Assembly (NCBI RefSeq): GCF_007859755.1
Contig: NZ_SJPF01000001.1
Span: 980,082-1,044,081, forward strand
Reading direction: 5' to 3'
DNA: 64,000 nt
DNA from: Blastopirellula retiformator
Lineage (GTDB): Bacteria; Planctomycetota; Planctomycetia; Pirellulales; Pirellulaceae
The notes under the pieces are model-generated. The model was given only the letters and a program-made list of their open reading frames with translations, searched no databases and was not told the origin of the DNA. This document shows, one piece after another, positions 1-64,000 of the stretch. Every line of letters begins with the position of its first letter. Positions within the stretch are counted from its first letter, which is position 1. The position numbers and the translations under genes were made by a program.

Positions 1-1602
1 AAGCTGTTTGACGGTGGACGCTTACGCGTAGGGGCGACCGAGTTCAATTTCAACAGCAGCAGCCAACCCCCCACTTCGCATGATCCCGACTCGACCAACA
101 TGACCCAGACGGTCGTCCGGGACCTGCCGGTCGATCCCCAAGACACCAATCTGATCGCCCTGCGCGAGCTGAAGGACTACAAGCAGGCGCAGCGGCTGAT
201 TTTGCTGTACCAGTTTGCCATCAAGTTGCTGGGGTGCGACGACCCGGACGTGATCGTGCGAATTGCGCTCGACCTGCTGAAAGATCACTCGAAGGCGGCG
301 GTCGTTGGTTTTCACTGGCTGACAGAAGATGGCAAGCTGCGGCTGAAACGGCAACTGCCAGAGGATACCGAGGACGCGTTCAAGCTGAGCGAATCGCTGA
401 CGGCGATGGTCTGCCAGCAGGGGCATGCGGTTTGGATTGCCAACGAGACCAACCAGGACGAGTCGAAAAAGCTGAAGCATTTTGCCGACGCGATCTGCGT
501 ACCGCTGATCGACAAAAAGAAGACGCTGGGGACGCTGCATCTGTATCGTGAGCAAGAGCGGTTTCTGCAGAACGACCTCGACTTTACGATTTCACTCGCC
601 AACATCCTGGTGATCGCGTTGTCGCGAGCCTGGGAGCTGAACAAGCTGCAGGCCGGCTACGATCGTCTGGTGCAACAATCGGCCGCGTTCGACGAACTGA
701 TCGGCGATAGCCGCCCGATGGAAGAACTAAAGCAGCGAATTACCCGCATCGCCAAAGCAGGCGGGGCCGTCTTGGTCCGCGGCGAAAGCGGGGTCGGCAA
801 AGAGCTGGTCGCCCGGGCGCTGCACAAGGCGTCGAGTCGCAGCGATCGTCCGATGCTAAGCGTCAACTGCGCCGCGTTGCCAGAGTCGCTGATGGAAAGC
901 CAGCTGTTCGGCCATAAGAAAGGTGCCTTTACCGGGGCCGACGCCGATCATGTCGGCTTCTTTCAGCAGGCCGACGGTGGGACGCTCTTTTTGGACGAAG
1001 TGGGGGAACTGACGCTCGACGGCCAAGCGAAGTTGCTGCGGATTTTGGAAGGGCATCCTTTTTTGCCGCTGGGCGCCACCAAAGAAGTGAGCGTCGACGT
1101 GAGACTGATCGCGGCGACCAACCGCGACTTGGCCGAGTTCGTGCGGGAGAAGCGATTCCGCGAAGACTTGTACTACCGGCTCTGCGTCTTCGAGCTTTAC
1201 ATTCCGCCGCTGCGCGAACGGGGCGACGATATCGAAACGCTCGCCAACCACTTCCTCAACCACTTCAAACGTCAACATGGGCGTCCCGAACTGGTTTTGT
1301 CTGACGCGGCCAAGAAAAAATTGTCGAGCTACCAGTGGCCTGGTAATGTTCGACAATTGCGCAATGTGATGGACAGTGCGGTTGTCTTGGCCGACGCTGC
1401 GATGATTGAGCCGCGTGATCTGGGACTGCGCGACGCCGGACTAGGCGAGCCGGAGTCCTTGCGTTTTGACTTCTGGGAAAAGAAACTAATCGAAGAGGCG
1501 ATGGAACGCACCGGGGGCAACGTTTCGGAAACGATCAAGTTGCTGGGCGTCAGTCGCGCGACCCTGTACCGAAAACTGGATGAGTACGGCCTAAAACGAT
1601 GA
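1..1602 (+). CDS. FHA-GAF-sigma-54 activator (Fis family), 5' end outside window
   Basis: Sigma-54-dependent transcription activator. The frame is open from base 1 and there is coding-like sequence before the first ATG (100), so that ATG is probably internal. Codons from bases 1-54 read LFDGGRLRVGATEFNF, resembling the last strands of an FHA phosphothreonine-binding domain. A GAF domain follows (about 150-640). The AAA+ domain carries Walker A GESGVGKE (near 781), the sigma-54 contact loop GAFTGA (922-939), a Walker B region LFLDEVG and the R-rich LRERGDD segment. A Fis-type HTH (SETIKLLGVSRATLYRK) ends the protein. By family knowledge FHA-type activators respond to Ser/Thr-kinase phosphorylation rather than to a receiver domain; the target genes are not visible here. 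The stop overlaps the next gene by 4 nt (ATGA), suggesting coupling. Confidence 0.9.
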   Translation, partial: KLFDGGRLRVGATEFNFNSSSQPPTSHDPDSTNMTQTVVRDLPVDPQDTNLIALRELKDYKQAQRLILLYQFAIKLLGCDDPDVIVRIALDLLKDHSKAAVVGFHWLTEDGKLRLKRQLPEDTEDAFKLSESLTAMVCQQGHAVWIANETNQDESKKLKHFADAICVPLIDKKKTLGTLHLYREQERFLQNDLDFTISLANILVIALSRAWELNKLQAGYDRLVQQSAAFDELIGDSRPMEELKQRITRIAKAGGAVLVRGESGVGKELVARALHKASSRSDRPMLSVNCAALPESLMESQLFGHKKGAFTGADADHVGFFQQADGGTLFLDEVGELTLDGQAKLLRILEGHPFLPLGATKEVSVDVRLIAATNRDLAEFVREKRFREDLYYRLCVFELYIPPLRERGDDIETLANHFLNHFKRQHGRPELVLSDAAKKKLSSYQWPGNVRQLRNVMDSAVVLADAAMIEPRDLGLRDAGLGEPESLRFDFWEKKLIEEAMERTGGNVSETIKLLGVSRATLYRKLDEYGLKR

Positions 1603-2609
1603 GTCGTGGGATCGACGATCGGGACCTATCTACCAGCGGATACCGCCCGCATCCTATTTTGCGCGGACCGCATCTACAAACCATTGTCGGCGCCTATTGG
1701 AAAGGGCATTCGTTTCCCTACGCCGCCGAACAGCATCAGGTTGAACTTGCCGACGGCGACAAGATCGTTTTGCATGACGACGCTCCGGAAGGTTGGCGGG
1801 ACGGAGATCGGACAGCGCTCTTGATCCACGGACTGGGCGGTTGCCATACCAGTCCTTACCTGGTGCGGATCGCGGCCCGGCTCAATGATCTGGGCGTGCG
1901 CACCTTTCGGATGGATTTGCGCGGTTGCGGCGCTGGAATGAAGCTGGCCAAGAAGCCGTTTCATGCGGGCTGCAGTGACGACGCCGCCGCGGCGGTTCAG
2001 TTTATTCACACGCTTTGCCCAAGTTCACCCTGCACGGCGATCGGCTTCTCCTTGGGCGGCAATGTCGTCCTAAAGCTGGGGGGCGAAGTCGGAACCGGCG
2101 TTTGCGGCGGTTTGGACTCGATCTTCTCGGTTGCGCCCCCGATCGATTTGGCCCACTGCTGCGCCAACATGTCGCGAGGTCTCAATCGGCTGTACGATCG
2201 CGATTTTGTCCGGCGGTTGATTCGCCGGGTCGAATTGCAAAAGGAATATGACGAAGAGGCGGCCAATTTCCGCTTCTTGCGGCGACCGCGGAGAATTGTC
2301 GAATTCGACGCCGAGTACACGGCGCCCAAGGCAGGCTTCGGCAGCGTTAACGAGTATTACGAGAAAGCGAGTGCGGGGCCGCTGCTTTCGCAGATCGCCA
2401 TGCCGACCCACATCCTGACCGCCGGCGACGATCCGATCGTGCCGCGCGAGATCTTCGCCAAGTATCCCCGCTCGCCGCTGGTGATGTTGGAAGTGACCAG
2501 TCACGGCGGGCACCTCGGGTTTCTCGCCCCGCGTAACGTCACCGCCGATCGTCGTTGGATGGACTGGCGGGTCGTGACCTGGGTCGGCGAGTTGATGCAA
2601 CGATCTTAG
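1599..2609 (+). CDS. YheT-like alpha/beta hydrolase
   Basis: A 336-residue alpha/beta hydrolase of the YheT/ABHD1-like family (UPF0017 type). The N-terminus HPILRGPHLQTIVGAYW is the family signature. The nucleophile elbow GFSLGGN, an Asp in TAGDDPIVP and a His in SHGGHLGF give a complete Ser-Asp-His triad. The protein has no signal peptide, so it is probably cytosolic. The substrate is unknown; esters or lipids are likely for this family. The ATG overlaps the stop of the upstream activator gene, so the two are probably co-transcribed. The stop lies 10 nt before the target duplication of a 149-bp repeat element, whose hairpins may end the transcript. Confidence 0.85.
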   Translation: MSRGIDDRDLSTSGYRPHPILRGPHLQTIVGAYWKGHSFPYAAEQHQVELADGDKIVLHDDAPEGWRDGDRTALLIHGLGGCHTSPYLVRIAARLNDLGVRTFRMDLRGCGAGMKLAKKPFHAGCSDDAAAAVQFIHTLCPSSPCTAIGFSLGGNVVLKLGGEVGTGVCGGLDSIFSVAPPIDLAHCCANMSRGLNRLYDRDFVRRLIRRVELQKEYDEEAANFRFLRRPRRIVEFDAEYTAPKAGFGSVNEYYEKASAGPLLSQIAMPTHILTAGDDPIVPREIFAKYPRSPLVMLEVTSHGGHLGFLAPRNVTADRRWMDWRVVTWVGELMQRS

Positions 2610-2622
2610 CGATTGACCCTAC

Positions 2623-2771
2623 CAGCCTGTTGAAAAATGCCATCGTGGCATTTTCCAACCTCGCCAGGCTCAGAGCATAGCTCTTCGCGGCTCGCAAAAT
2701 AACGACTTACGTCGTTATTTTGGGATCGCATCCGTGCGATCACGCAGTCCGTCGAGAAAATCAACGGACTG
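2623..2771 (+). mobile_element. 149-bp hairpin-rich MITE-like element, copy 1
   Basis: First of three near-identical 149-bp elements. It begins CAGCCTGTTGAAAAATGCC and ends ATCAACGGACTG; the two ends form an imperfect inverted repeat (CAGCCTGTTGA against CAGTCCGTTGA). It is flanked by CTAC on both sides (2619-2622 and 2772-2775), a probable 4-bp target duplication. Inside are several hairpins, including a stem formed by the arms AAAATAACGA and TCGTTATTTT, and GATCGCA-TCCG-TGCGATC. It lies between convergent genes and has no coding capacity. By my comparison it differs from copy 3 at four positions. Confidence 0.85.
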
Positions 2772-2833
2772 CTACGGTCTTTCCTATTTCCGACGGCGTT
2801 TGCGCCTCAGGCTACGATGCAACGCGATCGGGC

Positions 2834-4480
2834 TTACTTCGGCTGCCGCAGGGGCAACTCGACGACGAACCGAGCGCCGCCGGTGGAGGGTTCCATGTAG
2901 ATTCGCCCGTTGTGGTGTTCGGTGATCCGGCGGACGATCGCCAGGCCGATGCCGGTACCTTCCGAGTTGGGGTCGAGCTTCTCAAACAGACCAAAAACCT
3001 TCTCGTGGAAGGCGGGAGGGACGCCGGGCCCATTGTCGGCGAAGGTCATCCGCAATTGCGTCGCCGTGGAAATCCAACTGACGACGATCTCTGGACGCTG
3101 GGGATCGGCAAACTTGGCGGCGTTATCGAGCAGATTCTGGAAAGCCTCGACCAAACGGATGCGATCTCCTTCGAGTTCGACCGGGTTCCCCTGAAGCCGG
3201 AGGTCGATTCCCTTGTCGGGCGAAGTCAAATCGATCCGGCGGATCGCGTCGTTAAGCAGGCTTGGGACCGTGCAATGCTCGGTCGGATTGACGACGCGAC
3301 CGATGCGCGAGAGCTCGAGCAGATCGTCAAGCAAGCTGCTCATGGACGAGCAACCGTTGGAGATAAACTCCATGTCCTCGTGAATCGCCTTCGGGTCGCC
3401 TCGCCTTAGATCTTCACGCAGCGCGCCGACGAAACCACGGATCGTGATCAAGGGGCTCTTGAGATCGTGCGAGACGGTGTAGGTGAATCGTTCCAGCTCG
3501 GCGTTACGGATTTCGACCTGCTTCAGCAGCGATTCAACCTTGCGGCGACTGTCGATGATGTAGGAGTTGATGCCGCCGCAAAAGAGGCCTGCGACCAGCA
3601 GCGACAGGAAGACGATCGCCGGCATCGTGTAGAGTCCTTCCGAGGCGAACCTGCGCGTCGCCGCCAGTTCGACTTGCATCGGCAATCCGTCAAATTCGAC
3701 GCTGTCGATGGAATGACGACTGAAGTTCTCGCTGACGTCGCCATCGGACGATTTCAAGCCGATAATTTCGAGCTTGGGAGAGCGGGGACTGGCTGCGTAG
3801 ACGCGAACCACGAAATAGTTGGGCATCTTGGCGGCGATCGACTCTTCGAGCGAAGCTTCCGAAGAGTAGGCCACGACGCAACCGACGTGATGCGTCACGC
3901 CATCGGTCGCGGCGCTGGCGACCGGGAAACAGGCGATCAATCCCGGACCTGGCAGCGGCGTCTTGACGTCGGGGGGAATCACATCGACCGTCAAGTCGCT
4001 GGTTTGCGTCGAAGCGTCGAGCGCTTCGGACAAGAGGCTGTTCTTCTCGATGGGCGATCCGGCCCGCGATGCGAGGTCGCCGTCAGGTTCGGTCAGCACG
4101 ATGCGCCATGGACTTTGTTCGTCGGTCGAATCGCGGTTGGCGAAAAAGAGCTGATCGACGACGGCGTATTTCTCGCTCTGCCGCATCCGGGAGACGAAGA
4201 TCTCCCACTCTCCCTTTTCGACCACCTGGCTGGACACGAACAAGGTTTGCGCCCGATCGGCGGCGCTGCGGATATCGTCAAACTGTCGCTGGACGACTTG
4301 CTCAAGCGAGCGGGAATATTCGAGGAAGAGAATCGTGCGGCGGCTCTCTTGATACCGCCAGCTGAACCAGGCGGAGATCGTCGCCAAGACGAGGAAGCCG
4401 GCGAAGACGCCCCAGCCGTACCGATCCAGATGCAGTCTGGGGATCTGGGATTCTTCAGGTTTCTCGAGTTGCGAGTCCAT
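2834..4480 (-). CDS. Membrane sensor histidine kinase with CHASE-like periplasmic domain
   Basis: A 548-residue sensor kinase. Membrane segment 1 lies at about residues 22-40 and segment 2 at about 286-308. The ~245-residue extracytoplasmic region between them looks CHASE-like, with an N-terminal helix after TM1 and the segment EIFVSRMRQSEKY. The cytoplasmic part has a HisKA domain with the phospho-acceptor His338 in TVSHDLKSPL, then an HATPase_c domain with the N box QNLLDNAAKF, G1 DNGPG and G2 GTGIGLAIV. All catalytic motifs look intact. No response regulator is adjacent, so the partner is unknown. CHASE domains usually bind small ligands; the ligand cannot be read from the sequence. It is convergent with the hydrolase gene. 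Confidence 0.88.
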   Translation of the reverse strand: MDSQLEKPEESQIPRLHLDRYGWGVFAGFLVLATISAWFSWRYQESRRTILFLEYSRSLEQVVQRQFDDIRSAADRAQTLFVSSQVVEKGEWEIFVSRMRQSEKYAVVDQLFFANRDSTDEQSPWRIVLTEPDGDLASRAGSPIEKNSLLSEALDASTQTSDLTVDVIPPDVKTPLPGPGLIACFPVASAATDGVTHHVGCVVAYSSEASLEESIAAKMPNYFVVRVYAASPRSPKLEIIGLKSSDGDVSENFSRHSIDSVEFDGLPMQVELAATRRFASEGLYTMPAIVFLSLLVAGLFCGGINSYIIDSRRKVESLLKQVEIRNAELERFTYTVSHDLKSPLITIRGFVGALREDLRRGDPKAIHEDMEFISNGCSSMSSLLDDLLELSRIGRVVNPTEHCTVPSLLNDAIRRIDLTSPDKGIDLRLQGNPVELEGDRIRLVEAFQNLLDNAAKFADPQRPEIVVSWISTATQLRMTFADNGPGVPPAFHEKVFGLFEKLDPNSEGTGIGLAIVRRITEHHNGRIYMEPSTGGARFVVELPLRQPK

Positions 4481-4590
4481 CGCCGGAGGAGTTCAAATCG
4501 CTGAGAAGGACAATGAGCGCCGCCTAGTGAAGGCTCGCCCTACACATGGCCTATTGTAGGGTCAAACGAGAATGTGGAATAGCGCAGAGA

Positions 4591-4618
4591 AAAACGCTTC
4601 CACGTGGGGAAGCGTTTT
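4591..4618 (-). terminator. Intrinsic terminator of the flagellar/fliA operon
   Basis: Perfect 11-bp stem AAAACGCTTCC / GGAAGCGTTTT with a 6-nt loop. On the minus strand it is followed by a T-rich run (TTTTTCTCT). It sits just downstream of the fliA stop, between that gene and the start of the histidine kinase gene. Confidence 0.85.
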
Positions 4619-4645
4619 GGATTTCAATAAGCTGACGGGGAGAGT

Positions 4646-5431
4646 CTAGACGACGCCGAATTCTGGACGACGACGACCCAGCTGCGATTGCAGACGCTGC
4701 ACAATGCTGCTGTGCATCTGGCTCACGCGGCTTTCGCTCAGGTCGAGCGTGGCGCCGATTTCCTTCATCGTCAATTCTTCATAGTAATAAAGAATGATGA
4801 TCAGGCGTTCGTTGCGGTTCAGGCCTTTGGTGACCAGACGCATCAGATCGTTCTTTTGGATCCGCCGCGTGGGGTCTTCCCCTTTGACGTCTTCGAGAAT
4901 GTCAATCTCGCGAACGTCTTTGTAGCTGTCAGTCTCGTACCATTTTTTGTTGAGGCTGATGAGCCCAACCGCGTTGGCGTCGGAGATCATTTTCTCCAAC
5001 TCTTTGACGGTCATGCCCATGTGCGTCGACAGCTCTTGTTCGGTCGGAGCCCGTCCGAACTTGGCTTCGAGCTGCTTGGTCGCTTCGTTCAGTTTGCTCG
5101 CTTTGGAGCGAACCAGACGAGGCACCCAGTCCATGGTACGCAGTTCGTCCAACATGGCGCCGCGAATACGCGGAACGCAGTAGGTTTCGAACTTGACGCC
5201 GCGCGTCATGTCGAACGCGTCGATCGCGTCCATCAGACCAAAGACTCCCGCCGAGATCAGGTCGTCTAGTTCGACCCCTTCCGGCAAGCGAGCCCAGATT
5301 CTTTCGCCGTTGTATTTGACCAGCGGCAGGTATCGCTCAACAAGGCGGTTGCGTAGTTCTTTACGCGTCTGGTCGGCTTTGTACGCTTTCCAGACTTCCG
5401 CAATGTCGTCGACTGCTGTGGTTGTCGCCAT
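4646..5431 (-). CDS. fliA: FliA/WhiG-family RNA polymerase sigma factor
   Basis: A 261-residue group 3 sigma factor, the normal length for FliA (sigma-28). Region 2 is LPLVKYNGERIWARLPEGVE followed by DDLISAGVFGLMDAIDAF. Region 3 includes the WVPRLVRSKA segment, and region 4 ends in an HTH (MKEIGATLDLSESRVSQMH). The start is supported by GGAGG five bases upstream of the ATG. It is the last gene of the flhA-flhF-flhG-orf-fliA run, so it most likely directs late flagellar and chemotaxis genes. No anti-sigma factor FlgM is encoded within the window. WhiG-type function is the alternative, but the flagellar context favours FliA. Confidence 0.93.
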   Translation of the reverse strand: MATTTAVDDIAEVWKAYKADQTRKELRNRLVERYLPLVKYNGERIWARLPEGVELDDLISAGVFGLMDAIDAFDMTRGVKFETYCVPRIRGAMLDELRTMDWVPRLVRSKASKLNEATKQLEAKFGRAPTEQELSTHMGMTVKELEKMISDANAVGLISLNKKWYETDSYKDVREIDILEDVKGEDPTRRIQKNDLMRLVTKGLNRNERLIIILYYYEELTMKEIGATLDLSESRVSQMHSSIVQRLQSQLGRRRPEFGVV

Positions 5432-5613
5432 GCAATCCTCCGTGAAACGCCGTCAATGGCTACGTTTCGTGAGATCCTTCTCGTTTCGCCTGAATCCTTC
5501 AGGACCCGCGTTTTGCGGCCGTAAAGCCGGAAAACCTTCGCCGGTATGATTGCTCAAAACCGTCGGTTGGCGCTCCTTCGCCGCGTCCCTCCGCATTGGA
5601 CGTGGAAGCGAAT

Positions 5614-5880
5614 TTACGCCGACGCATTTCCAGAACTCTCGCTTTCGCCTTGCAGCTCTCGCTGCAATTTGTCGAGCTCTTGATTGACTCGTTCGCGAAC
5701 CGATTCGTCAACGATGCGCTCCGCAGCGCCGCCGATGAACCAGCCTGTGGCCGCAAATAATGCCATCGCAATGCAAGCGACTTGAAGGGTCGATTCGATC
5801 CCGCCCATATCCAGGTAACCCCGCACCAGGACAGTGACGAAAGCGATAAGGCCCAGGACGCCCGCGTAGTTGCGCGCCAT
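5614..5880 (-). CDS. Small membrane protein in the flagellar operon
   Basis: An 88-residue protein of unknown family. Two hydrophobic segments (about residues 5-22 and 29-51) are followed by a charged, probably coiled-coil tail (VRERVNQELDKLQRELQGE). It lies between flhG and fliA on the same strand with gaps of roughly 180 bases on each side, so it may have its own promoter. No clear Shine-Dalgarno precedes the ATG. The position suggests a role linked to flagellar assembly or to membrane control of FliA, but that is inference from synteny alone. Confidence 0.6.
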   Translation of the reverse strand: MARNYAGVLGLIAFVTVLVRGYLDMGGIESTLQVACIAMALFAATGWFIGGAAERIVDESVRERVNQELDKLQRELQGESESSGNASA

Positions 5881-6064
5881 GTTGCGTTCGGTTTATTCGG
5901 TTGACGTGATTCGCGATTCAGTTCCGCCACATGCGTACGCGGCGTTACATCTAGGTATCGGAACGCTCGACTTTGATGTTCAGCCGAATTTTCCGATTGT
6001 CGCGAAGTCGTCAAAAAAACTCGCGTCGCAGCCAGGCTTGCTGTCATGTCAGAGCTAGCCTTTC

Positions 6065-6922
6065 TTATGCCGCGCGGCGGGTTGATTGTGCGGTTACGGC
6101 GCTTTGCAGCAACGAAGTAAATCGTTTGGCCGCATGCGCCAAGTCGACGGCGACCGCCGACTGGGGATAGCGAACGCAAAACGCGTCGCTTGACGCTTGC
6201 GCTGCGCTCACTTCCAGAGCGTAGCGGATAGCTCCGACGCCAATCGCGGTCGTGCCGGCATACAGCTGGCAGACTCGATTGAAGCCTTCAATGATCGGTT
6301 CGTCCGGCTGCGCCGCCGAAACGCGGTTCAGCAGCAGCCCAAAGCTGCCGCGCGAAGCGCTCTCTAGCAGGTGGCGGATCGCCGCATAGCCGGCCGTCAG
6401 CGAACTGCGGGCCGAAGAAGCGGTCAACACAAAGTGATCCGCCCGGCGCCAGAGCAGCTCGGCCAGTGGAGTCGGACGACTGCCGGCGTCGATCAACACG
6501 ACGTCGGCATGACGGCCCAGCCGCTGCAGTTGATCGGTCAGACGCTCTAGCGCCGCTTCGCTGGTCGCATGGATCGAGCCGGGTTCGGCCAGCGTCGGCA
6601 AGAGCAACGCGCCATGGATGCCCGGCAGGAACGACTCGTGCAAGTCGACCCGCGAACTGGCCAGATCGCCAATCGACGCGACCGCCTCTTGGCCGCACAG
6701 CTGAGCCAGACCGTCGCTTTCGAAATCGAGATCAACCACCACCACGCGCCGCCCCGACTCCGCAATCGCGGCGCCTAGGTTTAGCGCGAGCGTCGTCACG
6801 CCGACGTTACGCTCGGCGCCATACAGGACGGCGAGCGGCACGCTGGGCGAGCCGACGGAGTTGGCGTTTTGACGTGCAAGCATTCTTAGCAGCGACGCCT
6901 GATCAGGAAAGTGACGGTCCAT
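6065..6922 (-). CDS. flhG: FlhG/FleN-like MinD-family protein with degenerate P-loop
   Basis: A 285-residue MinD/ParA-family protein directly after flhF, the usual place of flhG (FleN), which sets flagellar number with FlhF. The fold is recognisable: the NLGAAIAESGRRVVVVDLDF strand-helix-strand, the Walker B-like DVVLIDAGSR, and the downstream GLLLNRVSA. The Walker A motif is degenerate, reading GAERNVGVTT (residues 35-44) instead of GKGGVGKTT. Glu37 replaces the signature Lys and Val42 replaces the catalytic Lys. ATP hydrolysis, and possibly binding, is therefore doubtful. The 29-bp gap to flhF suggests co-transcription. No clear RBS precedes the ATG. Confidence 0.75.
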   Translation of the reverse strand: MDRHFPDQASLLRMLARQNANSVGSPSVPLAVLYGAERNVGVTTLALNLGAAIAESGRRVVVVDLDFESDGLAQLCGQEAVASIGDLASSRVDLHESFLPGIHGALLLPTLAEPGSIHATSEAALERLTDQLQRLGRHADVVLIDAGSRPTPLAELLWRRADHFVLTASSARSSLTAGYAAIRHLLESASRGSFGLLLNRVSAAQPDEPIIEGFNRVCQLYAGTTAIGVGAIRYALEVSAAQASSDAFCVRYPQSAVAVDLAHAAKRFTSLLQSAVTAQSTRRAA

Positions 6923-6951
6923 ATATGTCGTGGTTCGCAGCAGCCCGGCGG

Positions 6952-8124
6952 TTAAATCAATTGTTTGGCGAGTTCATCCGCCGACGCGACGGCGATCGAA
7001 TGCGGTACGTCTTGCCCATTGGTGACGTAGCTGATCGGCAGCGTCGTACGATTCATCAAGTTGAACATCGCTCCGAGCGACTCGACTTCATCTAGTTTGG
7101 TAGTAATGATCGCGGTAGGATTGATCGACGCGAAGCGGCGCTCGGCGTCCTGCAGCGAACGATTGCCGGTCGTGGCCGCCAGCAGCAGGTAACGAACGTC
7201 GGTTTCCGCCGCTTTCAGCACCGACTGCAGCTGTTGCAGTTGAACGGCGTCGCGGGGACTACGTCCTGCGGTGTCGATGAAAATCCGATCGCAATCGGCC
7301 AGGTGGTCGACCGCGTCGCGCATCTCGGCTGGCGACGAGACGACCCGCATCGGCAAGTCCATGATCTCGGCGTAGGCCCGCAGTTGGTCAACCGCGGCGA
7401 TACGATACGTATCGATCGTGATCAGGCCAACGCGTAATTTTTGCGTGAAGCGAGTGCGGGCCGCCAGCTTGGCGATGGTGGTCGTTTTGCCGACGCCGGT
7501 CGGACCGACCAGCGCGATTCGCAGCGGTCCGTGATTCGGGCTCTCCAGGTCGGCGCCAACGCGAAACGTGGCGGCCAATAACTGGTGCATCCGTTGGCGC
7601 AGATCACGTTCGTGCGAGACGGCGGCGATCTCCTCCAGATGACCCGCCAACTGGGCGGCGATTTGCGGCGAGACCTCGGCCGCCAACAGCTCGTCATACA
7701 GTTGAGCGACGATTGGCGAGTAGTTCCGTAGCGATTGTCCGGCGTAGCTGGATAGCGCTTCGAGGATCGACTCTCCCTGATCGTCGACCAGGCCGTCGAC
7801 CAGACGTTGCGAGTGATCTTCGGCGTCGGCTGGAGGGTGGATGTCCGGAGTCGTTGCCGGAAGCTCGACTTCAAACCGCTTGGCGATGAACTCTTCGGAC
7901 GGCGTGGGCGTCGTCGGAACGGCGGGCGAATCGACCGAAAATCGGCTCTTTACCGGCACGCTGGTCGATGCCGCCAGTTCAAACTCGCGACGACCGAGCA
8001 ATCCCGCCAGGCCGCGACTCGGCGTCGTTCGCGTGTGCAATACGGCGGCGTCCGGCCCCAGCTCTTTGCGAATGAGCTCGAGCGCTTCGGGCATCGATTT
8101 GGCGCGAAATGTCTTGATGTCCAT
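6952..8124 (-). CDS. flhF: Flagellar SRP-family GTPase FlhF
   Basis: A 390-residue SRP-type GTPase. The N-terminus MDIKTFRAKSMPEALELIRK with LGPDAAVLHTR is the FlhF-specific B-domain start. The NG domain has G1 GPTGVGKTTTIAKLAA, the DTYRIAAVDQL segment, G3 DTAGRSPRD, and TTKLDE as G4. FlhF recruits early flagellar basal-body parts and determines the site of flagellar assembly, working with FlhG. Its ATG is 8 bases after the flhA stop and flhG follows 29 bases later, so the three genes form one operon. The FlhF motifs are all intact, in contrast to the neighbouring FlhG. Confidence 0.93.
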   Translation of the reverse strand: MDIKTFRAKSMPEALELIRKELGPDAAVLHTRTTPSRGLAGLLGRREFELAASTSVPVKSRFSVDSPAVPTTPTPSEEFIAKRFEVELPATTPDIHPPADAEDHSQRLVDGLVDDQGESILEALSSYAGQSLRNYSPIVAQLYDELLAAEVSPQIAAQLAGHLEEIAAVSHERDLRQRMHQLLAATFRVGADLESPNHGPLRIALVGPTGVGKTTTIAKLAARTRFTQKLRVGLITIDTYRIAAVDQLRAYAEIMDLPMRVVSSPAEMRDAVDHLADCDRIFIDTAGRSPRDAVQLQQLQSVLKAAETDVRYLLLAATTGNRSLQDAERRFASINPTAIITTKLDEVESLGAMFNLMNRTTLPISYVTNGQDVPHSIAVASADELAKQLI

Positions 8125-8132
8125 GGCGTCGT

Positions 8133-10220
8133 TTATTTACCCGGTACGATGTCGCTGATGATGCCGACCGACTCGATCAGCGTGTCACGGGTGATTTCGT
8201 TGTGGCTTAGCACGATCAAATCGGGGATGTGATTCAAGGTGAGTTGTTTCAGAGCCGGGCGGATCTGCGGGTTGACCAATACGATTGGCGGCTTGCCGAC
8301 GGTCAACAGCTTTTCGATGCCCGCGGCGACGGCGCGACAGGTCATTTCGATCGCTTGCGGCGACATCCGGGCATAAGGTCCGCGCTCGGTGTCGATGCCG
8401 GCGGCGATGCGGTCCTGCATCGCGGGATCGAGCGGAATGACGTACATCTTGTTTTCGCGGTCGCGATACTTGGTGCAGATCGTGCGGGCCAGGCGGTGAC
8501 GGACGAACTCGGTCAGCCAGATCGGATCCTTCGTCCGCGTCGCCTGATCGCCGAGCGTTTCCAGGATGACCGCCAACTGGCGAATCGGCACTTCTTCTCG
8601 CAACAGGCTTTGCAGAACCGCTTGAACGTCGCCCAGCTTCATCAGGCCGGGGATCAACTCGTCGACGACGGCCGGCGCTTCGGCCTTCAGTTCGTCGAGC
8701 AAATGTTTGGTGGCGTCGCGGGTCAGCAGTTCGTCGGCGTGCTTTTTGGCGATCCGCTGCAAGTGGGTCGCTAGCACCGACGACGGTTCGACGATCGTGT
8801 AACCCAGCATTTCGGCTTGCGGTCGCAGGCCAGGTTCGATCCAGACGGCCGGCTGGTTGTAGGCCGGATCGCGGGTCGCTTCGCCCGGCAGATTGCCTTG
8901 CGAGTTGGGACCGCTGATCGCCAGCAGGCGATCGGGATAGATCGTATTCTCGGCGACTGTGTTGTTGGTGATTTTGATGCGGTACTGGTTTTCGGAGAGT
9001 CGCATGTTGTCGCGGATGCGGACCTTCGGCAGGATGATGCCGACCTCAGTCGCCACGTTCTGCCGAACGCCGGTCACGCGATGCAGCAAGTCGCCGCCGC
9101 GATCGGGCGCCGCCAGGCGAACCAGACCAACGCCCAGTTCCATCTCCATCGGATCAATCGAGAGATAGTCCTCGATGCGATCTTCTTTCTTGGCCGATTG
9201 CTCTTGTTCCTGCTTCTTCGCTTCGGCTTCTACCTTGTCGACTTCGTCCTTTTTATCCTGCTTCTGCAGGAAGAGGGCGAAACCAATGCAGCCGCCGCCC
9301 AGCGTCAGCAAAGGCAACATCGGCAAGCCGGTGAAGACCAGCAAGCCGAGGAAGGCGCCGGAAACCATCAAGGCGGCCGGACGAGACAAGAGTTGTTGGA
9401 CGAACTCAAGCGGTAGGTTCGTCTTCTGGCTGCTCCGCGTCACCAGCAGACCGGCGGCGAGCGAAATCAAGAAGGCGGGCACCTGGCTGACAAGACCGTC
9501 GCCGATCGTCAGCTTCGTATAGACCTCGGCCGCTCTGGCCAGCGACATGTCGGCTTGCAGACCAATGATCAGACCGCCGACGATGTTGATCAACGTAATG
9601 ATAATGCCGGCGATCGCGTCGCCGCGCACAAACTTACTGGCGCCGTCCATGGCCCCAAAGAAGTCGGCTTGCTGCGTGATCTCGGCCCGGCGGGCTTGCG
9701 CTTCGTGCTCGTCGATGATGCCGGCGTTTAAGTCGGCGTCGATCGCCATCTGGCGACCCGGCATACCATCCAACGCAAACCGCGCGGCGACTTCACTGAT
9801 GCGCGTGGCGCCCTTGGTGATCACCATGAACTGAATCACGATGATGATCACGAAGATAATAATACCGACGGCTATTTTATCTCCGGCGACGAACTCGCCG
9901 AAGGTTTCGATTACCCCGCCTGCGGCATCCATCCCGTCTTCGGCCGCCTTGGTCAGAATCAATCGCGTGGTCGCGACGTTCAGCACCAGACGGGCCAGCG
10001 TGGTGGCCAACAAGAGGGAGGGGAAGACGTTGAATTCAAGCGGCGTCTGCACATAGATCGTCGTCAGCAGAATGATGACCCCGGCGGTGATGTTCGCCGT
10101 CAGAAGCAAGTTCATGAGCCAGTTCGGTAGCGGCACCAGGATCACCAGAACGCTGGCGATGATGCCGACCGGCAGGATCAGATCTCGAAGTCTTTCAACG
10201 GCAGGATGCACGGAAATCAA
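8133..10220 (-). CDS. flhA: Flagellar type III export protein FlhA
   Basis: A 695-residue integral membrane component of the flagellar export gate, full family length. The N-terminal half has about eight membrane segments. It includes the family motif region PLEFNVFPSLLLATTLARL and the cytoplasmic loop RFALDGMPGRQMAIDADL, with the FHIPEP-like charged segment. The C-terminal half is the soluble substrate-docking domain (from LGVGLVRLAA to LSHNEITRD). The most upstream start is TTG at 10220, with a GTG at 10211 as an alternative; neither has a strong Shine-Dalgarno. It is the first gene of the flagellar operon here, and flhB is not adjacent. Confidence 0.95.
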   Translation of the reverse strand: MISVHPAVERLRDLILPVGIIASVLVILVPLPNWLMNLLLTANITAGVIILLTTIYVQTPLEFNVFPSLLLATTLARLVLNVATTRLILTKAAEDGMDAAGGVIETFGEFVAGDKIAVGIIIFVIIIVIQFMVITKGATRISEVAARFALDGMPGRQMAIDADLNAGIIDEHEAQARRAEITQQADFFGAMDGASKFVRGDAIAGIIITLINIVGGLIIGLQADMSLARAAEVYTKLTIGDGLVSQVPAFLISLAAGLLVTRSSQKTNLPLEFVQQLLSRPAALMVSGAFLGLLVFTGLPMLPLLTLGGGCIGFALFLQKQDKKDEVDKVEAEAKKQEQEQSAKKEDRIEDYLSIDPMEMELGVGLVRLAAPDRGGDLLHRVTGVRQNVATEVGIILPKVRIRDNMRLSENQYRIKITNNTVAENTIYPDRLLAISGPNSQGNLPGEATRDPAYNQPAVWIEPGLRPQAEMLGYTIVEPSSVLATHLQRIAKKHADELLTRDATKHLLDELKAEAPAVVDELIPGLMKLGDVQAVLQSLLREEVPIRQLAVILETLGDQATRTKDPIWLTEFVRHRLARTICTKYRDRENKMYVIPLDPAMQDRIAAGIDTERGPYARMSPQAIEMTCRAVAAGIEKLLTVGKPPIVLVNPQIRPALKQLTLNHIPDLIVLSHNEITRDTLIESVGIISDIVPGK

Positions 10221-10476
10221 TCGACTGAGGTGACGAAACGAGCGCCGCGGAGTTTCAACGCCGCGTGAAGCGGGGCGAAAACTACTGAAAACGAGAAACC
10301 GAGTCCAGGCCGATCAAGCGAGCAAAGTCGTTGATGGCGTTATGTTTATCGTGTCAATGGCGACTTGTTCGGGAAAATGACGCTACCGACCGAGAAATGT
10401 GACGCCGCGAAGTCAAGTTTTTTAGCTACCATAGAGTGCTTACGCCCTGTTGCCGCTTGTCCTTTAGGAAGCTCCG

Positions 10477-11652
10477 TTGACCGACCCCGCTGCGAAACCC
10501 TCTCGTAAACAAAAGGCGAACGCCTATCCTTGGTACAGTCCGCGCATCTGGCATGGGATGCGATTCCGGCCCTGGATCCGGCTGCTAGCACGCCATCGTT
10601 TTCATTGCCACCCGCTGCGAGTGACGATGGCGGGGATCATCACCGGCTTCACCGCTTTCAACAGCGCGGCCTATCGCGTTCAGCTAGCATTGCATGGCAA
10701 GAAGATCGCCGAGGCCGATCCGAAGTCGCCGATGGTCTTTATTGTCGGGCACTGGCGAAGCGGCACGACTTATCTGCATGAGCTAATGTCGGTCGACGAG
10801 GCGTTCACCTCGCCGACGACGATGCAATGCTTTGGTCCGTGCGAGTTTCTGCTGATGGGGGACTTCGTTAGCCGCTGGATGAATTTCATCATGCCGGACA
10901 AGCGGCCGATGGATAACATGAAGGTCGGCTGGAGCAAGCCGCAGGAGGATGAGTTTGCGTTGGTCGCAATGGGCGTTCCTTCGCCTTACTACCGGATGGC
11001 GTTTCCTGACCACGACTTCGACGGGACCGAATATCTGGACATGGAGGGGATCAGCCCTGAAGAGCAACAGCAGTGGCGCGAGACGCTTGACCTGTTCATT
11101 CGCATGGTCACCTTACAACGCGACAAGCCGGTAATCCTGAAGTCGCCGACCCACACGGGGCGGATCGGCTTTTTGTCAGAGATGTATCCGGACGCCCGGT
11201 TCATTCACATTGCCCGGAATCCGCTGGAGATCTTCGCCTCGACTGAGCGGCTCTGGCAGACGATGGACGAGGTGCAGTCATTGCAGCATCCGAAGAATCC
11301 CAAGTATCGCCAGTACATCTTTGAGTGTTTCGACAAGATGTATGGCGCCTATTTCCGCGATGTCGACAAGTTCGACGCGGCGCATCTCTACGAAACGCGG
11401 TACGAGGACATCGTCGCCGATCCGGTGGGCGAGATCGAAAAGATGTACGGGGCGCTCAGCTTGGGTGACTTCGAGAAAGTTCGCCCCCAACTGGAAGCGG
11501 CGACGGCCGAAAGTCGCTCGTTCGTCCGCAACAAGCACGAGATGGAAGACGAACTCGCCGCCGAAATCTACCGCCGCTGGAAGCCGTACTTCGATCGCTA
11601 CGGCTATGCGGCCGATGGGACGCTGCTGGAAGAATCGCCGAAGGCGGAGTAG
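10477..11652 (+). CDS. Sulfotransferase family protein
   Basis: A 391-residue PAPS-dependent sulfotransferase. The 5'-phosphosulfate loop is VGHWRSGTTYLHEL (about residue 90) and the 3'-phosphate-binding segment is HIARNPLEIFASTERLW. No membrane anchor is evident. The start is TTG at 10477, supported by AGGAAG five bases upstream and an in-frame stop at 10465-10467. The first in-frame ATG would remove about 25 residues of conserved-looking sequence. The acceptor is unknown; planctomycetes often carry many such genes, and glycans or lipids are plausible. It stands alone, divergent from flhA. Confidence 0.87.
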   Translation: MTDPAAKPSRKQKANAYPWYSPRIWHGMRFRPWIRLLARHRFHCHPLRVTMAGIITGFTAFNSAAYRVQLALHGKKIAEADPKSPMVFIVGHWRSGTTYLHELMSVDEAFTSPTTMQCFGPCEFLLMGDFVSRWMNFIMPDKRPMDNMKVGWSKPQEDEFALVAMGVPSPYYRMAFPDHDFDGTEYLDMEGISPEEQQQWRETLDLFIRMVTLQRDKPVILKSPTHTGRIGFLSEMYPDARFIHIARNPLEIFASTERLWQTMDEVQSLQHPKNPKYRQYIFECFDKMYGAYFRDVDKFDAAHLYETRYEDIVADPVGEIEKMYGALSLGDFEKVRPQLEAATAESRSFVRNKHEMEDELAAEIYRRWKPYFDRYGYAADGTLLEESPKAE

Positions 11653-11714
11653 CGCTGACCTTTCTTGGACAGCAACATCGCGATCGTCGAGATTTTATTC
11701 ATGGCGGATCTTAG

Positions 11715-11745
11715 CCCCGATCGCGAGAGCTATCGCGGCTAACCG
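11715..11745 (-). repeat. Short palindromic repeat GGTTAGCCGCGAT family, copy B
   Basis: On the minus strand this reads CCGGTTAGCCGCGATAGCTC then TCGCGATCGGGG. It matches a second copy at 20443-20475 with about four mismatches over the core. Each copy can fold into a short hairpin and each lies just after a plus-strand gene. Confidence 0.55.
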
Positions 11746-11770
11746 GTTTTCTGGCCCGCAAGAAATAGTC

Positions 11771-11803
11771 GAAGCCGATGGACCGGAGAAATCCATCGGC
11801 TTC
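11771..11803. terminator. Hairpin between convergent genes, probable terminator
   Basis: Perfect 12-bp stem GAAGCCGATGGA / TCCATCGGCTTC with a 9-nt loop. It lies between the stop of the sulfotransferase gene and the stop of the convergent secreted-protein gene. The downstream T content is moderate, with TATTTC following on the minus side. Confidence 0.6.
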
Positions 11804-11835
11804 GCCCTCCTGGGATTGAGGGGGGAATCTGCGTG

Positions 11836-12561
11836 TTACGGCAGAATGTAGCGGAAGAAGTTGCGGACCGGCTGGTTGTCGACGTAAACCCGCGGCTGAC
11901 CATAGATCCCTTGGCCGACGCTGAAATCGGCGGGGATGCCAGCGACCGGCAAGATCGGGCGATAGGTCGTATTGAACCGAACCGGCGGCGGAGAAACGAC
12001 CGTCGGACCGGTGATGACCGGTGATTGAGTAACGACCGTGGTGGTCGGCGCCGGAACGCTAAAGCTGGCCGGGGCGACCGCCGGAGCGGGATTGGGAGTC
12101 GAGTAGCAGACCGCTGGGCTCACCCCGCGAACTGCCGGTGCCGGGGCCGCGTACGTCGTCGTTGCTGGCGCCGGCGCCGAATAAGTGGTCGACGGGGCTG
12201 GGGCGACAACCTTCGGCGGCAGATAGTTGGGTGGAGATTGATTGTTGGGCGCCAGCGACGGAGCGTAATCGGCCGCGTTGGCGTCGCTGGGCGAAGATTG
12301 AACTTCGCTGGCATAAAACATCGTCCGCTGGACTTCGCCAGGCGGAGTCGATGAGGTTTGCAGCGGGCCTTGTTCGTACCACGGCGAAGCGGTCGAGCCG
12401 ATCGAAGTGCCAACCGGCTTGGCGGTCACGACATTGCGTGCGACCAGTTGCACGTTCTGCGGAGCGACTTGGTGAAAGCGATCCGGCCGTGGCGCCTGGG
12501 CGCTCGCGATCGCGGGGATCGTGATAGCAGCGGTAAGTGCAAGCAAAGTAGTGGATCGCAT
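11836..12561 (-). CDS. Secreted proline/alanine-rich protein, unknown function
   Basis: A 241-residue exported protein. It has a signal peptide (MRSTTLLALTAAITIPAIASA, cut before QAP). A long low-complexity middle (about residues 90-190) is rich in Pro, Ala, Thr and Val, with repeated APAP and PATTTYAAPAPA runs. The compact C-terminus (VGQGIYGQPRVYVDNQPVRN then FFRYILP) looks conserved and could be an anchoring or assembly signal. No enzyme motif is visible. Low-complexity Pro/Ala linkers are typical of cell-surface proteins, so an envelope location is inferred. Confidence 0.65.
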   Translation of the reverse strand: MRSTTLLALTAAITIPAIASAQAPRPDRFHQVAPQNVQLVARNVVTAKPVGTSIGSTASPWYEQGPLQTSSTPPGEVQRTMFYASEVQSSPSDANAADYAPSLAPNNQSPPNYLPPKVVAPAPSTTYSAPAPATTTYAAPAPAVRGVSPAVCYSTPNPAPAVAPASFSVPAPTTTVVTQSPVITGPTVVSPPPVRFNTTYRPILPVAGIPADFSVGQGIYGQPRVYVDNQPVRNFFRYILP

Positions 12562-12814
12562 TTTCTATCTCCGTGGCGAAGGGCCTTTTCGTGTTTACAC
12601 GTCGACGGAAACATAGTGCAACGCGCATGCCGACGGTCAAGCGATTTGATTCGCTATGAACAACGCGACAAGAATAGCGCGAAAGGACAATCGCCGATAA
12701 ACGCAACGGCGATAGGAGGTTGGCCATGCTATCGCTTGGCGACAGCGAGCGGGAAAAAAAGTTTTACGCGCGCAAACCTGGTCACTTGTAACGATCGTGA
12801 GGCGCGTAATTCTT

Positions 12815-14383
12815 TCAAGCCTGTCTCTTTCCGAGACAAAGCAAGATCGCTACCAATGCTATCGCACCCAGCAAATGGCAGGGCCAGATCGGAAAGCCGA
12901 TCGCCACCGGAATCGTGCCAAGCACGATCGTCAACACGCCCACCGTCACCGCGTACGGCATTTGCGTGTTAACGTGCGCGATGTGATTGCACCCGCACGA
13001 TTGGGAAGAAAGGATCGTCGTGTCTGATAGCGGCGAGCAGTGATCGCCGAAGATCGCGCCAGCCAGCACTGTGCCGACCACCGCGGCGAGCAGCGGCGAA
13101 TCCGTCGGCGAGAGTTCAGCGCCGACCATCAAGTTGTAAGTCAGCGGAATCGCCAGCGGCATCACGATCCCCATGGTGCCCCAACTGGTGCCGGTCGAGA
13201 AGGCCATCGCCGCCGAAACGAGAAACGTCACCGTCGGCAGCAGCCAGAGCGGTATCGCGCCGCTGGTCAGATCGGCCAGGTAGAGACCGGTTCCCAGGCC
13301 CCATTCTTTGTCGCTGGTCGTTGCCGCCAGGGCGCCAGAAAGCCAAAGAATGGCCAGCGCCGGCGTCATCGCGATCGCTCCCTTCAGCATGCCCCAAAAG
13401 ACCTTCGGCGGTGGGACAATCCGCTGCGGCAAAATCATCAGCAGGGCGACGGCGTTGCCCGCGATCGCGCCGTAGATCAATGCGTCGTACGAGCTGGCCT
13501 TGCCGAAGATGTTGGCCCAGGTCGGCTCGATGCCAGCTTGCTGGACCGCGATTGAGCCGGAGTAATAAAGCCACCAGGTGACCATGCCGACGGTGGTCAA
13601 GATCGGCAGCGCCGCATTGAGCCAGTGGCTGGTGACGCCGGACGTCTCCTGCGGCGCGTCAAACAATTGATCGTCGCTCGGCTCTTCCTCCAGCCGTTTC
13701 CGTTCGGCGGTCAGCATCGGCCCATAGTCGCGATCGAGTCCCGCGACCAGAAAGACGAATAGCAAGGCCCACAGCGGATAAAAGCGGTAGGGGATGCTCG
13801 TCAGGAAGAGTTGAATCGGCTCGATGCCGAGATCGCTCGGCAGGTTGGTCAGTCCTTCGCCGATGTAGTCGATTTCGACGGCGACCCAGGTCGAAACGAG
13901 CGCGAGCCCAGCGACTGGCGCTGCAGTCGAGTCGATCAAGAACGCCAGCTTCTCGCGGGAGATCTTCAGGCGATCCGCCAGCGAACGGGTCGTGCCGCCC
14001 AACAGCAGCATGTTGGCGTAGTCGTCGAAGAAGATCGCCAAGCCCAAGACCGAGATCAAGATCTGGCCGCCACGGCGCGTTTGCGCCCAGGGGAGTACCC
14101 GTTCGACCAGGCCGCGCATCCCGCCAGTGATGGTGATCAATCCCACCATGGCGCCCATCGACAGCGTGAAGGAGAAGGCCTTCAGCTTGTCGGTGTTCAT
14201 GAGGTTGGCGCCGAGGTACTCGACGACCAGCGTATAACCGGCCGCGATCGGGTTACCGTCGCGAACGAGCAGCGCGCCCAGGACGACGCCGACAAACAGG
14301 GAGATCAGAATGCGACGGGTCGTCAGAGCCAGAACGATCGCCGTCAAAGGGGGTATTAAGCTAATCCAGCCGTGGTGTTCCAT
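12815..14383 (-). CDS. nhaC: Na+/H+ antiporter, NhaC family
   Basis: A 522-residue polytopic membrane protein of the NhaC/ArsB-like ion transporter superfamily, with about 11-12 hydrophobic segments. Characteristic stretches are LGLAIFFDDYANMLLLGGTT, DSTAAPVAGLALVSTWVAVE and STGTSWGTMGIVMPLAIPL, plus the C-terminal AGAIFGDHCSPLSDTTILSS. The ATG at 14383 overlaps the TGA of the upstream histidine kinase by one base (TGATG), so translation is probably coupled. That pairing suggests the kinase belongs to an ion or pH response. Exchange of other substrates such as malate/lactate or amino acids is known in the wider family, so substrate certainty is moderate. Confidence 0.85.
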   Translation of the reverse strand: MEHHGWISLIPPLTAIVLALTTRRILISLFVGVVLGALLVRDGNPIAAGYTLVVEYLGANLMNTDKLKAFSFTLSMGAMVGLITITGGMRGLVERVLPWAQTRRGGQILISVLGLAIFFDDYANMLLLGGTTRSLADRLKISREKLAFLIDSTAAPVAGLALVSTWVAVEIDYIGEGLTNLPSDLGIEPIQLFLTSIPYRFYPLWALLFVFLVAGLDRDYGPMLTAERKRLEEEPSDDQLFDAPQETSGVTSHWLNAALPILTTVGMVTWWLYYSGSIAVQQAGIEPTWANIFGKASSYDALIYGAIAGNAVALLMILPQRIVPPPKVFWGMLKGAIAMTPALAILWLSGALAATTSDKEWGLGTGLYLADLTSGAIPLWLLPTVTFLVSAAMAFSTGTSWGTMGIVMPLAIPLTYNLMVGAELSPTDSPLLAAVVGTVLAGAIFGDHCSPLSDTTILSSQSCGCNHIAHVNTQMPYAVTVGVLTIVLGTIPVAIGFPIWPCHLLGAIALVAILLCLGKRQA

Positions 14384-15222
14384 CAATCCGCTTTCTCATG
14401 GCCGACGGTCGACAAATTCCAGGGGATCTGCAGGCAAAGCTGCGCTCCTTGCTTGTCGACATTTTGAAAAGATACCGTGCCATGATGGGATTGGGCGATC
14501 GTCCAGCATTTGGTCAGGCCGAAGCCCAGACCGCGACCTGCTTCGCGACCAGAATAGAAGGGATCGAACGCTTGATTGCGAACCTCGGTGGGGGCGCCGG
14601 GTCCGCTATCAGCGATTGTAATCAAGCAGCCGTCTTCTTGGGACGCGATGGTGACGACGATTTCGCCATCGCTGGTGATGGCCTCCAGGCTGTTTTCGAT
14701 GGCGGCGGCGACGGCCGCAGAGATCTGCACCCGATCGGCGATCAGCGTGACGGTGGGAGGCGCGTGAAAGCAAATCGAGGTCGACTGCGCGGCGGCAGTT
14801 AATTTGAGGGAATCGATCACCTCGCTGATGGCAATCACGACGTCAAACGGAGCGAACTGCGGCTCGGCAGGTCGGGCGAACGACATCAAGTCGGCGATCA
14901 TCGCATGCCCGCGCATCGCTTGCGCGTAGATGGTCGCCAATTGCCGGCGACGCTCGGGATCGCTTTCTTCCCGCAGCAGCGACTGGGCCCGACTGGCGAT
15001 GTTGGCCAGCGGATTGTTGATCTCGTGGCTGGCTCCGTAGGCCAACTGTTTCAGCGCGGCCAGCTTGGCGTCGCGAAAGAGCGTCGACCAGGCCTGGGAC
15101 AGCGTAGCGCTGGTTTGCAACTGGGCAGCTACTTGCTCGCGCAACTCTGGCGACAATTCCGCCAGCAAAGCGTCGAGCAAACGCCCGACCAGCGGATCAT
15201 CCTCAGAAGCGGATTGCAGCAT
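14383..15222 (-). CDS. Soluble histidine kinase coupled to nhaC
   Basis: A 279-residue kinase with no membrane segment or obvious sensor domain. The N-terminal ~55 residues are helical. HisKA has His66 in GASHEINNPLANI, in the NtrB-like style with NP after the His. HATPase_c has the N box AAIENSLEAI, G1 DSGPGAP and G2 GLGFGLTKCW. The ATG at 15222 is preferred; a TTG at 15243 would add seven residues but overlaps the terminator tail upstream. The stop overlaps the nhaC ATG. The response-regulator gene 112 bases upstream is the obvious candidate partner, although an intrinsic terminator separates them. Confidence 0.82.
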   Translation of the reverse strand: MLQSASEDDPLVGRLLDALLAELSPELREQVAAQLQTSATLSQAWSTLFRDAKLAALKQLAYGASHEINNPLANIASRAQSLLREESDPERRRQLATIYAQAMRGHAMIADLMSFARPAEPQFAPFDVVIAISEVIDSLKLTAAAQSTSICFHAPPTVTLIADRVQISAAVAAAIENSLEAITSDGEIVVTIASQEDGCLITIADSGPGAPTEVRNQAFDPFYSGREAGRGLGFGLTKCWTIAQSHHGTVSFQNVDKQGAQLCLQIPWNLSTVGHEKAD

Positions 15223-15254
15223 CGTGCGGCCAAAATGGGGCAAGCTAAAGAAAA

Positions 15255-15285
15255 CGCGTATGCTGAGCAGGTCTCGGCATACGCG
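15255..15285 (-). terminator. Intrinsic terminator after the response-regulator gene
   Basis: Stem CGCGTATGC / GCATACGCG (9 bp) followed on the minus strand by TTTTCTTT. It lies between the response-regulator stop and the kinase start, so the kinase-nhaC pair needs readthrough or its own promoter. Confidence 0.75.
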
Positions 15286-15334
15286 CTTGGTCGTTCGTCA
15301 TCGGCAATGACGCGTTGGCCGCGTCATAGCAGCG

Positions 15335-15916
15335 TTACATCGACGTTACCGATTCCAGGTCCAGCATGCTGCAGGCCCGGTCGAGCAGCGCTTCGACCGA
15401 GAACGGCTTCTGGATGAAATCGTTGGCGCCGGCGTCTTTTAGGTCCGAGACCTTATCCTGCTCGACCATACCGCTGATGCAGAGAATTTTGACGTCCTCC
15501 ATGGTGCGGTCTCCCCGAACGCGCTGGCAAACTTCCTTGCCATTGATATCGGGAAGCATAATGTCGAGGACGACGATGTCCGGGTGGAACTCTTTGACGA
15601 GCATGCCGGCGTCAAAACCGTTGTTGGCGGTCTTGATCTCGAAACGCCCGTCTCGTTCAAACGCATCGACCATCAATTCGACCAAATCCTGGTCATCGTC
15701 GACGATCAACACCTTCCGCTTACCGCTTTCCAACGCGTCGGTCGGAATGCCGTTTTCTCTCATAAAATTGAAAAGTTGATCACGCGGGATACGGCGAAAA
15801 CGACTGCCGGGAACGCGGAATCCTTTCAATTGGCCCGAATCAAAGCATCGAATGATGGTTTGCTGGCTGACTTTGCAAATTTTGGCTGCTTCGCCAGTCG
15901 TGAAAACAGTCTTCAT
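15335..15916 (-). CDS. Response regulator with N-terminal excisionase-type HTH
   Basis: A 193-residue protein with reversed domain order. Residues 1-55 are a MerR/excisionase-type DNA-binding domain (TTGEAAKICKVSQQTIIRCF, then RVPGSRFRRIP). Residues 67-190 are a CheY-like receiver with acidic pocket Asp73/Asp74, phospho-acceptor Asp118 in IVVLDIMLPD and Lys170 in IQKPF. All receiver residues are intact. The start at 15916 is supported by GGGAGAGGGTG upstream. Most response regulators carry the HTH after the receiver, so this order is noteworthy. It may be phosphorylated by the downstream soluble kinase. The long 5' region (about 560 bases) leaves room for regulation. Confidence 0.87.
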   Translation of the reverse strand: MKTVFTTGEAAKICKVSQQTIIRCFDSGQLKGFRVPGSRFRRIPRDQLFNFMRENGIPTDALESGKRKVLIVDDDQDLVELMVDAFERDGRFEIKTANNGFDAGMLVKEFHPDIVVLDIMLPDINGKEVCQRVRGDRTMEDVKILCISGMVEQDKVSDLKDAGANDFIQKPFSVEALLDRACSMLDLESVTSM

Positions 15917-16480
15917 CAGGTAACACCCTCTCCCTAGCCACACCCAGTACGGGTTGAAAGAGATCTCCCGCCCAGTGTGAATGAGCTTGTGATACAGCTC
16001 CTTCGTCCGTGGTAATCGAGCTCGAAAGCTCGCTGATCGCTTTGTTCTCTGAAAGGTGTGTATTCGCCACACCCTTCAGTTCTCGTTTATTTACGCTGAC
16101 CATCCGGATATACCGAGATTGCCGAATTTGCCAACTGAGGGAATTATATCGCTCAGAAAGGTCGCGTCAAGATTGATCTTCAGGACGCAAGGTATTGTGT
16201 TTTAAGGACTTGCGAAACGAATTTGTAATACGTCGCGAAGAATCTTGATGACGCTGGCAGTTTGGCGACCAGCGGTGATGGCGCTAGCACGCATTCACCT
16301 CTAGCGTGATTCTGGGATCATAAACCCTGTTGTCCGCGTAGGTTTCGTCGATCAGGCGAACCGGGCGAGAGAGACCCGATGGGGCGAGCGAAAAAGGTGC
16401 GGCAAGCGACCTATTTGCCGACTGCGGATTAGGCCCCGTAATAGTGCAGAAAGTCGGAAAAAACTCCCCGCCGGCCGATT
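15917..16480. other. Intergenic region, 564 bases, no gene seen
   Basis: This lies between mnmG and the response regulator, both on the minus strand. It holds no convincing gene; the open frames are short, lack an RBS and have no recognisable motif. It presumably contains the response-regulator promoter and the end of the mnmG transcript. I see no tRNA, riboswitch or strong hairpin. Confidence 0.5.
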
Positions 16481-18313
16481 TCACGCCGCCGGAATCCGGC
16501 CTTCCAGATAAACCAACAGCAATGCGATATCGGCCGGGGTGATGCCGCTGATTCGCTCGGCCTGGGCCAACGTCCCCGGGCGGTGTTTGGCCAGCTTCTC
16601 GCGGGCTTCGGCTCGCATCTGCGAGAGGCCCGCATAGTCGAACGAATCGGGGATCCGCTTGTCGGCTAATCGCCGTTGTCGGGCGACTTCGGTCTGTTGG
16701 CGAACGACGTAGCCGGCGTATTTGATGTCGTACGAGACCTGCTCGGCAACTTCTCGGCTGAACGGCGCCAGTTGCGGCTCGGCGGCCACCATCATTTCCC
16801 AGGTCGCTTCAGGCCGTTTCAGATACTTATCGAGCGGGGTCCCATCCAGGCGTCCCTTTTGCAGCCGCTGAAGCGCCGCCGCGATATCGGCCTCTTTTTG
16901 CTGCAGACGTTGCCACCGCTGCTCGCTGATCAGGCCGCACTCCTGCGCATGCGGCGTCAGGCGGCGATCGGCGTTGTCTTGCCGCAGCATCAAGCGGAAC
17001 TCGGCCCGGCTGGTGAACATCCGATATGGTTCGTCGACGCCGCAGGTCACCAAGTCGTCAATCAAGACGCCAATGTAGGCCTGATCGCGCGACAGGATCA
17101 GCGGCGGTTTGCCAGCGGCGGCTAATCCAGCGTTGGCGCCGGCAATCAAACCTTGCGCAGCCGCTTCTTCATAACCGGTCGTGCCGTTGATCTGCCCGGC
17201 GAAGTAGAGTCCGTCAACATCCTTCGTTTCCAGCGTCGGCCGCAGTTGGTCTGGCGAGCAATAGTCGTACTCAACCGCGTAGCCGTACCGCATGATCTCC
17301 GCCTTCTCGAGTCCGGGGATCAATTTCAGCATTCCGTCCTGCACATCGCGCGGCAGACTGGTGGAGATGCCGTTGACGTAGACTTCGCGGGTACGGCGAC
17401 CTTCCGGCTCCAAGAACAGCTGATGCTGCGTCTTGTCGGCGAAGCGGACCACCTTGTCTTCGATCGACGGGCAATAGCGCGGCCCGCTTCCCTGGATCTG
17501 GCCCGAGTACATCGGCGCCCGCGACAGATTGGCCCGGATCAGATCGTGGACCGCTTCATTGGTGTACGTGATGTGACACGGCATCTGCTCCAGTTGCAGA
17601 CTCTCGGTCACATACGAGAAGGGCTGCGGATCGTCGTCGCCAGGCTGCAGCGTGGTCGACGCATAATCGATCGTATTGGAGTTCAGGCGAGCTGGCGTGC
17701 CGGTCTTGAATCGTTCGACCCGAAAGTTGAGTCGCCGCAGCGCTTGGCTGATACCGCTCGAAGTTCCTTCGCCGCCGCGGCCGCCGGGCGTCTTCGCTTC
17801 GCCGGTATGCATGATCGCTGATAAAAACGTGCCGGTCGTCAGCACGACGCGGGCCGCCTTGTAGATAACCCCACCATGCACCGACACGCCGGTCACGCGC
17901 TGGCGTTCGTCGACTTCTTCGGTCAGCAGATCCGAGACGATCTCTTGCCGCAGCGAGAGATTGGGCTGATCCTCGACCAGCATTTTGACCAGATTTTGGT
18001 ACGCCTTTTTGTCGGCTTGAGCGCGGGGGCCGTGCATCGCCGGACCTTTGCGGCGATTGAGGAGCCGAAACTGGATGCCGGTTTCGTCGATCGCCTGGCC
18101 CATGACTCCGCCAAGTGCGTCGACTTCGCGCACGATTTGTCCCTTGGCGACGCCGCCGATCGCCGGATTGCAGCTCATCTGGGCGACGGTATCGAGGTTG
18201 GTCGTCAGCAGGGCCGTCTTGGCGCCAAGTCGCGCAGCGGCAAGCGCCGCTTCGGTTCCGGCATGTCCGGCGCCGATGATCAGTACGTCATAGTGATAGA
18301 TGATTTCGGACAT
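16481..18313 (-). CDS. mnmG: tRNA uridine-5-carboxymethylaminomethyl enzyme MnmG (GidA)
   Basis: A full-length (about 610-residue) FAD-dependent enzyme. With MnmE it installs the cmnm5 group on U34 of certain tRNAs. The Rossmann dinucleotide motif is [20 protein letters not shown]. Family signatures [15 protein letters not shown] and FKTGTPARL are present, as are the conserved Cys region [13 protein letters not shown] and the C-terminal helical domain. The ATG at 18313 is taken as the start; an in-frame GTG at 18319 adds two residues. Neither has a strong Shine-Dalgarno. The gene stands alone here; mnmE and rsmG are not in the window. Confidence 0.96.
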
Positions 18314-18416
18314 CGTCACTCAGTTTACGATAGGTCGCGGTCGCGAAACCGGTTATTTTAGCTAGAGCGGGGCGGTCGTGACAGGTTCGGCTTGTCGCAG
18401 CGCCCCGGTCAAGACT

Positions 18417-18506
18417 GCGAAAAGCGGGGTCTGGTCTCTTTTTCGCGAAGTTGTTTAGCAATCGGCGATTACTCGCCTGCGAAAAAGCGACCTGACCCTT
18501 TTTCGC
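18417..18506. repeat. Pair of inverted palindromic units GCGAAAAAG...CTTTTTCGC
   Basis: Two ~29-base imperfect palindromes lie 32 bases apart. Unit 1 (18417-18446) contains GGGTCTGGTCTCTTTTTCGC. Unit 2 (18479-18506), read in reverse, contains GGGTCAGGTCGCTTTTTCGC. They are therefore copies of one sequence in opposite orientation, and each can also fold on itself. They lie between the divergent mnmG and nucleosidase-like genes. Confidence 0.6.
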
Positions 18507-18524
18507 CTAACGAATGAGATTTAC

Positions 18525-19370
18525 ATGCTGTTGCGTTGGTTGGTCGGCAATTGGATTCAAAACCAGGGACGTGATCTCGTTCAACAGCAACTGGCGGGCC
18601 GCGTTGCCGGAGAAGGGGAGCCGGTCGAGGCGCCGGAGACGATCGAGGTCGCCTGTTTCTTCGCCTTGGGGATCGAATCAGGCGGGCTGTACGACATGCT
18701 GGAGTCGCCGCAAACGATCAAACACGACGGATTTGTCGAACACCTGGGCCTGCTCGATGGGCGGCTGATCTCGCTGGTCGAAACGGGCGTTGGCAGCAAA
18801 AAGGCCCGGAAAACGACCGAGCAATACATTGAGCTTCGCCAGCCACAGTGGATCGTCTCGTCTGGATTCGTCGGCGGTTTGGCCGAGCCCGTCAAAAAGG
18901 GGCATGTGGTCATGGCCAGCTCGGTCGTTCGGGCCGAGCGGGAAGAGTTGGCGATTCCCCTTTCGATGTCGCCGGAGCAAGCCCACGCTCAGCCAGGGCT
19001 GCACGTGGGCCGCCTGTTGACGGTCGATAAGATCGTCCGCACGCCACAGCAAAAGCGGCAACTGGGCGAAGCCAACGGAGCGATCGCAGTCGATATGGAG
19101 ACCTACGCGACGGCCGATGCGTGCGCCGCGGGGAAGACTCGGTTCCTTTCGGTTCGCGTTATTACCGACGCCGTCGACGACGAGTTGCCGAAAAACCTGG
19201 AGCGATTGGTCGAACAGACCAGCACCGCCAAGATGATCGGCGCCGCAGCGGCTGCGTTCATCAATCGTCCTTCCAGCGTGCAGGACATGTGGCGACTGCG
19301 CGAGACCGCAATGAAAGCGAGCGATCGCCTGGCACGGTTCCTTCAGGGGGTTGTTCCGCAGCTGGGGTAG
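18525..19370 (+). CDS. MTA/SAH nucleosidase-like phosphorylase
   Basis: A 281-residue enzyme of the PNP/UDP-phosphorylase superfamily. Family features are ACFFALGIESGGL near the start, LVETGVGSKKA, SSGFVGGLAEPVKKG, and the substrate-binding AVDMETYATADAC, where Met-Glu is the ribose-binding pair. VRVITDAVDDELP follows. By family this cleaves or phosphorolyses a nucleoside such as methylthioadenosine or S-adenosylhomocysteine. A hopanoid-pathway HpnG-type role is another possibility, but no hopanoid genes are nearby. No signal peptide is seen. Upstream are inverted palindromes; the TPR gene follows 62 bases downstream and may be co-transcribed. Confidence 0.72.
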   Translation: MLLRWLVGNWIQNQGRDLVQQQLAGRVAGEGEPVEAPETIEVACFFALGIESGGLYDMLESPQTIKHDGFVEHLGLLDGRLISLVETGVGSKKARKTTEQYIELRQPQWIVSSGFVGGLAEPVKKGHVVMASSVVRAEREELAIPLSMSPEQAHAQPGLHVGRLLTVDKIVRTPQQKRQLGEANGAIAVDMETYATADACAAGKTRFLSVRVITDAVDDELPKNLERLVEQTSTAKMIGAAAAAFINRPSSVQDMWRLRETAMKASDRLARFLQGVVPQLG

Positions 19371-19432
19371 GGTGGTGTAAGTAATATTTGCTCTCGTATC
19401 GATAGATTGCTACATTCGAGAGGTTACCTATC

Positions 19433-20431
19433 ATGCGCGGAAACAATTCGATGGATGCTCAGCAAGCGGTCAACACTGGACTTGCTCTATTGGAGCAAGG
19501 AAAACGTAATGAAGCGCTCGAACAATTCGAGCATGCGATTGGGCTAGAGCCCAAACATGGTCAGGCCTGGTTCGTCAAAGGTTGCGTGATGGGCGATTTA
19601 GGCCGCACGCGGGACGCGGCCGAATGTTATCTCCAATCGCTGCAGTACGCTCCGGCCTATGCGGCGTTGATTCTATTCAATCTCGGTAACTGTCTGCGCG
19701 ATCTGGGCGAAGGCGAGCGGGCCCTGGAGTGCTTCCAGTCGGTCACCGAAATGGAGCCGGAGAACTCGGACGCTTGGATCAACCAAGGGGTCGTGCTCGA
19801 CAACCTCGGCCAGCCCGAAGAGGCGATCGCCTGTTACGACACGGCGCTGCGTTTGGCGCCCGACGACTTCGACGCTTGGGCGAACCGCGGCAACAGCCTG
19901 CGTGCGTTGCGCGAGTACGACGAAGCGATCGAGTGTTACGAGAAGGCGCTGGAGCTGAATCCCAACAGCCGCGCCGCGTTGGCGGGGCGGGGGATCTGCG
20001 TCTCGGAACTAGGCGATCCCGAGAATGGCTTGCGGTTGCTCGATCAGTGTCAAAGCGATCCTCCCTTTCCGCCGCTGTTGATCGAACGAGCGACGATCTT
20101 GTCGCAATTGCAGCGCTACGATGAAGCGATTGAAGACATCGATCGCGCGGTGCGACTTGGGGCCAACTTCCCGGAAGCGTGGGCCAATCGGGGCGAATGC
20201 CTGGTTCGGCTCGGTCAGTTTCCCGAAGCGGTCGCGTCGTTTGAAACGGCGCTGGCTCGCAACTCTCGGTTCGTCCCGGCCATCTATGGCAAGGCCCGGG
20301 CGCTTTGTCTGTGCCAGCAAATGGACGCCGCTCGCGAAACGCTGGAGATGTACTTCACGCTGGCCGACGAAGACGACCGCCGCTGGGAAGCGGCCCAGCA
20401 GCTGCGCGAGTTTTGTTTGGATGGAGAGTAG
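19433..20431 (+). CDS. Tetratricopeptide-repeat protein
   Basis: A 332-residue soluble protein made almost entirely of TPR units. About eight 34-residue repeats with the W-G-Y-A-P pattern are seen, for example EEAIACYDTALRLAPDDFDA, WANRGNSLRALREYDEAIEC and YEKALELNPNSRAAL. There is no signal peptide and no catalytic domain. TPR proteins mediate protein-protein contacts; the partner is unknown. The ATG at 19433 and an ATG at 19451 (MDAQQAVNTG) are both possible; the second removes six residues before the first helix. It is probably co-transcribed with the nucleosidase-like gene. Confidence 0.85.
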   Translation: MRGNNSMDAQQAVNTGLALLEQGKRNEALEQFEHAIGLEPKHGQAWFVKGCVMGDLGRTRDAAECYLQSLQYAPAYAALILFNLGNCLRDLGEGERALECFQSVTEMEPENSDAWINQGVVLDNLGQPEEAIACYDTALRLAPDDFDAWANRGNSLRALREYDEAIECYEKALELNPNSRAALAGRGICVSELGDPENGLRLLDQCQSDPPFPPLLIERATILSQLQRYDEAIEDIDRAVRLGANFPEAWANRGECLVRLGQFPEAVASFETALARNSRFVPAIYGKARALCLCQQMDAARETLEMYFTLADEDDRRWEAAQQLREFCLDGE

Positions 20432-20442
20432 ACTACGCATCC

Positions 20443-20475
20443 TGGTTAGCCGCGATTGCTTTCGCTATCGCGGCG
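20443..20475 (+). repeat. Short palindromic repeat GGTTAGCCGCGAT family, copy A
   Basis: Reads TGGTTAGCCGCGATTGCTTT followed by CGCTATCGCGGC. GCCGCGAT and ATCGCGGC form a perfect 8-bp stem. It is related to the copy at 11715-11745. It lies directly after the TPR gene and could also end its transcript. Confidence 0.55.
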
Positions 20476-20622
20476 GCGCAGCCGCAGGAGGCATCCAAGC
20501 CCGGTTGGCGTCGAAAGGGGGCTGTCCGTCGTGACGCGGCGAAAACTACGCCGCACTAGTAAGAGGCGCGAAATGATGCCTCTTGCCGACGTTATCGGCC
20601 CTGCGGGGATCGAGGGCGACTT

Positions 20623-21279
20623 CTAAACCAGCCCCGGAATCAACTTCCAGCGAACGCGCTGAGCGAACTCTTGGTACTGTTCGTCCTGCATCAGCAGGCG
20701 TTCTTCAGCCATGATCCGCATCAACCACAACAGGACGCAGGCACAGTAGACCGAAACGTTCCAGTAGCTGGTTTGGTTGATCATGTAGCCGCCGTAGGCG
20801 ACGACGTAGCTGAGGTAGAGCGGGTGACGGACATAGCGATACATGCCGTCGGTTTTGATGCCGCGATTGGCCGCCACGATGCCGATGCTGCGGTTCAGCG
20901 AAGCCATCGCAAAAATCTGCAGCCCGATGCCGGTGCACTGCACGATCTGGCCAAAGAGGGAGTCGTGCGTCTGTCCGGCCGGCATGAACAGGATCACCGC
21001 GTAGGTGCCCATCAAACCGACGGCCCAGTCGTACAGCGACATCGAGACGTTCTTGGGCGGTTTCCGGATCAGGTAGAAGAAGACGTCGGTCGACACCTTC
21101 ACCAAAATCAGGAACGTGCTTAAGCGGTACCAGGTGAAGAACGCTTCTCCCTGGACCCAGGCGAAGCGGAAGAAAAACGCCGCCATCGCAATGTTGGTGC
21201 ACGTTTCCCATACCTGACGCTTGAAGTTGGGCAGATCGATCTCGGTCGGTGAGAACGAAGGATTGGCGTTGGCGCTCAC
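20623..21279 (-). CDS. Membrane methyltransferase-like protein (isoprenylcysteine/PEMT type)
   Basis: A 218-residue polytopic membrane protein. The C-terminal half has the isoprenylcysteine/phospholipid methyltransferase-like pattern: DGMYRYVRHPLYLSYVV, then RIMAEERLLMQDEQYQEFAQ. In that family the RHP and EE motifs bind S-adenosylmethionine. Five or so hydrophobic segments precede and surround it. Its ATG overlaps the stop of the upstream membrane-protein gene by 4 nt, so the pair acts as a unit. The likely role is methylation of a lipid or prenylated substrate; the substrate is unknown. Confidence 0.7.
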   Translation of the reverse strand: MSANANPSFSPTEIDLPNFKRQVWETCTNIAMAAFFFRFAWVQGEAFFTWYRLSTFLILVKVSTDVFFYLIRKPPKNVSMSLYDWAVGLMGTYAVILFMPAGQTHDSLFGQIVQCTGIGLQIFAMASLNRSIGIVAANRGIKTDGMYRYVRHPLYLSYVVAYGGYMINQTSYWNVSVYCACVLLWLMRIMAEERLLMQDEQYQEFAQRVRWKLIPGLV

Positions 21280-22343
21280 TGGGCGATCTCCATCGTTTCT
21301 TGAATTTTCTTTTTACGGGCTTTCCAGATCAGCCCGTCGACGACGTAATGGTGGAAGTTAATCGTCTGGTAAACGACGATCGCGATCAGCGGAATCGCCG
21401 CGATGACGCTCATGTTGGTCACCGTGTAAATGGCGCCGTAAGCGACGCTGGTCACGCCCAGACAGACGAGGAAGTAACAGACGATGTTAAACGGGTGCGT
21501 CTGGCTGATCGCCGACAGCAGCATGTGTTTGGGATCTGTACCTGACTTGAACCGATTGGCGTTAAACATCCAGACGATCAGGATGTACTGGGCGTTGTGC
21601 CAGACGTTCAGCACCAGCCAGCCATGATCGATGTTCTCGACCAGCACGTAGCCGACCGTAAAGATCGTCAGATGGGTAAACATGTAGCCGACCAGCGCCA
21701 GCGAAGTCTTCCCTTCCCGCCACATCAGCGCTTGACGAACCAACCAGACTGCGGTCACGCTGCCGGCGAGCACCCCTGCGGCGACGACGACCCAATAGGG
21801 CGTCGGCAGGTACAGCACTTCCGAGCCAAGGAAGGTCGGCGACGCTTGATAAGAGCGATACAAGATGCCCCACAGCGGAACCAGGTAGAGCGACCAGGTG
21901 GTCAGCTTTTGATCGAGGCCCGGCTGTATGCCGCATTTGCGTTCGTAGAACCGCGTAATGCCGTAGCTTTGCCGCGTGTAATGAAACCATTGCCAATAGA
22001 GATAAATCGTCGCCAACGCCCACAAGCCGAAGGTCAGGCCAATCACGGCGGTCACAGCCAAGACGATCCAGGGCAACACGGTCAGCAGTTTGCGATGCTC
22101 TTGGGCGCTGTCTGAGTCGAAAGCGAGTCGCGTGAAAGTGGCGACGACGTGGTGATAGCCAAGGAACCACAAGTCGAGAACCAGCACGATCGGAAACCAT
22201 TCGGGCCGAACGGTAACAATCGCGCCCGACGCCAGCGCAAGAATAGCGACGCCAAAGATCAGCGTCATATCAAACTGGGCGTTGCGCAGCCAACCGTAGC
22301 GTACGTCGGCTACGGCGCTGTCGGATACGGCGGCGGTACTCAT
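21276..22343 (-). CDS. Polytopic membrane protein of unknown family
   Basis: A 355-residue integral membrane protein with about nine or ten hydrophobic segments and a short polar N-terminus. Histidine-rich spots inside membrane segments stand out: LGYHHVVATFTRL near residue 65, YWQWFHYTRQSYG near 140, and INFHHYVVDGLIW near the end. Paired His in membrane helices can bind metal or haem, as in desaturase-like enzymes, so a redox or metal-dependent lipid enzyme is conceivable. I do not recognise the family. It overlaps the methyltransferase-like gene (ATGA), suggesting the two act on the same substrate. Confidence 0.7.
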   Translation of the reverse strand: MSTAAVSDSAVADVRYGWLRNAQFDMTLIFGVAILALASGAIVTVRPEWFPIVLVLDLWFLGYHHVVATFTRLAFDSDSAQEHRKLLTVLPWIVLAVTAVIGLTFGLWALATIYLYWQWFHYTRQSYGITRFYERKCGIQPGLDQKLTTWSLYLVPLWGILYRSYQASPTFLGSEVLYLPTPYWVVVAAGVLAGSVTAVWLVRQALMWREGKTSLALVGYMFTHLTIFTVGYVLVENIDHGWLVLNVWHNAQYILIVWMFNANRFKSGTDPKHMLLSAISQTHPFNIVCYFLVCLGVTSVAYGAIYTVTNMSVIAAIPLIAIVVYQTINFHHYVVDGLIWKARKKKIQETMEIAQ

Positions 22344-22572
22344 AATGATTTGTTCTATTTTGGGGGGAGCTGGTTTGAGAAAAACTTAGGTTGCCGTTGC
22401 CTGGGGGGGAAAGAAAAACAAGCGGCGAGCCCTTAATTTCACTGACCATTTACGGGCTCCGCGCAGGGGGAGATCGGATTGTGACGAACGTAGCGATTAC
22501 GGCGTTCGTCCCATAAGTGAGTCCGATTGGGTAATGGGGAGAAAACGCGCTTCGGATCAACGCAAGAAATAA

Positions 22573-22600
22573 AAAACGCCCGATCGATGCCGGGCGTTTT
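22573..22600 (-). terminator. Intrinsic terminator of the amtB-glnB operon
   Basis: Perfect 10-bp stem AAAACGCCCG / CGGGCGTTTT with an 8-nt loop, followed on the minus strand by TTTTTTATTTC. It lies about 40 bases after the glnB stop. Confidence 0.88.
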
Positions 22601-22639
22601 GAATTCGCGTGTGCGTCAGCAGTGGGTCTGGTCGCCCCT

Positions 22640-22978
22640 TCAAACCGCGTCTTCTCCCATTTCGCCGGTGCGAATGCGGATCGCTTGTTTGACGTCGTAG
22701 ATGAAGAGCTTGCCGTCGCCGATCTGGCCGGTCTGGGCCGACTTCAAGATCGTGTCGATCACCAGCTGCAGGTTGCCGTCGCTGCAAATGATCTCGATCT
22801 TGTGTTTGGGGACGAAATCAACCGAGTACTCGGCGCCACGGTAGTTCTCGGTGTGACCCTTTTGGCGGCCATAGCCTTGCACTTCGCTGACCGTCATGCC
22901 GTGCACGCCCATCTCGTTCAAGGCGCCTTTGACGTCTTCCAGCTTGTGGTGCCGAATAATCGCTTCCACTTTTTTCAT
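22640..22978 (-). CDS. glnB: PII nitrogen-regulatory protein
   Basis: A 112-residue PII signalling protein, exactly family length when started at 22978, where GGAGATGG lies upstream. It has the T-loop YRGAEYSVDFVPKHKIE with the conserved Tyr51, the B-loop TGQIGDGKLFIYDV and the C-loop IRTGEMGEDA. PII trimers sense ATP/ADP and 2-oxoglutarate. The protein paired with an ammonium transporter (GlnK role) blocks the channel when nitrogen is plentiful. The gene follows amtB by about 80 bases, so the GlnK-like role is likely. Uridylylation of Tyr51 is possible, but no glnD is in the window. Confidence 0.95.
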   Translation of the reverse strand: MKKVEAIIRHHKLEDVKGALNEMGVHGMTVSEVQGYGRQKGHTENYRGAEYSVDFVPKHKIEIICSDGNLQLVIDTILKSAQTGQIGDGKLFIYDVKQAIRIRTGEMGEDAV

Positions 22979-23057
22979 ATCGAAACCATCTCCCTGCAAC
23001 CGGGCGCCCGGCACAAACGTCCGCCGGGCGCGTCACTCACTAGTCTAAAAAGAGGAG

Positions 23058-24503
23058 CTAATTGAAGATATATCCCTCTTCGCCATGTTCGGCCAAGTCG
23101 AGGCCCCGAATTTCGCTTTCTTGGGGAACCCGCAGGCCAATCAGGAAATCGATCGCCTTCAGCAAAATTAAGGTGATGACGACCGAATAGAGGATCGTGA
23201 TCCCTACGGCGACGATTTGCCCAATCAGAAGCGAAATTCCGCCCCCTTCGTACAAGCCGATCGGCTCTCCTTCCGCTTCGCCAAAAACGTGCCGCGTGGC
23301 GAAGACCCCGGTCAAAATTGCGCCCAAGGTTCCGCCAATTCCATGCACGCCGAACGCGTCAAGCGAGTCGTCATACCGCAATTGGTGCTTCAGGCGGATC
23401 ACCGCCCAATAGCAAACGGCGCCGGCGATCGCTCCCATCAAGAGGGCGGGCATTGGCAGCACAAAGCCGGCCGCCGGCGTAATGCAGACCAATCCGGCCA
23501 CCGCGCCCGAAGCGCAGCCCAGCACGCTCGGTTTGCCATGGCCGATCCATTCCATTGCAGCCCACGCGACCGCCCCGGCCGCAGCCGAGAAGTGCGTCAC
23601 CGCAAAAGCGTTGGCGGCCAGGCCATTGGCCGAGAGGGCGCTGCCGGCGTTAAACCCGAACCAGCCAAACCATAGCAGTCCCGCGCCAAGCGTCGTGTAG
23701 GTCAAGTTGTGGGGACGCATATCGTCGTTGCCAAAGCCCAGGCGATTGCCAATCAGTAACGCGCACATCAAGGCCGAGATGCCAGAGCTGATGTGGACGA
23801 CCGTCCCGCCGGCGAAGTCGAGAGCCCCGCCGGCGATCGAAGCGTCGCCGCCGTAGAACAAGATTCCGCCGTCCCAAACCCAGTGGCAGAGCGGGCAATA
23901 GACGAACGTCCCCCACAGCACTGAGAAGAGGGCCATGCTCGAGAACTTCATCCGTTCGGCAAAGGCGCCGCAGATCAGCGCCGGCGTGATGATGAAGAAC
24001 ATCCCCTGAAACAGCATGTGCGTGTAGCGAGGGATCGTCCCTTCCAGCGGCGTGATGATTTCGCCGGCGTTGGCGTCGTAGTGCGACTGCACATTGTTCA
24101 TAAACAAATAGTCCATGTTTCCCAGATAGGGATCCGAGCCGCCGAACGAGAGAGAATAACCCCACAGCGCCCAAACGACCGTCATCAGCCCCATCAGAAA
24201 CAAGCACTGCATCATGACGCTCAGCACGTTCTTGCGGCGAACCAAGCCGCTGTAGAACATCGCCAGTCCCGGAGCGGTCATCAGCAACACCAGGGCGCTG
24301 CTCATCAGCATCCAGGCGTTGTCGCCGGTATCGAGGCCTTCACCAGCCGATGCGTCTTGTTCGATCATCTCCGCCACGTCGGGCGAGCCGACCGGCAGAT
24401 CATCCGGTACCTGGGGCCCGTCTTGAGCCAGCGTCAGAGTCACGGTGGAGACTAATAGGAGTAGCGCGCATAGGCTGAGCGCTCTGCGAACAAACGTGCG
24501 CAT
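23058..24503 (-). CDS. amtB: Ammonium transporter
   Basis: A 481-residue Amt/Mep/Rh channel. The ATG at 24503 (with GAGGT upstream) gives a cleavable-looking signal peptide (MRTFVRRALSLCALLLLVST to LTLAQ). An acidic periplasmic stretch and 11 membrane segments follow. Signature regions are DNAWMLMSSALVLLMTAPGL, FSVLWGTFVYCPLCHWVW, FDFAGGTVVHISSGISAL-like DFAGGTVVH, and DSLDAFGVHGIGGTLGAILT, which carry the twin-His pore residues. It conducts ammonium/ammonia for assimilation. glnB lies directly downstream, giving the classic amtB-glnK regulatory pair. I found no convincing sigma-54 promoter upstream. Confidence 0.95.
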   Translation of the reverse strand: MRTFVRRALSLCALLLLVSTVTLTLAQDGPQVPDDLPVGSPDVAEMIEQDASAGEGLDTGDNAWMLMSSALVLLMTAPGLAMFYSGLVRRKNVLSVMMQCLFLMGLMTVVWALWGYSLSFGGSDPYLGNMDYLFMNNVQSHYDANAGEIITPLEGTIPRYTHMLFQGMFFIITPALICGAFAERMKFSSMALFSVLWGTFVYCPLCHWVWDGGILFYGGDASIAGGALDFAGGTVVHISSGISALMCALLIGNRLGFGNDDMRPHNLTYTTLGAGLLWFGWFGFNAGSALSANGLAANAFAVTHFSAAAGAVAWAAMEWIGHGKPSVLGCASGAVAGLVCITPAAGFVLPMPALLMGAIAGAVCYWAVIRLKHQLRYDDSLDAFGVHGIGGTLGAILTGVFATRHVFGEAEGEPIGLYEGGGISLLIGQIVAVGITILYSVVITLILLKAIDFLIGLRVPQESEIRGLDLAEHGEEGYIFN

Positions 24504-24722
24504 CGAAGTACCTCGTTGGATGTGCCTGGGCCAATGGAAGGCCAGTGCGCCGCCTAACGTCCGCCAGGATCGTCTCCCGCACTGATTTCCTCGGTTGTTG
24601 GAATCGTCGCCGGCTGCGTGGCGGCCGTGCCTATGCGTCGGTTCCAACAGGAAGCTACCCAAGCTATTTCTCCCTTGCCGCCGTGTAAAGGGCGGAATTC
24701 GTACAAGCGAGAAATTTTATCC

Positions 24723-25277
24723 TCACTCCGGGGCGGTTCGCCACTCGGTCTCGCTGTGGCCAGACAATAGATTCGACCAGCGAGCCAGCACAAACAGCAG
24801 GTCCCCAAGACGGTTGAGATAGCGGAGCGCCACATGGGCCGGCTCGTCAAGCTGCCCGTCATATAACGCCACGAGGTTTCGCTCGGCCCGGCGACAAACG
24901 GCTCGGGCTTGATGCAGATTGGCGCCCAGAGTCGACCCGCCGGGGAGAATAAAGGCGGTTAGCGGCGTCAGTTGCGACTCGCCCTGGTCGATTGTCTGTT
25001 CCACCCAGGCGACCGAGTCATTGCTCAGGATGGTGGTGCCCGCCGCGGCGGGATTGGGAGAGGCGACTTGCGCGCCCAGTCCGAACAGTTCGTGCTGAAT
25101 CCGCTGGATTGGCTCGGCGATTTCAGGCGCCGCAGCCAGAGAATGCACAACGCCGAGCATTGCATTCAGCTCATCAATGTCGCCGATCGCGATGATTCGG
25201 CGATCGTCTTTGCGAACCCGCGCGCCGCGGTAAAGTCCTGTTTCGCCGTCATCGCCGCTTTTCGTATAAATCTTCAT
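24723..25277 (-). CDS. pduO: Cob(I)alamin adenosyltransferase, PduO type
   Basis: A 184-residue ATP:corrinoid adenosyltransferase that makes adenosylcobalamin. The N-terminal ATP-binding signature YTKSGDDGETGLYRGARVRK is clear. GDIDELNAMLGVVHS, FILPGGSTLGANLHQARAVC and RYLNRLGDLLFVLARW are the other conserved blocks. The length is typical. It is upstream of amtB on the same strand with a 219-base gap, so it is probably separately transcribed. No B12-dependent enzyme or cobalamin riboswitch was recognised nearby. Confidence 0.93.
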   Translation of the reverse strand: MKIYTKSGDDGETGLYRGARVRKDDRRIIAIGDIDELNAMLGVVHSLAAAPEIAEPIQRIQHELFGLGAQVASPNPAAAGTTILSNDSVAWVEQTIDQGESQLTPLTAFILPGGSTLGANLHQARAVCRRAERNLVALYDGQLDEPAHVALRYLNRLGDLLFVLARWSNLLSGHSETEWRTAPE

Positions 25278-25367
25278 GGCATCGAATTCCTGCGGCCTTG
25301 GCTACTATAATGGTGGAGAACGGATTCTTGACCCACGACACGTGACTTGACCCTGCGAGGCTGCACC

Positions 25368-26432
25368 ATGCGTTGGATCTGCGGAAGTTTGGTTTTGATT
25401 CTGGTGACGTCCTTCTGCTGCGCCGACGAGCCGGCGGCCAGCGACACGCCCACCTCGATCGAAGGAAAGTATCTCTCCGGCGTCCGCCAGGTGACCAGCG
25501 GCATGGTCAAAGCGGGGGAAGGATACTTCTCGCCCGATGGAGAGACGATCGTCTACCAGGCCGTTCCGCTGCAGTACCCATTCTATCAGATTTACACGCA
25601 ACCTCTGTCGGGCGGCGAGCCAACCCTGATTAGTACCGGACGGGGCCGCACCACGTGCGCCTACTTTACGCCTGACGGCAAGCAGATCTTGTTCGCCAGT
25701 AGTCATCTCGATCCGAATATGACCGAGACCGAGCAGGCCGAAATCGCTCAGCAGGAAGCCGACCGTAAATCGGGTAAGCGGCGGCGGTATTCGTGGGATT
25801 TTGATCCTTTCACTGACATCTTCGTCAAAGACCTCAAGTCGGGCGAACTGACCCAGCTGACGACCGAAAAAGGCTACGACGCCGAAGGCGCTTACAACAA
25901 AGAGGGGGCCAAGATCGCCTTCTGCAGCGATCGGGACGGCGATCCCGATTTGTACATCATGGACGCCGACGGCTCGAACCTGAAGCAACTGACCGACGCC
26001 AAAGGATATGACGGCGGCCCCTTCATTTCGCCCAACGGCAAATGGGTCGTCTTCCGCAGCGATCGCGACAAAGAAGGTTATCTGCAGATCTATGTGATTG
26101 GCGTCGATGGCAAGCACGAAACCGCGCTGACCGCCAACGACGGCGTGAACTGGGCGCCTTATTGGCATCCGACCAAGCCGTACATCATCTGGGCAGGCGC
26201 CGATCACTCGCAACCGGGGCGTCCTAACTACGACCTGTGGTTGATGAAATACGAAGAGACCGACGACGCGATCAAACCGGGAAAAATCTGGCGGATCACC
26301 GATTCGCCAGCCGCCGACGTGCTGCCGGTTTTTTCGCCCGACGGCAAAAAGCTGATGTGGACCAGCACCCGAACCGATGATCACAGCAGCCAGCTGTACA
26401 TCGCCGATTTTCAATTCCCGGAAGACGAGTAA
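25368..26432 (+). CDS. Exported TolB-like beta-propeller protein
   Basis: A 354-residue secreted protein. The ATG at 25368 (GAGG seven bases upstream) gives a signal peptide, MRWICGSLVLILVTSFCCA. The rest is a TolB/WD40-like propeller. Repeated blades read YFSPDGETIVYQ, YFTPDGKQILFAS, AYNKEGAKIAFCSDRDGDPD, FISPNGKWVVFRSDRD and VFSPDGKKLMWTSTRTDD. There is no peptidase domain, unlike the S9 enzyme at the right end of the window. A periplasmic binding or scaffold role is inferred. The Nudix gene begins four bases after its stop, so the two are co-transcribed. Confidence 0.82.
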   Translation: MRWICGSLVLILVTSFCCADEPAASDTPTSIEGKYLSGVRQVTSGMVKAGEGYFSPDGETIVYQAVPLQYPFYQIYTQPLSGGEPTLISTGRGRTTCAYFTPDGKQILFASSHLDPNMTETEQAEIAQQEADRKSGKRRRYSWDFDPFTDIFVKDLKSGELTQLTTEKGYDAEGAYNKEGAKIAFCSDRDGDPDLYIMDADGSNLKQLTDAKGYDGGPFISPNGKWVVFRSDRDKEGYLQIYVIGVDGKHETALTANDGVNWAPYWHPTKPYIIWAGADHSQPGRPNYDLWLMKYEETDDAIKPGKIWRITDSPAADVLPVFSPDGKKLMWTSTRTDDHSSQLYIADFQFPEDE

Positions 26433-26436
26433 AGTA

Positions 26437-26880
26437 ATGCAGGACGCGCCCGCCGACATGCCGGAAACCAAGGCCTGCGGCTTTTTGATCGTCAAAGGGA
26501 ATCCGATCGAGACGTTCCTGCTGATGCGGCATAAGGACCGCTGGGACTTGCCCAAGGGGCATGTCGACCCGGGCGAAGACGAAATGACCTGCGCATTGCG
26601 AGAGCTGGAAGAAGAAACCGGCATCATGGCGAGCCAGATCGAGGTCGATCCCAACTTCCGCTACTCGCTGCAGTATGTCGTCCACTACAAGAAGCGTATG
26701 GGCGGGGTCACCGCGCTGAAGACGGCCGTCTATTTTCTGGCGACGCTGACCGACGATGTCGAACTGAACTTGACCGAGCATTTAGGGGCGGAGTGGTTCT
26801 CCTGGAATCCGCCCCACGCGATTCAAGAGCAGACGATCGATCCGCTGCTCGCCGCAGTCGCCGCGCACGTTAGCTCGTAA
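26437..26880 (+). CDS. Nudix hydrolase (Ap4A-hydrolase-like)
   Basis: A 147-residue Nudix hydrolase. The Nudix box is complete: GHVDPGEDEMTCALRELEEE followed by TGI, with the catalytic metal-binding REXXEE. Preceding RHKDRWDLPKGHV is typical of bis(5'-nucleosyl)-tetraphosphatase-type members, which suggests clean-up of dinucleoside polyphosphates. The ATG at 26437 is 4 nt after the upstream stop. The 3' end overlaps the convergent RING-protein gene by 11 bases. Confidence 0.88.
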   Translation: MQDAPADMPETKACGFLIVKGNPIETFLLMRHKDRWDLPKGHVDPGEDEMTCALRELEEETGIMASQIEVDPNFRYSLQYVVHYKKRMGGVTALKTAVYFLATLTDDVELNLTEHLGAEWFSWNPPHAIQEQTIDPLLAAVAAHVSS

Positions 26881-27700
26881 GAGCCGTTTCGCTGGCCGTC
26901 TTTCCTTCGCACGAGTAGAGGACGCAGCCGACCTTGGCGTTCCAACAGCTGCGATGATAGATCGCGCCGCAATCATCACAGGCAACGCCATCTTCTTTCA
27001 CGACATCACCGCAGGCGTTACAGATCGACCGGGCGACGGCGTCGGCGATGATTGGTTGAGATGCGTTATTGCCATTGTCGAGCGCTGGCGGCGGAGTCGT
27101 GCCCGAAATCGAGGTCCCGGGGACGCGGATCTCGCAGCAATGGGCGACCAGCATTTCTAACTGTTGGGCATAGCCGAACGTTTTTTCTACCGTGACAAAC
27201 AGAAACCCGTCGTGGATCTCGACATAGGCGGCGCCAGAAACAGCCATGTCATTCAAGTCGTCGAGCGCCGAGAAGACGCCGGCGGCAATCAGATTACGGG
27301 CAGTCTCGGAATGTTCGGCATACAGACGATAGCGCTCGTCGAAGGCAGGATTGCCTGATTCGATCGTGGGCGACTCGTCGTAAAAATAATCGGGCCGCAG
27401 TTTATTGCGGGGGTGAATCTGCAAGCGAAACCGCGGTTCAGGCCAGGTCGTACGGAACTCGGTCAAGAACTTGCCGGCATAGCCGACCGGCGGCTTGATC
27501 CGTAGCATCGCAGGCTGCCCGTGCAGGTCAAACGAAACGGCGGTTTGCTCAGGCGTCTTCGTCTGCGTGAACTTGCCGTCATACAGCTGCGCCAGGGTCC
27601 GCATTGCCTGCAACGGATCGGGGCGCAGACGCGCGCCTGCGGCCCAGGCCACGCAGAAGGCCACGCAGATGATCGCCAAAATCAGAAGGAAGGTCGTCAT
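26870..27700 (-). CDS. Membrane-anchored protein with prokaryotic RING-like zinc domain
   Basis: A 276-residue protein. It has an N-terminal membrane anchor (residues 3-22, FLLILAIICVAFCVAWAAGA). A ~190-residue middle domain of unknown family contains a substrate-like beta region (QPAMLRIKPPVGYAGKFLTE). The C-terminal cysteine/histidine cluster is CNACGDVVKEDGVACDDCGA then IYHRSCWNAKVGCVLYSC. The C-x2-C, C-x2-C, H-x2-C, C-x4-C spacing fits a treble-clef/RING-type zinc binder, as in the prokaryotic RING families. Ubiquitin-ligase activity should not be assumed; protein binding is the safe reading. The 3' end overlaps the convergent Nudix gene. Confidence 0.68.
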   Translation of the reverse strand: MTTFLLILAIICVAFCVAWAAGARLRPDPLQAMRTLAQLYDGKFTQTKTPEQTAVSFDLHGQPAMLRIKPPVGYAGKFLTEFRTTWPEPRFRLQIHPRNKLRPDYFYDESPTIESGNPAFDERYRLYAEHSETARNLIAAGVFSALDDLNDMAVSGAAYVEIHDGFLFVTVEKTFGYAQQLEMLVAHCCEIRVPGTSISGTTPPPALDNGNNASQPIIADAVARSICNACGDVVKEDGVACDDCGAIYHRSCWNAKVGCVLYSCEGKTASETALTS

Positions 27701-27792
27701 CGAACTTGCTCCTTCAATACGTCGGGAAACTTCATGGTTTGCCGCTCGAAGTGATTCGTTGCCGGGGTAGGGCTCTTGGCGAAAATCGCCCC

Positions 27793-29403
27793 CTATTCCG
27801 ACTCAATCGGCTTAATCTCAATGTTGCCAATGACTTGCGTCACAGGCAAAAAAGCGGCGAGAGCGCCTCCCCCAGACAGGTCGGATTCGGCGATCTTAAT
27901 GTGCCCGACGCCGATACCCCCTTGGCCCAGTGTGGCGTCAAGCGGAATCCAGCGGTCGTTGATCCAGGCCTCGGTCCACATGTGATAAGCGAAGCCCCGT
28001 CCCGACTTGCCGTCGTAGTAGACCAGGCCGACCGCCGCACGGGCTGGAATTTTATGAGCCCGCAGCAGGGCGATCAAGAGAACCGAGTGTTCGGTGCAGT
28101 CGCCGGCCCGCGACTTGGCGACGTCGGCTGCCGACGCGAATGCCTGGGAAAAGTCTTTTTGCTCAATCGATTGGCGGACCAGTTGTTCCAGCTCGACTGC
28201 CAGTTTCCAGGTCTGTTCGTCCGGCGTTTTCGCCTGGGCGGCAAGCTCTTGCACCAGCGGATCGTCGACTTGCACCAGGCTGCTGGCCGCGATGTCGGCG
28301 TCGGTCGGCGGCGTTTGCTGGGCCAAAGCCGCAGGAAGCGGCGTGTCGGGACGCAGGGCGATCTCGTGCAGATGAAGCGAGTTCTCCGTTACGTCGCTGG
28401 TCCATTGTCCGCCGCTGGTCGGAAAGAGCGCCGGGGAGACGTTCTTTTTGAGCGTTACCAGGTACACAGCCGACTTGCGGCTGGTATGTACCTCGGGCAG
28501 CGGCTGATCGGTCGCAACGATCGTCTCGGCGGCCAAGTCGAACTCGACCGCTTCGATCGGCGACTCGGCGAACTGTTGCGTGCAGCGGTAGATCGTCATG
28601 CCAGGACCAGGGGGCTCCGTCTTGACGGCGACGCCATTGCCGTCGACCCACATCGGCGCCTCCATAACCGTCTGCCCCTTCAGGCGAATCTGGTTGGTAA
28701 CTTTCAGTAGCTCCACCTCGCTACCGTCCAGCAGTTTGACCGGCTCCTTTTCGCTGGCCACGTACTTCACTTGGCAGGCCTGGTTGATGGTCGGTACCAG
28801 CGCGGTCGTTTCGCGAGTTTCGCCCGGTTTGATCGGCGGATTCTCGAGCAGCTGCGCCGTCGCGTAAACGCCGCCCCACTCCGGTTTCCACTCGATCGGC
28901 TGGGAGAAGCTTTTGCCAGCGCCGGTTGTGGTGACGATCAGTTTTTTGCCATCGTCCGAAACCTCACCGGCGACCGAAGAGCGATTGTCCCCTTGGATGA
29001 TCTGCGTTTCGTAGGAGACGAGCTGTCCGTCCGGCGTTTCGAGAAAACGATTGACGACTTGCATCTCGATCGTGATTTGTTGCCGGCGGATGGCGATGTT
29101 CTCGGTCGAAACCGACTCGATCAACTCGCGCCCCGCTTGCTGCCCGCTGCGGACCACTTCGTGCGAAGATCCGATCTTGTTGCCTTGCTGGACGACGGCC
29201 GCCCAAAGTTCACGCAGCGTTTCAGGCGACTGCAGATTGGTAACCGATTTTTTCGCGGTTTGCGGCGGAGCGGAGGGCTTCGTTTTCAGCTGGGGGATCG
29301 GCGATGGCTCGTGCTGGGCGACTTCCGGCGTGCAACCGAGCGCCAGAAACGTCGCGGTCAGAACAATCGATACCAGCGGAACATGACGGAGGATCGTATT
29401 CAA
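27793..29403 (-). CDS. Transglutaminase-like domain lipoprotein
   Basis: A 536-residue lipoprotein. The signal peptide ends in the lipobox LALGC (Cys24). A long beta-rich region follows (about 60-390). A transglutaminase-like cysteine-protease fold lies at about 430-510, with Cys in RAGDCTEHSVLLIALLR, His in GFAYHMWTEAW and Asp in WIPLDATLG, a complete triad. Such bacterial proteins usually cleave or bind peptides rather than cross-link. A periplasmic or outer-membrane location is inferred from the lipobox. No neighbour gives a substrate hint; the RING-protein gene follows on the same strand after about 90 bases. Confidence 0.85.
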   Translation of the reverse strand: MNTILRHVPLVSIVLTATFLALGCTPEVAQHEPSPIPQLKTKPSAPPQTAKKSVTNLQSPETLRELWAAVVQQGNKIGSSHEVVRSGQQAGRELIESVSTENIAIRRQQITIEMQVVNRFLETPDGQLVSYETQIIQGDNRSSVAGEVSDDGKKLIVTTTGAGKSFSQPIEWKPEWGGVYATAQLLENPPIKPGETRETTALVPTINQACQVKYVASEKEPVKLLDGSEVELLKVTNQIRLKGQTVMEAPMWVDGNGVAVKTEPPGPGMTIYRCTQQFAESPIEAVEFDLAAETIVATDQPLPEVHTSRKSAVYLVTLKKNVSPALFPTSGGQWTSDVTENSLHLHEIALRPDTPLPAALAQQTPPTDADIAASSLVQVDDPLVQELAAQAKTPDEQTWKLAVELEQLVRQSIEQKDFSQAFASAADVAKSRAGDCTEHSVLLIALLRAHKIPARAAVGLVYYDGKSGRGFAYHMWTEAWINDRWIPLDATLGQGGIGVGHIKIAESDLSGGGALAAFLPVTQVIGNIEIKPIESE

Positions 29404-29852
29404 CGGGGCGGCTCCTTCGATACAAACGGGACATCTGGAAGTATATCAGACAACGCGTTGCGACTCTTCATCACGCCTGTTGCAGGAAAACTTCGCCGCA
29501 TCCCTGGAGTCAGCCAATTGCCGCCGATCTTTTTCAAATTGTTCGAGAGAAGGAACAAATTGGTTCAATTCACGGTGCTATGATCACTACAGAAACGACA
29601 TCGGAAACATTCCAAATTGAAGTCGACGACTGGCGTTCGTCGTCATTGGGTCAGTACGGCCAACTAACTGTCGGATAGAGGGATCACTCGGGTTTTCGGG
29701 TGCGGGTAATACCCACCAGAAGGCGAGTTCACCGTTTTCGCGGGCAAGCGAGCGAAGGTCGCTCTACGATTTTTGTAACTAACAGATCCAGAACGTTCGA
29801 ACCGGCGTGGTTTCCGTTCTCGAGATCATTGGAAGAGGCGGTAGAGGTCAAC
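29404..29852. other. Intergenic region, 449 bases, no supported gene
   Basis: Divergent region between the transglutaminase gene (minus) and the gene starting at 29853 (plus). A 32-codon frame at 29580-29678 (MITTETTSETF...) lacks an RBS and is not called. An alternative long start for the right-hand gene at 29700 is also considered unlikely. Promoters for both neighbours should lie here. Confidence 0.45.
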
Positions 29853-30545
29853 ATGGGCTTCTTAAAACGATTTTTCAAAAACGTCTTTCACGATGGCGCG
29901 AGCATCCCAACTGGGAATAGCTTCGAACATCTGTCGGAAGAGCAGATCGAAACGCACTTGGGCGTGAATCGCTACAACGGCTTCGAGCTGACCGACGCCG
30001 TGCGACCTTCGTACGATTTGAAGGTGGTGCCGAGCCAAGGTTATCGACGCGACGTCTATCATGACGAAGAGACCCGCGCCAGCGTGCCGGTCCTGATGGC
30101 GGCCGCGACCAAGTCGGTCCTGTTCGACGTCTTTATGGACTTGCTCGAACCGCTGGGCGACGAAGTCGACGTCGTGCTCGAAACGAGCCACACCCGCGAA
30201 GGCGTCGGGCACGTTGATCTGTATCGCGAACACATCGATATGCCGGTGCTCAAGAGCATCTTGTGGGAGTACGAAGACTTGCTGTTGAATGATGGGTGCA
30301 CCGGCATCGCCGTGCTCAACCCCAACATTCCGCTGGAAGTTCAGTTTGACGAACACAAGCTGTTGATTGTGTACGGCAACGAACTGACGGCCTTTGCCGA
30401 GATCCTGGATGATCGCCGGATCGAAAGCTGCGAAGAGATTCGCTTCATCACCGAAGCGGAACACGTTCACTCCTCGAGCGAAAAGTTCCAGCAGCAGTTT
30501 GAGGAACTGAAGATGCGTCTCGGAATGGATGGACACTACTGCTAA
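29853..30545 (+). CDS. Conserved-looking soluble protein, unknown function
   Basis: A 230-residue cytosolic protein of no family I recognise. The ATG at 29853 has GAGGT six bases upstream; the frame extends 51 codons further up, but that part is not protein-like. The sequence is acidic and mixed alpha/beta: a basic N-terminus (MGFLKRFFKNVFHDG), then regular strands and helices such as SVLFDVFMDLLEPLGDEVDV, VVLETSHTREGVGHVDLYRE and PLEVQFDEHKLLIVYGNELT. There is no signal peptide and no catalytic signature. A strong terminator follows, so it is the last or only gene of its transcript. Confidence 0.7.
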   Translation: MGFLKRFFKNVFHDGASIPTGNSFEHLSEEQIETHLGVNRYNGFELTDAVRPSYDLKVVPSQGYRRDVYHDEETRASVPVLMAAATKSVLFDVFMDLLEPLGDEVDVVLETSHTREGVGHVDLYREHIDMPVLKSILWEYEDLLLNDGCTGIAVLNPNIPLEVQFDEHKLLIVYGNELTAFAEILDDRRIESCEEIRFITEAEHVHSSSEKFQQQFEELKMRLGMDGHYC

Positions 30546-30578
30546 CCACGCAGCCCGCAGACCCACAGTCGAACCATG

Positions 30579-30612
30579 AAAAGCTCTTGGCCTTGCCGCC
30601 AAGAGCTTTTTT
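30579..30612 (+). terminator. Strong intrinsic terminator
   Basis: Perfect 12-bp stem AAAAGCTCTTGG / CCAAGAGCTTTT with an 8-nt loop and a six-T tail, downstream of the 29853-30545 gene. Confidence 0.92.
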
Positions 30613-30632
30613 CGTGCTAGCACCATCCATAC

Positions 30633-30766
30633 TAACCCGAGGCGCGAGCCGAGGGAATGTGCGTCGACTTGCGAAGACGAGAGAGTCACAAGTTCTCGCA
30701 CTGCCTAGATATTCAGCCTTTCTGCGCGATTCTAGCCAAATTCTCTCGGCTCGCGCCTCGGGATAG
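30633..30766. repeat. BIME-like inverted pair of CCCGAGGCGCGAGCCGAG repeats
   Basis: The left arm (30636-30661) contains CCCGAGGCGCGAGCCGAGGG. The right arm (about 30739-30764) contains CTCGGCTCGCGCCTCGGG, its reverse complement, about 80 bases away. A third, single copy is at 43176-43206. This is the layout of REP/BIME sequences. It lies between the terminator at 30579 and the lipoprotein gene. Confidence 0.72.
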
Positions 30767-30890
30767 TTTTCCGCGTCGCTTCCAACCTGATCTTGCCGTG
30801 ATCGCCTGTTTTTGCGAACCTTCTCCGCCCCCCTGGTCGGGGACGATCCGTTTCGATCGGTACACTTTGCGAACACAAGGCGCTTCCGGC

Positions 30891-31547
30891 GTGGTGCGAC
30901 TGGCAATCCTGATCTCGATTCTGACTCTCTCAGTGGGCTGCCATGCGCTGCGGTTGCCTTCCTGGGTGGGAGCGGGCCGTCCGCCGGCTCAGCCGATTCA
31001 GAATCCGGCGTTCGTCCAGTTTGGCGACTACGAAGTCTTGTGGGAGCAGATCGTCGATGCGGTCGACGACAACTTCAAAATCCGTGACGAGCAGCGGGTG
31101 CGCCTGGTTGCCGGCCAGTTGACCGAGGGCCGGCTGGAGACCTTCCCGCTGATCGGTTCGACCATCTTCGAGCCATGGCGCACCGACTCGACCCGCGGTT
31201 ACGAAAAGCTGGAAAGCACGCTGCAAACGATCCGCCGGACCGTGATCATTCGGGTCATGCCTGAGCAGGGCGGCTACCTGATCGACGTCGAAGTGCGGAA
31301 GGAACTGGAAGACTTACACGGGCGGAACACCGACGTCGCCGATCTCGATCTACTGCGGCACGACGGCACGCTCCGGATGGAGCAAGATGGAACGGTGCGC
31401 GAGACGACGACGCTGGGCTGGATTCCGATTGGGCGCGACTGCGAACTGGAGCAGCGCCTGATTCAAGATATTCAAGCTCGCCTGGCGGCATGCGGCGCCC
31501 CACCGCAAGAGCGGATGCCGTTGCGATTGCCGCCGCCGACCGAGTAA
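30891..31547 (+). CDS. Putative lipoprotein, unknown function
   Basis: A 218-residue protein. The GTG start at 30891 (or 30894) gives a short signal peptide with lipobox LTLSVGC, the cysteine at about residue 17. The mature part has the segment FGDYEVLWEQIVDAVDDNFK, then an exposed beta domain (RTVIIRVMPEQGGYLIDVEV). It ends in a Pro-rich tail (PLRLPPPTE). The frame stays open upstream to 30657, but that region includes the REP repeats and is not coding-like. Outer-membrane or periplasmic attachment is inferred; the function is unknown. It is convergent with the gene at 31558. Confidence 0.68.
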   Translation: MVRLAILISILTLSVGCHALRLPSWVGAGRPPAQPIQNPAFVQFGDYEVLWEQIVDAVDDNFKIRDEQRVRLVAGQLTEGRLETFPLIGSTIFEPWRTDSTRGYEKLESTLQTIRRTVIIRVMPEQGGYLIDVEVRKELEDLHGRNTDVADLDLLRHDGTLRMEQDGTVRETTTLGWIPIGRDCELEQRLIQDIQARLAACGAPPQERMPLRLPPPTE

Positions 31548-31557
31548 GCGTTCTGCT

Positions 31558-32109
31558 CTAGATCTCTAGCGTTTTGTTCGTCAGGCGTTGATCGTCGCGA
31601 ATGCCGTGCAGCAGGATCTCTTTCAGCTCATCGCGACTGTGGCAGACTGCCCGAGGTTGGACCGTTTCGGGAGCGTCCTCGAAGTTCGCCTCTCGGAGGC
31701 TGACCGACGAACCATCCCGTTCCGAAGTCAGGATCAAGTTGCCGGCGTCGAGAATGCTGATCAGAAAATCGAGCAACGCAGGCGTCAGCTCATGTTCGAC
31801 GTGGATCTTAAATTCTTCGACGTATTGCGGCTGGTAGTTGTCGCAAGTGACCTGGATGTTGGCGCCGTCGGTCAATCGGAGAAAACCGCGGGCGCCTTCG
31901 ATCGGCTGCCCGGCCGCTTCGTCCAGAAGGGCCTTTACCGCCGTTTGTTCGGACGGCGTCATCGGCAAGTGTGGACGCTCCATCACGAGCTGACCGGTCG
32001 CGGGATCGATTCGTTCGATCGGGTCGCAACTCCAGTGTCGTGACGAAAGTCGGAGTTCGAGGCTCATTTCGAATCGCTCCGGTGGAGGAAAAGGTTCACT
32101 TCCACTCAT
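31558..32109 (-). CDS. Hypothetical protein, 183 residues
   Basis: No family recognised. It is a soluble protein with alternating charged strands and helices. The middle (LRLTDGANIQVTCDNYQPQY, then LTPALLDFLISILDAGNLIL) looks folded, and the C-terminus is acidic to basic. The ATG at 32109 and an internal ATG at 32067 (MSLELRLSS, with GGAGC nine bases upstream) are both possible starts. It follows the aminotransferase gene after 36 bases on the same strand and is probably co-transcribed with it. Confidence 0.6.
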   Translation of the reverse strand: MSGSEPFPPPERFEMSLELRLSSRHWSCDPIERIDPATGQLVMERPHLPMTPSEQTAVKALLDEAAGQPIEGARGFLRLTDGANIQVTCDNYQPQYVEEFKIHVEHELTPALLDFLISILDAGNLILTSERDGSSVSLREANFEDAPETVQPRAVCHSRDELKEILLHGIRDDQRLTNKTLEI

Positions 32110-32145
32110 TAGTGTAGCGATTTTGAGCTTCGCTGGCGAATCGAA

Positions 32146-33252
32146 TTAACCTTTCGCCAACTTCCGCAGCGTCTCGACCCCCCGTTTCAGCGTCTCGTCC
32201 GCAGCGGCGTACGAAATGCGGAAGTGCGAATCCTGCCGACTGAAGATATTGCCCGGGATAATCAGTAGGTTGTTCTCGATCGCTTTGGTGACGAACTCGC
32301 TGCCCGTTCCCCATGGGGCTTTGGGGAAGATGTAGAAGGCGCCGTCGGGACGCGAAACTTCGTAAAGATCGCTGATTCCTTCCAGCATCATGTCGCGCTT
32401 CCGGGCATAGGCGGCGACATGCTCTCCCATGTCGACATCCAGCGCGGCGGCGCTGGCCCATTGGGCTGGTTGCGGAGCACAGACGAACGTGTACTGCTGC
32501 AACTTGATCATCGTTTCGATCACCGCCGACGGACCGTGCACGTACCCAACGCGCCAGCCGGTCATGCCATAGCTCTTGGAGAACCCGTCGATCACGATCG
32601 TTTGATCATTGAACTTGGCCGGCGAAACGAACTCGCCGTAGGTGAACGTCCGATAGATCTCGTCCGAGATCAGGGCGATGTTCTTCTCCGCCGCCAATTT
32701 GGCCAACCCTTCGACTTCCGCCGCCGAGGCGACGACGCCGGTCGGATTGGCGGGACTGTTCAGCAGGATCAGCTTCGTCTTGTCGGTGATGGCGGTTCGC
32801 ACCTTTTCCAGGTCGATACGGAAGTCAGGATAGGTGCTCAACACCACCGGCACGCCGCCGACCAGTTTCACCAGCGATTCGTACATCACGAAGTAGGGAT
32901 CGAAGATGACTACTTCGTCCCCAGGATTGACCAGGGCCAGCATTGACAAGACGAGCCCGCCGCTGGTGCCGGAGCAAACGAAATTGGTGCGGTCGCTATG
33001 GCCGAATTCGGCGTCGATCGCGGCCTGCAGTTTGTCGCGGAGGACCGGCATGCCTTGCGTCAGCGCGTAGCCATTCTTCCCCTGGTTGATCGCCGAGATC
33101 GCCGCCTCTTTGACCGGATCCGGAACGTCAAAGTCCGGCTGCCCGATCGAGAGGTTGATCGGGTCGGTCATTTTCGCCGCCAGGTCAAAAACTTTGCGAA
33201 TGCCGCTAGAGTCAAAAGCGGCGGTACGATCGGCGATCCAAGGATGGCTCAT
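32146..33252 (-). CDS. PLP-dependent aminotransferase, class I/II (AspAT-like)
   Basis: A 368-residue fold-type I aminotransferase. The N-terminal INLSIGQPDFDVPDPVKEAA segment, the NPANPTG-like LNSPANPTG, ALISDEIYRTFTY and the PLP-lysine motif IDGFSKSYGMTGWRVGY are all present. The C-terminal Arg region (HFRISYAAADETL) for the substrate carboxylate is also there. This group includes aspartate and aromatic aminotransferases; the exact substrate cannot be told. It lies 74 bases downstream of the phosphohexomutase-like gene on the same strand, so the two may share a transcript. Confidence 0.9.
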   Translation of the reverse strand: MSHPWIADRTAAFDSSGIRKVFDLAAKMTDPINLSIGQPDFDVPDPVKEAAISAINQGKNGYALTQGMPVLRDKLQAAIDAEFGHSDRTNFVCSGTSGGLVLSMLALVNPGDEVVIFDPYFVMYESLVKLVGGVPVVLSTYPDFRIDLEKVRTAITDKTKLILLNSPANPTGVVASAAEVEGLAKLAAEKNIALISDEIYRTFTYGEFVSPAKFNDQTIVIDGFSKSYGMTGWRVGYVHGPSAVIETMIKLQQYTFVCAPQPAQWASAAALDVDMGEHVAAYARKRDMMLEGISDLYEVSRPDGAFYIFPKAPWGTGSEFVTKAIENNLLIIPGNIFSRQDSHFRISYAAADETLKRGVETLRKLAKG

Positions 33253-33326
33253 GGGGCTTCCACAAAAAACAGAAACCGCCTTATCTGTGGGCGGCGAAGG
33301 AGCGAAATATCGAAACGCAGTATGAC

Positions 33327-34526
33327 CTAGATCAACTGACTCGACAAGCTGCGGTCATCCCGGCTAAGGCGGGTCAAGAGGAGCGTTACGACCCCCAAAG
33401 CGTCGGCCGTCGGCAACTGGTTTCGCCACCAATAGCGACCGCTCGGCTCGACGCCAAGTTGGCAATCTTGCTCCAAAATCGTGGCGAACATGGCGCCGCG
33501 ACCCGCGGCGGAGGGAACATGAGTGACGCCAGCGGGCGGTTCCAGCGGCGAGGCGACCCGGAGCGGTCGATCTTCCCAAGCGGCCGCTTCTTCGATCAGC
33601 AGGGGTGACAGTCGCGACGGCAGCACGCGATAACCGCGCTCTTCAAACACCTCGATCGACTCGCCGCAGCCGTCGATCCAAACGCCAAAATCGGCCTGCT
33701 GCCGCTGGATCGCCGCGGCAACGCGGACGCTTCGCTCGCCGCCGCTGGGGAGGACCGCCAGTTCGCAATTCGAGCGGTCGATCAATTGCCGCAGTTGGCG
33801 AATGGCGCCAAGCGACGGCGACTGCGCCACGAGCCGCAGGGGACGCAGCGCACGATGGTACGCGGCGTACCGCTGGAGGTAGGCCGACCCCAATTCGATT
33901 TCGCGCAGCACGCCTTGCCGTCGGGCCGGAGCGAGCGGCTGATGCGGAGCAAGGTGGCGCTGCAGTCGCGCCAGTTGCTCTTCGGTAAATGGGGCGCCGC
34001 CGCCGCCAAACAACGCAACCGCGATCTGTCGCAGGTCGCCGCTGGGCGTGCTTAGCAATAGGCCGCCGGCCAGGTTGCGTTGATCGATCGTCCAGGCAAC
34101 TTCGGCGCAGGTCGGATCGGTCGCCAATTGAACGTCCAGGCCTGCTCTGCGCCAGATCGCGACGATCGCTTCGGCCTGATCGACGGCGGCCGAGTGGGCG
34201 GTCGCCAACAGCAAAGGGGCGCTGAGCGGCTGCGTTAAACAGCGACAGAAGGCGGCGGCGATCTGGGCGGCCACCGTCGGCGAGAACTCGTGGAAGAGGT
34301 CGGCGACGAGGCCTTCGTGCTGAAACAGCTGGGTGATGGGCGCCTGGGGAGGGACTTGTCGCCAAGCGTCGGCGATCTGGGCGGGGACGCCTGACTGGTC
34401 CTCACGCTGGGGACAATTGCGACACGCCGGATAGAACTGGGCTAACCGCGCTAAATGGGCGCCCCGGCTGATCGAGACAGTCTCGCCAGGGCAGCAAAAG
34501 GTCGCGTTTTCCCGCTGTTCGTTCAT
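33327..34526 (-). CDS. Degenerate phosphohexomutase-like protein (probable pseudoenzyme)
   Basis: A 399-residue protein whose plan follows the four-domain alpha-D-phosphohexomutase fold (phosphomannomutase/phosphoglucomutase), but with each active-site loop altered. The phosphoserine loop, normally ITASHNP, reads LLSTPSGD (157-164). The metal loop, normally DGDGDR, reads DGCGES (285-290) inside ADFGVWIDGCGESIEVFEERG-like context. The C-terminal sugar/phosphate loop, normally GGEQSGH, reads GVEPSGR (358-364), followed by TADALGVVTLLL as in active enzymes. The N-terminus adds a cysteine cluster (Cys11, Cys12, Cys35, Cys38; CRNCP) that could bind zinc. Mutase activity is unlikely; a binding or regulatory role is inferred. 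The frame is intact, so it is not a decayed pseudogene. Confidence 0.65.
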   Translation of the reverse strand: MNEQRENATFCCPGETVSISRGAHLARLAQFYPACRNCPQREDQSGVPAQIADAWRQVPPQAPITQLFQHEGLVADLFHEFSPTVAAQIAAAFCRCLTQPLSAPLLLATAHSAAVDQAEAIVAIWRRAGLDVQLATDPTCAEVAWTIDQRNLAGGLLLSTPSGDLRQIAVALFGGGGAPFTEEQLARLQRHLAPHQPLAPARRQGVLREIELGSAYLQRYAAYHRALRPLRLVAQSPSLGAIRQLRQLIDRSNCELAVLPSGGERSVRVAAAIQRQQADFGVWIDGCGESIEVFEERGYRVLPSRLSPLLIEEAAAWEDRPLRVASPLEPPAGVTHVPSAAGRGAMFATILEQDCQLGVEPSGRYWWRNQLPTADALGVVTLLLTRLSRDDRSLSSQLI

Positions 34527-34739
34527 TGTGCGGGCACTCTACTCTGGCGGCGGCCTTGAGGTCAATCGAAACGTCTCCGGAAATGCCGATTCTGCGGCCG
34601 ATGGCGACGGTAGCGCCTAGATTTTTGCACGATTTCGTGCGTGAAAGATGGCATCCGAACGATTTGTCATTAGCTGCGACCTACCTTTTGGGGTCAGACG
34701 CATTACTTGCGCGCTCGATAACAGTTAGTGAGAAATTCG

Positions 34740-35162
34740 ATGAACCAACGTCGCGGAGCTCGATATGTCGATCCTTCGGTGCAAGGAGGGATCGTGCTGC
34801 GGATGCTGTTTTACTGGACCACGTTCTTCCTCGTCGGTCTGGCGATCGCATTCGCCGTGCAGGTTCTCTGCAATCCGTTGGAGCCGATGAGCGCCCACCT
34901 GGCGTCGGTTTGGCAAAACCAGGGGCCGTTTATCCTGGCGGCGTTCTGTCTGCTGCCGATTTACACGTTCGACCTGATTCGCTTCAGTCATCGCTTTGTC
35001 GGTCCGATTATCCGTTTTCGCCGCGTCGTCAATGAAGCGGTCGAAGGGGACGTTCCCCCGCCATTTAATCTGCGGGACAAGGACTACTGGAAGGAATTCG
35101 CTGTGGACCTAAACCGGCTGTTCGATCGTCTGCGTAGCGGACGAGCGCCGCAGGAGAGCTAG
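34740..35162 (+). CDS. Small membrane protein (HAMP-like) at head of Tad-like cluster
   Basis: A 140-residue protein with two membrane segments (about residues 21-42 and 64-82). A cytoplasmic helical tail follows (GPIIRFRRVVNEAVEGDVPP, then DYWKEFAVDLNRLFDRL). The tail resembles a HAMP signalling linker without any output domain. The ATG at 34740 or a GTG four codons upstream may start it. It is followed three bases later by the TadE-like gene, so it belongs to this pilus-like cluster, perhaps as a membrane scaffold. The family assignment is tentative. Confidence 0.6.
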   Translation: MNQRRGARYVDPSVQGGIVLRMLFYWTTFFLVGLAIAFAVQVLCNPLEPMSAHLASVWQNQGPFILAAFCLLPIYTFDLIRFSHRFVGPIIRFRRVVNEAVEGDVPPPFNLRDKDYWKEFAVDLNRLFDRLRSGRAPQES

Positions 35163-35165
35163 ACG

Positions 35166-35564
35166 ATGCGACGCCCCAAGACAAATCGATCGCGACGCGG
35201 TATGGCGGTGGCCGAATTGGCCATTTGTTTGCCGGTCGTCGTGCTGATCCTGATGGCGGCGATTCAGGGCGCCGAGATGATGTTCCTGAAACAATCGGTT
35301 GCGATCGCCGCGTACGAAGGTTGTCGCGCCGCACTACAGCCCAACGCCACCAATCAACATGCGCTGAGCGCCACTTCGTCGGTCCTGGCCGATCGCAATA
35401 TTCAAGGGGCGAATATCGACCACTCCAATTTTGAAAACGCGAAAACCGGCAAAGACGTGACGATTTCGATCACGATTCCGGTCGCCGCGAATTCGACCCT
35501 GCAAGGTTGGATGTTTTCGCCACCGACGATTACGTCATCGGTCACGATGATGAAAGAGTACTAA
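35166..35564 (+). CDS. TadE-like pilus assembly protein
   Basis: A 132-residue pseudopilin-like protein. It starts with a basic leader (MRRPKTNRSRRGMAVAELAI), followed by one hydrophobic helix (ICLPVVVLILMAAIQGAEMMF). The pattern SRRG-x3-AELA is the TadE signature. The remaining ~80 residues form a short extracytoplasmic domain with Ala- and Ser-rich strands. TadE proteins are minor components of Flp/Tad pili, processed by TadV-type prepilin peptidase. It lies in an operon-like run with a second TadE and a TadG; no ATPase or secretin gene is in the window. Confidence 0.8.
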   Translation: MRRPKTNRSRRGMAVAELAICLPVVVLILMAAIQGAEMMFLKQSVAIAAYEGCRAALQPNATNQHALSATSSVLADRNIQGANIDHSNFENAKTGKDVTISITIPVAANSTLQGWMFSPPTITSSVTMMKEY

Positions 35565-35574
35565 GAGGCGTCCT

Positions 35575-36111
35575 ATGTCGCATTACAAACCACAATTCGC
35601 CATTTGCCGCCTGGCCGAGCGTTGTCGAGCAGGCGTGCGTCGTTGCCTGGGAGCTGAGGCGAACTGTCGCAAGACGACGCTGGCGCCGAAACGCATTCGA
35701 ACGCAGCGGCGTAGCGGTCTTCCGCATCGAACCGGCGCGGCGTTAGTTGAGTTGGCGTTCGCCGGCCCTATCCTGTTTATGTTCATCCTGGCCTGCTTTG
35801 AGTTTGGTCGTTTGACGATGATTCGCCACACCGCGGACAACGCAGCGTACGAAGCGGCCCGCTATGCAATGGTGCCGGGAGCGACTTCGGCCGAAGCGGT
35901 TGACAAGGCGACGCAATTGCTGGCGACGGTCGGCGCGCGGAAAGTCGAAGTCGACGTCAATCCGAAAGTGCTGGCCCCAGAGACGAAGACAATCACCGTG
36001 ACGGTTCGCGTTCCGATTGCCGGCAACAGTTGGGTGGCGCCCAAGTATTTCAGCAGCTACGCGATCGAAGCGACCTCGCACCTGGCGACAGAACGCTACA
36101 ACCCCGATTAG
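35575..36111 (+). CDS. Second TadE-like protein with long basic N-terminus
   Basis: A 178-residue relative of the previous gene. The TadE helix GAALVELAFAGPILFMFILA begins only at about residue 54. It is preceded by an unusual Cys/Arg-rich stretch (CRLAERCRAGVRRCLGAEAN). That leader may be partly non-coding if translation starts at a later non-ATG codon, but no in-frame ATG exists between. The mature domain contains the typical EFGRLTMIRHTADNAAYEA block. Ten bases separate it from the first TadE and three from the TadG-like gene, so all are co-transcribed. Confidence 0.75.
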   Translation: MSHYKPQFAICRLAERCRAGVRRCLGAEANCRKTTLAPKRIRTQRRSGLPHRTGAALVELAFAGPILFMFILACFEFGRLTMIRHTADNAAYEAARYAMVPGATSAEAVDKATQLLATVGARKVEVDVNPKVLAPETKTITVTVRVPIAGNSWVAPKYFSSYAIEATSHLATERYNPD

Positions 36112-36114
36112 TAA

Positions 36115-37230
36115 ATGACGTTCAAGATGAAATCTCGAAACAAACGCCCGGCAAATCGTCGCCGCGGCGCCATCCTTATCCTGGTCGCATGTCTGCTGCC
36201 GGTCATTTTGTGGATGGCGGCGTTCTGCGTCGATGTGGCGTACATGCAGCTGACCCGCACCGAACTGCGGATCGCAACCGACGCCGCCGCACGCGCTGGC
36301 GCACGAACCTTGAGTTTGGAGCAAGACGCAAGTCTGGCTCACGCCGCCGCGATTGAATACGCCGCCAAGAACAACGTCGCCGGCAATACGCTGACGCTCG
36401 CCGATAGCGACGTGCAGATCGGCTTGTCGGTCCGAAAGGACGACGAGGGCCGTTTCGAGTTCTCGCCCGGCGGTACGCTGCTCAACTCCATTAACGTGAC
36501 GGGATGTCGAACGCAGCAAGCGCCCGATGGCGCCGTTCGGCTCTATTTGACTCCAATTTTTGGGCATGAGTTTTTTCAACCGGTCGCCGACGCGACCGCC
36601 TCGCAGATCGACCGCGACATTGCGTTGGTGGTCGATCGGAGCGGTTCGATGACGTGGCGTATCGATCGTAGGACCTACGAGTACGGCTGGCGAAGTAACG
36701 ACCCTGTTCCAGCCCGAGCCCGCTGGTGGGCGCTGGTCGATTCGGTCGACGGCTTTCTGTCGGAATTGGAATCGACGCCCCAACTTGAGCTGGTTTCGTT
36801 ATCGACCTACAACAGCGGCGCATCGATTAACAAAAACCTGACCGACAAGTACTCGAAGATCTCGAAAGCCCTCGACAAATATTCGAAACACTATCCCGAC
36901 GGTTCGACCAATATCACCGCCGGAATGGATCGCGGGATCCAAACGCTGCAGAACAAGAAATACGCGCGTCCCTACGCGTCGAAAACGATGGTGGTGATGA
37001 CGGATGGTAACCACAACTACGGCAGCAGCCCAACCAACGCCGCCTATGATGCGGCCGAGAACGACATCGTGGTCCATACGATCACCTATAGCAACAGCGC
37101 CAATCAATACTTGATGCGAGAAGTCGCCCGGATCGGCGGAGGCCAGCATTGGCACGCTCCCGGAGAAGAAGACTTGGAAGAAATCTTTCGTGAGATCGCC
37201 CGCAACGCACCGACGTTGTTGACGTATTAA
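36115..37230 (+). CDS. TadG-like protein with von Willebrand factor A domain
   Basis: A 371-residue protein. The N-terminal TadG/Flp-type helix is [20 protein letters not shown] (about 17-36), followed by the [19 protein letters not shown] segment. At about 166 the VWA domain starts with the metal-ion-dependent adhesion site DRSGSM, and continues through the Thr/Asp positions ([25 protein letters not shown]). TadG proteins with VWA domains are surface-exposed and mediate adhesion or pilus anchoring. It is the last gene of the cluster. The MCP gene starts 75 bases later after its own RBS. Confidence 0.82.
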
Positions 37231-37304
37231 CCTTGTTCGCCCTCAGGCGACGACCCCTTAGAGTCCCAGACCAAACTTTTACTTTTGCGGCAGGAGCGAA
37301 TAAA

Positions 37305-39260
37305 ATGGCTAGTGCAGTAGTTCTTGAGAACCCGAAGACCGAGAAGAAGTCGAACAGCGCCACAGCGCTGCGCCAGGAGCTGGAATCGCTCAAGGCCGAA
37401 GTCGCGGCGATCAACAAATCGCAAGCGGTGATCGAATTCGAGTTGGACGGTACGATCATCACGGCCAACGACAACTTCCTGGACGCCGTCGGCTACTCGC
37501 TGGGCGAGATCCAAGGGAAGCATCATCAGATGTTCGTCTCGGCCGAAGTCGCTCGCAGCGGCGAATACCGCCAGTTCTGGGATCGTCTGAAAAATGGCCA
37601 ATATGACGCCGGCGAATACCAGCGGTTCGGCAAGGGAGGAAAGGAAATCTGGATCCAGGCCTCTTACAATCCGATTCTGGATGAAAATGGTCGCCCGGTG
37701 AAGGTGATCAAGTTCGCCTCGGACATCACGGCCGAGAAAAACCGCGCCGCCGATTGCGAAGGCCAGATCGCCGCGATCAGCAAATCGCAAGCGGTGATCG
37801 AGTTCAACACGGATGGGACGATCATTCGCGCCAATGACAACTTCCTGCAGACGGTTGGCTATACCCTGCCAGAAATCGTTGGTCAACATCACCGCATGTT
37901 CGTCGAAGACGAGTATGCCCGCAGTCGCGACTACCAGGAATTCTGGAACCGTCTGGGCCGTGGTGAGTACGGTTCCGGCGAATACAAACGGGTCGGCAAC
38001 GGCGGCAAAGAGATCTGGATTCAAGCCTCCTACAACCCGATTTTCGATCTAAATGGCAAGCCGTGTAAGGTGGTCAAATATGCCACCGACATCACCGCTC
38101 AGAAACTGGAAAGCGCCAACTTCTCTGGCCAGATCGCAGCGATCAGCAAGTCGCAGGCGGTGATCGAATTCAACATGGACGGGACGGTTATTGACGCCAA
38201 CGACAATTTCCTGGGCGCCGTCGACTATTCGCGTTCGGAAATCGTCGGTCAGCATCACCGGATGTTCGTTGAAGACGATTACGCCAGAAGCCGCGACTAC
38301 CAGGATTTCTGGGCTCGGCTGAACCGCGGCGAGTTTGACTCGGGCGAATACAAGCGAATTGGCAAAGGCGGGAAAGAAATCTGGATCCAGGCTTCCTACA
38401 ATCCGATCTTCGACCTCAACGGCAAGCCGTTCAAAGTGGTCAAATACGCCTCGGACATCACCGCCCAGGTTAACCTGCGTCACGACATGGCGACGTTGAT
38501 TGAAGACGTGAACGAGAACGCGAACCAGTTCAGCGCTACTTCCGGCACGGTCAGCGAAACCTCGCAGATGCTTGCTCAAGGCGCCCAGACGCAAAGCGCC
38601 GCCGTGGAAGAGATCAGCGCTTCGACGCAAGAGTTGATCTCGTCGATTAGCGGCATTCGCGATCGTTCGTCGGAAACCAATCGTCTGTCGGCCGACACCA
38701 ATCAGATCGCCGTCGAAGGTGGTCAGGCGGTCACCAAGTCGGGCGAAGCGATGGACCTGATCAAGGCCTCATCGGAACAGATCAGCGAGATTATTCAGGT
38801 CATCTCGGAAATCGCCAGCCAGACCAACCTGTTGGCCTTGAACGCGGCGATCGAAGCGGCTCGCGCTGGCGAACATGGTCTCGGCTTTGCGGTCGTCGCC
38901 GACGAAGTTCGCAAATTGGCGGAACGATCGAGCGATGCGGCGAAGGAGATTTCGTCGTTGATCAAAGAGTCGACCTCACGCGTCAACAACGGCGTCGAGC
39001 TGAGCGCGCAGGCCGGAAACGCCCTGCAGCGGATTGTCGCTGCGGTCGAATCGACCTCGGGTAAGATCACCGAGATCGCCATCGCCGCCGACGAGCAGAT
39101 GAATATGGCGAACGAAGTTTACGGCGCCATCCAGCAAGTTGCCGATGTGACCGAGCAGGCCACCGCCGCCAGCGAAGAACTGGCCGCCAGCAGCGAAGAA
39201 TTGGGCGCGCAAGCGGTCGTCCTCCGCGACCTGGTCGACAACTTCGGCAAAAAGAATTAG
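37305..39260 (+). CDS. Soluble methyl-accepting chemotaxis protein with three tandem PAS domains
   Basis: A 651-residue cytoplasmic chemoreceptor without membrane segments. Three near-identical PAS/PAC modules (about residues 39-143, 161-265, 283-387) share SQAVIEF, DGT(I/V)[21 protein letters not shown] and a final DIT. They repeat every 122 residues, i.e. exactly 366 bp. The C-terminal MCP signalling domain has the hairpin tip [20 protein letters not shown] followed by [20 protein letters not shown]. The start at 37305 has AGGAG nine bases upstream. The PAS domains probably bind haem, flavin or another cofactor; the ligand is unknown. It presumably signals to CheA for the flagella encoded in this window. 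A strong terminator follows. Confidence 0.92.
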
Positions 39261-39296
39261 TAACGTCTCGTTAATAGTTCATCAGAATGTCCATAA

Positions 39297-39336
39297 ACGG
39301 CGCCCGTAATCCTACGGGCGCCGTTTTTTTTTTTTT
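39297..39336 (+). terminator. Very strong intrinsic terminator after the MCP gene
   Basis: Perfect 12-bp stem ACGGCGCCCGTA / TACGGGCGCCGT with a 4-nt loop ATCC, directly followed by 13 T residues (39324-39336). Confidence 0.97.
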
Positions 39337-39451
39337 CTTGGCGGCCGCACGTCCGGAAAACCACTGGACAATGGCGCCGATTTCGTCGAAACTGAAGGGA
39401 AACTCTGCACGATCCCGCCTAACGCGATTCCCTCCTGTCGCCGGAATTCTT

Positions 39452-41704
39452 ATGCACCCGCCCGCTTTTGTTATCCGCAGCTCGCTCTGGCTATCGATCT
39501 TAGCGTTGGGCCTGTTTAGCAGTCAGGCGACGATCGCAGCAGACGGGGAGCCAACCAGTGCGGTTTCGCCCGACCATGCCGCCGAGATGAAGGCTGGACT
39601 CGCTCTCTTCAAAGCGAACGTAGGAAAGACGCTAACGGCCAGTTGTCTCCAGTGCCACGGCGGCGAAAGCGTCAAGGCCGACTTCGATCTATCAACCCGC
39701 GACAAGTTGCTAGAATCCGGCTATGTTGAGCCAGGCGACGCCGCCGGCAGTTACTTGCTGCCGCTGCTGCGTCATGAAGAAGAGCCGCACATGCCGCTGC
39801 GTGCCGAAAAACTCTCCGACGAATCGATCGCAGCCATCGCCAAATGGATTGACCTCGGGGCGCCGTACGATACGCCGCTAGTCGGCGAAGACTCCGCCGC
39901 GAAAGGGGCAGGGGATCAGGCGAGCGATTTCTGGTCGCTACAGCCGCTGGACACGATCGCTCCGCCGGCGACCTCATCCGACTGGACGAAGTCGCCGATC
40001 GATCGATTTGTGCTGGAGAGGTTAAACGAGCAAGGGATCGTCCCCAATCCAACGGCTGATCGCCGCACGCTGATTCGCCGCGTCTATTTTGACTTGATCG
40101 GGCTGCCGCCAACGCTGGAAGAGGTCGCTGAGTTCGCTGCCGACAAGGATCCGCAAGCTTACGAAAAACTGATCGATCGCTTGCTCGCTTCGCCCCAGTA
40201 TGGCGAACGGTGGGCGCGGCACTGGATGGACGTCGCCCGTTTCGCCGAGTCGTTTGGTTACGAGCAAGACACCGACCGCAAGCACGCCTATCACTATCGC
40301 GACTTCTTGATTCAGTCGCTGAACGAGGATCTTCCTTACGATCAGTTTGTGGCGTGGCAATTGGCGGGGGACGAGATCGCTCCTGAAAACCCGCTGGCGC
40401 AGATGGCGACGGGGTTCTTGGGCGCCGGGGCGTTTCCGACGCAGTTGACCGAAGCGGAATTCGAACAGGCCCGCTATGACGAACTGGACGACGTCGTCGC
40501 CACGACCGGCACGGCGTTCCTTGGTTTGACGATCGGTTGCGCTCGCTGCCATGACCATAAATTTGATCCGATCTCATCGCACGACTATTACCGCATGGCC
40601 TCCACCTTCACGACGACCATTCGTAGTTTGGCGGAGATTGACGTGCCGACCGATGGAGAAGCGAAGCCGGTCACCGTACAGGTGAATACCGAAGGGGGAA
40701 AGAAGATTCCGCACCTGGCCGACAGTCGCGGCTTCCCTCATTTCTACACATCGACACACTTTCTGACTCGCGGCGACGTCACTCAGAAGGGTGAAGTCGC
40801 CGAGTTCGGTTTTCCGGCGGTGCTCACCTACGGGAATTCGCGCGAGCATTGGCAGGCGGAGGTAACGCCAGGCGAATCGGCTCTCAGCTATCGTCGCACG
40901 GCGCTGGCCAACTGGATTACGGACACCGAGACGGGCGCCGGCGGATTGTTGGCCCGCGTGATCGTCAATCGTTTGTGGCATCATCACTTCGGCCGCGGTA
41001 TCGTCTCGACGCCGAGCGACTTTGGCGTCCAGGGAGACGCTCCCAGTCATCCCAAACTGCTCGAGTGGTTGGCGGTCGACCTGGTTCATAACGGCTGGCG
41101 ACTGAAGCGGATGCACAAACAGATCATGACCAGCCAGACCTACATGCAAGCGAGCGCCGCATCGCCCGAGCAATTGGCGGCCGATCCGCAGAATGGGCTG
41201 CTGTGGCGGCATACGCCGAGAAGACTGGAAGCGGAGGCGATTCGCGACGCGATGCTGTCGGTCTCGGGAGAGTTGGATGCAACGATGTTCGGACCGGGGA
41301 CGCTTGACGAAGGGATGAAGCGCCGCAGCATCTACTTCTTCATCAAACGGAGCAAGTTGATCCCGACCATGATGCTGTTCGACTGGCCGGAACACCTGGT
41401 CAGCATCGGCAGTCGCAGCGAAACGACGACGGCGCCGCAAGCGCTGTCGATCATGAATAGTCCGCAGACGCGGAGCTATGCCGAGAGCTTCGCGAAATCG
41501 CTGCCGACAGGCTCGCTGGAAGAGCGAATTGTCGCAGCCTACCAGAAGGCGGTTCAGCGCGATCCGACCGAACTAGAGCTGAAAACTGCCATTGCGTTCG
41601 TCGTCGCTCAGTCGAAGCGAGACGGAAAGGGTGGCGCAGACGGAGCTTTGGTTGACCTGTGCCAGGCGCTGTTTGGATTGAACGAATTCATCTACATCGA
41701 CTAA
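39452..41704 (+). CDS. Planctomycete PSCyt1/DUF1549/DUF1553 protein
   Basis: A 750-residue exported protein. Signal peptide: MHPPAFVIRSSLWLSILALG to IAA. It then has a PSCyt1 cytochrome-like domain with haem motif SCLQCH and a distal Met candidate (HMPLR). DUF1549 follows (SPIDRFVLERLNEQG, RRVYFDLIGLPPT, YGERWARHWMDVARF), with a second CxxCH (GCARCHDHKFDPIS). The C-terminal DUF1553 has YRRTALANWITD and VIVNRLWHHHFGRG. Such genes are hugely expanded in Planctomycetes and are usually paired with DUF1501, as here (12 bases downstream). The role is not firmly known; periplasmic electron transfer or polymer handling is proposed. Upstream ATG codons fall in the terminator and were rejected. Confidence 0.93.
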   Translation: MHPPAFVIRSSLWLSILALGLFSSQATIAADGEPTSAVSPDHAAEMKAGLALFKANVGKTLTASCLQCHGGESVKADFDLSTRDKLLESGYVEPGDAAGSYLLPLLRHEEEPHMPLRAEKLSDESIAAIAKWIDLGAPYDTPLVGEDSAAKGAGDQASDFWSLQPLDTIAPPATSSDWTKSPIDRFVLERLNEQGIVPNPTADRRTLIRRVYFDLIGLPPTLEEVAEFAADKDPQAYEKLIDRLLASPQYGERWARHWMDVARFAESFGYEQDTDRKHAYHYRDFLIQSLNEDLPYDQFVAWQLAGDEIAPENPLAQMATGFLGAGAFPTQLTEAEFEQARYDELDDVVATTGTAFLGLTIGCARCHDHKFDPISSHDYYRMASTFTTTIRSLAEIDVPTDGEAKPVTVQVNTEGGKKIPHLADSRGFPHFYTSTHFLTRGDVTQKGEVAEFGFPAVLTYGNSREHWQAEVTPGESALSYRRTALANWITDTETGAGGLLARVIVNRLWHHHFGRGIVSTPSDFGVQGDAPSHPKLLEWLAVDLVHNGWRLKRMHKQIMTSQTYMQASAASPEQLAADPQNGLLWRHTPRRLEAEAIRDAMLSVSGELDATMFGPGTLDEGMKRRSIYFFIKRSKLIPTMMLFDWPEHLVSIGSRSETTTAPQALSIMNSPQTRSYAESFAKSLPTGSLEERIVAAYQKAVQRDPTELELKTAIAFVVAQSKRDGKGGADGALVDLCQALFGLNEFIYID

Positions 41705-41715
41705 AGGCGAAACTG

Positions 41716-43170
41716 ATGCACGACATTCATACGCTGCAAACCCGTCGCCAATGGTTGGCTCGCTGCGGCGGAGGCGCTGGTCTGTTGGGCCTGGCGACGC
41801 TTTTGCAGGGCGAGGGTTTGCTGGCGGCCGATACGACGGCTCTGAATCCGCTCGCGCCGAAGCAGTCGCATTTTCCCGCCAAGGCGAAGCGGGTGATCTG
41901 GATCTTCGTCAACGGCGGTCCCAGTCAGGTTGATACTTGGGACTACAAGCCGGGGCTCGACAAATGGGCCGGCAAGTCGCTGAAAGAATTTGACGGCACG
42001 TTTGAAAACACGACCGGGTTCTTCCAGGATAAGGTCGGCAAGCTGATGCCGTCGCCGTTCAAGTTCACGCCTCGCGGCGAGAGCGGCAAGATGGTCTCGG
42101 AGATCTTTCCGAAGCTGGGAGAGCATGTCGACAAGATGGCCTTCATCCATTCGGGCTTCACCGAGTCGAATAACCATAGCCCGGCCTTGTTCATGATGAA
42201 CACCGGGATGGCGCGGATGGGATTTCCCGGCGTCGGGTCATGGGTGACCTACGGATTGGGGAGTGAGAACCTGGATCTGCCTGGCTTCGTCGTGATGAGC
42301 GATCCGCTGAACCGCGGCTTGCCTAAGGGGAGCGCCGCCAACTGGGGCGCTGCGTTCCTACCGGGCGTTTATCAGGGAACCCATTTGCGGCCGAGTGGTC
42401 CGCCGATTGATAACCTCTCGCGTCCCGAGACGCTGTCCGTTGGCGGCCAACGGGCCCAGCTGGATTTGCTCAAGCAGTTGAACCAACAGCACTTCGCGGG
42501 GCGCCAGGCCGAGACCGAACTGGCGGCGCGGATCGAGAGTTTTGAGCTTGCCTATCGGATGCAGTCGACCGCTCCGGACGCGATCGACATTTCGCAGGAA
42601 CCGGAACATATCACCAAGCTATATGGCGTCGACGAAAAACAGTGCGGGCACTTCGCCAAGCAATGCCTGGTTGCGCGGCGGATGGTCGAGCGAGGCGTGC
42701 GGTTCGTGCAAATCTATTCCGGCGGAATGGAAAACCAACGAAGTTGGGACGGGCACATCGACATCAAAGGGAACCACAGTCAGTTTGCCGGAGAAACCGA
42801 TCAGCCAGTTGCGGCGCTACTGACCGATCTCGCCCAGCGGGGGCTGTTGGACGAGACGCTGGTGATCTGGTGCGGCGAGTTCGGGCGATTGCCGATCGCC
42901 CAGACCGGCGAGAAGCCGGGCCGCGATCATAACCCGCATTGCTTTACGGCCTGGATGGCCGGCGGCGGCGTCAAAGGAGGCGTCAGCTACGGCGAGTCGG
43001 ACGAAGTCGGCTACAAGGCGATGGTCGATAAGGTGCACGTCAACGACCTGCACGCAACGATCCTGCATTTATTGGGCATGGATCACGAGAAGCTGACCTA
43101 CAAGTACAACGGTCGCCGCTTCCGACTAACCGACGTCGCCGGCGAAGTGCTGCATCCGATCATTGGTTGA
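41716..43170 (+). CDS. DUF1501 protein, Tat-exported
   Basis: A 484-residue DUF1501 (sulfatase-like fold) protein, the standard partner of the preceding gene. The N-terminus TRRQWLARCGGGAGLLGLAT is a twin-arginine-type signal. The body has FVNGGPSQVDTWDYKPGLDK, the block FIHSGFTESNNHSPALFMMN, and the C-terminal region EFGRLPIAQTGEKPGRDHNP. AAGG lies upstream of the ATG, and the short spacing to the previous stop marks an operon. A function related to alkaline phosphatase/sulfatases is possible from the fold, but the substrate is unknown. Confidence 0.93.
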   Translation: MHDIHTLQTRRQWLARCGGGAGLLGLATLLQGEGLLAADTTALNPLAPKQSHFPAKAKRVIWIFVNGGPSQVDTWDYKPGLDKWAGKSLKEFDGTFENTTGFFQDKVGKLMPSPFKFTPRGESGKMVSEIFPKLGEHVDKMAFIHSGFTESNNHSPALFMMNTGMARMGFPGVGSWVTYGLGSENLDLPGFVVMSDPLNRGLPKGSAANWGAAFLPGVYQGTHLRPSGPPIDNLSRPETLSVGGQRAQLDLLKQLNQQHFAGRQAETELAARIESFELAYRMQSTAPDAIDISQEPEHITKLYGVDEKQCGHFAKQCLVARRMVERGVRFVQIYSGGMENQRSWDGHIDIKGNHSQFAGETDQPVAALLTDLAQRGLLDETLVIWCGEFGRLPIAQTGEKPGRDHNPHCFTAWMAGGGVKGGVSYGESDEVGYKAMVDKVHVNDLHATILHLLGMDHEKLTYKYNGRRFRLTDVAGEVLHPIIG

Positions 43171-43175
43171 GACTC

Positions 43176-43206
43176 ATAGCCCGAGGCGCGAGCCGAGCGA
43201 ATGTGC
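43176..43206 (+). repeat. Single REP-like copy of the CCCGAGGCGCGAGCCGAG family
   Basis: Contains CCCGAGGCGCGAGCCGAGCG followed by AATGTG, matching the left arm of the pair at 30633-30766. It lies just after the DUF1501 stop. No inverted partner was found nearby. Confidence 0.65.
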
Positions 43207-43311
43207 CAGGCCCAATAATTGGCTTGATGCCGCTGTTCTAGCGAGATGGACAACGCATTCATTGCCACGAAGACGTGACAACGGCGACGTGGCAACGGCG
43301 CCCTTGAAGTA

Positions 43312-44403
43312 TTACGCCGGCAAGTGCTTTTGAATCGCCGCCAGGGCTGACGGGTTGCCGTTGATTTGGCCCCGGAACGTGTTCAAGTTCTGACGGAACT
43401 GCGCCAGGCGTTCCATGAAACTGGCGAGATGCTTTTTCGAGAAGCTTTCGATCGTCGACCAGTCGCCGACGCCCATTTGCCGCAGAAAGTGCGAATTGAT
43501 CATTTGCTCGTGATGCGATTCTTCCGGCAACGCCAAGACTGGTTTGCCGAGATAGATCGCTTCGCCAAGCGACTGATTGCCGGCGGCGCCAACCATCGCG
43601 TCGCAACCAGCCAAGTCGCGGACGAAGCCATCTTCGCTGATGTCGAAGAACCGCAGATTGCCTTGATCTTTTTGTTTGCCGAGGCCGTAGACTCGCACTT
43701 CGCGGTCGCAGCCTTTCAGCAGTTCGATCGCTTCCGGCGGCATCGAGCGGCGGACGTACGACAGCAGGTAACCTTGTTCGCTTGTTTGCGCCTCTTCCAG
43801 CTCTTTGCGGAGCAGGGGACCGACCTGGGTGACGTTCTCCCAGCCGGGACGCAGCGGCGAGGTGAAGAAAGAGGAAACGATCGTCTCGGCATGATCGACG
43901 TGGTGCGCCTTGACGACGAAGCTCATCATCCAGGCATACCACTGGAGCGTTTTCGGCAAAGTCGAAAGATCGTAGGCGAGCAGGAAGTCTTGGTGGTTCA
44001 GGCTGATCACCGGAACGCCGGTCTTACTGGCCGCTTTGGGCAAGATCGGCTCGAAGTCGGTAATGACCAGGTTCGGCTCTTCGCGGCGAATCGTCTTGGC
44101 CATATCGCGGGCGAAGCCGTTCAGCCTGGCCAGAAAGCCGAGGCCGCGGAAGATCGATTTCGACAGGTCCAAACGACCGCGGGTATAGTAGAACCGAAGC
44201 CCAGGAAGGCGACGAACCTCGACGTTGGGCGTGTGGGCGTTGTCGTTGTAGATCGGCGCGAGAAAGTCGTACGCCTGATCTGGGGCGAGGAGCACCATTT
44301 CGTGCTCTGGTCGAAGGCGTTCGACCATGGTGCGAACGCGGGCCGCATGGCCGCGTCCTTCGCCCGACATACTGTAAAATATTTTCGCCACGGTTCGTTT
44401 CAT
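43312..44403 (-). CDS. GT-B-fold glycosyltransferase (MJ1255-like family)
   Basis: A 363-residue glycosyltransferase. The N-terminal motif YSMSGEGRGHAARVRTMVER has the G-x-GH nucleotide-sugar GT-B pattern (MurG/MJ1255-like). A donor-site region near the C-terminus reads DAMVGAAGNQSLGEAIYLGK then PVLALPEESHHEQMINS. It has no membrane segment or signal. The family transfers a sugar from a UDP or GDP donor to an unknown acceptor. The metallophosphoesterase gene lies upstream on the same strand with about 110 bases between; both look like envelope-lipid or glycan enzymes. Confidence 0.82.
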   Translation of the reverse strand: MKRTVAKIFYSMSGEGRGHAARVRTMVERLRPEHEMVLLAPDQAYDFLAPIYNDNAHTPNVEVRRLPGLRFYYTRGRLDLSKSIFRGLGFLARLNGFARDMAKTIRREEPNLVITDFEPILPKAASKTGVPVISLNHQDFLLAYDLSTLPKTLQWYAWMMSFVVKAHHVDHAETIVSSFFTSPLRPGWENVTQVGPLLRKELEEAQTSEQGYLLSYVRRSMPPEAIELLKGCDREVRVYGLGKQKDQGNLRFFDISEDGFVRDLAGCDAMVGAAGNQSLGEAIYLGKPVLALPEESHHEQMINSHFLRQMGVGDWSTIESFSKKHLASFMERLAQFRQNLNTFRGQINGNPSALAAIQKHLPA

Positions 44404-44512
44404 CCTCTAATAGAATCAACGGTCGTTGATAATTCTATCGATCTCAGGCCGGGATCGTCGAGTCGAACTTGAAGGTATTCGGTTTAGTTTCGGTCTTTAT
44501 TCAAGCGTGGTC

Positions 44513-45370
44513 TTATACGCTGACGGGCGCCGCTTGTTCTGAGCCGATCAACATGTTGCGCAGGATCTCCCCTTGTTCTAATACGAACTCCGAGGAGTCG
44601 TCGATCGAAACGGCGGTTTCTGCGTGTTGCATATCAACGATTTCCAGCCGCCCATCCTCATACTCAATCAGCGCGGTTGCGTTTTCGATCCAGTCGCCGG
44701 TGTTGCAATACATGACGTCGCCCCGCTGATCCATCGCAGGCGTATGGATATGGCCGCAGACGACCCCTTGGCAGTTCTGGTCGCGGGCATGATTGACCAG
44801 GTTGGTCTCGAAGTCGCTGACGAAGGTGACCGCCGCTTTGACCCGCTTTTTGACCATCGCGGCTAGCGGCAGGCCCCGCAACTTGAAATAGCGCCGCCAG
44901 TCGTTGATTCGCTGGTTCAGCCAACACAAAGAGTCGTATGCGAACGAACCAAGGACCGAGAGCCACTTCGCTTTCGTCTCGACCTGATCGAACTTGTCGC
45001 CATGCGTCACCAGAAAGCGGCGGCCGCGGGGACAAGCGTGGATGAATTCGTCGGAGATCTCGACAAAGCCGAAATTGAAATGAAAATCGCGTAAGAAGTC
45101 GTCGTGATTGCCCGGAGCATAGCGGATCTTTGAGCCCGCCTCCGACATTTCAAACAGGCGACTCAGGATGGCGTTATAGATAGGCTCCCAATGCCAACGT
45201 TTACGCAACCGCCAGCCGTCGATGAAATCGCCGACGATATAGACGTAATCGGGATCGTGCCGATTCAACAGGTCGAGCAGCGGCTCGACGCGTGCGTACC
45301 GACAACCGAGGTGAACGTCGCTGATGAATAGCGTGCGGACGCGGCTGGTCTTCATGGCTTGGCGATTCAT
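44513..45370 (-). CDS. LpxH-like metallophosphoesterase
   Basis: A 285-residue calcineurin-like phosphoesterase (280 if started at 45355). All metal-ligand motifs are present: FISDVHLGCR, YIVGDFIDGW, YAPGNHDD, and VCGHIHTPAM. The residue pattern after the first motif and the length resemble UDP-2,3-diacylglucosamine hydrolases and related enzymes of lipid A-like synthesis. Whether it is the true LpxH cannot be settled here because other lpx genes are absent. It is cytosolic or peripheral, with no signal peptide. It precedes the glycosyltransferase gene on the same strand. Confidence 0.85.
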   Translation of the reverse strand: MNRQAMKTSRVRTLFISDVHLGCRYARVEPLLDLLNRHDPDYVYIVGDFIDGWRLRKRWHWEPIYNAILSRLFEMSEAGSKIRYAPGNHDDFLRDFHFNFGFVEISDEFIHACPRGRRFLVTHGDKFDQVETKAKWLSVLGSFAYDSLCWLNQRINDWRRYFKLRGLPLAAMVKKRVKAAVTFVSDFETNLVNHARDQNCQGVVCGHIHTPAMDQRGDVMYCNTGDWIENATALIEYEDGRLEIVDMQHAETAVSIDDSSEFVLEQGEILRNMLIGSEQAAPVSV

Positions 45371-45769
45371 GGCGGGGTCCCTCCCGGCCCTTGTTGCTTA
45401 TGGGGGTTGGTTCGTTATAACAGCGCGCCGTCGATGGCGTCTTTCCCAACCTCCTTAGAATCGTCGTCGCCGACCGCGTGTACTGCGTGAATGCGGGGTG
45501 AATCTCTGGTAAAGGGTTCTTTTAGACTTCTTCAAGAAGTCGTTTGCTGTGAACCGGCTAAGTGAGACGCCAAACTCGTAACTCTCATTTGCAGATAAGG
45601 TTACGATGGTTCGCAGGCAATCAATTGCGTGGAAAACTTCGCGCATAAAAGAAGAGGCGAGCCTATGCGACTCGCCTCCAAATTCAGACATCCAACTTTT
45701 TCCGCCCCATCGATCCGCCGCGCATCGCAGGTCGCCGGAAGAGCGTTAGTGGAACGATTGTCCCATTAG
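45371..45769. other. Intergenic region, about 400 bases, with one hairpin
   Basis: This lies between the phosphoesterase start and repeat copy 2. No convincing gene: a 78-codon minus-strand frame here lacks family features. A perfect 8-bp hairpin, GAGGCGAG / CTCGCCTC (45654-45678), is followed on the minus strand by TTCTTTTA and is probably the terminator of the exonuclease gene upstream. The remaining sequence shows nothing I recognise. Confidence 0.45.
45654..45678 (-). terminator. Probable terminator separated from its gene by the inserted element
   Basis: Hairpin GAGGCGAG-CCTATGCGA-CTCGCCTC followed on the minus strand by TTCTTTTATG. The 149-bp element sits between this hairpin and the minus-strand exonuclease gene that ends at 45919. 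Confidence 0.6.
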
Positions 45770-45918
45770 CAGTCCGTTGATTTTCTCGACGGACTGCGTG
45801 ATCGCAGGGATGCGATCCCAAAATAGCGATGTAAGTCGTTATTTTGCGAGCCGCGAAGAGCTACGCTCTGAGCCTGGCGAGGTTGGAAAATGCCACGATG
45901 GCATTTTTCAACAGGCAG
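45770..45918 (-). mobile_element. 149-bp hairpin-rich MITE-like element, copy 2
   Basis: Same element as copy 1 in inverted orientation; five differences from copy 1 by eye. It is flanked by TTAG on both sides (45766-45769 and 45919-45922), a probable 4-bp duplication. The right TTAG contains the stop codon (TAA on the minus strand) of the YhaM-like gene, so the element abuts the end of that gene exactly. One base change (A/C mismatch) weakens the central stem in this copy. Confidence 0.88.
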
Positions 45919-46890
45919 TTAGCTGGACGGCTCTCCCTTGTAGAGCTTTCGCCCGATCGACGAATGGTAGATCGTCCAGGGGCTGTCGGTGTTGACGTCT
46001 TCCTTCATTAACTGACCGTAGCTGATCACATGGGCGTCGAGCGTATCGAGATAGTTAAGCGCCAAAGCTTCGAGCGTCATCGGCACCTTGGGACTGCCGA
46101 ACTCAAGCTTGCCATGATGGCTGACCACCATGTGTTTGACGCGCAGGACCAGCTCTTGCGGAATCGCCTCGCCGCCGAGCTTTTCGGCCTCGGCCGCTTT
46201 CTGGTCGATTAGGCTGACGCCCATCACCAGGTGACCGATCAACTGGCCTTCGTCGCTGTAGGACAAACCTTTGTCATACGACAACTCGTCGATCTTGCCC
46301 AGATCGTGCGTGAACGCGCCGATCAGCAGCAGGTCGGCGTCGACCTGCGGATAGAACGGGACGATTGCCTGGGTCACCTTCATCAGGTTGACGACATGTT
46401 CCAGCAGGCCGCCATGGTAAGCGTGGTGGTTTTTAACGCCGGCCGGAGCGCGGCAAAACCGCTGCATGAACTCTTCGTCGATCAGGAAGCACTCGGCCAG
46501 GTTTCGCAGGTGCGGGTTCTTCATGGCCCGCAGCATGCCAGCCAACTCACCGCGGAGGCGATCGATTTCGGCGCCGCCGAGTTGCACAAAGTGGGATTCG
46601 TCGACATCCTTGGGGTCGACCCGGTCCAGGCTGGTGACGATGATTTGCATCGCGCCGTTGTAGAACTGCGAGGTTCCCTGGACTCGAACGTAATCGCCAT
46701 CCTCAAACTTGCGATAGACGTGGTCATTGGCGTTCCACATCATGCCGTTGACCTGCCCCGACTTATCACTGATCTGCATCTGCAGATAAAGATTGCCTTG
46801 GCGATTGGGGCGAAGCTGTTTGCTGGAAACGAGATAGACCTCGTCGATTGTTTCGTTTTCGCCCAAACTGGCGATTTCGCGTCGCGACAT
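45919..46890 (-). CDS. YhaM-like 3'-5' exoribonuclease (OB fold plus HD domain)
   Basis: A 323-residue nuclease-like protein. The N-terminal OB-fold (about 14-95) includes NRQGNLYLQMQISDKSGQVN and FEDGDYVRVQGT. The HD domain (about 160-280) has the metal-binding His at HHAYHGGLLEHVVNLM, the HD pair in AFTHDLGK, and VSHHGKLEFGSPK. The architecture equals that of the YhaM/CBF1 family, which degrades RNA or DNA from the 3' end. The start is supported by GAGAGAG upstream. The stop codon forms part of the target duplication of the 149-bp element. Confidence 0.88.
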   Translation of the reverse strand: MSRREIASLGENETIDEVYLVSSKQLRPNRQGNLYLQMQISDKSGQVNGMMWNANDHVYRKFEDGDYVRVQGTSQFYNGAMQIIVTSLDRVDPKDVDESHFVQLGGAEIDRLRGELAGMLRAMKNPHLRNLAECFLIDEEFMQRFCRAPAGVKNHHAYHGGLLEHVVNLMKVTQAIVPFYPQVDADLLLIGAFTHDLGKIDELSYDKGLSYSDEGQLIGHLVMGVSLIDQKAAEAEKLGGEAIPQELVLRVKHMVVSHHGKLEFGSPKVPMTLEALALNYLDTLDAHVISYGQLMKEDVNTDSPWTIYHSSIGRKLYKGEPSS

Positions 46891-47168
46891 CTACTGCTCT
46901 CTCTCGCTGACTGACCCAGAAAGGGTCTTTCTTCATTAATACGCCGCATCGTTAGGCTGGCAAACGACACGGGAAAAGTGCAGGATTCTAGGGGGGGGAT
47001 CATATTCCTTCAAGGACGTAACCCTGCCCAAGGGTGGCATTTGTGGAGAAATGCGCCTAATCGCAGCGAGATCCCCCCGAGGAAGCCGCGTTGTCACCAT
47101 GAACTTATATCCCCTAGAATGCGACCTTTACCCGGTTAGATAAAATTGCAAGGTGAAGAAGTATTCCC

Positions 47169-48689
47169 ATGGCGAAGGCTCCCCAAAACGCGATTTCTCC
47201 GACGCGAGCCGATGATTATCCCGAGTGGTATCAGCAGGTGATCAAGGCGGCCGATCTGGCCGAAGTCTCGCCGGTTCGCGGCTGCATGGTGATTAAGCCG
47301 TGGGGATGGTCGATCTGGGAAAACATGCAGTCGGTCCTGGACGGCATGTTCAAAGAAACTGGCCACGAAAACGCCTACTTTCCGCTCTTTATCCCGATGA
47401 GCTACCTGGAAAAAGAGGCGGAGCATGTCGACGGTTTCGCCAAAGAATGCGCCGTCGTAACGCATCATCGCCTGGAGCCGGGCCCCAACGGCGGTTTAGT
47501 GCCGGCTGGTAAGTTGGATGAACCGCTCATCGTTCGCCCGACCAGCGAAACGATTATCGGGGCGATGTACGCGAAATGGGTCCAGTCGTATCGCGATCTG
47601 CCGATCTTGATCAATCAATGGGCCAACGTCGTCCGCTGGGAACTGCGGACCCGCATGTTCCTGCGAACCGCCGAGTTCCTGTGGCAAGAAGGGCACACCG
47701 CTCACGCGACCGCCGAAGAAGCGATCGCCGAAACCCGACAAATGCTGGAGGTCTACGCCGATTTCGCCGAGAACTACATGGCGATGCCGGTGATAAAGGG
47801 CGAAAAAACGTCTTGGGAGCGTTTCCCTGGCGCGTCGATGACGCTCAGCATCGAAGCGATGATGCAGGACCGCAAAGCGCTGCAGGCCGGTACGTCGCAC
47901 TTCCTGGGGCAAAACTTCTCGAAGGCCCAGGAGATCAAGTTCCAGTCGCAGGAAGGGACCGAGGAATACGCCTGGACGACTTCGTGGGGCGTTTCGACTC
48001 GTCTGGTCGGCGGCTTGATTATGACTCACAGCGACGACGACGGGCTGATCTGCCCGCCGCGTCTGGCGCCGAAGCATATCGTGCTGCTGCCAATCTACCG
48101 CAGCGACGAAGAGCGAGCGACCGTCCTGGCGTACGTCGATCAATTGAACGCCGAACTGAAGAGAGTGCAGTATCACGGCGCTCCGATCCGCGTGCTGGTC
48201 GACGACCGCGACATCCGCGGCGGCGAAAAGACCTGGCAACATATCAAGAAGGGAGTGCCGTTACGTGCCGAAATCGGCCCGCGCGACGTCGCCGGCGACA
48301 GCGTCTTTCTGGCCCGCCGCGATCAGTCCCCCAAAGATAAGAAGGGAACGCCGAAAGCGGAGCTAGTCGCCACGATCACGACGCTGCTCGACGAAATCCA
48401 GGCCAATCTCTACAACCGGGCGAAGCAGTTGCGAGACGAAAACAGCCGCACGATCGACAAGCTGGAAGATCTGGTCGCCTATTTTACGCCGAAGAACAGC
48501 GACCGCCCCGAGATTCATGGCGGTTTCGCCTATTGCCACTGTGCCGACGACAAAGCGGTCGAAGAAGAGCTGAAGAAGCTGAAGCTGACGGTTCGCTGCA
48601 TTCCGATCGAAGGAGAGGACGAACCGGGCCAATGCATCTTTACCGGCCAACCGACGCAGCGTCGGGCGGTGATCGCCAAGGCGTACTAG
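47169..48689 (+). CDS. proS: Prolyl-tRNA synthetase, archaeal/eukaryote-like type
   Basis: A 506-residue class II aminoacyl-tRNA synthetase that charges tRNA-Pro. Motif 1 is in GCMVIKPWGWSIWENMQ. Motif 2 is NQWANVVRWELRTRMFLRTA, with EFLWQEGHTAHAT just after. Motif 3-type GLIMTHSDDDGLICPPRL carries the ATP Arg. The anticodon-binding domain and a C-terminal zinc-ribbon-like tail (ending KAY) complete it. The lack of the editing insert and the C-terminal YxY-type end mark the archaeal/eukaryotic ProRS form rather than the E. coli form. A strong hairpin terminator follows the stop. Confidence 0.95.
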   Translation: MAKAPQNAISPTRADDYPEWYQQVIKAADLAEVSPVRGCMVIKPWGWSIWENMQSVLDGMFKETGHENAYFPLFIPMSYLEKEAEHVDGFAKECAVVTHHRLEPGPNGGLVPAGKLDEPLIVRPTSETIIGAMYAKWVQSYRDLPILINQWANVVRWELRTRMFLRTAEFLWQEGHTAHATAEEAIAETRQMLEVYADFAENYMAMPVIKGEKTSWERFPGASMTLSIEAMMQDRKALQAGTSHFLGQNFSKAQEIKFQSQEGTEEYAWTTSWGVSTRLVGGLIMTHSDDDGLICPPRLAPKHIVLLPIYRSDEERATVLAYVDQLNAELKRVQYHGAPIRVLVDDRDIRGGEKTWQHIKKGVPLRAEIGPRDVAGDSVFLARRDQSPKDKKGTPKAELVATITTLLDEIQANLYNRAKQLRDENSRTIDKLEDLVAYFTPKNSDRPEIHGGFAYCHCADDKAVEEELKKLKLTVRCIPIEGEDEPGQCIFTGQPTQRRAVIAKAY

Positions 48690-48721
48690 TCGCTGCGGCG
48701 CTTGGCAGGGGCCATCTACGA

Positions 48722-48755
48722 AAAGAGGCCGCAACCAGTTGGTTCCGGCCTCTTT
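48722..48755. terminator. Bidirectional terminator between proS and the DUF1559 gene
   Basis: Stem AAAGAGGCCG / CGGCCTCTTT (10 bp) with T-rich flank on the plus side (TTTGTTTTT). It lies between convergent genes. Confidence 0.85.
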
Positions 48756-48782
48756 GTTTTTCAAGCTGCTGGGAGTCGCGAC

Positions 48783-49799
48783 TTACGGCATCTCAAAGAC
48801 GGTCGCGTCCGCCATGCCGTTCAGCTGAATCCAGACAATATCGTCGATGGTCAACGGAATCGCTTTGACCGAACCGTCTCCCAGGCCGCAGAGAATCACG
48901 TTGTGGGCCGTCGAGGCGCCAAACTCGGAGGCGTTGATCTCTCCAGCCGCCATGTAGACGGGGGTGATCAGCTGGGGACCGGTCGCGATTCCGCTGGCGC
49001 CGGTGTAGCCGGACGAGTCGCCATCGTAGTCGATCCAGCCCAAAGCTTGGCTGCCGCTGCCGGTGTGGTAAGCGCCAACCAGGGCGGTCCGGGCGTAAGC
49101 GTCGCTCAGGAAGCGTTCGTCGCCGCTCGTCGCGTCATAGCCAGCGACGGTCGTTTCTGAGATGTAAATCGTGTTGGACGCGCCATCTTTAACTTGAGCG
49201 TTCTTCGTCGAACGACCCGGACGGAAGACGCCGTTGAGATCCATACGAGCGCCGCTGTTGAGCGGCGTCGTCGACCAAGCTGCTGGACGACCAGCCGAAG
49301 CGGTGTACTGGTTGCCGGTCGTCAAGTTGGAAACGTAACCTTCCGAGCCAGCGTAGTTCGACGGGGTGAAGGCGCCCAGTTCGGTCCCTGGTTCGCCATT
49401 GGCGTCCGACGGACAGACCAGAAGCTCCAATTTCGTGCCCAGCAACGACGTATTCGTGCCAGACACGGCCGGAATGCCGAAATTCAGGCGATCGTGCAGC
49501 GCCGACTGTTCAACTTCGGGCAGAATCTGGGCGATCCAGCTGAAGTGACCAGCAGTTGTGGAGGATTCGGAGACGGTGGAGGCCATCGGCAGCGAACCAT
49601 GAGTCGCCTCATAGTTGTTCAAGGCCAACATCAAGTTCTTTTCATTGTTCGTGCACGAGGCGCGGCGAGCCGCTTCGCGAGCTTGCTGCACCGCCGGAAG
49701 GGTCAAACCGACCAGGATGCCGATGATCGCGATCACGACCAAAAGTTCTACGAGGGTAAAACCGCGACGCAGGCGGTTACCCGGGACGTGGCGCAACAT
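48783..49799 (-). CDS. DUF1559 prepilin-like secreted protein
   Basis: A 338-residue planctomycete-type DUF1559 protein. The start at 49799 has GGAAGG nine bases upstream. The N-terminus [20 protein letters not shown] is a type IV prepilin cleavage and helix signature. It is followed by [20 protein letters not shown] and the conserved [14 protein letters not shown]. The C-terminal [16 protein letters not shown] matches the family end (His...Asp-Gly). These proteins are very numerous in Planctomycetes and are thought to be pseudopilin-like surface proteins; the exact role is unknown. The frame extends further upstream, but the extension is not protein-like. Confidence 0.9.
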
Positions 49800-50302
49800 A
49801 AATAAGAGCCTTCCGGAATATCGAGTGACTGTCGGATGAGGAGTGGAGGAGGAGCTGGTCCCTGAAGGTTTCATTGTGCCCCAATTATTCGCACGCCACA
49901 AGAGAATTGCCAGCCTCGGTTTCCGTAAGGCTATCAATCCCCCCAAGCGATGCAAAAAGGGCCTCGCTGGCGGATTGTATACCCCGCAGGGGGAGTCTTT
50001 GCGCGATTTGTGACAGTTTTGGGTGGTTTGTATCCGCCTAGGAGAGATGCGTGGAGTCTGTTGGTCACGCAAAGATGTTCTAGCGCTAGTGAGATCTTTA
50101 GATTCTGCGGGCTTTGATCTCGATAAACCCATTAAACCTGCATCAGGTGCGAATGGCTGCGCTCGAGGCGGAATGCCGACGGCGGCGCTCCCGAAGCGGA
50201 GAATCGGGAAGCGTGGCGTTCAAGCTGAAGCAGCCTCATAGGTATCGCGGAGGCGATTCCCTGCGTCGAATAAGTAAATCCTGGGATTTGGAGGGAGTTC
50301 AG
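49800..50302. other. Intergenic region, about 500 bases
   Basis: Divergent promoter region between the DUF1559 gene (minus) and the porin gene (plus). I see no gene or terminator. It includes the RBS (GGAGGGAG) of the porin at its right end. Its length suggests a long leader before the porin gene, typical of a highly expressed outer-membrane protein, but no specific motif is assigned. Confidence 0.4.
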
Positions 50303-51646
50303 ATGAAAACGGATTGGAAGCGGGCATTGCTCGCTGTCGGCATGCTGGTCGGATCGACCGGTTTCGCCGTTGCTCAACAACCCGGCTACTACAATGCCGG
50401 TAAAGTGAGCTACGTTGGCGAAGCTGTCACCGTCAGCGATTGCGGATGTGCCACGGACACGGCTTGTGGCTGCGACACTTCCTGCGGTTGCAGCACGGGC
50501 TGCGACAGCTGCTGTGGAATCGATTGGTTCCCCTGCTGCGAACATGGCGATCAATGGCAGCTTTTTGGCACCAATGATTGCGGACTGACGATTGGTGGTT
50601 GGGTTTCGGCTGGCTTTTATGCCAACGCCGGCGGCGTGAAGTCGAACACGGGTAACGCCCCGGTTCCTTTCCGCGGCATCTCCAACACGCCGACGGTCGA
50701 TCAGGTTTGGATCTACGCCGAAAAGGCCGCGGACGCCGAAACCTACTGCTTCGACCTTGGTTATCGTGCTGACTTCGTCTGGGGCGCCGACGGTCCTGAC
50801 ACCCAAGCGTTTGGCTACGGTGATCGCTTCCGCTGGGACAACCGTTGGAACACCGCTCAAGACAGCGGAGACGGCACCGCTCTGTATGGCTCGGCCATTC
50901 CGCAGTTGTACATGACGGCCGCTTGGAGCGATTGGGAATTGAAGGTCGGTCACTTCTACACCACCATTGGTTACGAAGTCGTTACCGCTCCTGACAACTT
51001 CTTCTACTCGCACGCCTACACGATGAACTACGGCGAGCCGTTCACCCACACCGGCGCCATGCTGACCTACAGCGGCTTTGAAGACGTCACCTTCAATGGT
51101 GGTTGGGTTCAAGGTTGGGACACCGGTTTTGACAACTGGGAAGCTCAGCAGATGTTCCTGGGCGGCGTCAGCCTGACCCTGTCGGAAAAGGCGGCCCTGA
51201 CCTGGCAGTGCGTCGGCGGTTCGTTCGGTAAGAACGGCGGCGACAGCTACATGAACAGCTGGGTGTTCACCTACGATGTCGGTTGCGGTTGGAGCTATGT
51301 CTTCCAGCACGACCTTGGCACCCAGTACAACCTGACCGGTCAAGATCCGGAAGCGGTTTACTGGTACGGCATCAACCAGTACCTGTTCAAGGAAATCAAC
51401 GACTGCTGGAAGGTCGGTACCCGTATCGAATGGTTCGACGACGAAGACGGCGCCCGGGTCGGCAACGGCGGCGGCGACTACTATTCGTTCAGCATCGGCG
51501 CCAACTGGACTCCGAACGCCAACCTGATGGTTCGTCCGGAACTGCGTTGGGACAAGTTTGACAACAACGACGGCTCGACGCCGTTCTATGACGGCACGAA
51601 GGACAATGGCTTCTTCGGCGGCATGGACGTGATCTTCATGTACTAA
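50303..51646 (+). CDS. Outer-membrane porin-like protein with cysteine-rich N-terminus
   Basis: A 447-residue exported protein. Signal peptide: MKTDWKRALLAVGMLVGSTG to FAVAQ. After it comes a compact cysteine cluster: 12 Cys between residues 47 and 93 (47, 49, 55, 57, 61, 63, 67, 70, 71, 78, 79, 93). The rest has alternating aromatic/Gly strands with aromatic girdles (YTMNYGEPFTHTGAMLTYSG, then GWVQGWDTGFDNWE), as in the beta-barrel porin family often called BBP2/OmpL-like. The final residues DVIFMY match the aromatic end typical of barrels. The Cys cluster may be cross-linked or metal-bound. Codon use looks highly biased, in line with a major envelope protein. Confidence 0.82.
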   Translation: MKTDWKRALLAVGMLVGSTGFAVAQQPGYYNAGKVSYVGEAVTVSDCGCATDTACGCDTSCGCSTGCDSCCGIDWFPCCEHGDQWQLFGTNDCGLTIGGWVSAGFYANAGGVKSNTGNAPVPFRGISNTPTVDQVWIYAEKAADAETYCFDLGYRADFVWGADGPDTQAFGYGDRFRWDNRWNTAQDSGDGTALYGSAIPQLYMTAAWSDWELKVGHFYTTIGYEVVTAPDNFFYSHAYTMNYGEPFTHTGAMLTYSGFEDVTFNGGWVQGWDTGFDNWEAQQMFLGGVSLTLSEKAALTWQCVGGSFGKNGGDSYMNSWVFTYDVGCGWSYVFQHDLGTQYNLTGQDPEAVYWYGINQYLFKEINDCWKVGTRIEWFDDEDGARVGNGGGDYYSFSIGANWTPNANLMVRPELRWDKFDNNDGSTPFYDGTKDNGFFGGMDVIFMY

Positions 51647-51679
51647 GGTACGATCACGGGTTGTCTAACGACAAAACGA

Positions 51680-51713
51680 AAAAGCCGCCAGGGCCGTCCC
51701 CCTGGCGGCTTTT
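51680..51713 (+). terminator. Intrinsic terminator after the porin gene
   Basis: 13-bp stem AAAAGCCGCCAGG / CCTGGCGGCTTTT with an 8-nt loop and a T-rich tail (TTTTTTCG). Confidence 0.93.
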
Positions 51714-51782
51714 TTCGTTCTTGACGTAGACTAGAACTCAGCATCACCGCATCTCACTTCGATTTTCTTCCTCGCGAGACCG

Positions 51783-52328
51783 ATGGGCGATCTCAAACCT
51801 CCCCGCCATGTACTGCGGATTGTCGCCGCGTTTAGCCGTCATGCTGAGACGCTCGAGTTCGGTAAGTCGCAGCTTGCGTCGCACTGGGGCCCCGTAGCGC
51901 TAGCAAGTCCCCACTTCGACCTGGTCGAAACCAACTACTACGACGCCGAGATGGGCGCGGGCCTAAAAAAGTGCTTTTGGGCGTTCGCCCAGTTGGCCGA
52001 TAGTTCGACCTTGCCCGATTGGAAACGGCTTTCCAATGATCTGGAAGCCGATTGCCAGCGGCCGGGCGAGTGGCCCGAAAGCCGCCCGTTGAATCTTGAC
52101 CCCGGCTACATCACCGAGGCGAAGCTGGTGTTGGCGACCACCAAGGATCGTAGTCATCGGCTTTATCTGCGTGATGGGATCTTTGCGGAAGTGACTCTGC
52201 AGTACCATCAGAAGCATTGGACCGGCTTCCCGTGGACCTATCCCGACTATCAGCGGGCCGATTTTCAGGCCTTTTTTGACGAATGTCGCGGTTATCTGCG
52301 GCAGCAGCTGCGTCAAAACCCTGCGTAA
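51783..52328 (+). CDS. DUF4416 family protein
   Basis: A 181-residue soluble protein matching the DUF4416 pattern. The distinctive block NLDPGYITEAKLVLATTKD is followed by HRLYLRDGIFAEVTLQYHQK, then FPWTYPDYQ. The N-terminal part has the FDLVETNYYDAEMG block. No catalytic function is known. In other bacteria this domain is often found beside genes for polysaccharide or cell-envelope work. Here the WecA-like and O-antigen-ligase-like genes follow directly, but whether they are co-transcribed is unclear (85-base gap). Confidence 0.8.
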   Translation: MGDLKPPRHVLRIVAAFSRHAETLEFGKSQLASHWGPVALASPHFDLVETNYYDAEMGAGLKKCFWAFAQLADSSTLPDWKRLSNDLEADCQRPGEWPESRPLNLDPGYITEAKLVLATTKDRSHRLYLRDGIFAEVTLQYHQKHWTGFPWTYPDYQRADFQAFFDECRGYLRQQLRQNPA

Positions 52329-52412
52329 GCCGGGGGAGGTATAAGCGGCAGGCGATGCCAACTAAAATAGTAGCGAACTTGTCTTCTCGTCCCCTATTGA
52401 TCGGTTTCGCGC

Positions 52413-53576
52413 GTGACATGGAACCCGCTCGTCGCCATTTCGCTGATCGCCGCCGCGGTCATTCCCAGTTTTCTGTTTTCGCTGGTGGCGACCGCCATTG
52501 TTCGGGCCAATGCGCGAAAATGGGGATTGGTCGACGAGCCGAACGAACGCAAGGTTCATGTGACGCCAACTCCCTTAGGAGGCGGAATCGGCATCTGGGC
52601 TGGCCTGGTGACGACGCTTGCGCTCGCGCAATTGACAGTGGGCCTGGTCGGCAGCATCGAATTTTCGGAAGGATCGCTGCCGCCGATGATCGCTTCGTTG
52701 GTCGAAATGGCGCAGGCGCACTTCGACGGCTTCCTTCACCAGTCGCTCAAGCTGTGGGCGCTGGTCGCCGGAGCATCGATCTTGATGATCCTGGGACTGA
52801 TCGACGATCGGATTGGTTTGTCCTGGAGGATTCGCCTGGCGATGCAAATGGCGGTCGCAGCCGTATTTGTGATCGGCTTCGATTGGAAGCTCAGCTTCTA
52901 CGTCAATATCGTCTGGCTGCAGTACGTCGTCTCGATACTCTGGATTGTGGCGATGATCAACTCGTTCAACATGCTCGATAATATGGATGGGTTGTCGGCC
53001 GGGGTGGCGACGATCGCCGCTTCGATCATGGCCGCGGTTTTGTTGATCGCGCCTGATCCAAGTACGGCTGGGCCGCAGTTGTTTACCGCCGGGTTCCTGC
53101 TGGTGCTGACGGGCTCGATGCTCGGATTCTTGTGGCACAACCGTCCGCCGGCCAAGATCTTTATGGGGGACGCCGGCAGTTACTTGATTGGCTTTTGTAT
53201 CGCCATCATGACGATCATCGCCACGTTCGCCGGCTATGACGACAACTCGCGGCATGCGGTTCTCGCGCCGCTATGTATCCTGGCGGTGCCGCTGTTCGAT
53301 CTGATTACGGTGTTAGGGATTCGAATTCGCGAAGGCCGCAGCCCGTTTCAGCCTGACAAGAGTCATGTATCGCATCGGCTGGTGGAGCTTGGTTTTACCA
53401 AGACGCAGGCCGTGCTGACGATTTACCTGATGACGGCGACCTGCGGCTTCGGGGCGGTGCTGCTGCATCGGGTCGATTGGATTGGCGCTGTGGTCGTGAT
53501 GTTGATGGTATTTTGCGTGTTGGCGCTGATCGGCGTCATTGAATCGACCGCCCGTCGCTCTCGAAAAGATCCATGA
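52413..53576 (+). CDS. WecA/MraY-family undecaprenyl-phosphate sugar-1-phosphate transferase
   Basis: A 387-residue polytopic enzyme with about 10-11 membrane segments. It transfers GlcNAc-1-P or a related sugar phosphate to a polyprenyl phosphate carrier, starting an envelope polysaccharide. Signature loops are VDEPNERKVHVTPTPLGGGI (Asp-rich start), GLIDDRIGLSW, the Mg-binding NMLDNMDGLSAG, and the C-terminal MGDAGSYLIGF with KSHVSHRLVELG (HRL). The start is GTG at 52413; no strong RBS and no earlier in-frame ATG. Its stop overlaps the ATG of the next gene by 4 nt, so the two are coupled. MraY itself is unlikely since no peptidoglycan genes are adjacent. Confidence 0.87.
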   Translation: MTWNPLVAISLIAAAVIPSFLFSLVATAIVRANARKWGLVDEPNERKVHVTPTPLGGGIGIWAGLVTTLALAQLTVGLVGSIEFSEGSLPPMIASLVEMAQAHFDGFLHQSLKLWALVAGASILMILGLIDDRIGLSWRIRLAMQMAVAAVFVIGFDWKLSFYVNIVWLQYVVSILWIVAMINSFNMLDNMDGLSAGVATIAASIMAAVLLIAPDPSTAGPQLFTAGFLLVLTGSMLGFLWHNRPPAKIFMGDAGSYLIGFCIAIMTIIATFAGYDDNSRHAVLAPLCILAVPLFDLITVLGIRIREGRSPFQPDKSHVSHRLVELGFTKTQAVLTIYLMTATCGFGAVLLHRVDWIGAVVVMLMVFCVLALIGVIESTARRSRKDP

Positions 53577-55825
53577 AACGCCGCAAGTCGACGTCAACTC
53601 GTTCCAGCGACACTGCGCCGCTGGCTGCCGATAGCGGCTCTGTCGCGTCGGTCAAATATCCGTGGATATCGCTGCTGCTGTGCGGGTATGTCGCCTGGTT
53701 GACGGCGCTAACGCCGCTGATTGGCAGCGAAGGCCCGCCTGGCCGCGGCGTCGAGTTGCCTTGGGTGGCGATGTGGTTGTGGGGTTTGGCGCTCTGGGGC
53801 GTCAGCGGCATTCTCAACGGGCAGCTGACGATTTATTGGTCGAAGTGGGAGTCTTTGCTGCTGGGGCTGGTCGCGTGGCTAGCGATTGGCGTACCGATGG
53901 TCGCCGGCAGCGGTGAAGTTCGCCCGGCGATCAACCAGTTTTGGACCTATGCCGCTCTGGTTGTCGCTTACTTTCTGTATCGCCAGCTGTTTCGCTCCGA
54001 CGTACGCAAGCGAGCGATCACGGCGGTCTTGGCCGCGACGGTAACCCTGTGTGCGACCTATGCGGTTTATCAATACCGTGTAGAAATCCCGCAGATGCAG
54101 GCCGACTATCAGGCGAATCCGGAAGAGGCCCGCCGCATCGCCGGAATTGTCGGCGACGCCGACGATCCACAGGTCAAGAACTTTGAGTCTCGGTTGATGA
54201 GCACCGAGCCTTCGTCAACGTTCACGCTGACCAATTCGTTGGCCGGTTTTCTGGCCGTCGGTTTGATCGTGACCGCCGGCATCGCGATCAGCCAGATGCG
54301 TGAGCGGGCTTTCTGGCAAGTCGCCGCTTTGGCGATCGTCGCATGCTTGTTGTGCGGCGCGCTCATCCTGACCAAGAGCCGCACCGCGGTCTTGGCGACG
54401 ATCGTCGGTATAGGGATGTGGGGCCTCTTGGCGAGCAGTCTGCGACGGCATCTGCCTTGGAAATATCTGGTGGGCGGCGTGTTGTTGATGGTGTTGGCGG
54501 TCGGCGGCGGATTTACCAGCGGGCTATTGGACCGAGAGGTATTCACCGAGGCGCCCAAGTCGATTCTGTACCGGTTGCAGTATTGGCAAGGGGCGCTTGA
54601 CGTAACGGTCGAACGCCCGTTGTTTGGGTGTGGGCTCGGCAACTTCCAATCGTTTTACCCGCGATACATGCCGGCGTCAGCCAGCGAAACAATTGCCGAT
54701 CCGCATAACTTTTTGCTGGAGATCGCCGCTTCGGCAGGCGTGCCGGCAATTTTGTTGTTTCTTGGTTTTGTCGCCGTCTGGCTGATGCGTTTTCCGACCG
54801 GCGCCCAGGAGAGCGAAGATGCAATTGGCGAAGATCAGCCGCCGGAAGCGACCGAAACCCAGAGCGTGATCGCGATCTATGGCGGCGCGGCGGCGGCGAT
54901 GTTGGTCGCGCCGATCGTTCGAGCGCTCATGCAGGAAGAGGCGCCGACCTGGGGGATTTGGCTCGGCGTGCCGTTGGCGGTGGTCGTGCTGGGGGCAACC
55001 TATCGCTGGGCGCAGCAGGGGAAATTCGATTGGCTGACGCTGCGGATCGCGGCGATCGTCTTGATGATCAACTTGTTGGCCGCCGGAGGCATCAGCTTTC
55101 CGTCGGTCGCGATCTGGCTATGGCTGATTTGGGGCCTCACATTTGGTGATGCCGACGACCGGACTTGGCGAAGCGATCGCTTTGCAATCCGGGCCGGGGC
55201 CGCAGGGGCGGCGGTTGTGCTGCTGTATGGGATGGCGTCGACGGCGCTCTTTCCGGTGTTGGCTTCTTATGGGCATTTCTACGACGCGATTGGGGCAAGT
55301 CTTCCGGCTCAGCAGCGACGCGAGGCGGAACTCGCTATGGACAAAGATCCTTACAGTGCCGAAGGCCCCCAACTGTTGGCCAATTCGTATCTACAGCATT
55401 GGAAGCAGCGACCCGATCCGCCGATCGTCGCTGGCGCCAAGCAAGCGGCCGAGGAAACGACGCGGCGTAGTCCGCGAAGTGCGACGCTGCAGAACTGGTT
55501 TGCCAACCAATACTGGGAACTCTACCAAAAGTACCAGGAGCCGGAGATTCTGGCGCTGGCGATTGAGCGGCAAGAGGCGGCCTGCCGTAACTTCCCCACT
55601 CGGGGGTATTTCCACGCCGAGCTTGCCCAAATGTACGCCGCCGCCGGACGAAAAGCGGACGCCGCGAAACAGGCGGCCGAGGCCCTCCGTTTGGACGGAA
55701 TGCACGACCATAGCGAGCTGAAGTTCGAAAATCGCACGTTCAGCGACGGTCGCTCGGTTTTGGCGGCCACGCAAGAACTGGCCGATCCGCCGCCGGAAGA
55801 GAAAAATCAAGCTTCCGAGCCCTAA
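53573..55825 (+). CDS. O-antigen ligase/polymerase-like protein with TPR tail
   Basis: A 750-residue protein. The first ~545 residues form a polytopic domain (about 12 segments) of the O-antigen ligase/Wzy family. The conserved periplasmic loop is RPLFGCGLGNFQSFYPRYMP followed by DPHNFLLEIAASAGVPA, with TKSRTAVLATIVGIG in the preceding helix. The last ~200 residues are soluble TPR-like helices (EAELAMDKDPYSAEGPQLLA; HAELAQMYAAAGRKADAAKQ). The ATG overlaps the upstream transferase gene. The pair most likely acts in one glycan pathway: initiation on the lipid carrier, then polymerisation or ligation at the outer face. TPR tails occur in some oligosaccharyl-type ligases and may bind the acceptor. 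Confidence 0.85.
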   Translation: MKRRKSTSTRSSDTAPLAADSGSVASVKYPWISLLLCGYVAWLTALTPLIGSEGPPGRGVELPWVAMWLWGLALWGVSGILNGQLTIYWSKWESLLLGLVAWLAIGVPMVAGSGEVRPAINQFWTYAALVVAYFLYRQLFRSDVRKRAITAVLAATVTLCATYAVYQYRVEIPQMQADYQANPEEARRIAGIVGDADDPQVKNFESRLMSTEPSSTFTLTNSLAGFLAVGLIVTAGIAISQMRERAFWQVAALAIVACLLCGALILTKSRTAVLATIVGIGMWGLLASSLRRHLPWKYLVGGVLLMVLAVGGGFTSGLLDREVFTEAPKSILYRLQYWQGALDVTVERPLFGCGLGNFQSFYPRYMPASASETIADPHNFLLEIAASAGVPAILLFLGFVAVWLMRFPTGAQESEDAIGEDQPPEATETQSVIAIYGGAAAAMLVAPIVRALMQEEAPTWGIWLGVPLAVVVLGATYRWAQQGKFDWLTLRIAAIVLMINLLAAGGISFPSVAIWLWLIWGLTFGDADDRTWRSDRFAIRAGAAGAAVVLLYGMASTALFPVLASYGHFYDAIGASLPAQQRREAELAMDKDPYSAEGPQLLANSYLQHWKQRPDPPIVAGAKQAAEETTRRSPRSATLQNWFANQYWELYQKYQEPEILALAIERQEAACRNFPTRGYFHAELAQMYAAAGRKADAAKQAAEALRLDGMHDHSELKFENRTFSDGRSVLAATQELADPPPEEKNQASEP

Positions 55826-55911
55826 TCGGGTTTGGCTCGGTTATCCTAGAAGAAGTCCTCGTCCTTTCGCCGATTCCGACGAAAACCTTCACGCCGCAGG
55901 AGATGAGTCCG

Positions 55912-57075
55912 ATGCGACCGGCACTTGTTCTGATCGCCAGCTTGTTGCTGGGCGTCGCCATTGGCGCCGCTTCCACGATTCCCCAATGGACCGCCACCAA
56001 CGATTTCGGCTCGATCAGCCATCCTGAGGTCAAGCGAGCCAGCTCGGCGGGTGAACCAATGCCCAAGGCGGTTGTCGTCGGTGACGCGATCTTTGAATTC
56101 GGCAAGATGAACGTCGACGCGACCGAGCGGCATACGTTCCAGATTCGCAATGACGGCGATGTGCCGCTGCAACTGGAAGAAGCCGGCACCACCTGCAAGT
56201 GTACGCTTAGCACGCTGGCCAAAAAGATGATCCCGCCCGGCGAGACGGTCGAAGTCGAATTGGAATGGCACCCGATCGCCTATGCCAACGAATTCACGCA
56301 AACCGCCACGCTGCGGACCAACGACCCGCGTCAACCCGAGTTGGAACTGAAGATCCATGGGGCCGTCGTCCGGGCGATCTACATGGAACCGAACGAAGTC
56401 AACTTCGGCCACGTGACCGCCGGAGACGAGCTTTCGGCCGCGGTGAAAGTCGTGTCGGTCGTCAGCGACGATTTCAAAGTGACCGGCGTCAAGATCACCG
56501 GCGACGAGACGGGGGAAGCGACCGCGAAGGTCGTTCCGCTAACCGCCGAAGAGTTAGAAGCGACCGAAGGTGGGCGCAGCGGCGACAAGGTCGAGATCTA
56601 TCTTCCCAAGGGCCTACCGATCGGCGCGACCAAGATGCGGGCCGAGATTTCGACCAACGATCCGAAGACCACGATGCTGACGCTGCTGATCTCGGTACAG
56701 ATCGGGGGCGACATTAACTTCATCTCGGCGGTCAAAATTGACCAAGACAAGAACGTCATGATGTTGGGGACCGTCTCGGGCGAAACCGGGAAAGAAGTGA
56801 AGGTCAATGTCTTGGTCAAAGGACCGCATCGCGACGAAACGGTTTTAAGCGTTGATAAGATCTTCCCTGATTTCCTACAGGTTGACCTCGGCGAACCGAA
56901 GAAGCTGAATCAGACCGCCGTCCTCTATCCGATGACTTTGAAGATTCCGCCCGGCACGGCGCCAGCATCGTATTTAGCTGGCAATACTGGGGAACTTGGA
57001 GAGATTCGCCTGGGTGTCAAGGGAAATCCACAAACCGAAGAAGTAAGCTTACGGCTCTATTTCGCGGTGGAGTAG
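55912..57075 (+). CDS. DUF1573 exported protein
   Basis: A 387-residue secreted protein. AGGAG ends immediately before an ATG at 55903, so the ATG at 55912 (nine-base spacing) is the better start. The signal peptide is MRPALVLIASLLLGVAIGAA. Then a DUF1573 Ig-like domain (HTFQIRNDGDVPLQLEE, AGTTCKCTLS, MIPPGETVEVEL) repeats as a weaker second and third Ig-like module. The Cys-x-Cys in the first repeat is the usual DUF1573 feature. Such proteins are common in Bacteroidetes and Planctomycetes as envelope or adhesive proteins. It precedes a lipoprotein cytochrome gene on the same strand, about 100 bases downstream. Confidence 0.82.
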   Translation: MRPALVLIASLLLGVAIGAASTIPQWTATNDFGSISHPEVKRASSAGEPMPKAVVVGDAIFEFGKMNVDATERHTFQIRNDGDVPLQLEEAGTTCKCTLSTLAKKMIPPGETVEVELEWHPIAYANEFTQTATLRTNDPRQPELELKIHGAVVRAIYMEPNEVNFGHVTAGDELSAAVKVVSVVSDDFKVTGVKITGDETGEATAKVVPLTAEELEATEGGRSGDKVEIYLPKGLPIGATKMRAEISTNDPKTTMLTLLISVQIGGDINFISAVKIDQDKNVMMLGTVSGETGKEVKVNVLVKGPHRDETVLSVDKIFPDFLQVDLGEPKKLNQTAVLYPMTLKIPPGTAPASYLAGNTGELGEIRLGVKGNPQTEEVSLRLYFAVE

Positions 57076-57178
57076 AACGGGCAAATCCGGTAGAAGAGTG
57101 GGATTGTTGACCCATTTTCGCCGGGGCGAGAGGAAGCTCTGCACTAAACCTGCACCATTCGGCACGCAAGGCCAATCT

Positions 57179-58861
57179 ATGTTGACGATCCCAGTCCGCA
57201 CTCTCCCAGCGATTCTGGCGTTGGTTTCGCTCTCGCTTCCGTTGTTTATTGGATGCGAAAAGCCGCAGCCTTCACAACCTGGCGAACCGCCCAAGCCGAA
57301 AGGCACCGAAGAAAAGCCGCCGGCCGAAACTTCCCCGGCTGAAACCCCGTCGGCAATGGACAAGGGAACAACGCCTCCGCCGGCCTTGAACCCGCCATTG
57401 AATCAAACGCCGGCCGAGACCAAGACGCCGGCCGAGACGGAAACGACCGAAGCCGCCGACCCACCGCCGCTGCCGGCTCGCGAGTTGTTCGCCGGCTGGG
57501 AAAAGCCGCGGTTGGCTCTCTTTCTAACGGGCGAGCAACATGGCTACATCGAACCCTGTGGCTGTACCGGTCTCACAAATCAAAAGGGTGGTCTTAACCG
57601 CCGGTTCACGTTCCTCAATCAACTTCGGAAAGACAAAGGCTGGGATGTCGTGGCGCTGGACGCCGGCAACCAGGTTCGTCGTTTCGGTCGCCAGGCTGAG
57701 ATCAAGTTCCAAACGACGGCCAATGCAATCAAGCAGATGGACTACGAGGTGATCACCTTCGGCCCCGATGACCTGCGGTTGTCGGTCGACGAAGTCTTTG
57801 TCGCCGTAGCGGACGAAGATCCGGAGAAGACCCGCTTTATGGCGGCCAATGCGAGTCTGCTAGGAGTCACGCCAAGCTATCGAATTATCGAGCAGGGCGG
57901 GTTGAAGATCGGCGTGACCGGCGTTTTTGGCGATCGCCGTCGCGACCAAGTCTCTAACAACGAAGTTGAATTCCAGGGGGCCGTGGAAGGCCTGGAAGCG
58001 GTTTGGCCCGAACTGGAAGCGGCAAAGTGCGATCTCTACGTCCTGCTGGCCAGTGCGTCGCTCGAAGAGAGCCGCGAGTATGCCCGTAAGTTCCCCGGCT
58101 TTCGCCTGATCGTGACCGCAGGCGGCGTCGGCGAGCCGACCTTGGAAATGGAAAAGATCGAAGGAACCGACGCCGAGATGGTGCAGGTCGGCGTGAAAGG
58201 AATGTTTGCCGGCGTGGTTGGTCTTTACGGCGATCAGGCGCAAGAGATGAAGTACGAACGGGTGCCGCTCGATTCGCGGTTCCCGGACTCCGATGAGATG
58301 ATGCAATTGCTGGCCAACTACCAGCAACAGCTCGAGGCGCTTGGTTGGGACGGTCTCGGCATCAAACCGATCGAACATCCGACCGGGCGCGAATTTGTTG
58401 GCAGCAACAAGTGCGGCGAGTGCCACTCGACCGCATTTGAGATCTGGGAGAATACGCCTCACTCGCATGCGACGCAAACGCTGGTTCATCCGCCAGAGCG
58501 GTACGAAGTGGCTCGGCACTTCGATCCCGAGTGCATCGCCTGCCACGTGGTGGGTTGGAACCAGTCGCAGTACGTGCCGTACAAGTCAGGCTATCTCTCG
58601 CTCGAAGAAACTCCGCTGATGCAAGGAGTCGGCTGCGAGAACTGCCACGGACCTGGCGCCACGCACGTTGCGGCGGAAGAGGGAGAGCTGATGCTGTCGG
58701 ACGAGGAAATTACCAAGCTCCGCCAAGACATGGTCTTGCCGCTGGACGCCGCTCGCCAAACCTGTATCAAGTGCCACGACATCGACAACAGCCCCGACTT
58801 CCACGTGAAGGGGGCGTTTGACGAGTATTGGGAACAGGTGGAGCACTACGGGAAGGATTAG
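57179..58861 (+). CDS. Lipoprotein fusion: 5'-nucleotidase-like domain plus multihaem cytochrome c554-like domain
   Basis: A 560-residue lipoprotein. The start at 57179 (AAGG upstream) gives a signal peptide ending LFIGC (Cys26), then a Pro/Glu/Thr linker of about 80 residues. Residues ~105-375 resemble the metallophosphatase domain of 5'-nucleotidases/SoxB-like proteins (LTGEQHGYIEPCGCTGLTNQ, VVALDAGNQVRR, YEVITFGPDDLRL). Residues ~400-560 are a cytochrome c554/c'-type domain with four CxxCH sites: CGECH, CIACH, CENCH and CIKCH, plus distal His residues (THSHATQ-like PHSHATQ). The metal-ligand His/Asp set in the first domain looks incomplete, so phosphatase activity is doubtful. Periplasmic electron transfer is the safest reading. 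Confidence 0.82.
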   Translation: MLTIPVRTLPAILALVSLSLPLFIGCEKPQPSQPGEPPKPKGTEEKPPAETSPAETPSAMDKGTTPPPALNPPLNQTPAETKTPAETETTEAADPPPLPARELFAGWEKPRLALFLTGEQHGYIEPCGCTGLTNQKGGLNRRFTFLNQLRKDKGWDVVALDAGNQVRRFGRQAEIKFQTTANAIKQMDYEVITFGPDDLRLSVDEVFVAVADEDPEKTRFMAANASLLGVTPSYRIIEQGGLKIGVTGVFGDRRRDQVSNNEVEFQGAVEGLEAVWPELEAAKCDLYVLLASASLEESREYARKFPGFRLIVTAGGVGEPTLEMEKIEGTDAEMVQVGVKGMFAGVVGLYGDQAQEMKYERVPLDSRFPDSDEMMQLLANYQQQLEALGWDGLGIKPIEHPTGREFVGSNKCGECHSTAFEIWENTPHSHATQTLVHPPERYEVARHFDPECIACHVVGWNQSQYVPYKSGYLSLEETPLMQGVGCENCHGPGATHVAAEEGELMLSDEEITKLRQDMVLPLDAARQTCIKCHDIDNSPDFHVKGAFDEYWEQVEHYGKD

Positions 58862-58875
58862 CGACTATCACGCCG

Positions 58876-59465
58876 ATGAATGACGTCCAAAAACCCAGTG
58901 TTGTCGTGATCGCCGGACCCAACGGGGCGGGAAACTCGACGCTGGCGCCCTTTCTGCTTCGAGACCACTTGGGTGTTTTGGAGTTCGTCAACGCGGATGT
59001 AATTGCTCACGGGTTATCCGCTTACGCGCCGGAAGCGGCGGCGTTTGAAGCAGGTCGAATTATGCTGACGCGGCTGCGAGAACTTGCCCAGCTGCGAAAA
59101 TCATTTGCCCTAGAGACGAAGCTTGCCACGCGTAGCTACGCAAGACGATCGACCGAATGGAAGGCTGCGGGATTTGAAAACCATTTGGTTTTTTTGGGTT
59201 GCCCAATGAAGAGACGGCGGTCCAGCGCGTTGCCGCTAGGGTGGCTCGAGGCGGACACAATATTCCAGAACCGACGATCCGTCGTCGCTATCGAACTGGA
59301 GTAAAGAATCTCGTCAAATTGTATATGCCTATTGTCGATAATTGGGACATAATCGATGGAGTAAGCGTTGCGAACAACGCGATCGTGAGTGGGGGCCGAA
59401 ACGGCAGAATCACCGTTCGAGACGATGCGACATGGAAAAAGATCCAAGAGATAGCGACGAGCTAA
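58876..59465 (+). pseudogene. Zeta-toxin-like kinase pseudogene (frameshift and P-loop mutation)
   Basis: A zeta-toxin/AAA-type kinase gene inactivated in two ways. Frame 1 begins MNDVQKPSVVVIAGPNGAGN and contains NADVIAHGLSAYAPEAAAFE. The P-loop reads GPNGAGNST instead of GPNGAGKST, so the catalytic Lys is Asn (AAC). The normal continuation (PNEETAVQRVAARVARGGHN) is found in another frame from 59199, the switch lying beside a run of seven T (59189-59195). Restoring one T next to G59196 would give FLWLPNEE, so a one-base deletion is inferred. The end (DATWKKIQEIATS) is preserved. It lies 14 bases after the cytochrome gene and overlaps the small gene downstream. Confidence 0.85.
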
Positions 59466-59647
59466 GCGGCAAGAGTGAAATCGCCAGAAAGATGGCGGAC
59501 CGCAAAACGTGGCTTCGTCTGGCGCGCAAAGCTCAGATCGAAGCGATGAAGGCTCATATTCGAGATGGCGTTCCGTATGTCACCTGGCGCGATGACAAGG
59601 TCATCCACGAGATGACGTTGCCCCCGGATGCCGCCGATTTTGAGTAG
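59432..59647 (+). CDS. Small protein, candidate antitoxin partner of the zeta-like gene
   Basis: A 71-residue charged protein (MEKDPRDSDELSGKSEIARK... then HIRDGVPYVTWRDDKVIHEM) with a helical N-terminus and a strand-like C-terminus. The ATG overlaps the toxin frame by 34 bases, a normal arrangement for a toxin-antitoxin pair. The frame is intact although the toxin is broken. No family is recognised. The 3' end runs up to the junction with the truncated nirB, so its last codons could even come from the rearranged edge. Confidence 0.55.
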   Translation: MEKDPRDSDELSGKSEIARKMADRKTWLRLARKAQIEAMKAHIRDGVPYVTWRDDKVIHEMTLPPDAADFE

Positions 59648-60063
59648 ATGGTGCGGTAGACGAAGACGCCGCGGCGCTTGACGCCGGGGACATTGGGAAC
59701 GAACGGATACGAACCGGTCGCCATCACGACATGGTCGTATCGAATGACCGCTCCGCGGTCCGAGTAATCGGTCTTCGACTCGCGATCGATCCGATTGGCC
59801 CGGTCGCCAAGGTTCAGTTCGACGCCGTTCTCCTGGTACCAATCCATCCGCGCGATCATCAGCTTTTCGGCGTCGCGGTGGGCAAAAAACGAGGTCAGGC
59901 CAACGCGGTCGTACGCGGCGCGAGGTTCTTCGCAGAAGGTGACGATACGATACTGCCGAGCGGAGTCTAGCGCGATCATCTTTTCGACGAAACGATGACC
60001 GACCATACCGTTGCCGATGACGACGATGGTTTGCGGATCGTGAGAAATCATGACTCTGCTCAT
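59647..60063 (-). pseudogene. nirB: Truncated 5' fragment of nitrite reductase large subunit
   Basis: About 139 residues of the NAD(P)H-nitrite reductase FAD domain. It starts MSRVMISHDPQ (or MISHDPQ at 60051). Clear NirB sequence follows: TIVVIGNGMVGHRFVEKMIA, TFCEEPRAAYDRVGLTSFFA, then RYDHVVMATGSYPFVPNVPG and RGVFVYRTI. The match stops at the Ile codon 59647-59649; beyond it the frame reads unrelated sequence antisense to the small gene. The rest (about five-sixths of a normal ~800-residue NirB: the remaining FAD/NAD, Fe-S and sirohaem parts) is missing. It is therefore a remnant, cut at an abrupt junction. Confidence 0.85.
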
Positions 60064-60312
60064 ATCGAAAGAGGGGAGGAATGCCATTGCCGATCGCGAT
60101 TGGCGAACTGGGCCACTTCCTGGAAAAGCAAGTCACGTGCCGCAATGATTCGATCGAATACGCACTCTGTTCGCCCATGCTAACCGCTTGTGGTAAAACG
60201 ACTTGCGAGAGGGCGCACAAAGAATGGCCGCTGGTGAATTCGGAATGTTCAAGCGAAGTTGGCGATCCGATTTCGCGATTGCCGCGCTGTTGAGCAGCGC
60301 ATTGCGGCTCGA
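60064..60312. other. Upstream region of the nirB remnant, 249 bases
   Basis: This lies between the trkH stop (60313) and the nirB start. It presumably holds the old nirB promoter. No gene or strong motif was recognised. Confidence 0.4.
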
Positions 60313-61869
60313 CTACGAGGCGGCGCGGCGCCACAATCCAGGCGTGAAGATCACCAGCAACGGGAAGATTTCGATCCGTCCCAGTAGCATCAACGCGGTG
60401 AAAACCAGCTTGCTGCCGATCGAAAAGCTGGAGAAGTTCTTTGACGGGCCGAGGGCGCCGAGGCCGGGGCCGACCCCATTGATACAGGCCGCCACTCCGG
60501 TAGCGCAGTCGAGCATCTTTACCGGTGGCGAATGGCCCGCTTCCAGCCAGGCGCTGTCGGGCTCCAGTAGCAGCAGCGTCATCCAGGCGATGATGAAGAC
60601 GCAGCCGATCATGCCGAAGTAGATGAAGACCTCGTTGGTCAGTTCGTCGGCGTCGTCGACCGCCTTGCCGTTGAGCCGCATCGTCGTGACCAGGCGGGGG
60701 CGAAACGTGTGCAGGACGTAGTTGTAAAGCGACTTCCACAACACGACGTGGCGGATCACCTTCAAACTGCAACTGGTGCTGCCGGCGCACCCGCCAACAA
60801 ACATCAGTACGAAGAGCATACCGCGGCTGAACTCGTTCCATTTATCAAAGTCGGCGGTTCCAAAACCGGTATTGGTTTGGACCGAGATGACGTTGAAATA
60901 ACTAAGGCGAAACGCGGTGGCGATATCAGGAAAGTCGTGATGCCAAAGACCGGCCATCATCACGGCTAAAATGACGCCGAACAAGATGGCCAGGTAGCAC
61001 CAGAGCTCGGTATTGACCCAGAGCCGCGTCCATTGCCCGAGCAGCACCGCATACAACAATGAAAAATTAACGCAGGAGATCATCATGAACGTGCCGATCG
61101 TCATCTCGATCGACACATTTTGAAAGTGGGCGACGCTAGAGTTGTAGGTCGAAAGTCCACCGGTGGCGATCGTGCCGAACGAATGGCACAAGGCGTCGAA
61201 CAGCGTCATCCCTTCGATCATTAGCAGCGCGGTCAGAATGGCGTTCAGGCCGACGTAGATGCCAGCAAAGATCCAGGCGCTATGCTGCGATCGCGATGTG
61301 CCGACCTCTCCTTGGGGGCCGACTGATTCGGTCATCAGAAGCGCCTTGCCGGCCGATCCTTGTCCGAGCAGCGCCACAAACAGGACCATGATGCCCAGCC
61401 CGCCGACAAAATGGGTTTCGCTGCGCCAGAAGAGGAGGCACTTCGGCAGCATCGACTCGTCTTCGATGTCGTTCAGGATCGTCGCTCCGGCCCCAGTAAA
61501 ACCGGACGCCGACTCAAACAGGTCGTCGACGATCAGCCGGGTCATCTGTTCCCGGCTTTCGGTTCCTTTGACGTGCCCCAAGATAAAAGGGAGGGCGCCG
61601 ACGAAGGTAAAAATCAGCCAGCTGAGACCGACGATGGCGATCGCCTCACGTCGATATAGCTGGCCCTTCGCCTTGCGACCGGCCAGCATCAGCGCGCCGC
61701 CCAAGATGGCGGCGATGACCGACGACGACACGAGAGCAACAAAACCTCGCGTGTCGAACTGCTGACCATGCCCCAGCCAGGGAAAGGCCCAAGGGAGCGC
61801 AAACAGCATCGCCGACGCTAGTAGTAGCGTGACGACGCCGAGATATTTGCTGAGCAGCGGTAGATTCAT
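60313..61869 (-). CDS. trkH: Trk-type potassium uptake membrane protein
   Basis: A 518-residue polytopic potassium transporter of the TrkH/KtrB superfamily. It has about ten membrane segments and four pore-like loops. The third pore region is TNTGFGTADFDKWNEFSRGM, the second includes SFGTIATGGLSTYNSSVAHF, and the first is SASGFTGAGATI. The selectivity Gly residues in TGAG, TGGLS, TGFG and TGVAACINGVGPG are all present. TrkH needs a NAD-binding TrkA-type subunit, which is not encoded in this window. The start at 61869 has only a modest RBS. The nirB remnant lies 249 bases downstream on the same strand. Confidence 0.92.
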   Translation of the reverse strand: MNLPLLSKYLGVVTLLLASAMLFALPWAFPWLGHGQQFDTRGFVALVSSSVIAAILGGALMLAGRKAKGQLYRREAIAIVGLSWLIFTFVGALPFILGHVKGTESREQMTRLIVDDLFESASGFTGAGATILNDIEDESMLPKCLLFWRSETHFVGGLGIMVLFVALLGQGSAGKALLMTESVGPQGEVGTSRSQHSAWIFAGIYVGLNAILTALLMIEGMTLFDALCHSFGTIATGGLSTYNSSVAHFQNVSIEMTIGTFMMISCVNFSLLYAVLLGQWTRLWVNTELWCYLAILFGVILAVMMAGLWHHDFPDIATAFRLSYFNVISVQTNTGFGTADFDKWNEFSRGMLFVLMFVGGCAGSTSCSLKVIRHVVLWKSLYNYVLHTFRPRLVTTMRLNGKAVDDADELTNEVFIYFGMIGCVFIIAWMTLLLLEPDSAWLEAGHSPPVKMLDCATGVAACINGVGPGLGALGPSKNFSSFSIGSKLVFTALMLLGRIEIFPLLVIFTPGLWRRAAS

Positions 61870-61912
61870 CGCCGAAATCGTAGCGAGCGGGGAAGCCGGT
61901 TCGCAAGCTTAT

Positions 61913-62061
61913 CTGCCTGTTGAAAAATGCCATCGTGGCATTTTTCAACCTCGCCAGGCTCAGAGCATAGCTCTTCGCGGCTCCCAAAATAACGACTTAC
62001 GTCGTTATTTTGGGAGCGCATCCGTGCGATCACGCAGTCCGTCGAGAAAATCAACGGACTG
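61913..62061 (+). mobile_element. 149-bp hairpin-rich MITE-like element, copy 3 (best preserved)
   Basis: The cleanest copy. Starts CTGCCTGTTGAAAAATGCC, ends ATCAACGGACTG, and is flanked by TTAT on both sides (61909-61912 and 62062-62065). It contains a perfect 13-bp stem TTGAAAAATGCCA / TGGCATTTTTCAA (loop TCG), a perfect 15-bp stem CTCCCAAAATAACGA / TCGTTATTTTGGGAG (loop CTTACG), and an 8-bp stem CAGTCCGT / ACGGACTG. The right duplication contains the TAA stop codon of the S9 peptidase gene. Confidence 0.9.
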
Positions 62062-64000
62062 TTATTCTTGAAGCGCCGCTTCCACGCCAGGGATGTCGGC
62101 TGCGCCAGCAGGGATTTCGAGCTTGGCGCCGACAAACGCATCGCCAATCGGCTCGAAACGACCACCCAGGTTTTCGGCCAGGAAGGCTTCGGTGACTGCG
62201 TTAAAGGCGAAGCGATTTTCCGGTTTCGCGAAACCATGCCCTTCTTCGGGGAACAGTACGTAAGTGACCGGAATTTTCTTCTCTTCCATCGCTTTGACGA
62301 TCTGGTCGGCTTCGGCCTGTTTGACGCGGGGGTCGTTGGCGCCTTGGCCGATCAACAGCGGCTTGGTGATCTTGTCGACGAAGTTGAGCGGCGAACGTTC
62401 GTTGAGGAACTTGATGCCTTCTTCGGTCTCGTGATCGCCCACTTTGTCTTTCATGACCGGCATAAAAGGCATCCAGTAGGGCGGAACGTTGTTGAGCAGC
62501 GTGACCAAGCTCGACGGGCCGACGATGTCGACGCCGCAGCAGAATTTCTCTGGGGTGAAGGTCAGGCCAACCAGCGTCGCATAGCCGCCGTAGCTGCCGC
62601 CCATGATGGCGACCTTGTCGGGGTCGGCGATACCTTCGGCGATCGCCCAGTCGACGGCGTCCAGCAAGTCGTCATGCATCTTGCCGGCCCACTCTTTGTT
62701 GGCGGCGTTGAGAAAATCCTTGCCAAAACCGGTTGAACCCCGGTAGTTGACGCTGAGCACCGCATAGCCGCGATTGGCCAGCAATTGGTGCATTGGGTTG
62801 AAGCCCCAATTGTCGCGAGCCCACGGGCCGCCGTGCACGTCCAGCACCAACGGCAGCGGTTGCGAAGGCTTCAGGCCGCCGTCGGGATTCGAGCCTTTCG
62901 GCAGCGACAAATAGCTGACCAGCTTGAGACCGTCGCGGGCGTCGATCACGACCGGGTGCATCTTCACCAACGGCAATTCGGCCAACTCGGGTTGGCTGGA
63001 GAAGAGAAACTCCGCCTTCTTCTCTTCACCACGATGGTAGAGGTAGAAATCGATCGGGCCGTCATCGCGAATATAGGCGACAGTCCAGAGGTCGTCTTTC
63101 AAGGTGCGGCTGGTGACCTGGATTTCACCGTCCTGTTGTTCCTTCAGGAACGCCAGATCGGCTTCCAGCGACTTGTCGAGGATATCCCATTCTTGCCGCT
63201 CGTAGTTGAACGCAACCGCTTGGATCGTCTTCTCGGTCGGGTGCGTCAGCACGCCCGAGATATCGGCCTTGTCGTTTTCGGCAATCAGTTTCTCTTCGCC
63301 GGTCTTCAGGTCGAGCGACTTGAGGGCGGCCGTGTTGCGTTCGCGGCTGTCAAATAAATAGGCGACGTCGCCGCTCTTGTCGAAGCCAGCGATCCCGGTC
63401 GTCATGGCGTCGGCCGCGTCGATTTTCAGGAACTCTTTCCAGTCTTGCTTGCCGTCGGTTTCGGTCGGCGTCAGGTACAACTGTCCGGCGTCGGGCGTGT
63501 AGGTCATCGCGAAGCGAACTTTGTAGTTGTCGTCGGTCAGGAACCCGGCGAAACCAGGGTTTTCTTGTAGCAGCTCTTTTTCGCCCGTCTCGACGTTCAG
63601 ACGATAGATATCATGCAACTGTGGATTGCGATCGTTCAGGCCGACCAGAATTTCGTTGGGGAACAGGTCGCTGACGTTGTCGATCTCGGCGCGGATGTTC
63701 TCCAGCGGCGTCAGGTCTTTGATTTCATCGGTCGACAGGTTGACGGCGTAGACGTGGAAGTTTTCGTCCCCGTCTTTGTCTTGCGTATAGAGGACGTGGT
63801 TGTTGGTGTACGACCAGCTAAAGCTGCGAATGCCGCGATGGGTGTCTTTGGTGATCGGCTTGGCGTCTTTGCCCAGCGACTGAGTCGAGCCGACCCAGAC
63901 GTTAAGCACGCCGTCGACCGGCGCCAGGTAAGCGAGCTTCGTTCCGTCAGGGCTCAAGCGGGCTCGGGCTTTTTCGGGGTTGCCAAAAAACTTGCGGCGA
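62062..64000 (-). CDS. S9-family prolyl oligopeptidase-like peptidase, 5' end outside window
   Basis: The C-terminal ~645 residues of an S9 peptidase; the frame is open to base 64000, so the start lies outside. The first ~370 residues are a beta-propeller of TolB/DPP type (LSPDGTKLAYLAP, HRGIRSFSWSYTN, SGVLTHPTEKTIQAVAF-like strands). The alpha/beta-hydrolase domain has the nucleophile GGSYGGYATL, Asp in GQGANDPRVKQAEAD and His in PEEGHGFAKPENR, a complete triad. A signal peptide cannot be judged. It probably cleaves short peptides, in the periplasm or cytoplasm. The final TAA is part of the target duplication of the 149-bp element. Confidence 0.92.
   Translation of the reverse strand, partial: RRKFFGNPEKARARLSPDGTKLAYLAPVDGVLNVWVGSTQSLGKDAKPITKDTHRGIRSFSWSYTNNHVLYTQDKDGDENFHVYAVNLSTDEIKDLTPLENIRAEIDNVSDLFPNEILVGLNDRNPQLHDIYRLNVETGEKELLQENPGFAGFLTDDNYKVRFAMTYTPDAGQLYLTPTETDGKQDWKEFLKIDAADAMTTGIAGFDKSGDVAYLFDSRERNTAALKSLDLKTGEEKLIAENDKADISGVLTHPTEKTIQAVAFNYERQEWDILDKSLEADLAFLKEQQDGEIQVTSRTLKDDLWTVAYIRDDGPIDFYLYHRGEEKKAEFLFSSQPELAELPLVKMHPVVIDARDGLKLVSYLSLPKGSNPDGGLKPSQPLPLVLDVHGGPWARDNWGFNPMHQLLANRGYAVLSVNYRGSTGFGKDFLNAANKEWAGKMHDDLLDAVDWAIAEGIADPDKVAIMGGSYGGYATLVGLTFTPEKFCCGVDIVGPSSLVTLLNNVPPYWMPFMPVMKDKVGDHETEEGIKFLNERSPLNFVDKITKPLLIGQGANDPRVKQAEADQIVKAMEEKKIPVTYVLFPEEGHGFAKPENRFAFNAVTEAFLAENLGGRFEPIGDAFVGAKLEIPAGAADIPGVEAALQE

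Follow-up and report, generated by a model that had tools for sequence, protein, structure and literature searches.

A phosphohexomutase-fold protein of Planctomycetota with a predicted zinc module and a putative ancient loss of catalysis

To our knowledge, pseudoenzymes of the phosphohexomutase superfamily are known only from vertebrates, where they are represented by PGM5, and we know of no zinc module of the kind described below in either PGM5 or GlmM. PGM5 presumably arose independently of the family considered here, and GlmM is an active enzyme. PGM5 (aciculin) is described as binding substrate without activity and as an inactive phosphohexomutase retained for a non-catalytic role, in which the present protein would resemble it; PGM5 differs in its four domains, its phosphorylated Ser and its retained substrate binding, and in being eukaryotic (PMC7761743). 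GlmM inhibits the c-di-AMP cyclase CdaA (also CdaA/DacA) and still forms a complex with CdaA when it lacks domain 4, i.e. a mutase body can serve as a regulatory binder with domain 4 being dispensable for the complex (PMC8573169). The nearest solved fold over domains I-III is the Xanthomonas citri phosphoglucomutase 5bmn, a full mutase of 448 residues. A literature search, with subscription papers and preprints outside its scope, revealed among the matches listed no bacterial or planctomycete phosphohexomutase pseudoenzyme, no zinc-bearing phosphomannomutase and no study naming the gene. The host phylum, Planctomycetota, has many essential genes of no known function; for Planctopirus limnophila, this is reported for 151 of 748 essential genes (PMC10632474).

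The window, that is the whole stretch of 64,000 nt from Blastopirellula retiformator that was analysed, encodes the protein in an ORF of 399 aa on the minus strand, which is complete from the ATG at 34526 to the stop at 33327, as a preliminary description of this DNA had claimed. An overview of the features is given in Table 1. The gene is present in all four genomes of the genus with 63-72% identity and also in Blastopirellula marina DSM 3645 (L002). A search of 241 Pirellulaceae genomes with the genus alignment resulted in six matches at E<=0.001; the two from outside the genus, G039 and G059, are mutases of the ordinary type, in which TASHNP and DGDGDR are present. Thus, none of the 237 Pirellulaceae genomes from other genera yielded a member of the family. 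Among 396 Pirellulales genomes, the genus profile matched at least 47 at E<=0.01 and at least 38 below 1e-10, both numbers being lower bounds because four candidates per genome were scored. Of these 38 genomes, 34 represent families other than that of the genus, and none of the listed Pirellulales matches below 1e-10 contains internal stops. Based on a 32-row alignment, the family was also found in f21, a sister group of the same class, with 27 matching genomes; the ORFs of 21 f21 loci (L078-L098) were read and all contain the N-terminal module described below. The same alignment matched 372 of 392 genomes, for many of which the aligned part starts at about column 50, and the partial aligners L103, L180-L184, L187 and L188 were recognized on reading as ordinary mutases.

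Table 1 Features of the locus of the putative dead mutase in the window
Feature	Position	Strand	Basis
Whole gene: putative zinc-module phosphohexomutase-fold pseudoenzyme, 399 aa	33327..34526	-	ORF, genus conservation, model
Predicted N-terminal zinc module, residues 9-44, C12-x11-H24-x10-C35-x2-C38	34395..34502	-	Alignment columns
Domain I of the predicted phosphohexomutase fold, residues 67-200 (border by eye)	33927..34328	-	Model and Foldseek alignment
Former phosphoserine loop STPSGD (159-164) for TASHNP, Ser column = Pro161	34035..34052	-	Alignment A4
Former metal loop DGCGES (285-290) for DGDADR; Asp retained at the first, Cys at the second and Glu at the third metal position	33657..33674	-	Alignment A4
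Sugar-binding loop GVEPSGR (358-364) for GGELSGH; E360, S362 and G363 kept, His to Arg364	33435..33455	-	Alignment A4
C-terminal S-x2-D-x3-S signature, end of domain III, no domain IV after it	33342..33365	-	Alignment
Class-I aminotransferase, 74 bp downstream, possible operon partner	32146..33252	-	PF00155, E 5e-61

Single-sequence searches yielded sub-threshold phosphohexomutase matches only (Pfam domain III, E 0.013; NCBIfam, E 0.04), and no family name for the window protein was found in the libraries searched (Pfam, NCBIfam and PDB). The top PDB sequence matches were engrailed homeodomains at E 0.002, which were taken as chance; mutases followed from 0.08 onwards. A structure model based on five close dead sequences alone reached a pLDDT of 34.6, and a model based on a 51-row alignment reached a pLDDT of 93.7 and a pTM of 0.88. 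Foldseek assigned 87 PDB matches at E<=0.001 to the latter model, the best 50 of which all belong to the phosphohexomutase superfamily, with 5bmn at the top (E 9.2e-23, TM 0.77, 21% identity). Model, Foldseek and profile agree on three alpha/beta domains, corresponding to domains I-III, in this order. Since the alignment of the confident model contained five intact mutases, homology was retested with a profile built from the 46 dead rows only, which were kept in their co-alignment with the intact ones. All 24 mutase targets were found (E 9e-69 to 4e-28), compared to none of 19 shuffled controls; the targets had been preselected by their match to the 51-row profile and include the eroded L176 as well as L011 and L013, which are one gene. 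Together with the conservation of the family over two orders, this argues against a chance similarity; a chance ORF was likewise ruled out by the invariant metal-ligand columns and the dN/dS values given below. Three other genes of the superfamily are located in the same genome, and the uneven matches of the dead-only profile to these genes (the GlmM-like gene of L011 and L013, E 5e-30; forward ORF of L011, 3e-4; L012, E 78) suggest that the dead family lies near the PMM/GlmM branches. By predicted fold and by descent as judged from the profiles, the window protein is a member of the alpha-D-phosphohexomutase (PMM/PGM/GlmM) superfamily. The block order noted in the preliminary description is hence in agreement with structure prediction, Foldseek and profiles, none of which pointed to a different fold.

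The catalytic residues were compared in alignment A4, which consists of 51 rows, namely 46 dead ones (including the window protein) and five intact mutases, from which L102 was omitted. Represented are 28 of 34 Pirellulales genomes outside the genus (without G313, G446, G474, G509, G518 and G521) and 14 of 21 f21 loci (without L081, L085, L087, L088, L089, L093 and L097). The active-site columns were labelled with what we take to be the corresponding residue numbers of Pseudomonas aeruginosa. In the window protein, the domain-I Arg column is occupied by V74, the phosphoserine column by P161 and the Lys column after the Ser loop by A171. D285, C287 and E289 are found at the three metal Asp columns, S290 at the Arg that follows, and R343 and R364 at the two His columns. 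The roles of the loops were assigned after the phosphohexomutase loops in PMC7761743. As proposed earlier from the letters of the DNA, STPSGD aligns exactly on TASHNP and DGCGES on the metal loop of intact relatives, which is DGDADR here and DGDGDR in the earlier description, so the protein has neither TASHNP or a close variant nor a DGDxDR loop with three Asp. GVEPSGR had been interpreted as the phosphate loop; it is the domain-III sugar-binding loop instead and, compared to GExSGH of the enzymes, retains Glu, Ser and Gly with His changed to Arg. The earlier view that every active-site loop is replaced therefore went too far.

Domain IV and its phosphate-binding loop are missing from the window protein. 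The Pfam domain IV model matched the intact L099, L101 and L104, but neither the window protein nor L048 or L080, and the chain ends 1-32 residues past the S395 column in each of the 46 dead rows. Ser is retained at the Ser column in six dead rows, namely L068 and five from f21, in no case within TASHNP, and the third metal Asp is never Asp (0/46). The sugar-loop Glu is found in four of the 46 dead rows, all from Blastopirellula, which makes a common sugar ligand less likely. D391, on the other hand, is present in 42 of 45 dead rows compared to 0 of 5 intact rows. Within the genus, 17 of 19 positions of the metal loop and 14 of 16 positions of the sugar loop (residues 355-370) are invariant. 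From these columns, the catalytic death of the window protein appears well supported, and the catalytic loss is judged to be ancient and common to the 46 dead rows from two orders.

The N-terminus was previously described as carrying a Cys cluster at residues 11-38. The cluster is present, but C11 is variable and the invariant set consists of C12, H24, C35 and C38, which all 44 dead rows extending to the N-terminus have in common. In the intact rows bearing the module, the His column is Cys (4/4), i.e. one possible metal ligand is swapped for another. The pattern C-x11-[HC]-x10-C-x2-C followed by the mutase fold is found in all dead (44/44) and intact (4/4) rows with an N-terminus. Of the 48 columns with >=80% conservation, 14 fall into residues 12-41, compared to 3.6 expected (P 7e-7), and 33 into domains I-III; several conserved Arg are located in the module. 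Zinc binding by the module is strongly predicted from the ligand pattern, and the suggested zinc site is accordingly judged likely. Searches with the module stretches against Pfam and PDB sequences gave no match, and a small, hitherto undescribed metal module in Planctomycetota is indicated. At a cut-off of E<=10, an N-terminal profile from Blastopirellula only gave matches in 238 of 241 genomes; these were judged to be almost entirely due to chance, and a broader profile was used instead. In 44 chosen genomes, the module profile detected 31 places in 30 genomes. Typically, these are ORFs of 399-608 aa (29/31), which is a mutase-like length, and part of these ORFs were read individually; one place is a weak match broken by stops (G151). 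The remaining place is the N-terminal region of a PEGA-repeat ORF of 1982 aa (L229:4029-9974), which indicates that the module is separable.

The cysteines had also been regarded as an addition to a dead enzyme, but the same module is found on mutases with intact loops in deep-branching Planctomycetota. These proteins (L099, L100, L101, L104, L175, L177-L179, L185 and L186) share with the window protein the module at the same spacing and homologous domains I-III. They differ in a Cys4 instead of a Cys3His set, in intact TASHNP, DGDADR and GELSGH loops, and in the presence of domain IV, found by Pfam in each of the three tested and absent in the window protein. Pfam recognizes their mutase domains and not the module. 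An epimerase/dehydratase-like gene, so classified by Pfam on L143 only, is encoded upstream of the intact zinc-type mutase in three of five loci (L142-L144, not L140 and L141); this fits a role of the intact zinc-type mutases in sugar-nucleotide synthesis.

A third type of relative is found in the f111/f118 order (L176 and L190-L195), where the module, present wherever the N-terminus is available, is joined to an eroded mutase. Six members are full-length or nearly so (L176, L190-L193 and L195), with the ORF of L191 lacking the N-terminus. Their Ser, metal and sugar loops are eroded to differing degrees, L195 having retained a DGDCDR metal loop and the Ser in TGSHH. Unlike the window family, the order has a tail that aligns with domain IV; in L192, the one member tested, this tail was not recognized by the Pfam domain-IV model, which suggests that it has diverged.

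A phylogenetic reconstruction was performed with a mixture model. Not included were 13 rows of A4, namely L073 and L074, which are cut by contig ends, as well as L051, L063, L064, L066, L068, L069, L072, L092, L094, L096 and L098, and the extra rows L008, L011 and L013. The dead rows of the window's class (33 rows) are located on one side of a branch with a support of 100, and the f111/f118 rows group with the intact zinc type. In an early tree, long branches had drawn L176 into the dead clade; once the mixture model was used, further rows of the order were added and long rows were removed, L176 grouped with the zinc type. Constraining all module-bearing rows together improved the likelihood over that of the unconstrained search (AU p 0.74), in agreement with a single origin of the module. 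A constraint joining both dead groups was not rejected (AU p 0.36), so that one or two catalytic losses are compatible with the data; the loss in f111/f118 is possibly independent of that in the window clade.

The gene is under purifying selection. Within the genus, dN/dS is 0.17-0.22 in six of six pairs, calculated for frames from stop to stop that include a few codons before the ATG, and with synonymous distances of 0.94-1.41 in five of the six pairs. For the neighbouring aminotransferase, values of 0.05-0.06 were obtained in the three of six pairs where it was found by pattern, and dN/dS of the dead mutase is thus three to four times higher. This difference, the missing catalytic residues and the absence of the family from the 237 Pirellulaceae genomes outside the genus are what would be expected if a mutase copy were losing its function and had no present role. 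Such decay is nevertheless highly improbable given a dN/dS of about 0.2 in every pair, a catalytic loss common to two orders, the metal-ligand pattern in 44 of 44 rows and the lack of internal stops noted above. The assumption that the gene is maintained is supported by the same dN/dS values and by a loss that is old and shared. Relatives with intact loops were thought to be indicative of recent decay; they do exist, but as distant outgroups.

The evidence tips towards an ancient pseudoenzyme, i.e. a non-catalytic ligand-binding or scaffolding regulator that would work through its zinc module. This is in line with the pseudoenzyme already suggested in the preliminary description and builds on the fold of the model, the old shared loss of catalysis, the purifying selection and the likely zinc site. 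The three other superfamily genes of the genome could act as spare enzymes, which was counted for a non-catalytic role. The ancestor of the protein would have been a complete mutase in which a Cys4 metal module was already present at the N-terminus. Within the window's class, domain IV with the phosphate-binding loop would then have been lost, the phosphoserine replaced and the metal loop remodelled, and one metal-ligand Cys presumably changed to His. The zinc module may dock on a partner or anchor the protein in a complex, and the domain I-III body may bind a sugar phosphate or another anion without turnover, the key part being probably the domain-III sugar loop with the two new Arg, R343 and R364. 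In this way, the protein could report or tune, and the best candidate partner in Pirellulales would be the co-oriented class-I aminotransferase. Zinc occupancy, ligand binding, partner and regulation of the dead mutase are what we infer from the comparisons.

The acidic residues of the metal loop allow another interpretation, in which the protein is a repurposed enzyme that catalyses a different reaction, with a metal held by D285/E289 and phosphate by the new Arg. A DGDGE loop is found in many Pirellulales. The metal loop has remained acidic, with D in 23 of the 28 Pirellulales rows and E as third metal residue in 21 of them, 25 of these rows have Arg at the column of Arg364, and the metal and sugar loops belong to the least variable stretches within the genus. 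However, Blastopirellula has C, S or N as second metal residue, 7 of 14 f21 rows have R as the third, no common nucleophile was seen at the Ser loop across the rows, and the protein lacks domain IV, by which the site is closed in the enzymes, so a new catalytic activity is quite unlikely. Alternatively, the zinc module could serve nucleic-acid binding or general docking, with the mutase body as a ligand-free platform. The module is the best conserved part of the protein and has several conserved Arg, its copy on the unrelated PEGA-repeat ORF may act alone, and a divergent gene for a DNA polymerase III delta subunit (holA-like, by Pfam on L126 of f21 and L110 of Pirellulales only) adjoins the family in 10 of 15 f21 loci. 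Gene neighbourhood of this kind is weak evidence of function, though, and the body seems to matter, as 29 of the 31 module places lie in ORFs of mutase length and domains I-III hold 33 of the 48 conserved columns; a ligand-free platform is therefore somewhat unlikely, if worth keeping in mind.

If the protein is indeed a ligand-binding or scaffolding regulator, it would represent an old bacterial phosphohexomutase pseudoenzyme. Living relatives may reflect a path from the module with intact loops over eroded forms with a domain-IV-like tail to dead forms without domain IV. As a tentative scenario, early zinc-module mutases may have been bifunctional, with the role of the module under stronger selection; catalysis could then have been shed once or twice and the module kept, giving rise to a phylum-specific signalling or scaffolding protein that became linked to a core aminotransferase in Pirellulales. 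Equally tentatively, Planctomycetia would have lost domain IV and the f111/f118 order would have kept a domain-IV-like tail. The family offers a system for asking why an enzyme scaffold persists after catalysis is lost.

The genomic context of the gene differs between the two groups. In 20 of 21 Pirellulales loci examined (three of them from the genus; the exception is L123), the aminotransferase is encoded downstream on the same strand. The distance is -8 to 246 bp in the 18 loci in which the start was located, and no terminator-like site was found on the minus strand between the two genes of the window. In f21, by contrast, the aminotransferase adjoins the gene in 0 of 15 loci. The aminotransferase itself is present in 29 of 29 genomes searched, with 61-80% identity outside the window's genome, and the family is absent from its 1.5-kb flanks in 17 of 17 other Pirellulaceae and in 11 f21 genomes. 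The earlier idea of a partnership with the aminotransferase thus finds support in the Pirellulales loci and not in f21 or the other Pirellulaceae. That the aminotransferase is the original or only partner is unlikely from these numbers, and as it is present with or without the gene, the neighbourhood of the two may be a transcriptional convenience. The holA-like gene lies within the stretch examined in 3 of 20 Pirellulales loci (L105-L124), and its occurrence in both groups hints at an old shared location.

Further genes were observed around the locus. A conserved gene with a DUF11 match, assigned by Pfam on L121 only, is encoded upstream of the dead mutase in ten Pirellulales loci (L107, L110-L112, L115, L116 and L119-L122). 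Downstream of the aminotransferase, the window contains a 183-aa ORF (31558-32109, minus strand) that has no Pfam or NCBIfam match and clusters only with loci of the genus. On the plus strand, divergent TadE/TadG-like pilus-assembly genes and a von Willebrand-type protein were recognized by eye only (34728-37230), followed by a gene that, again by eye only, reads like a PAS-repeat methyl-accepting chemotaxis protein (37233-39260).
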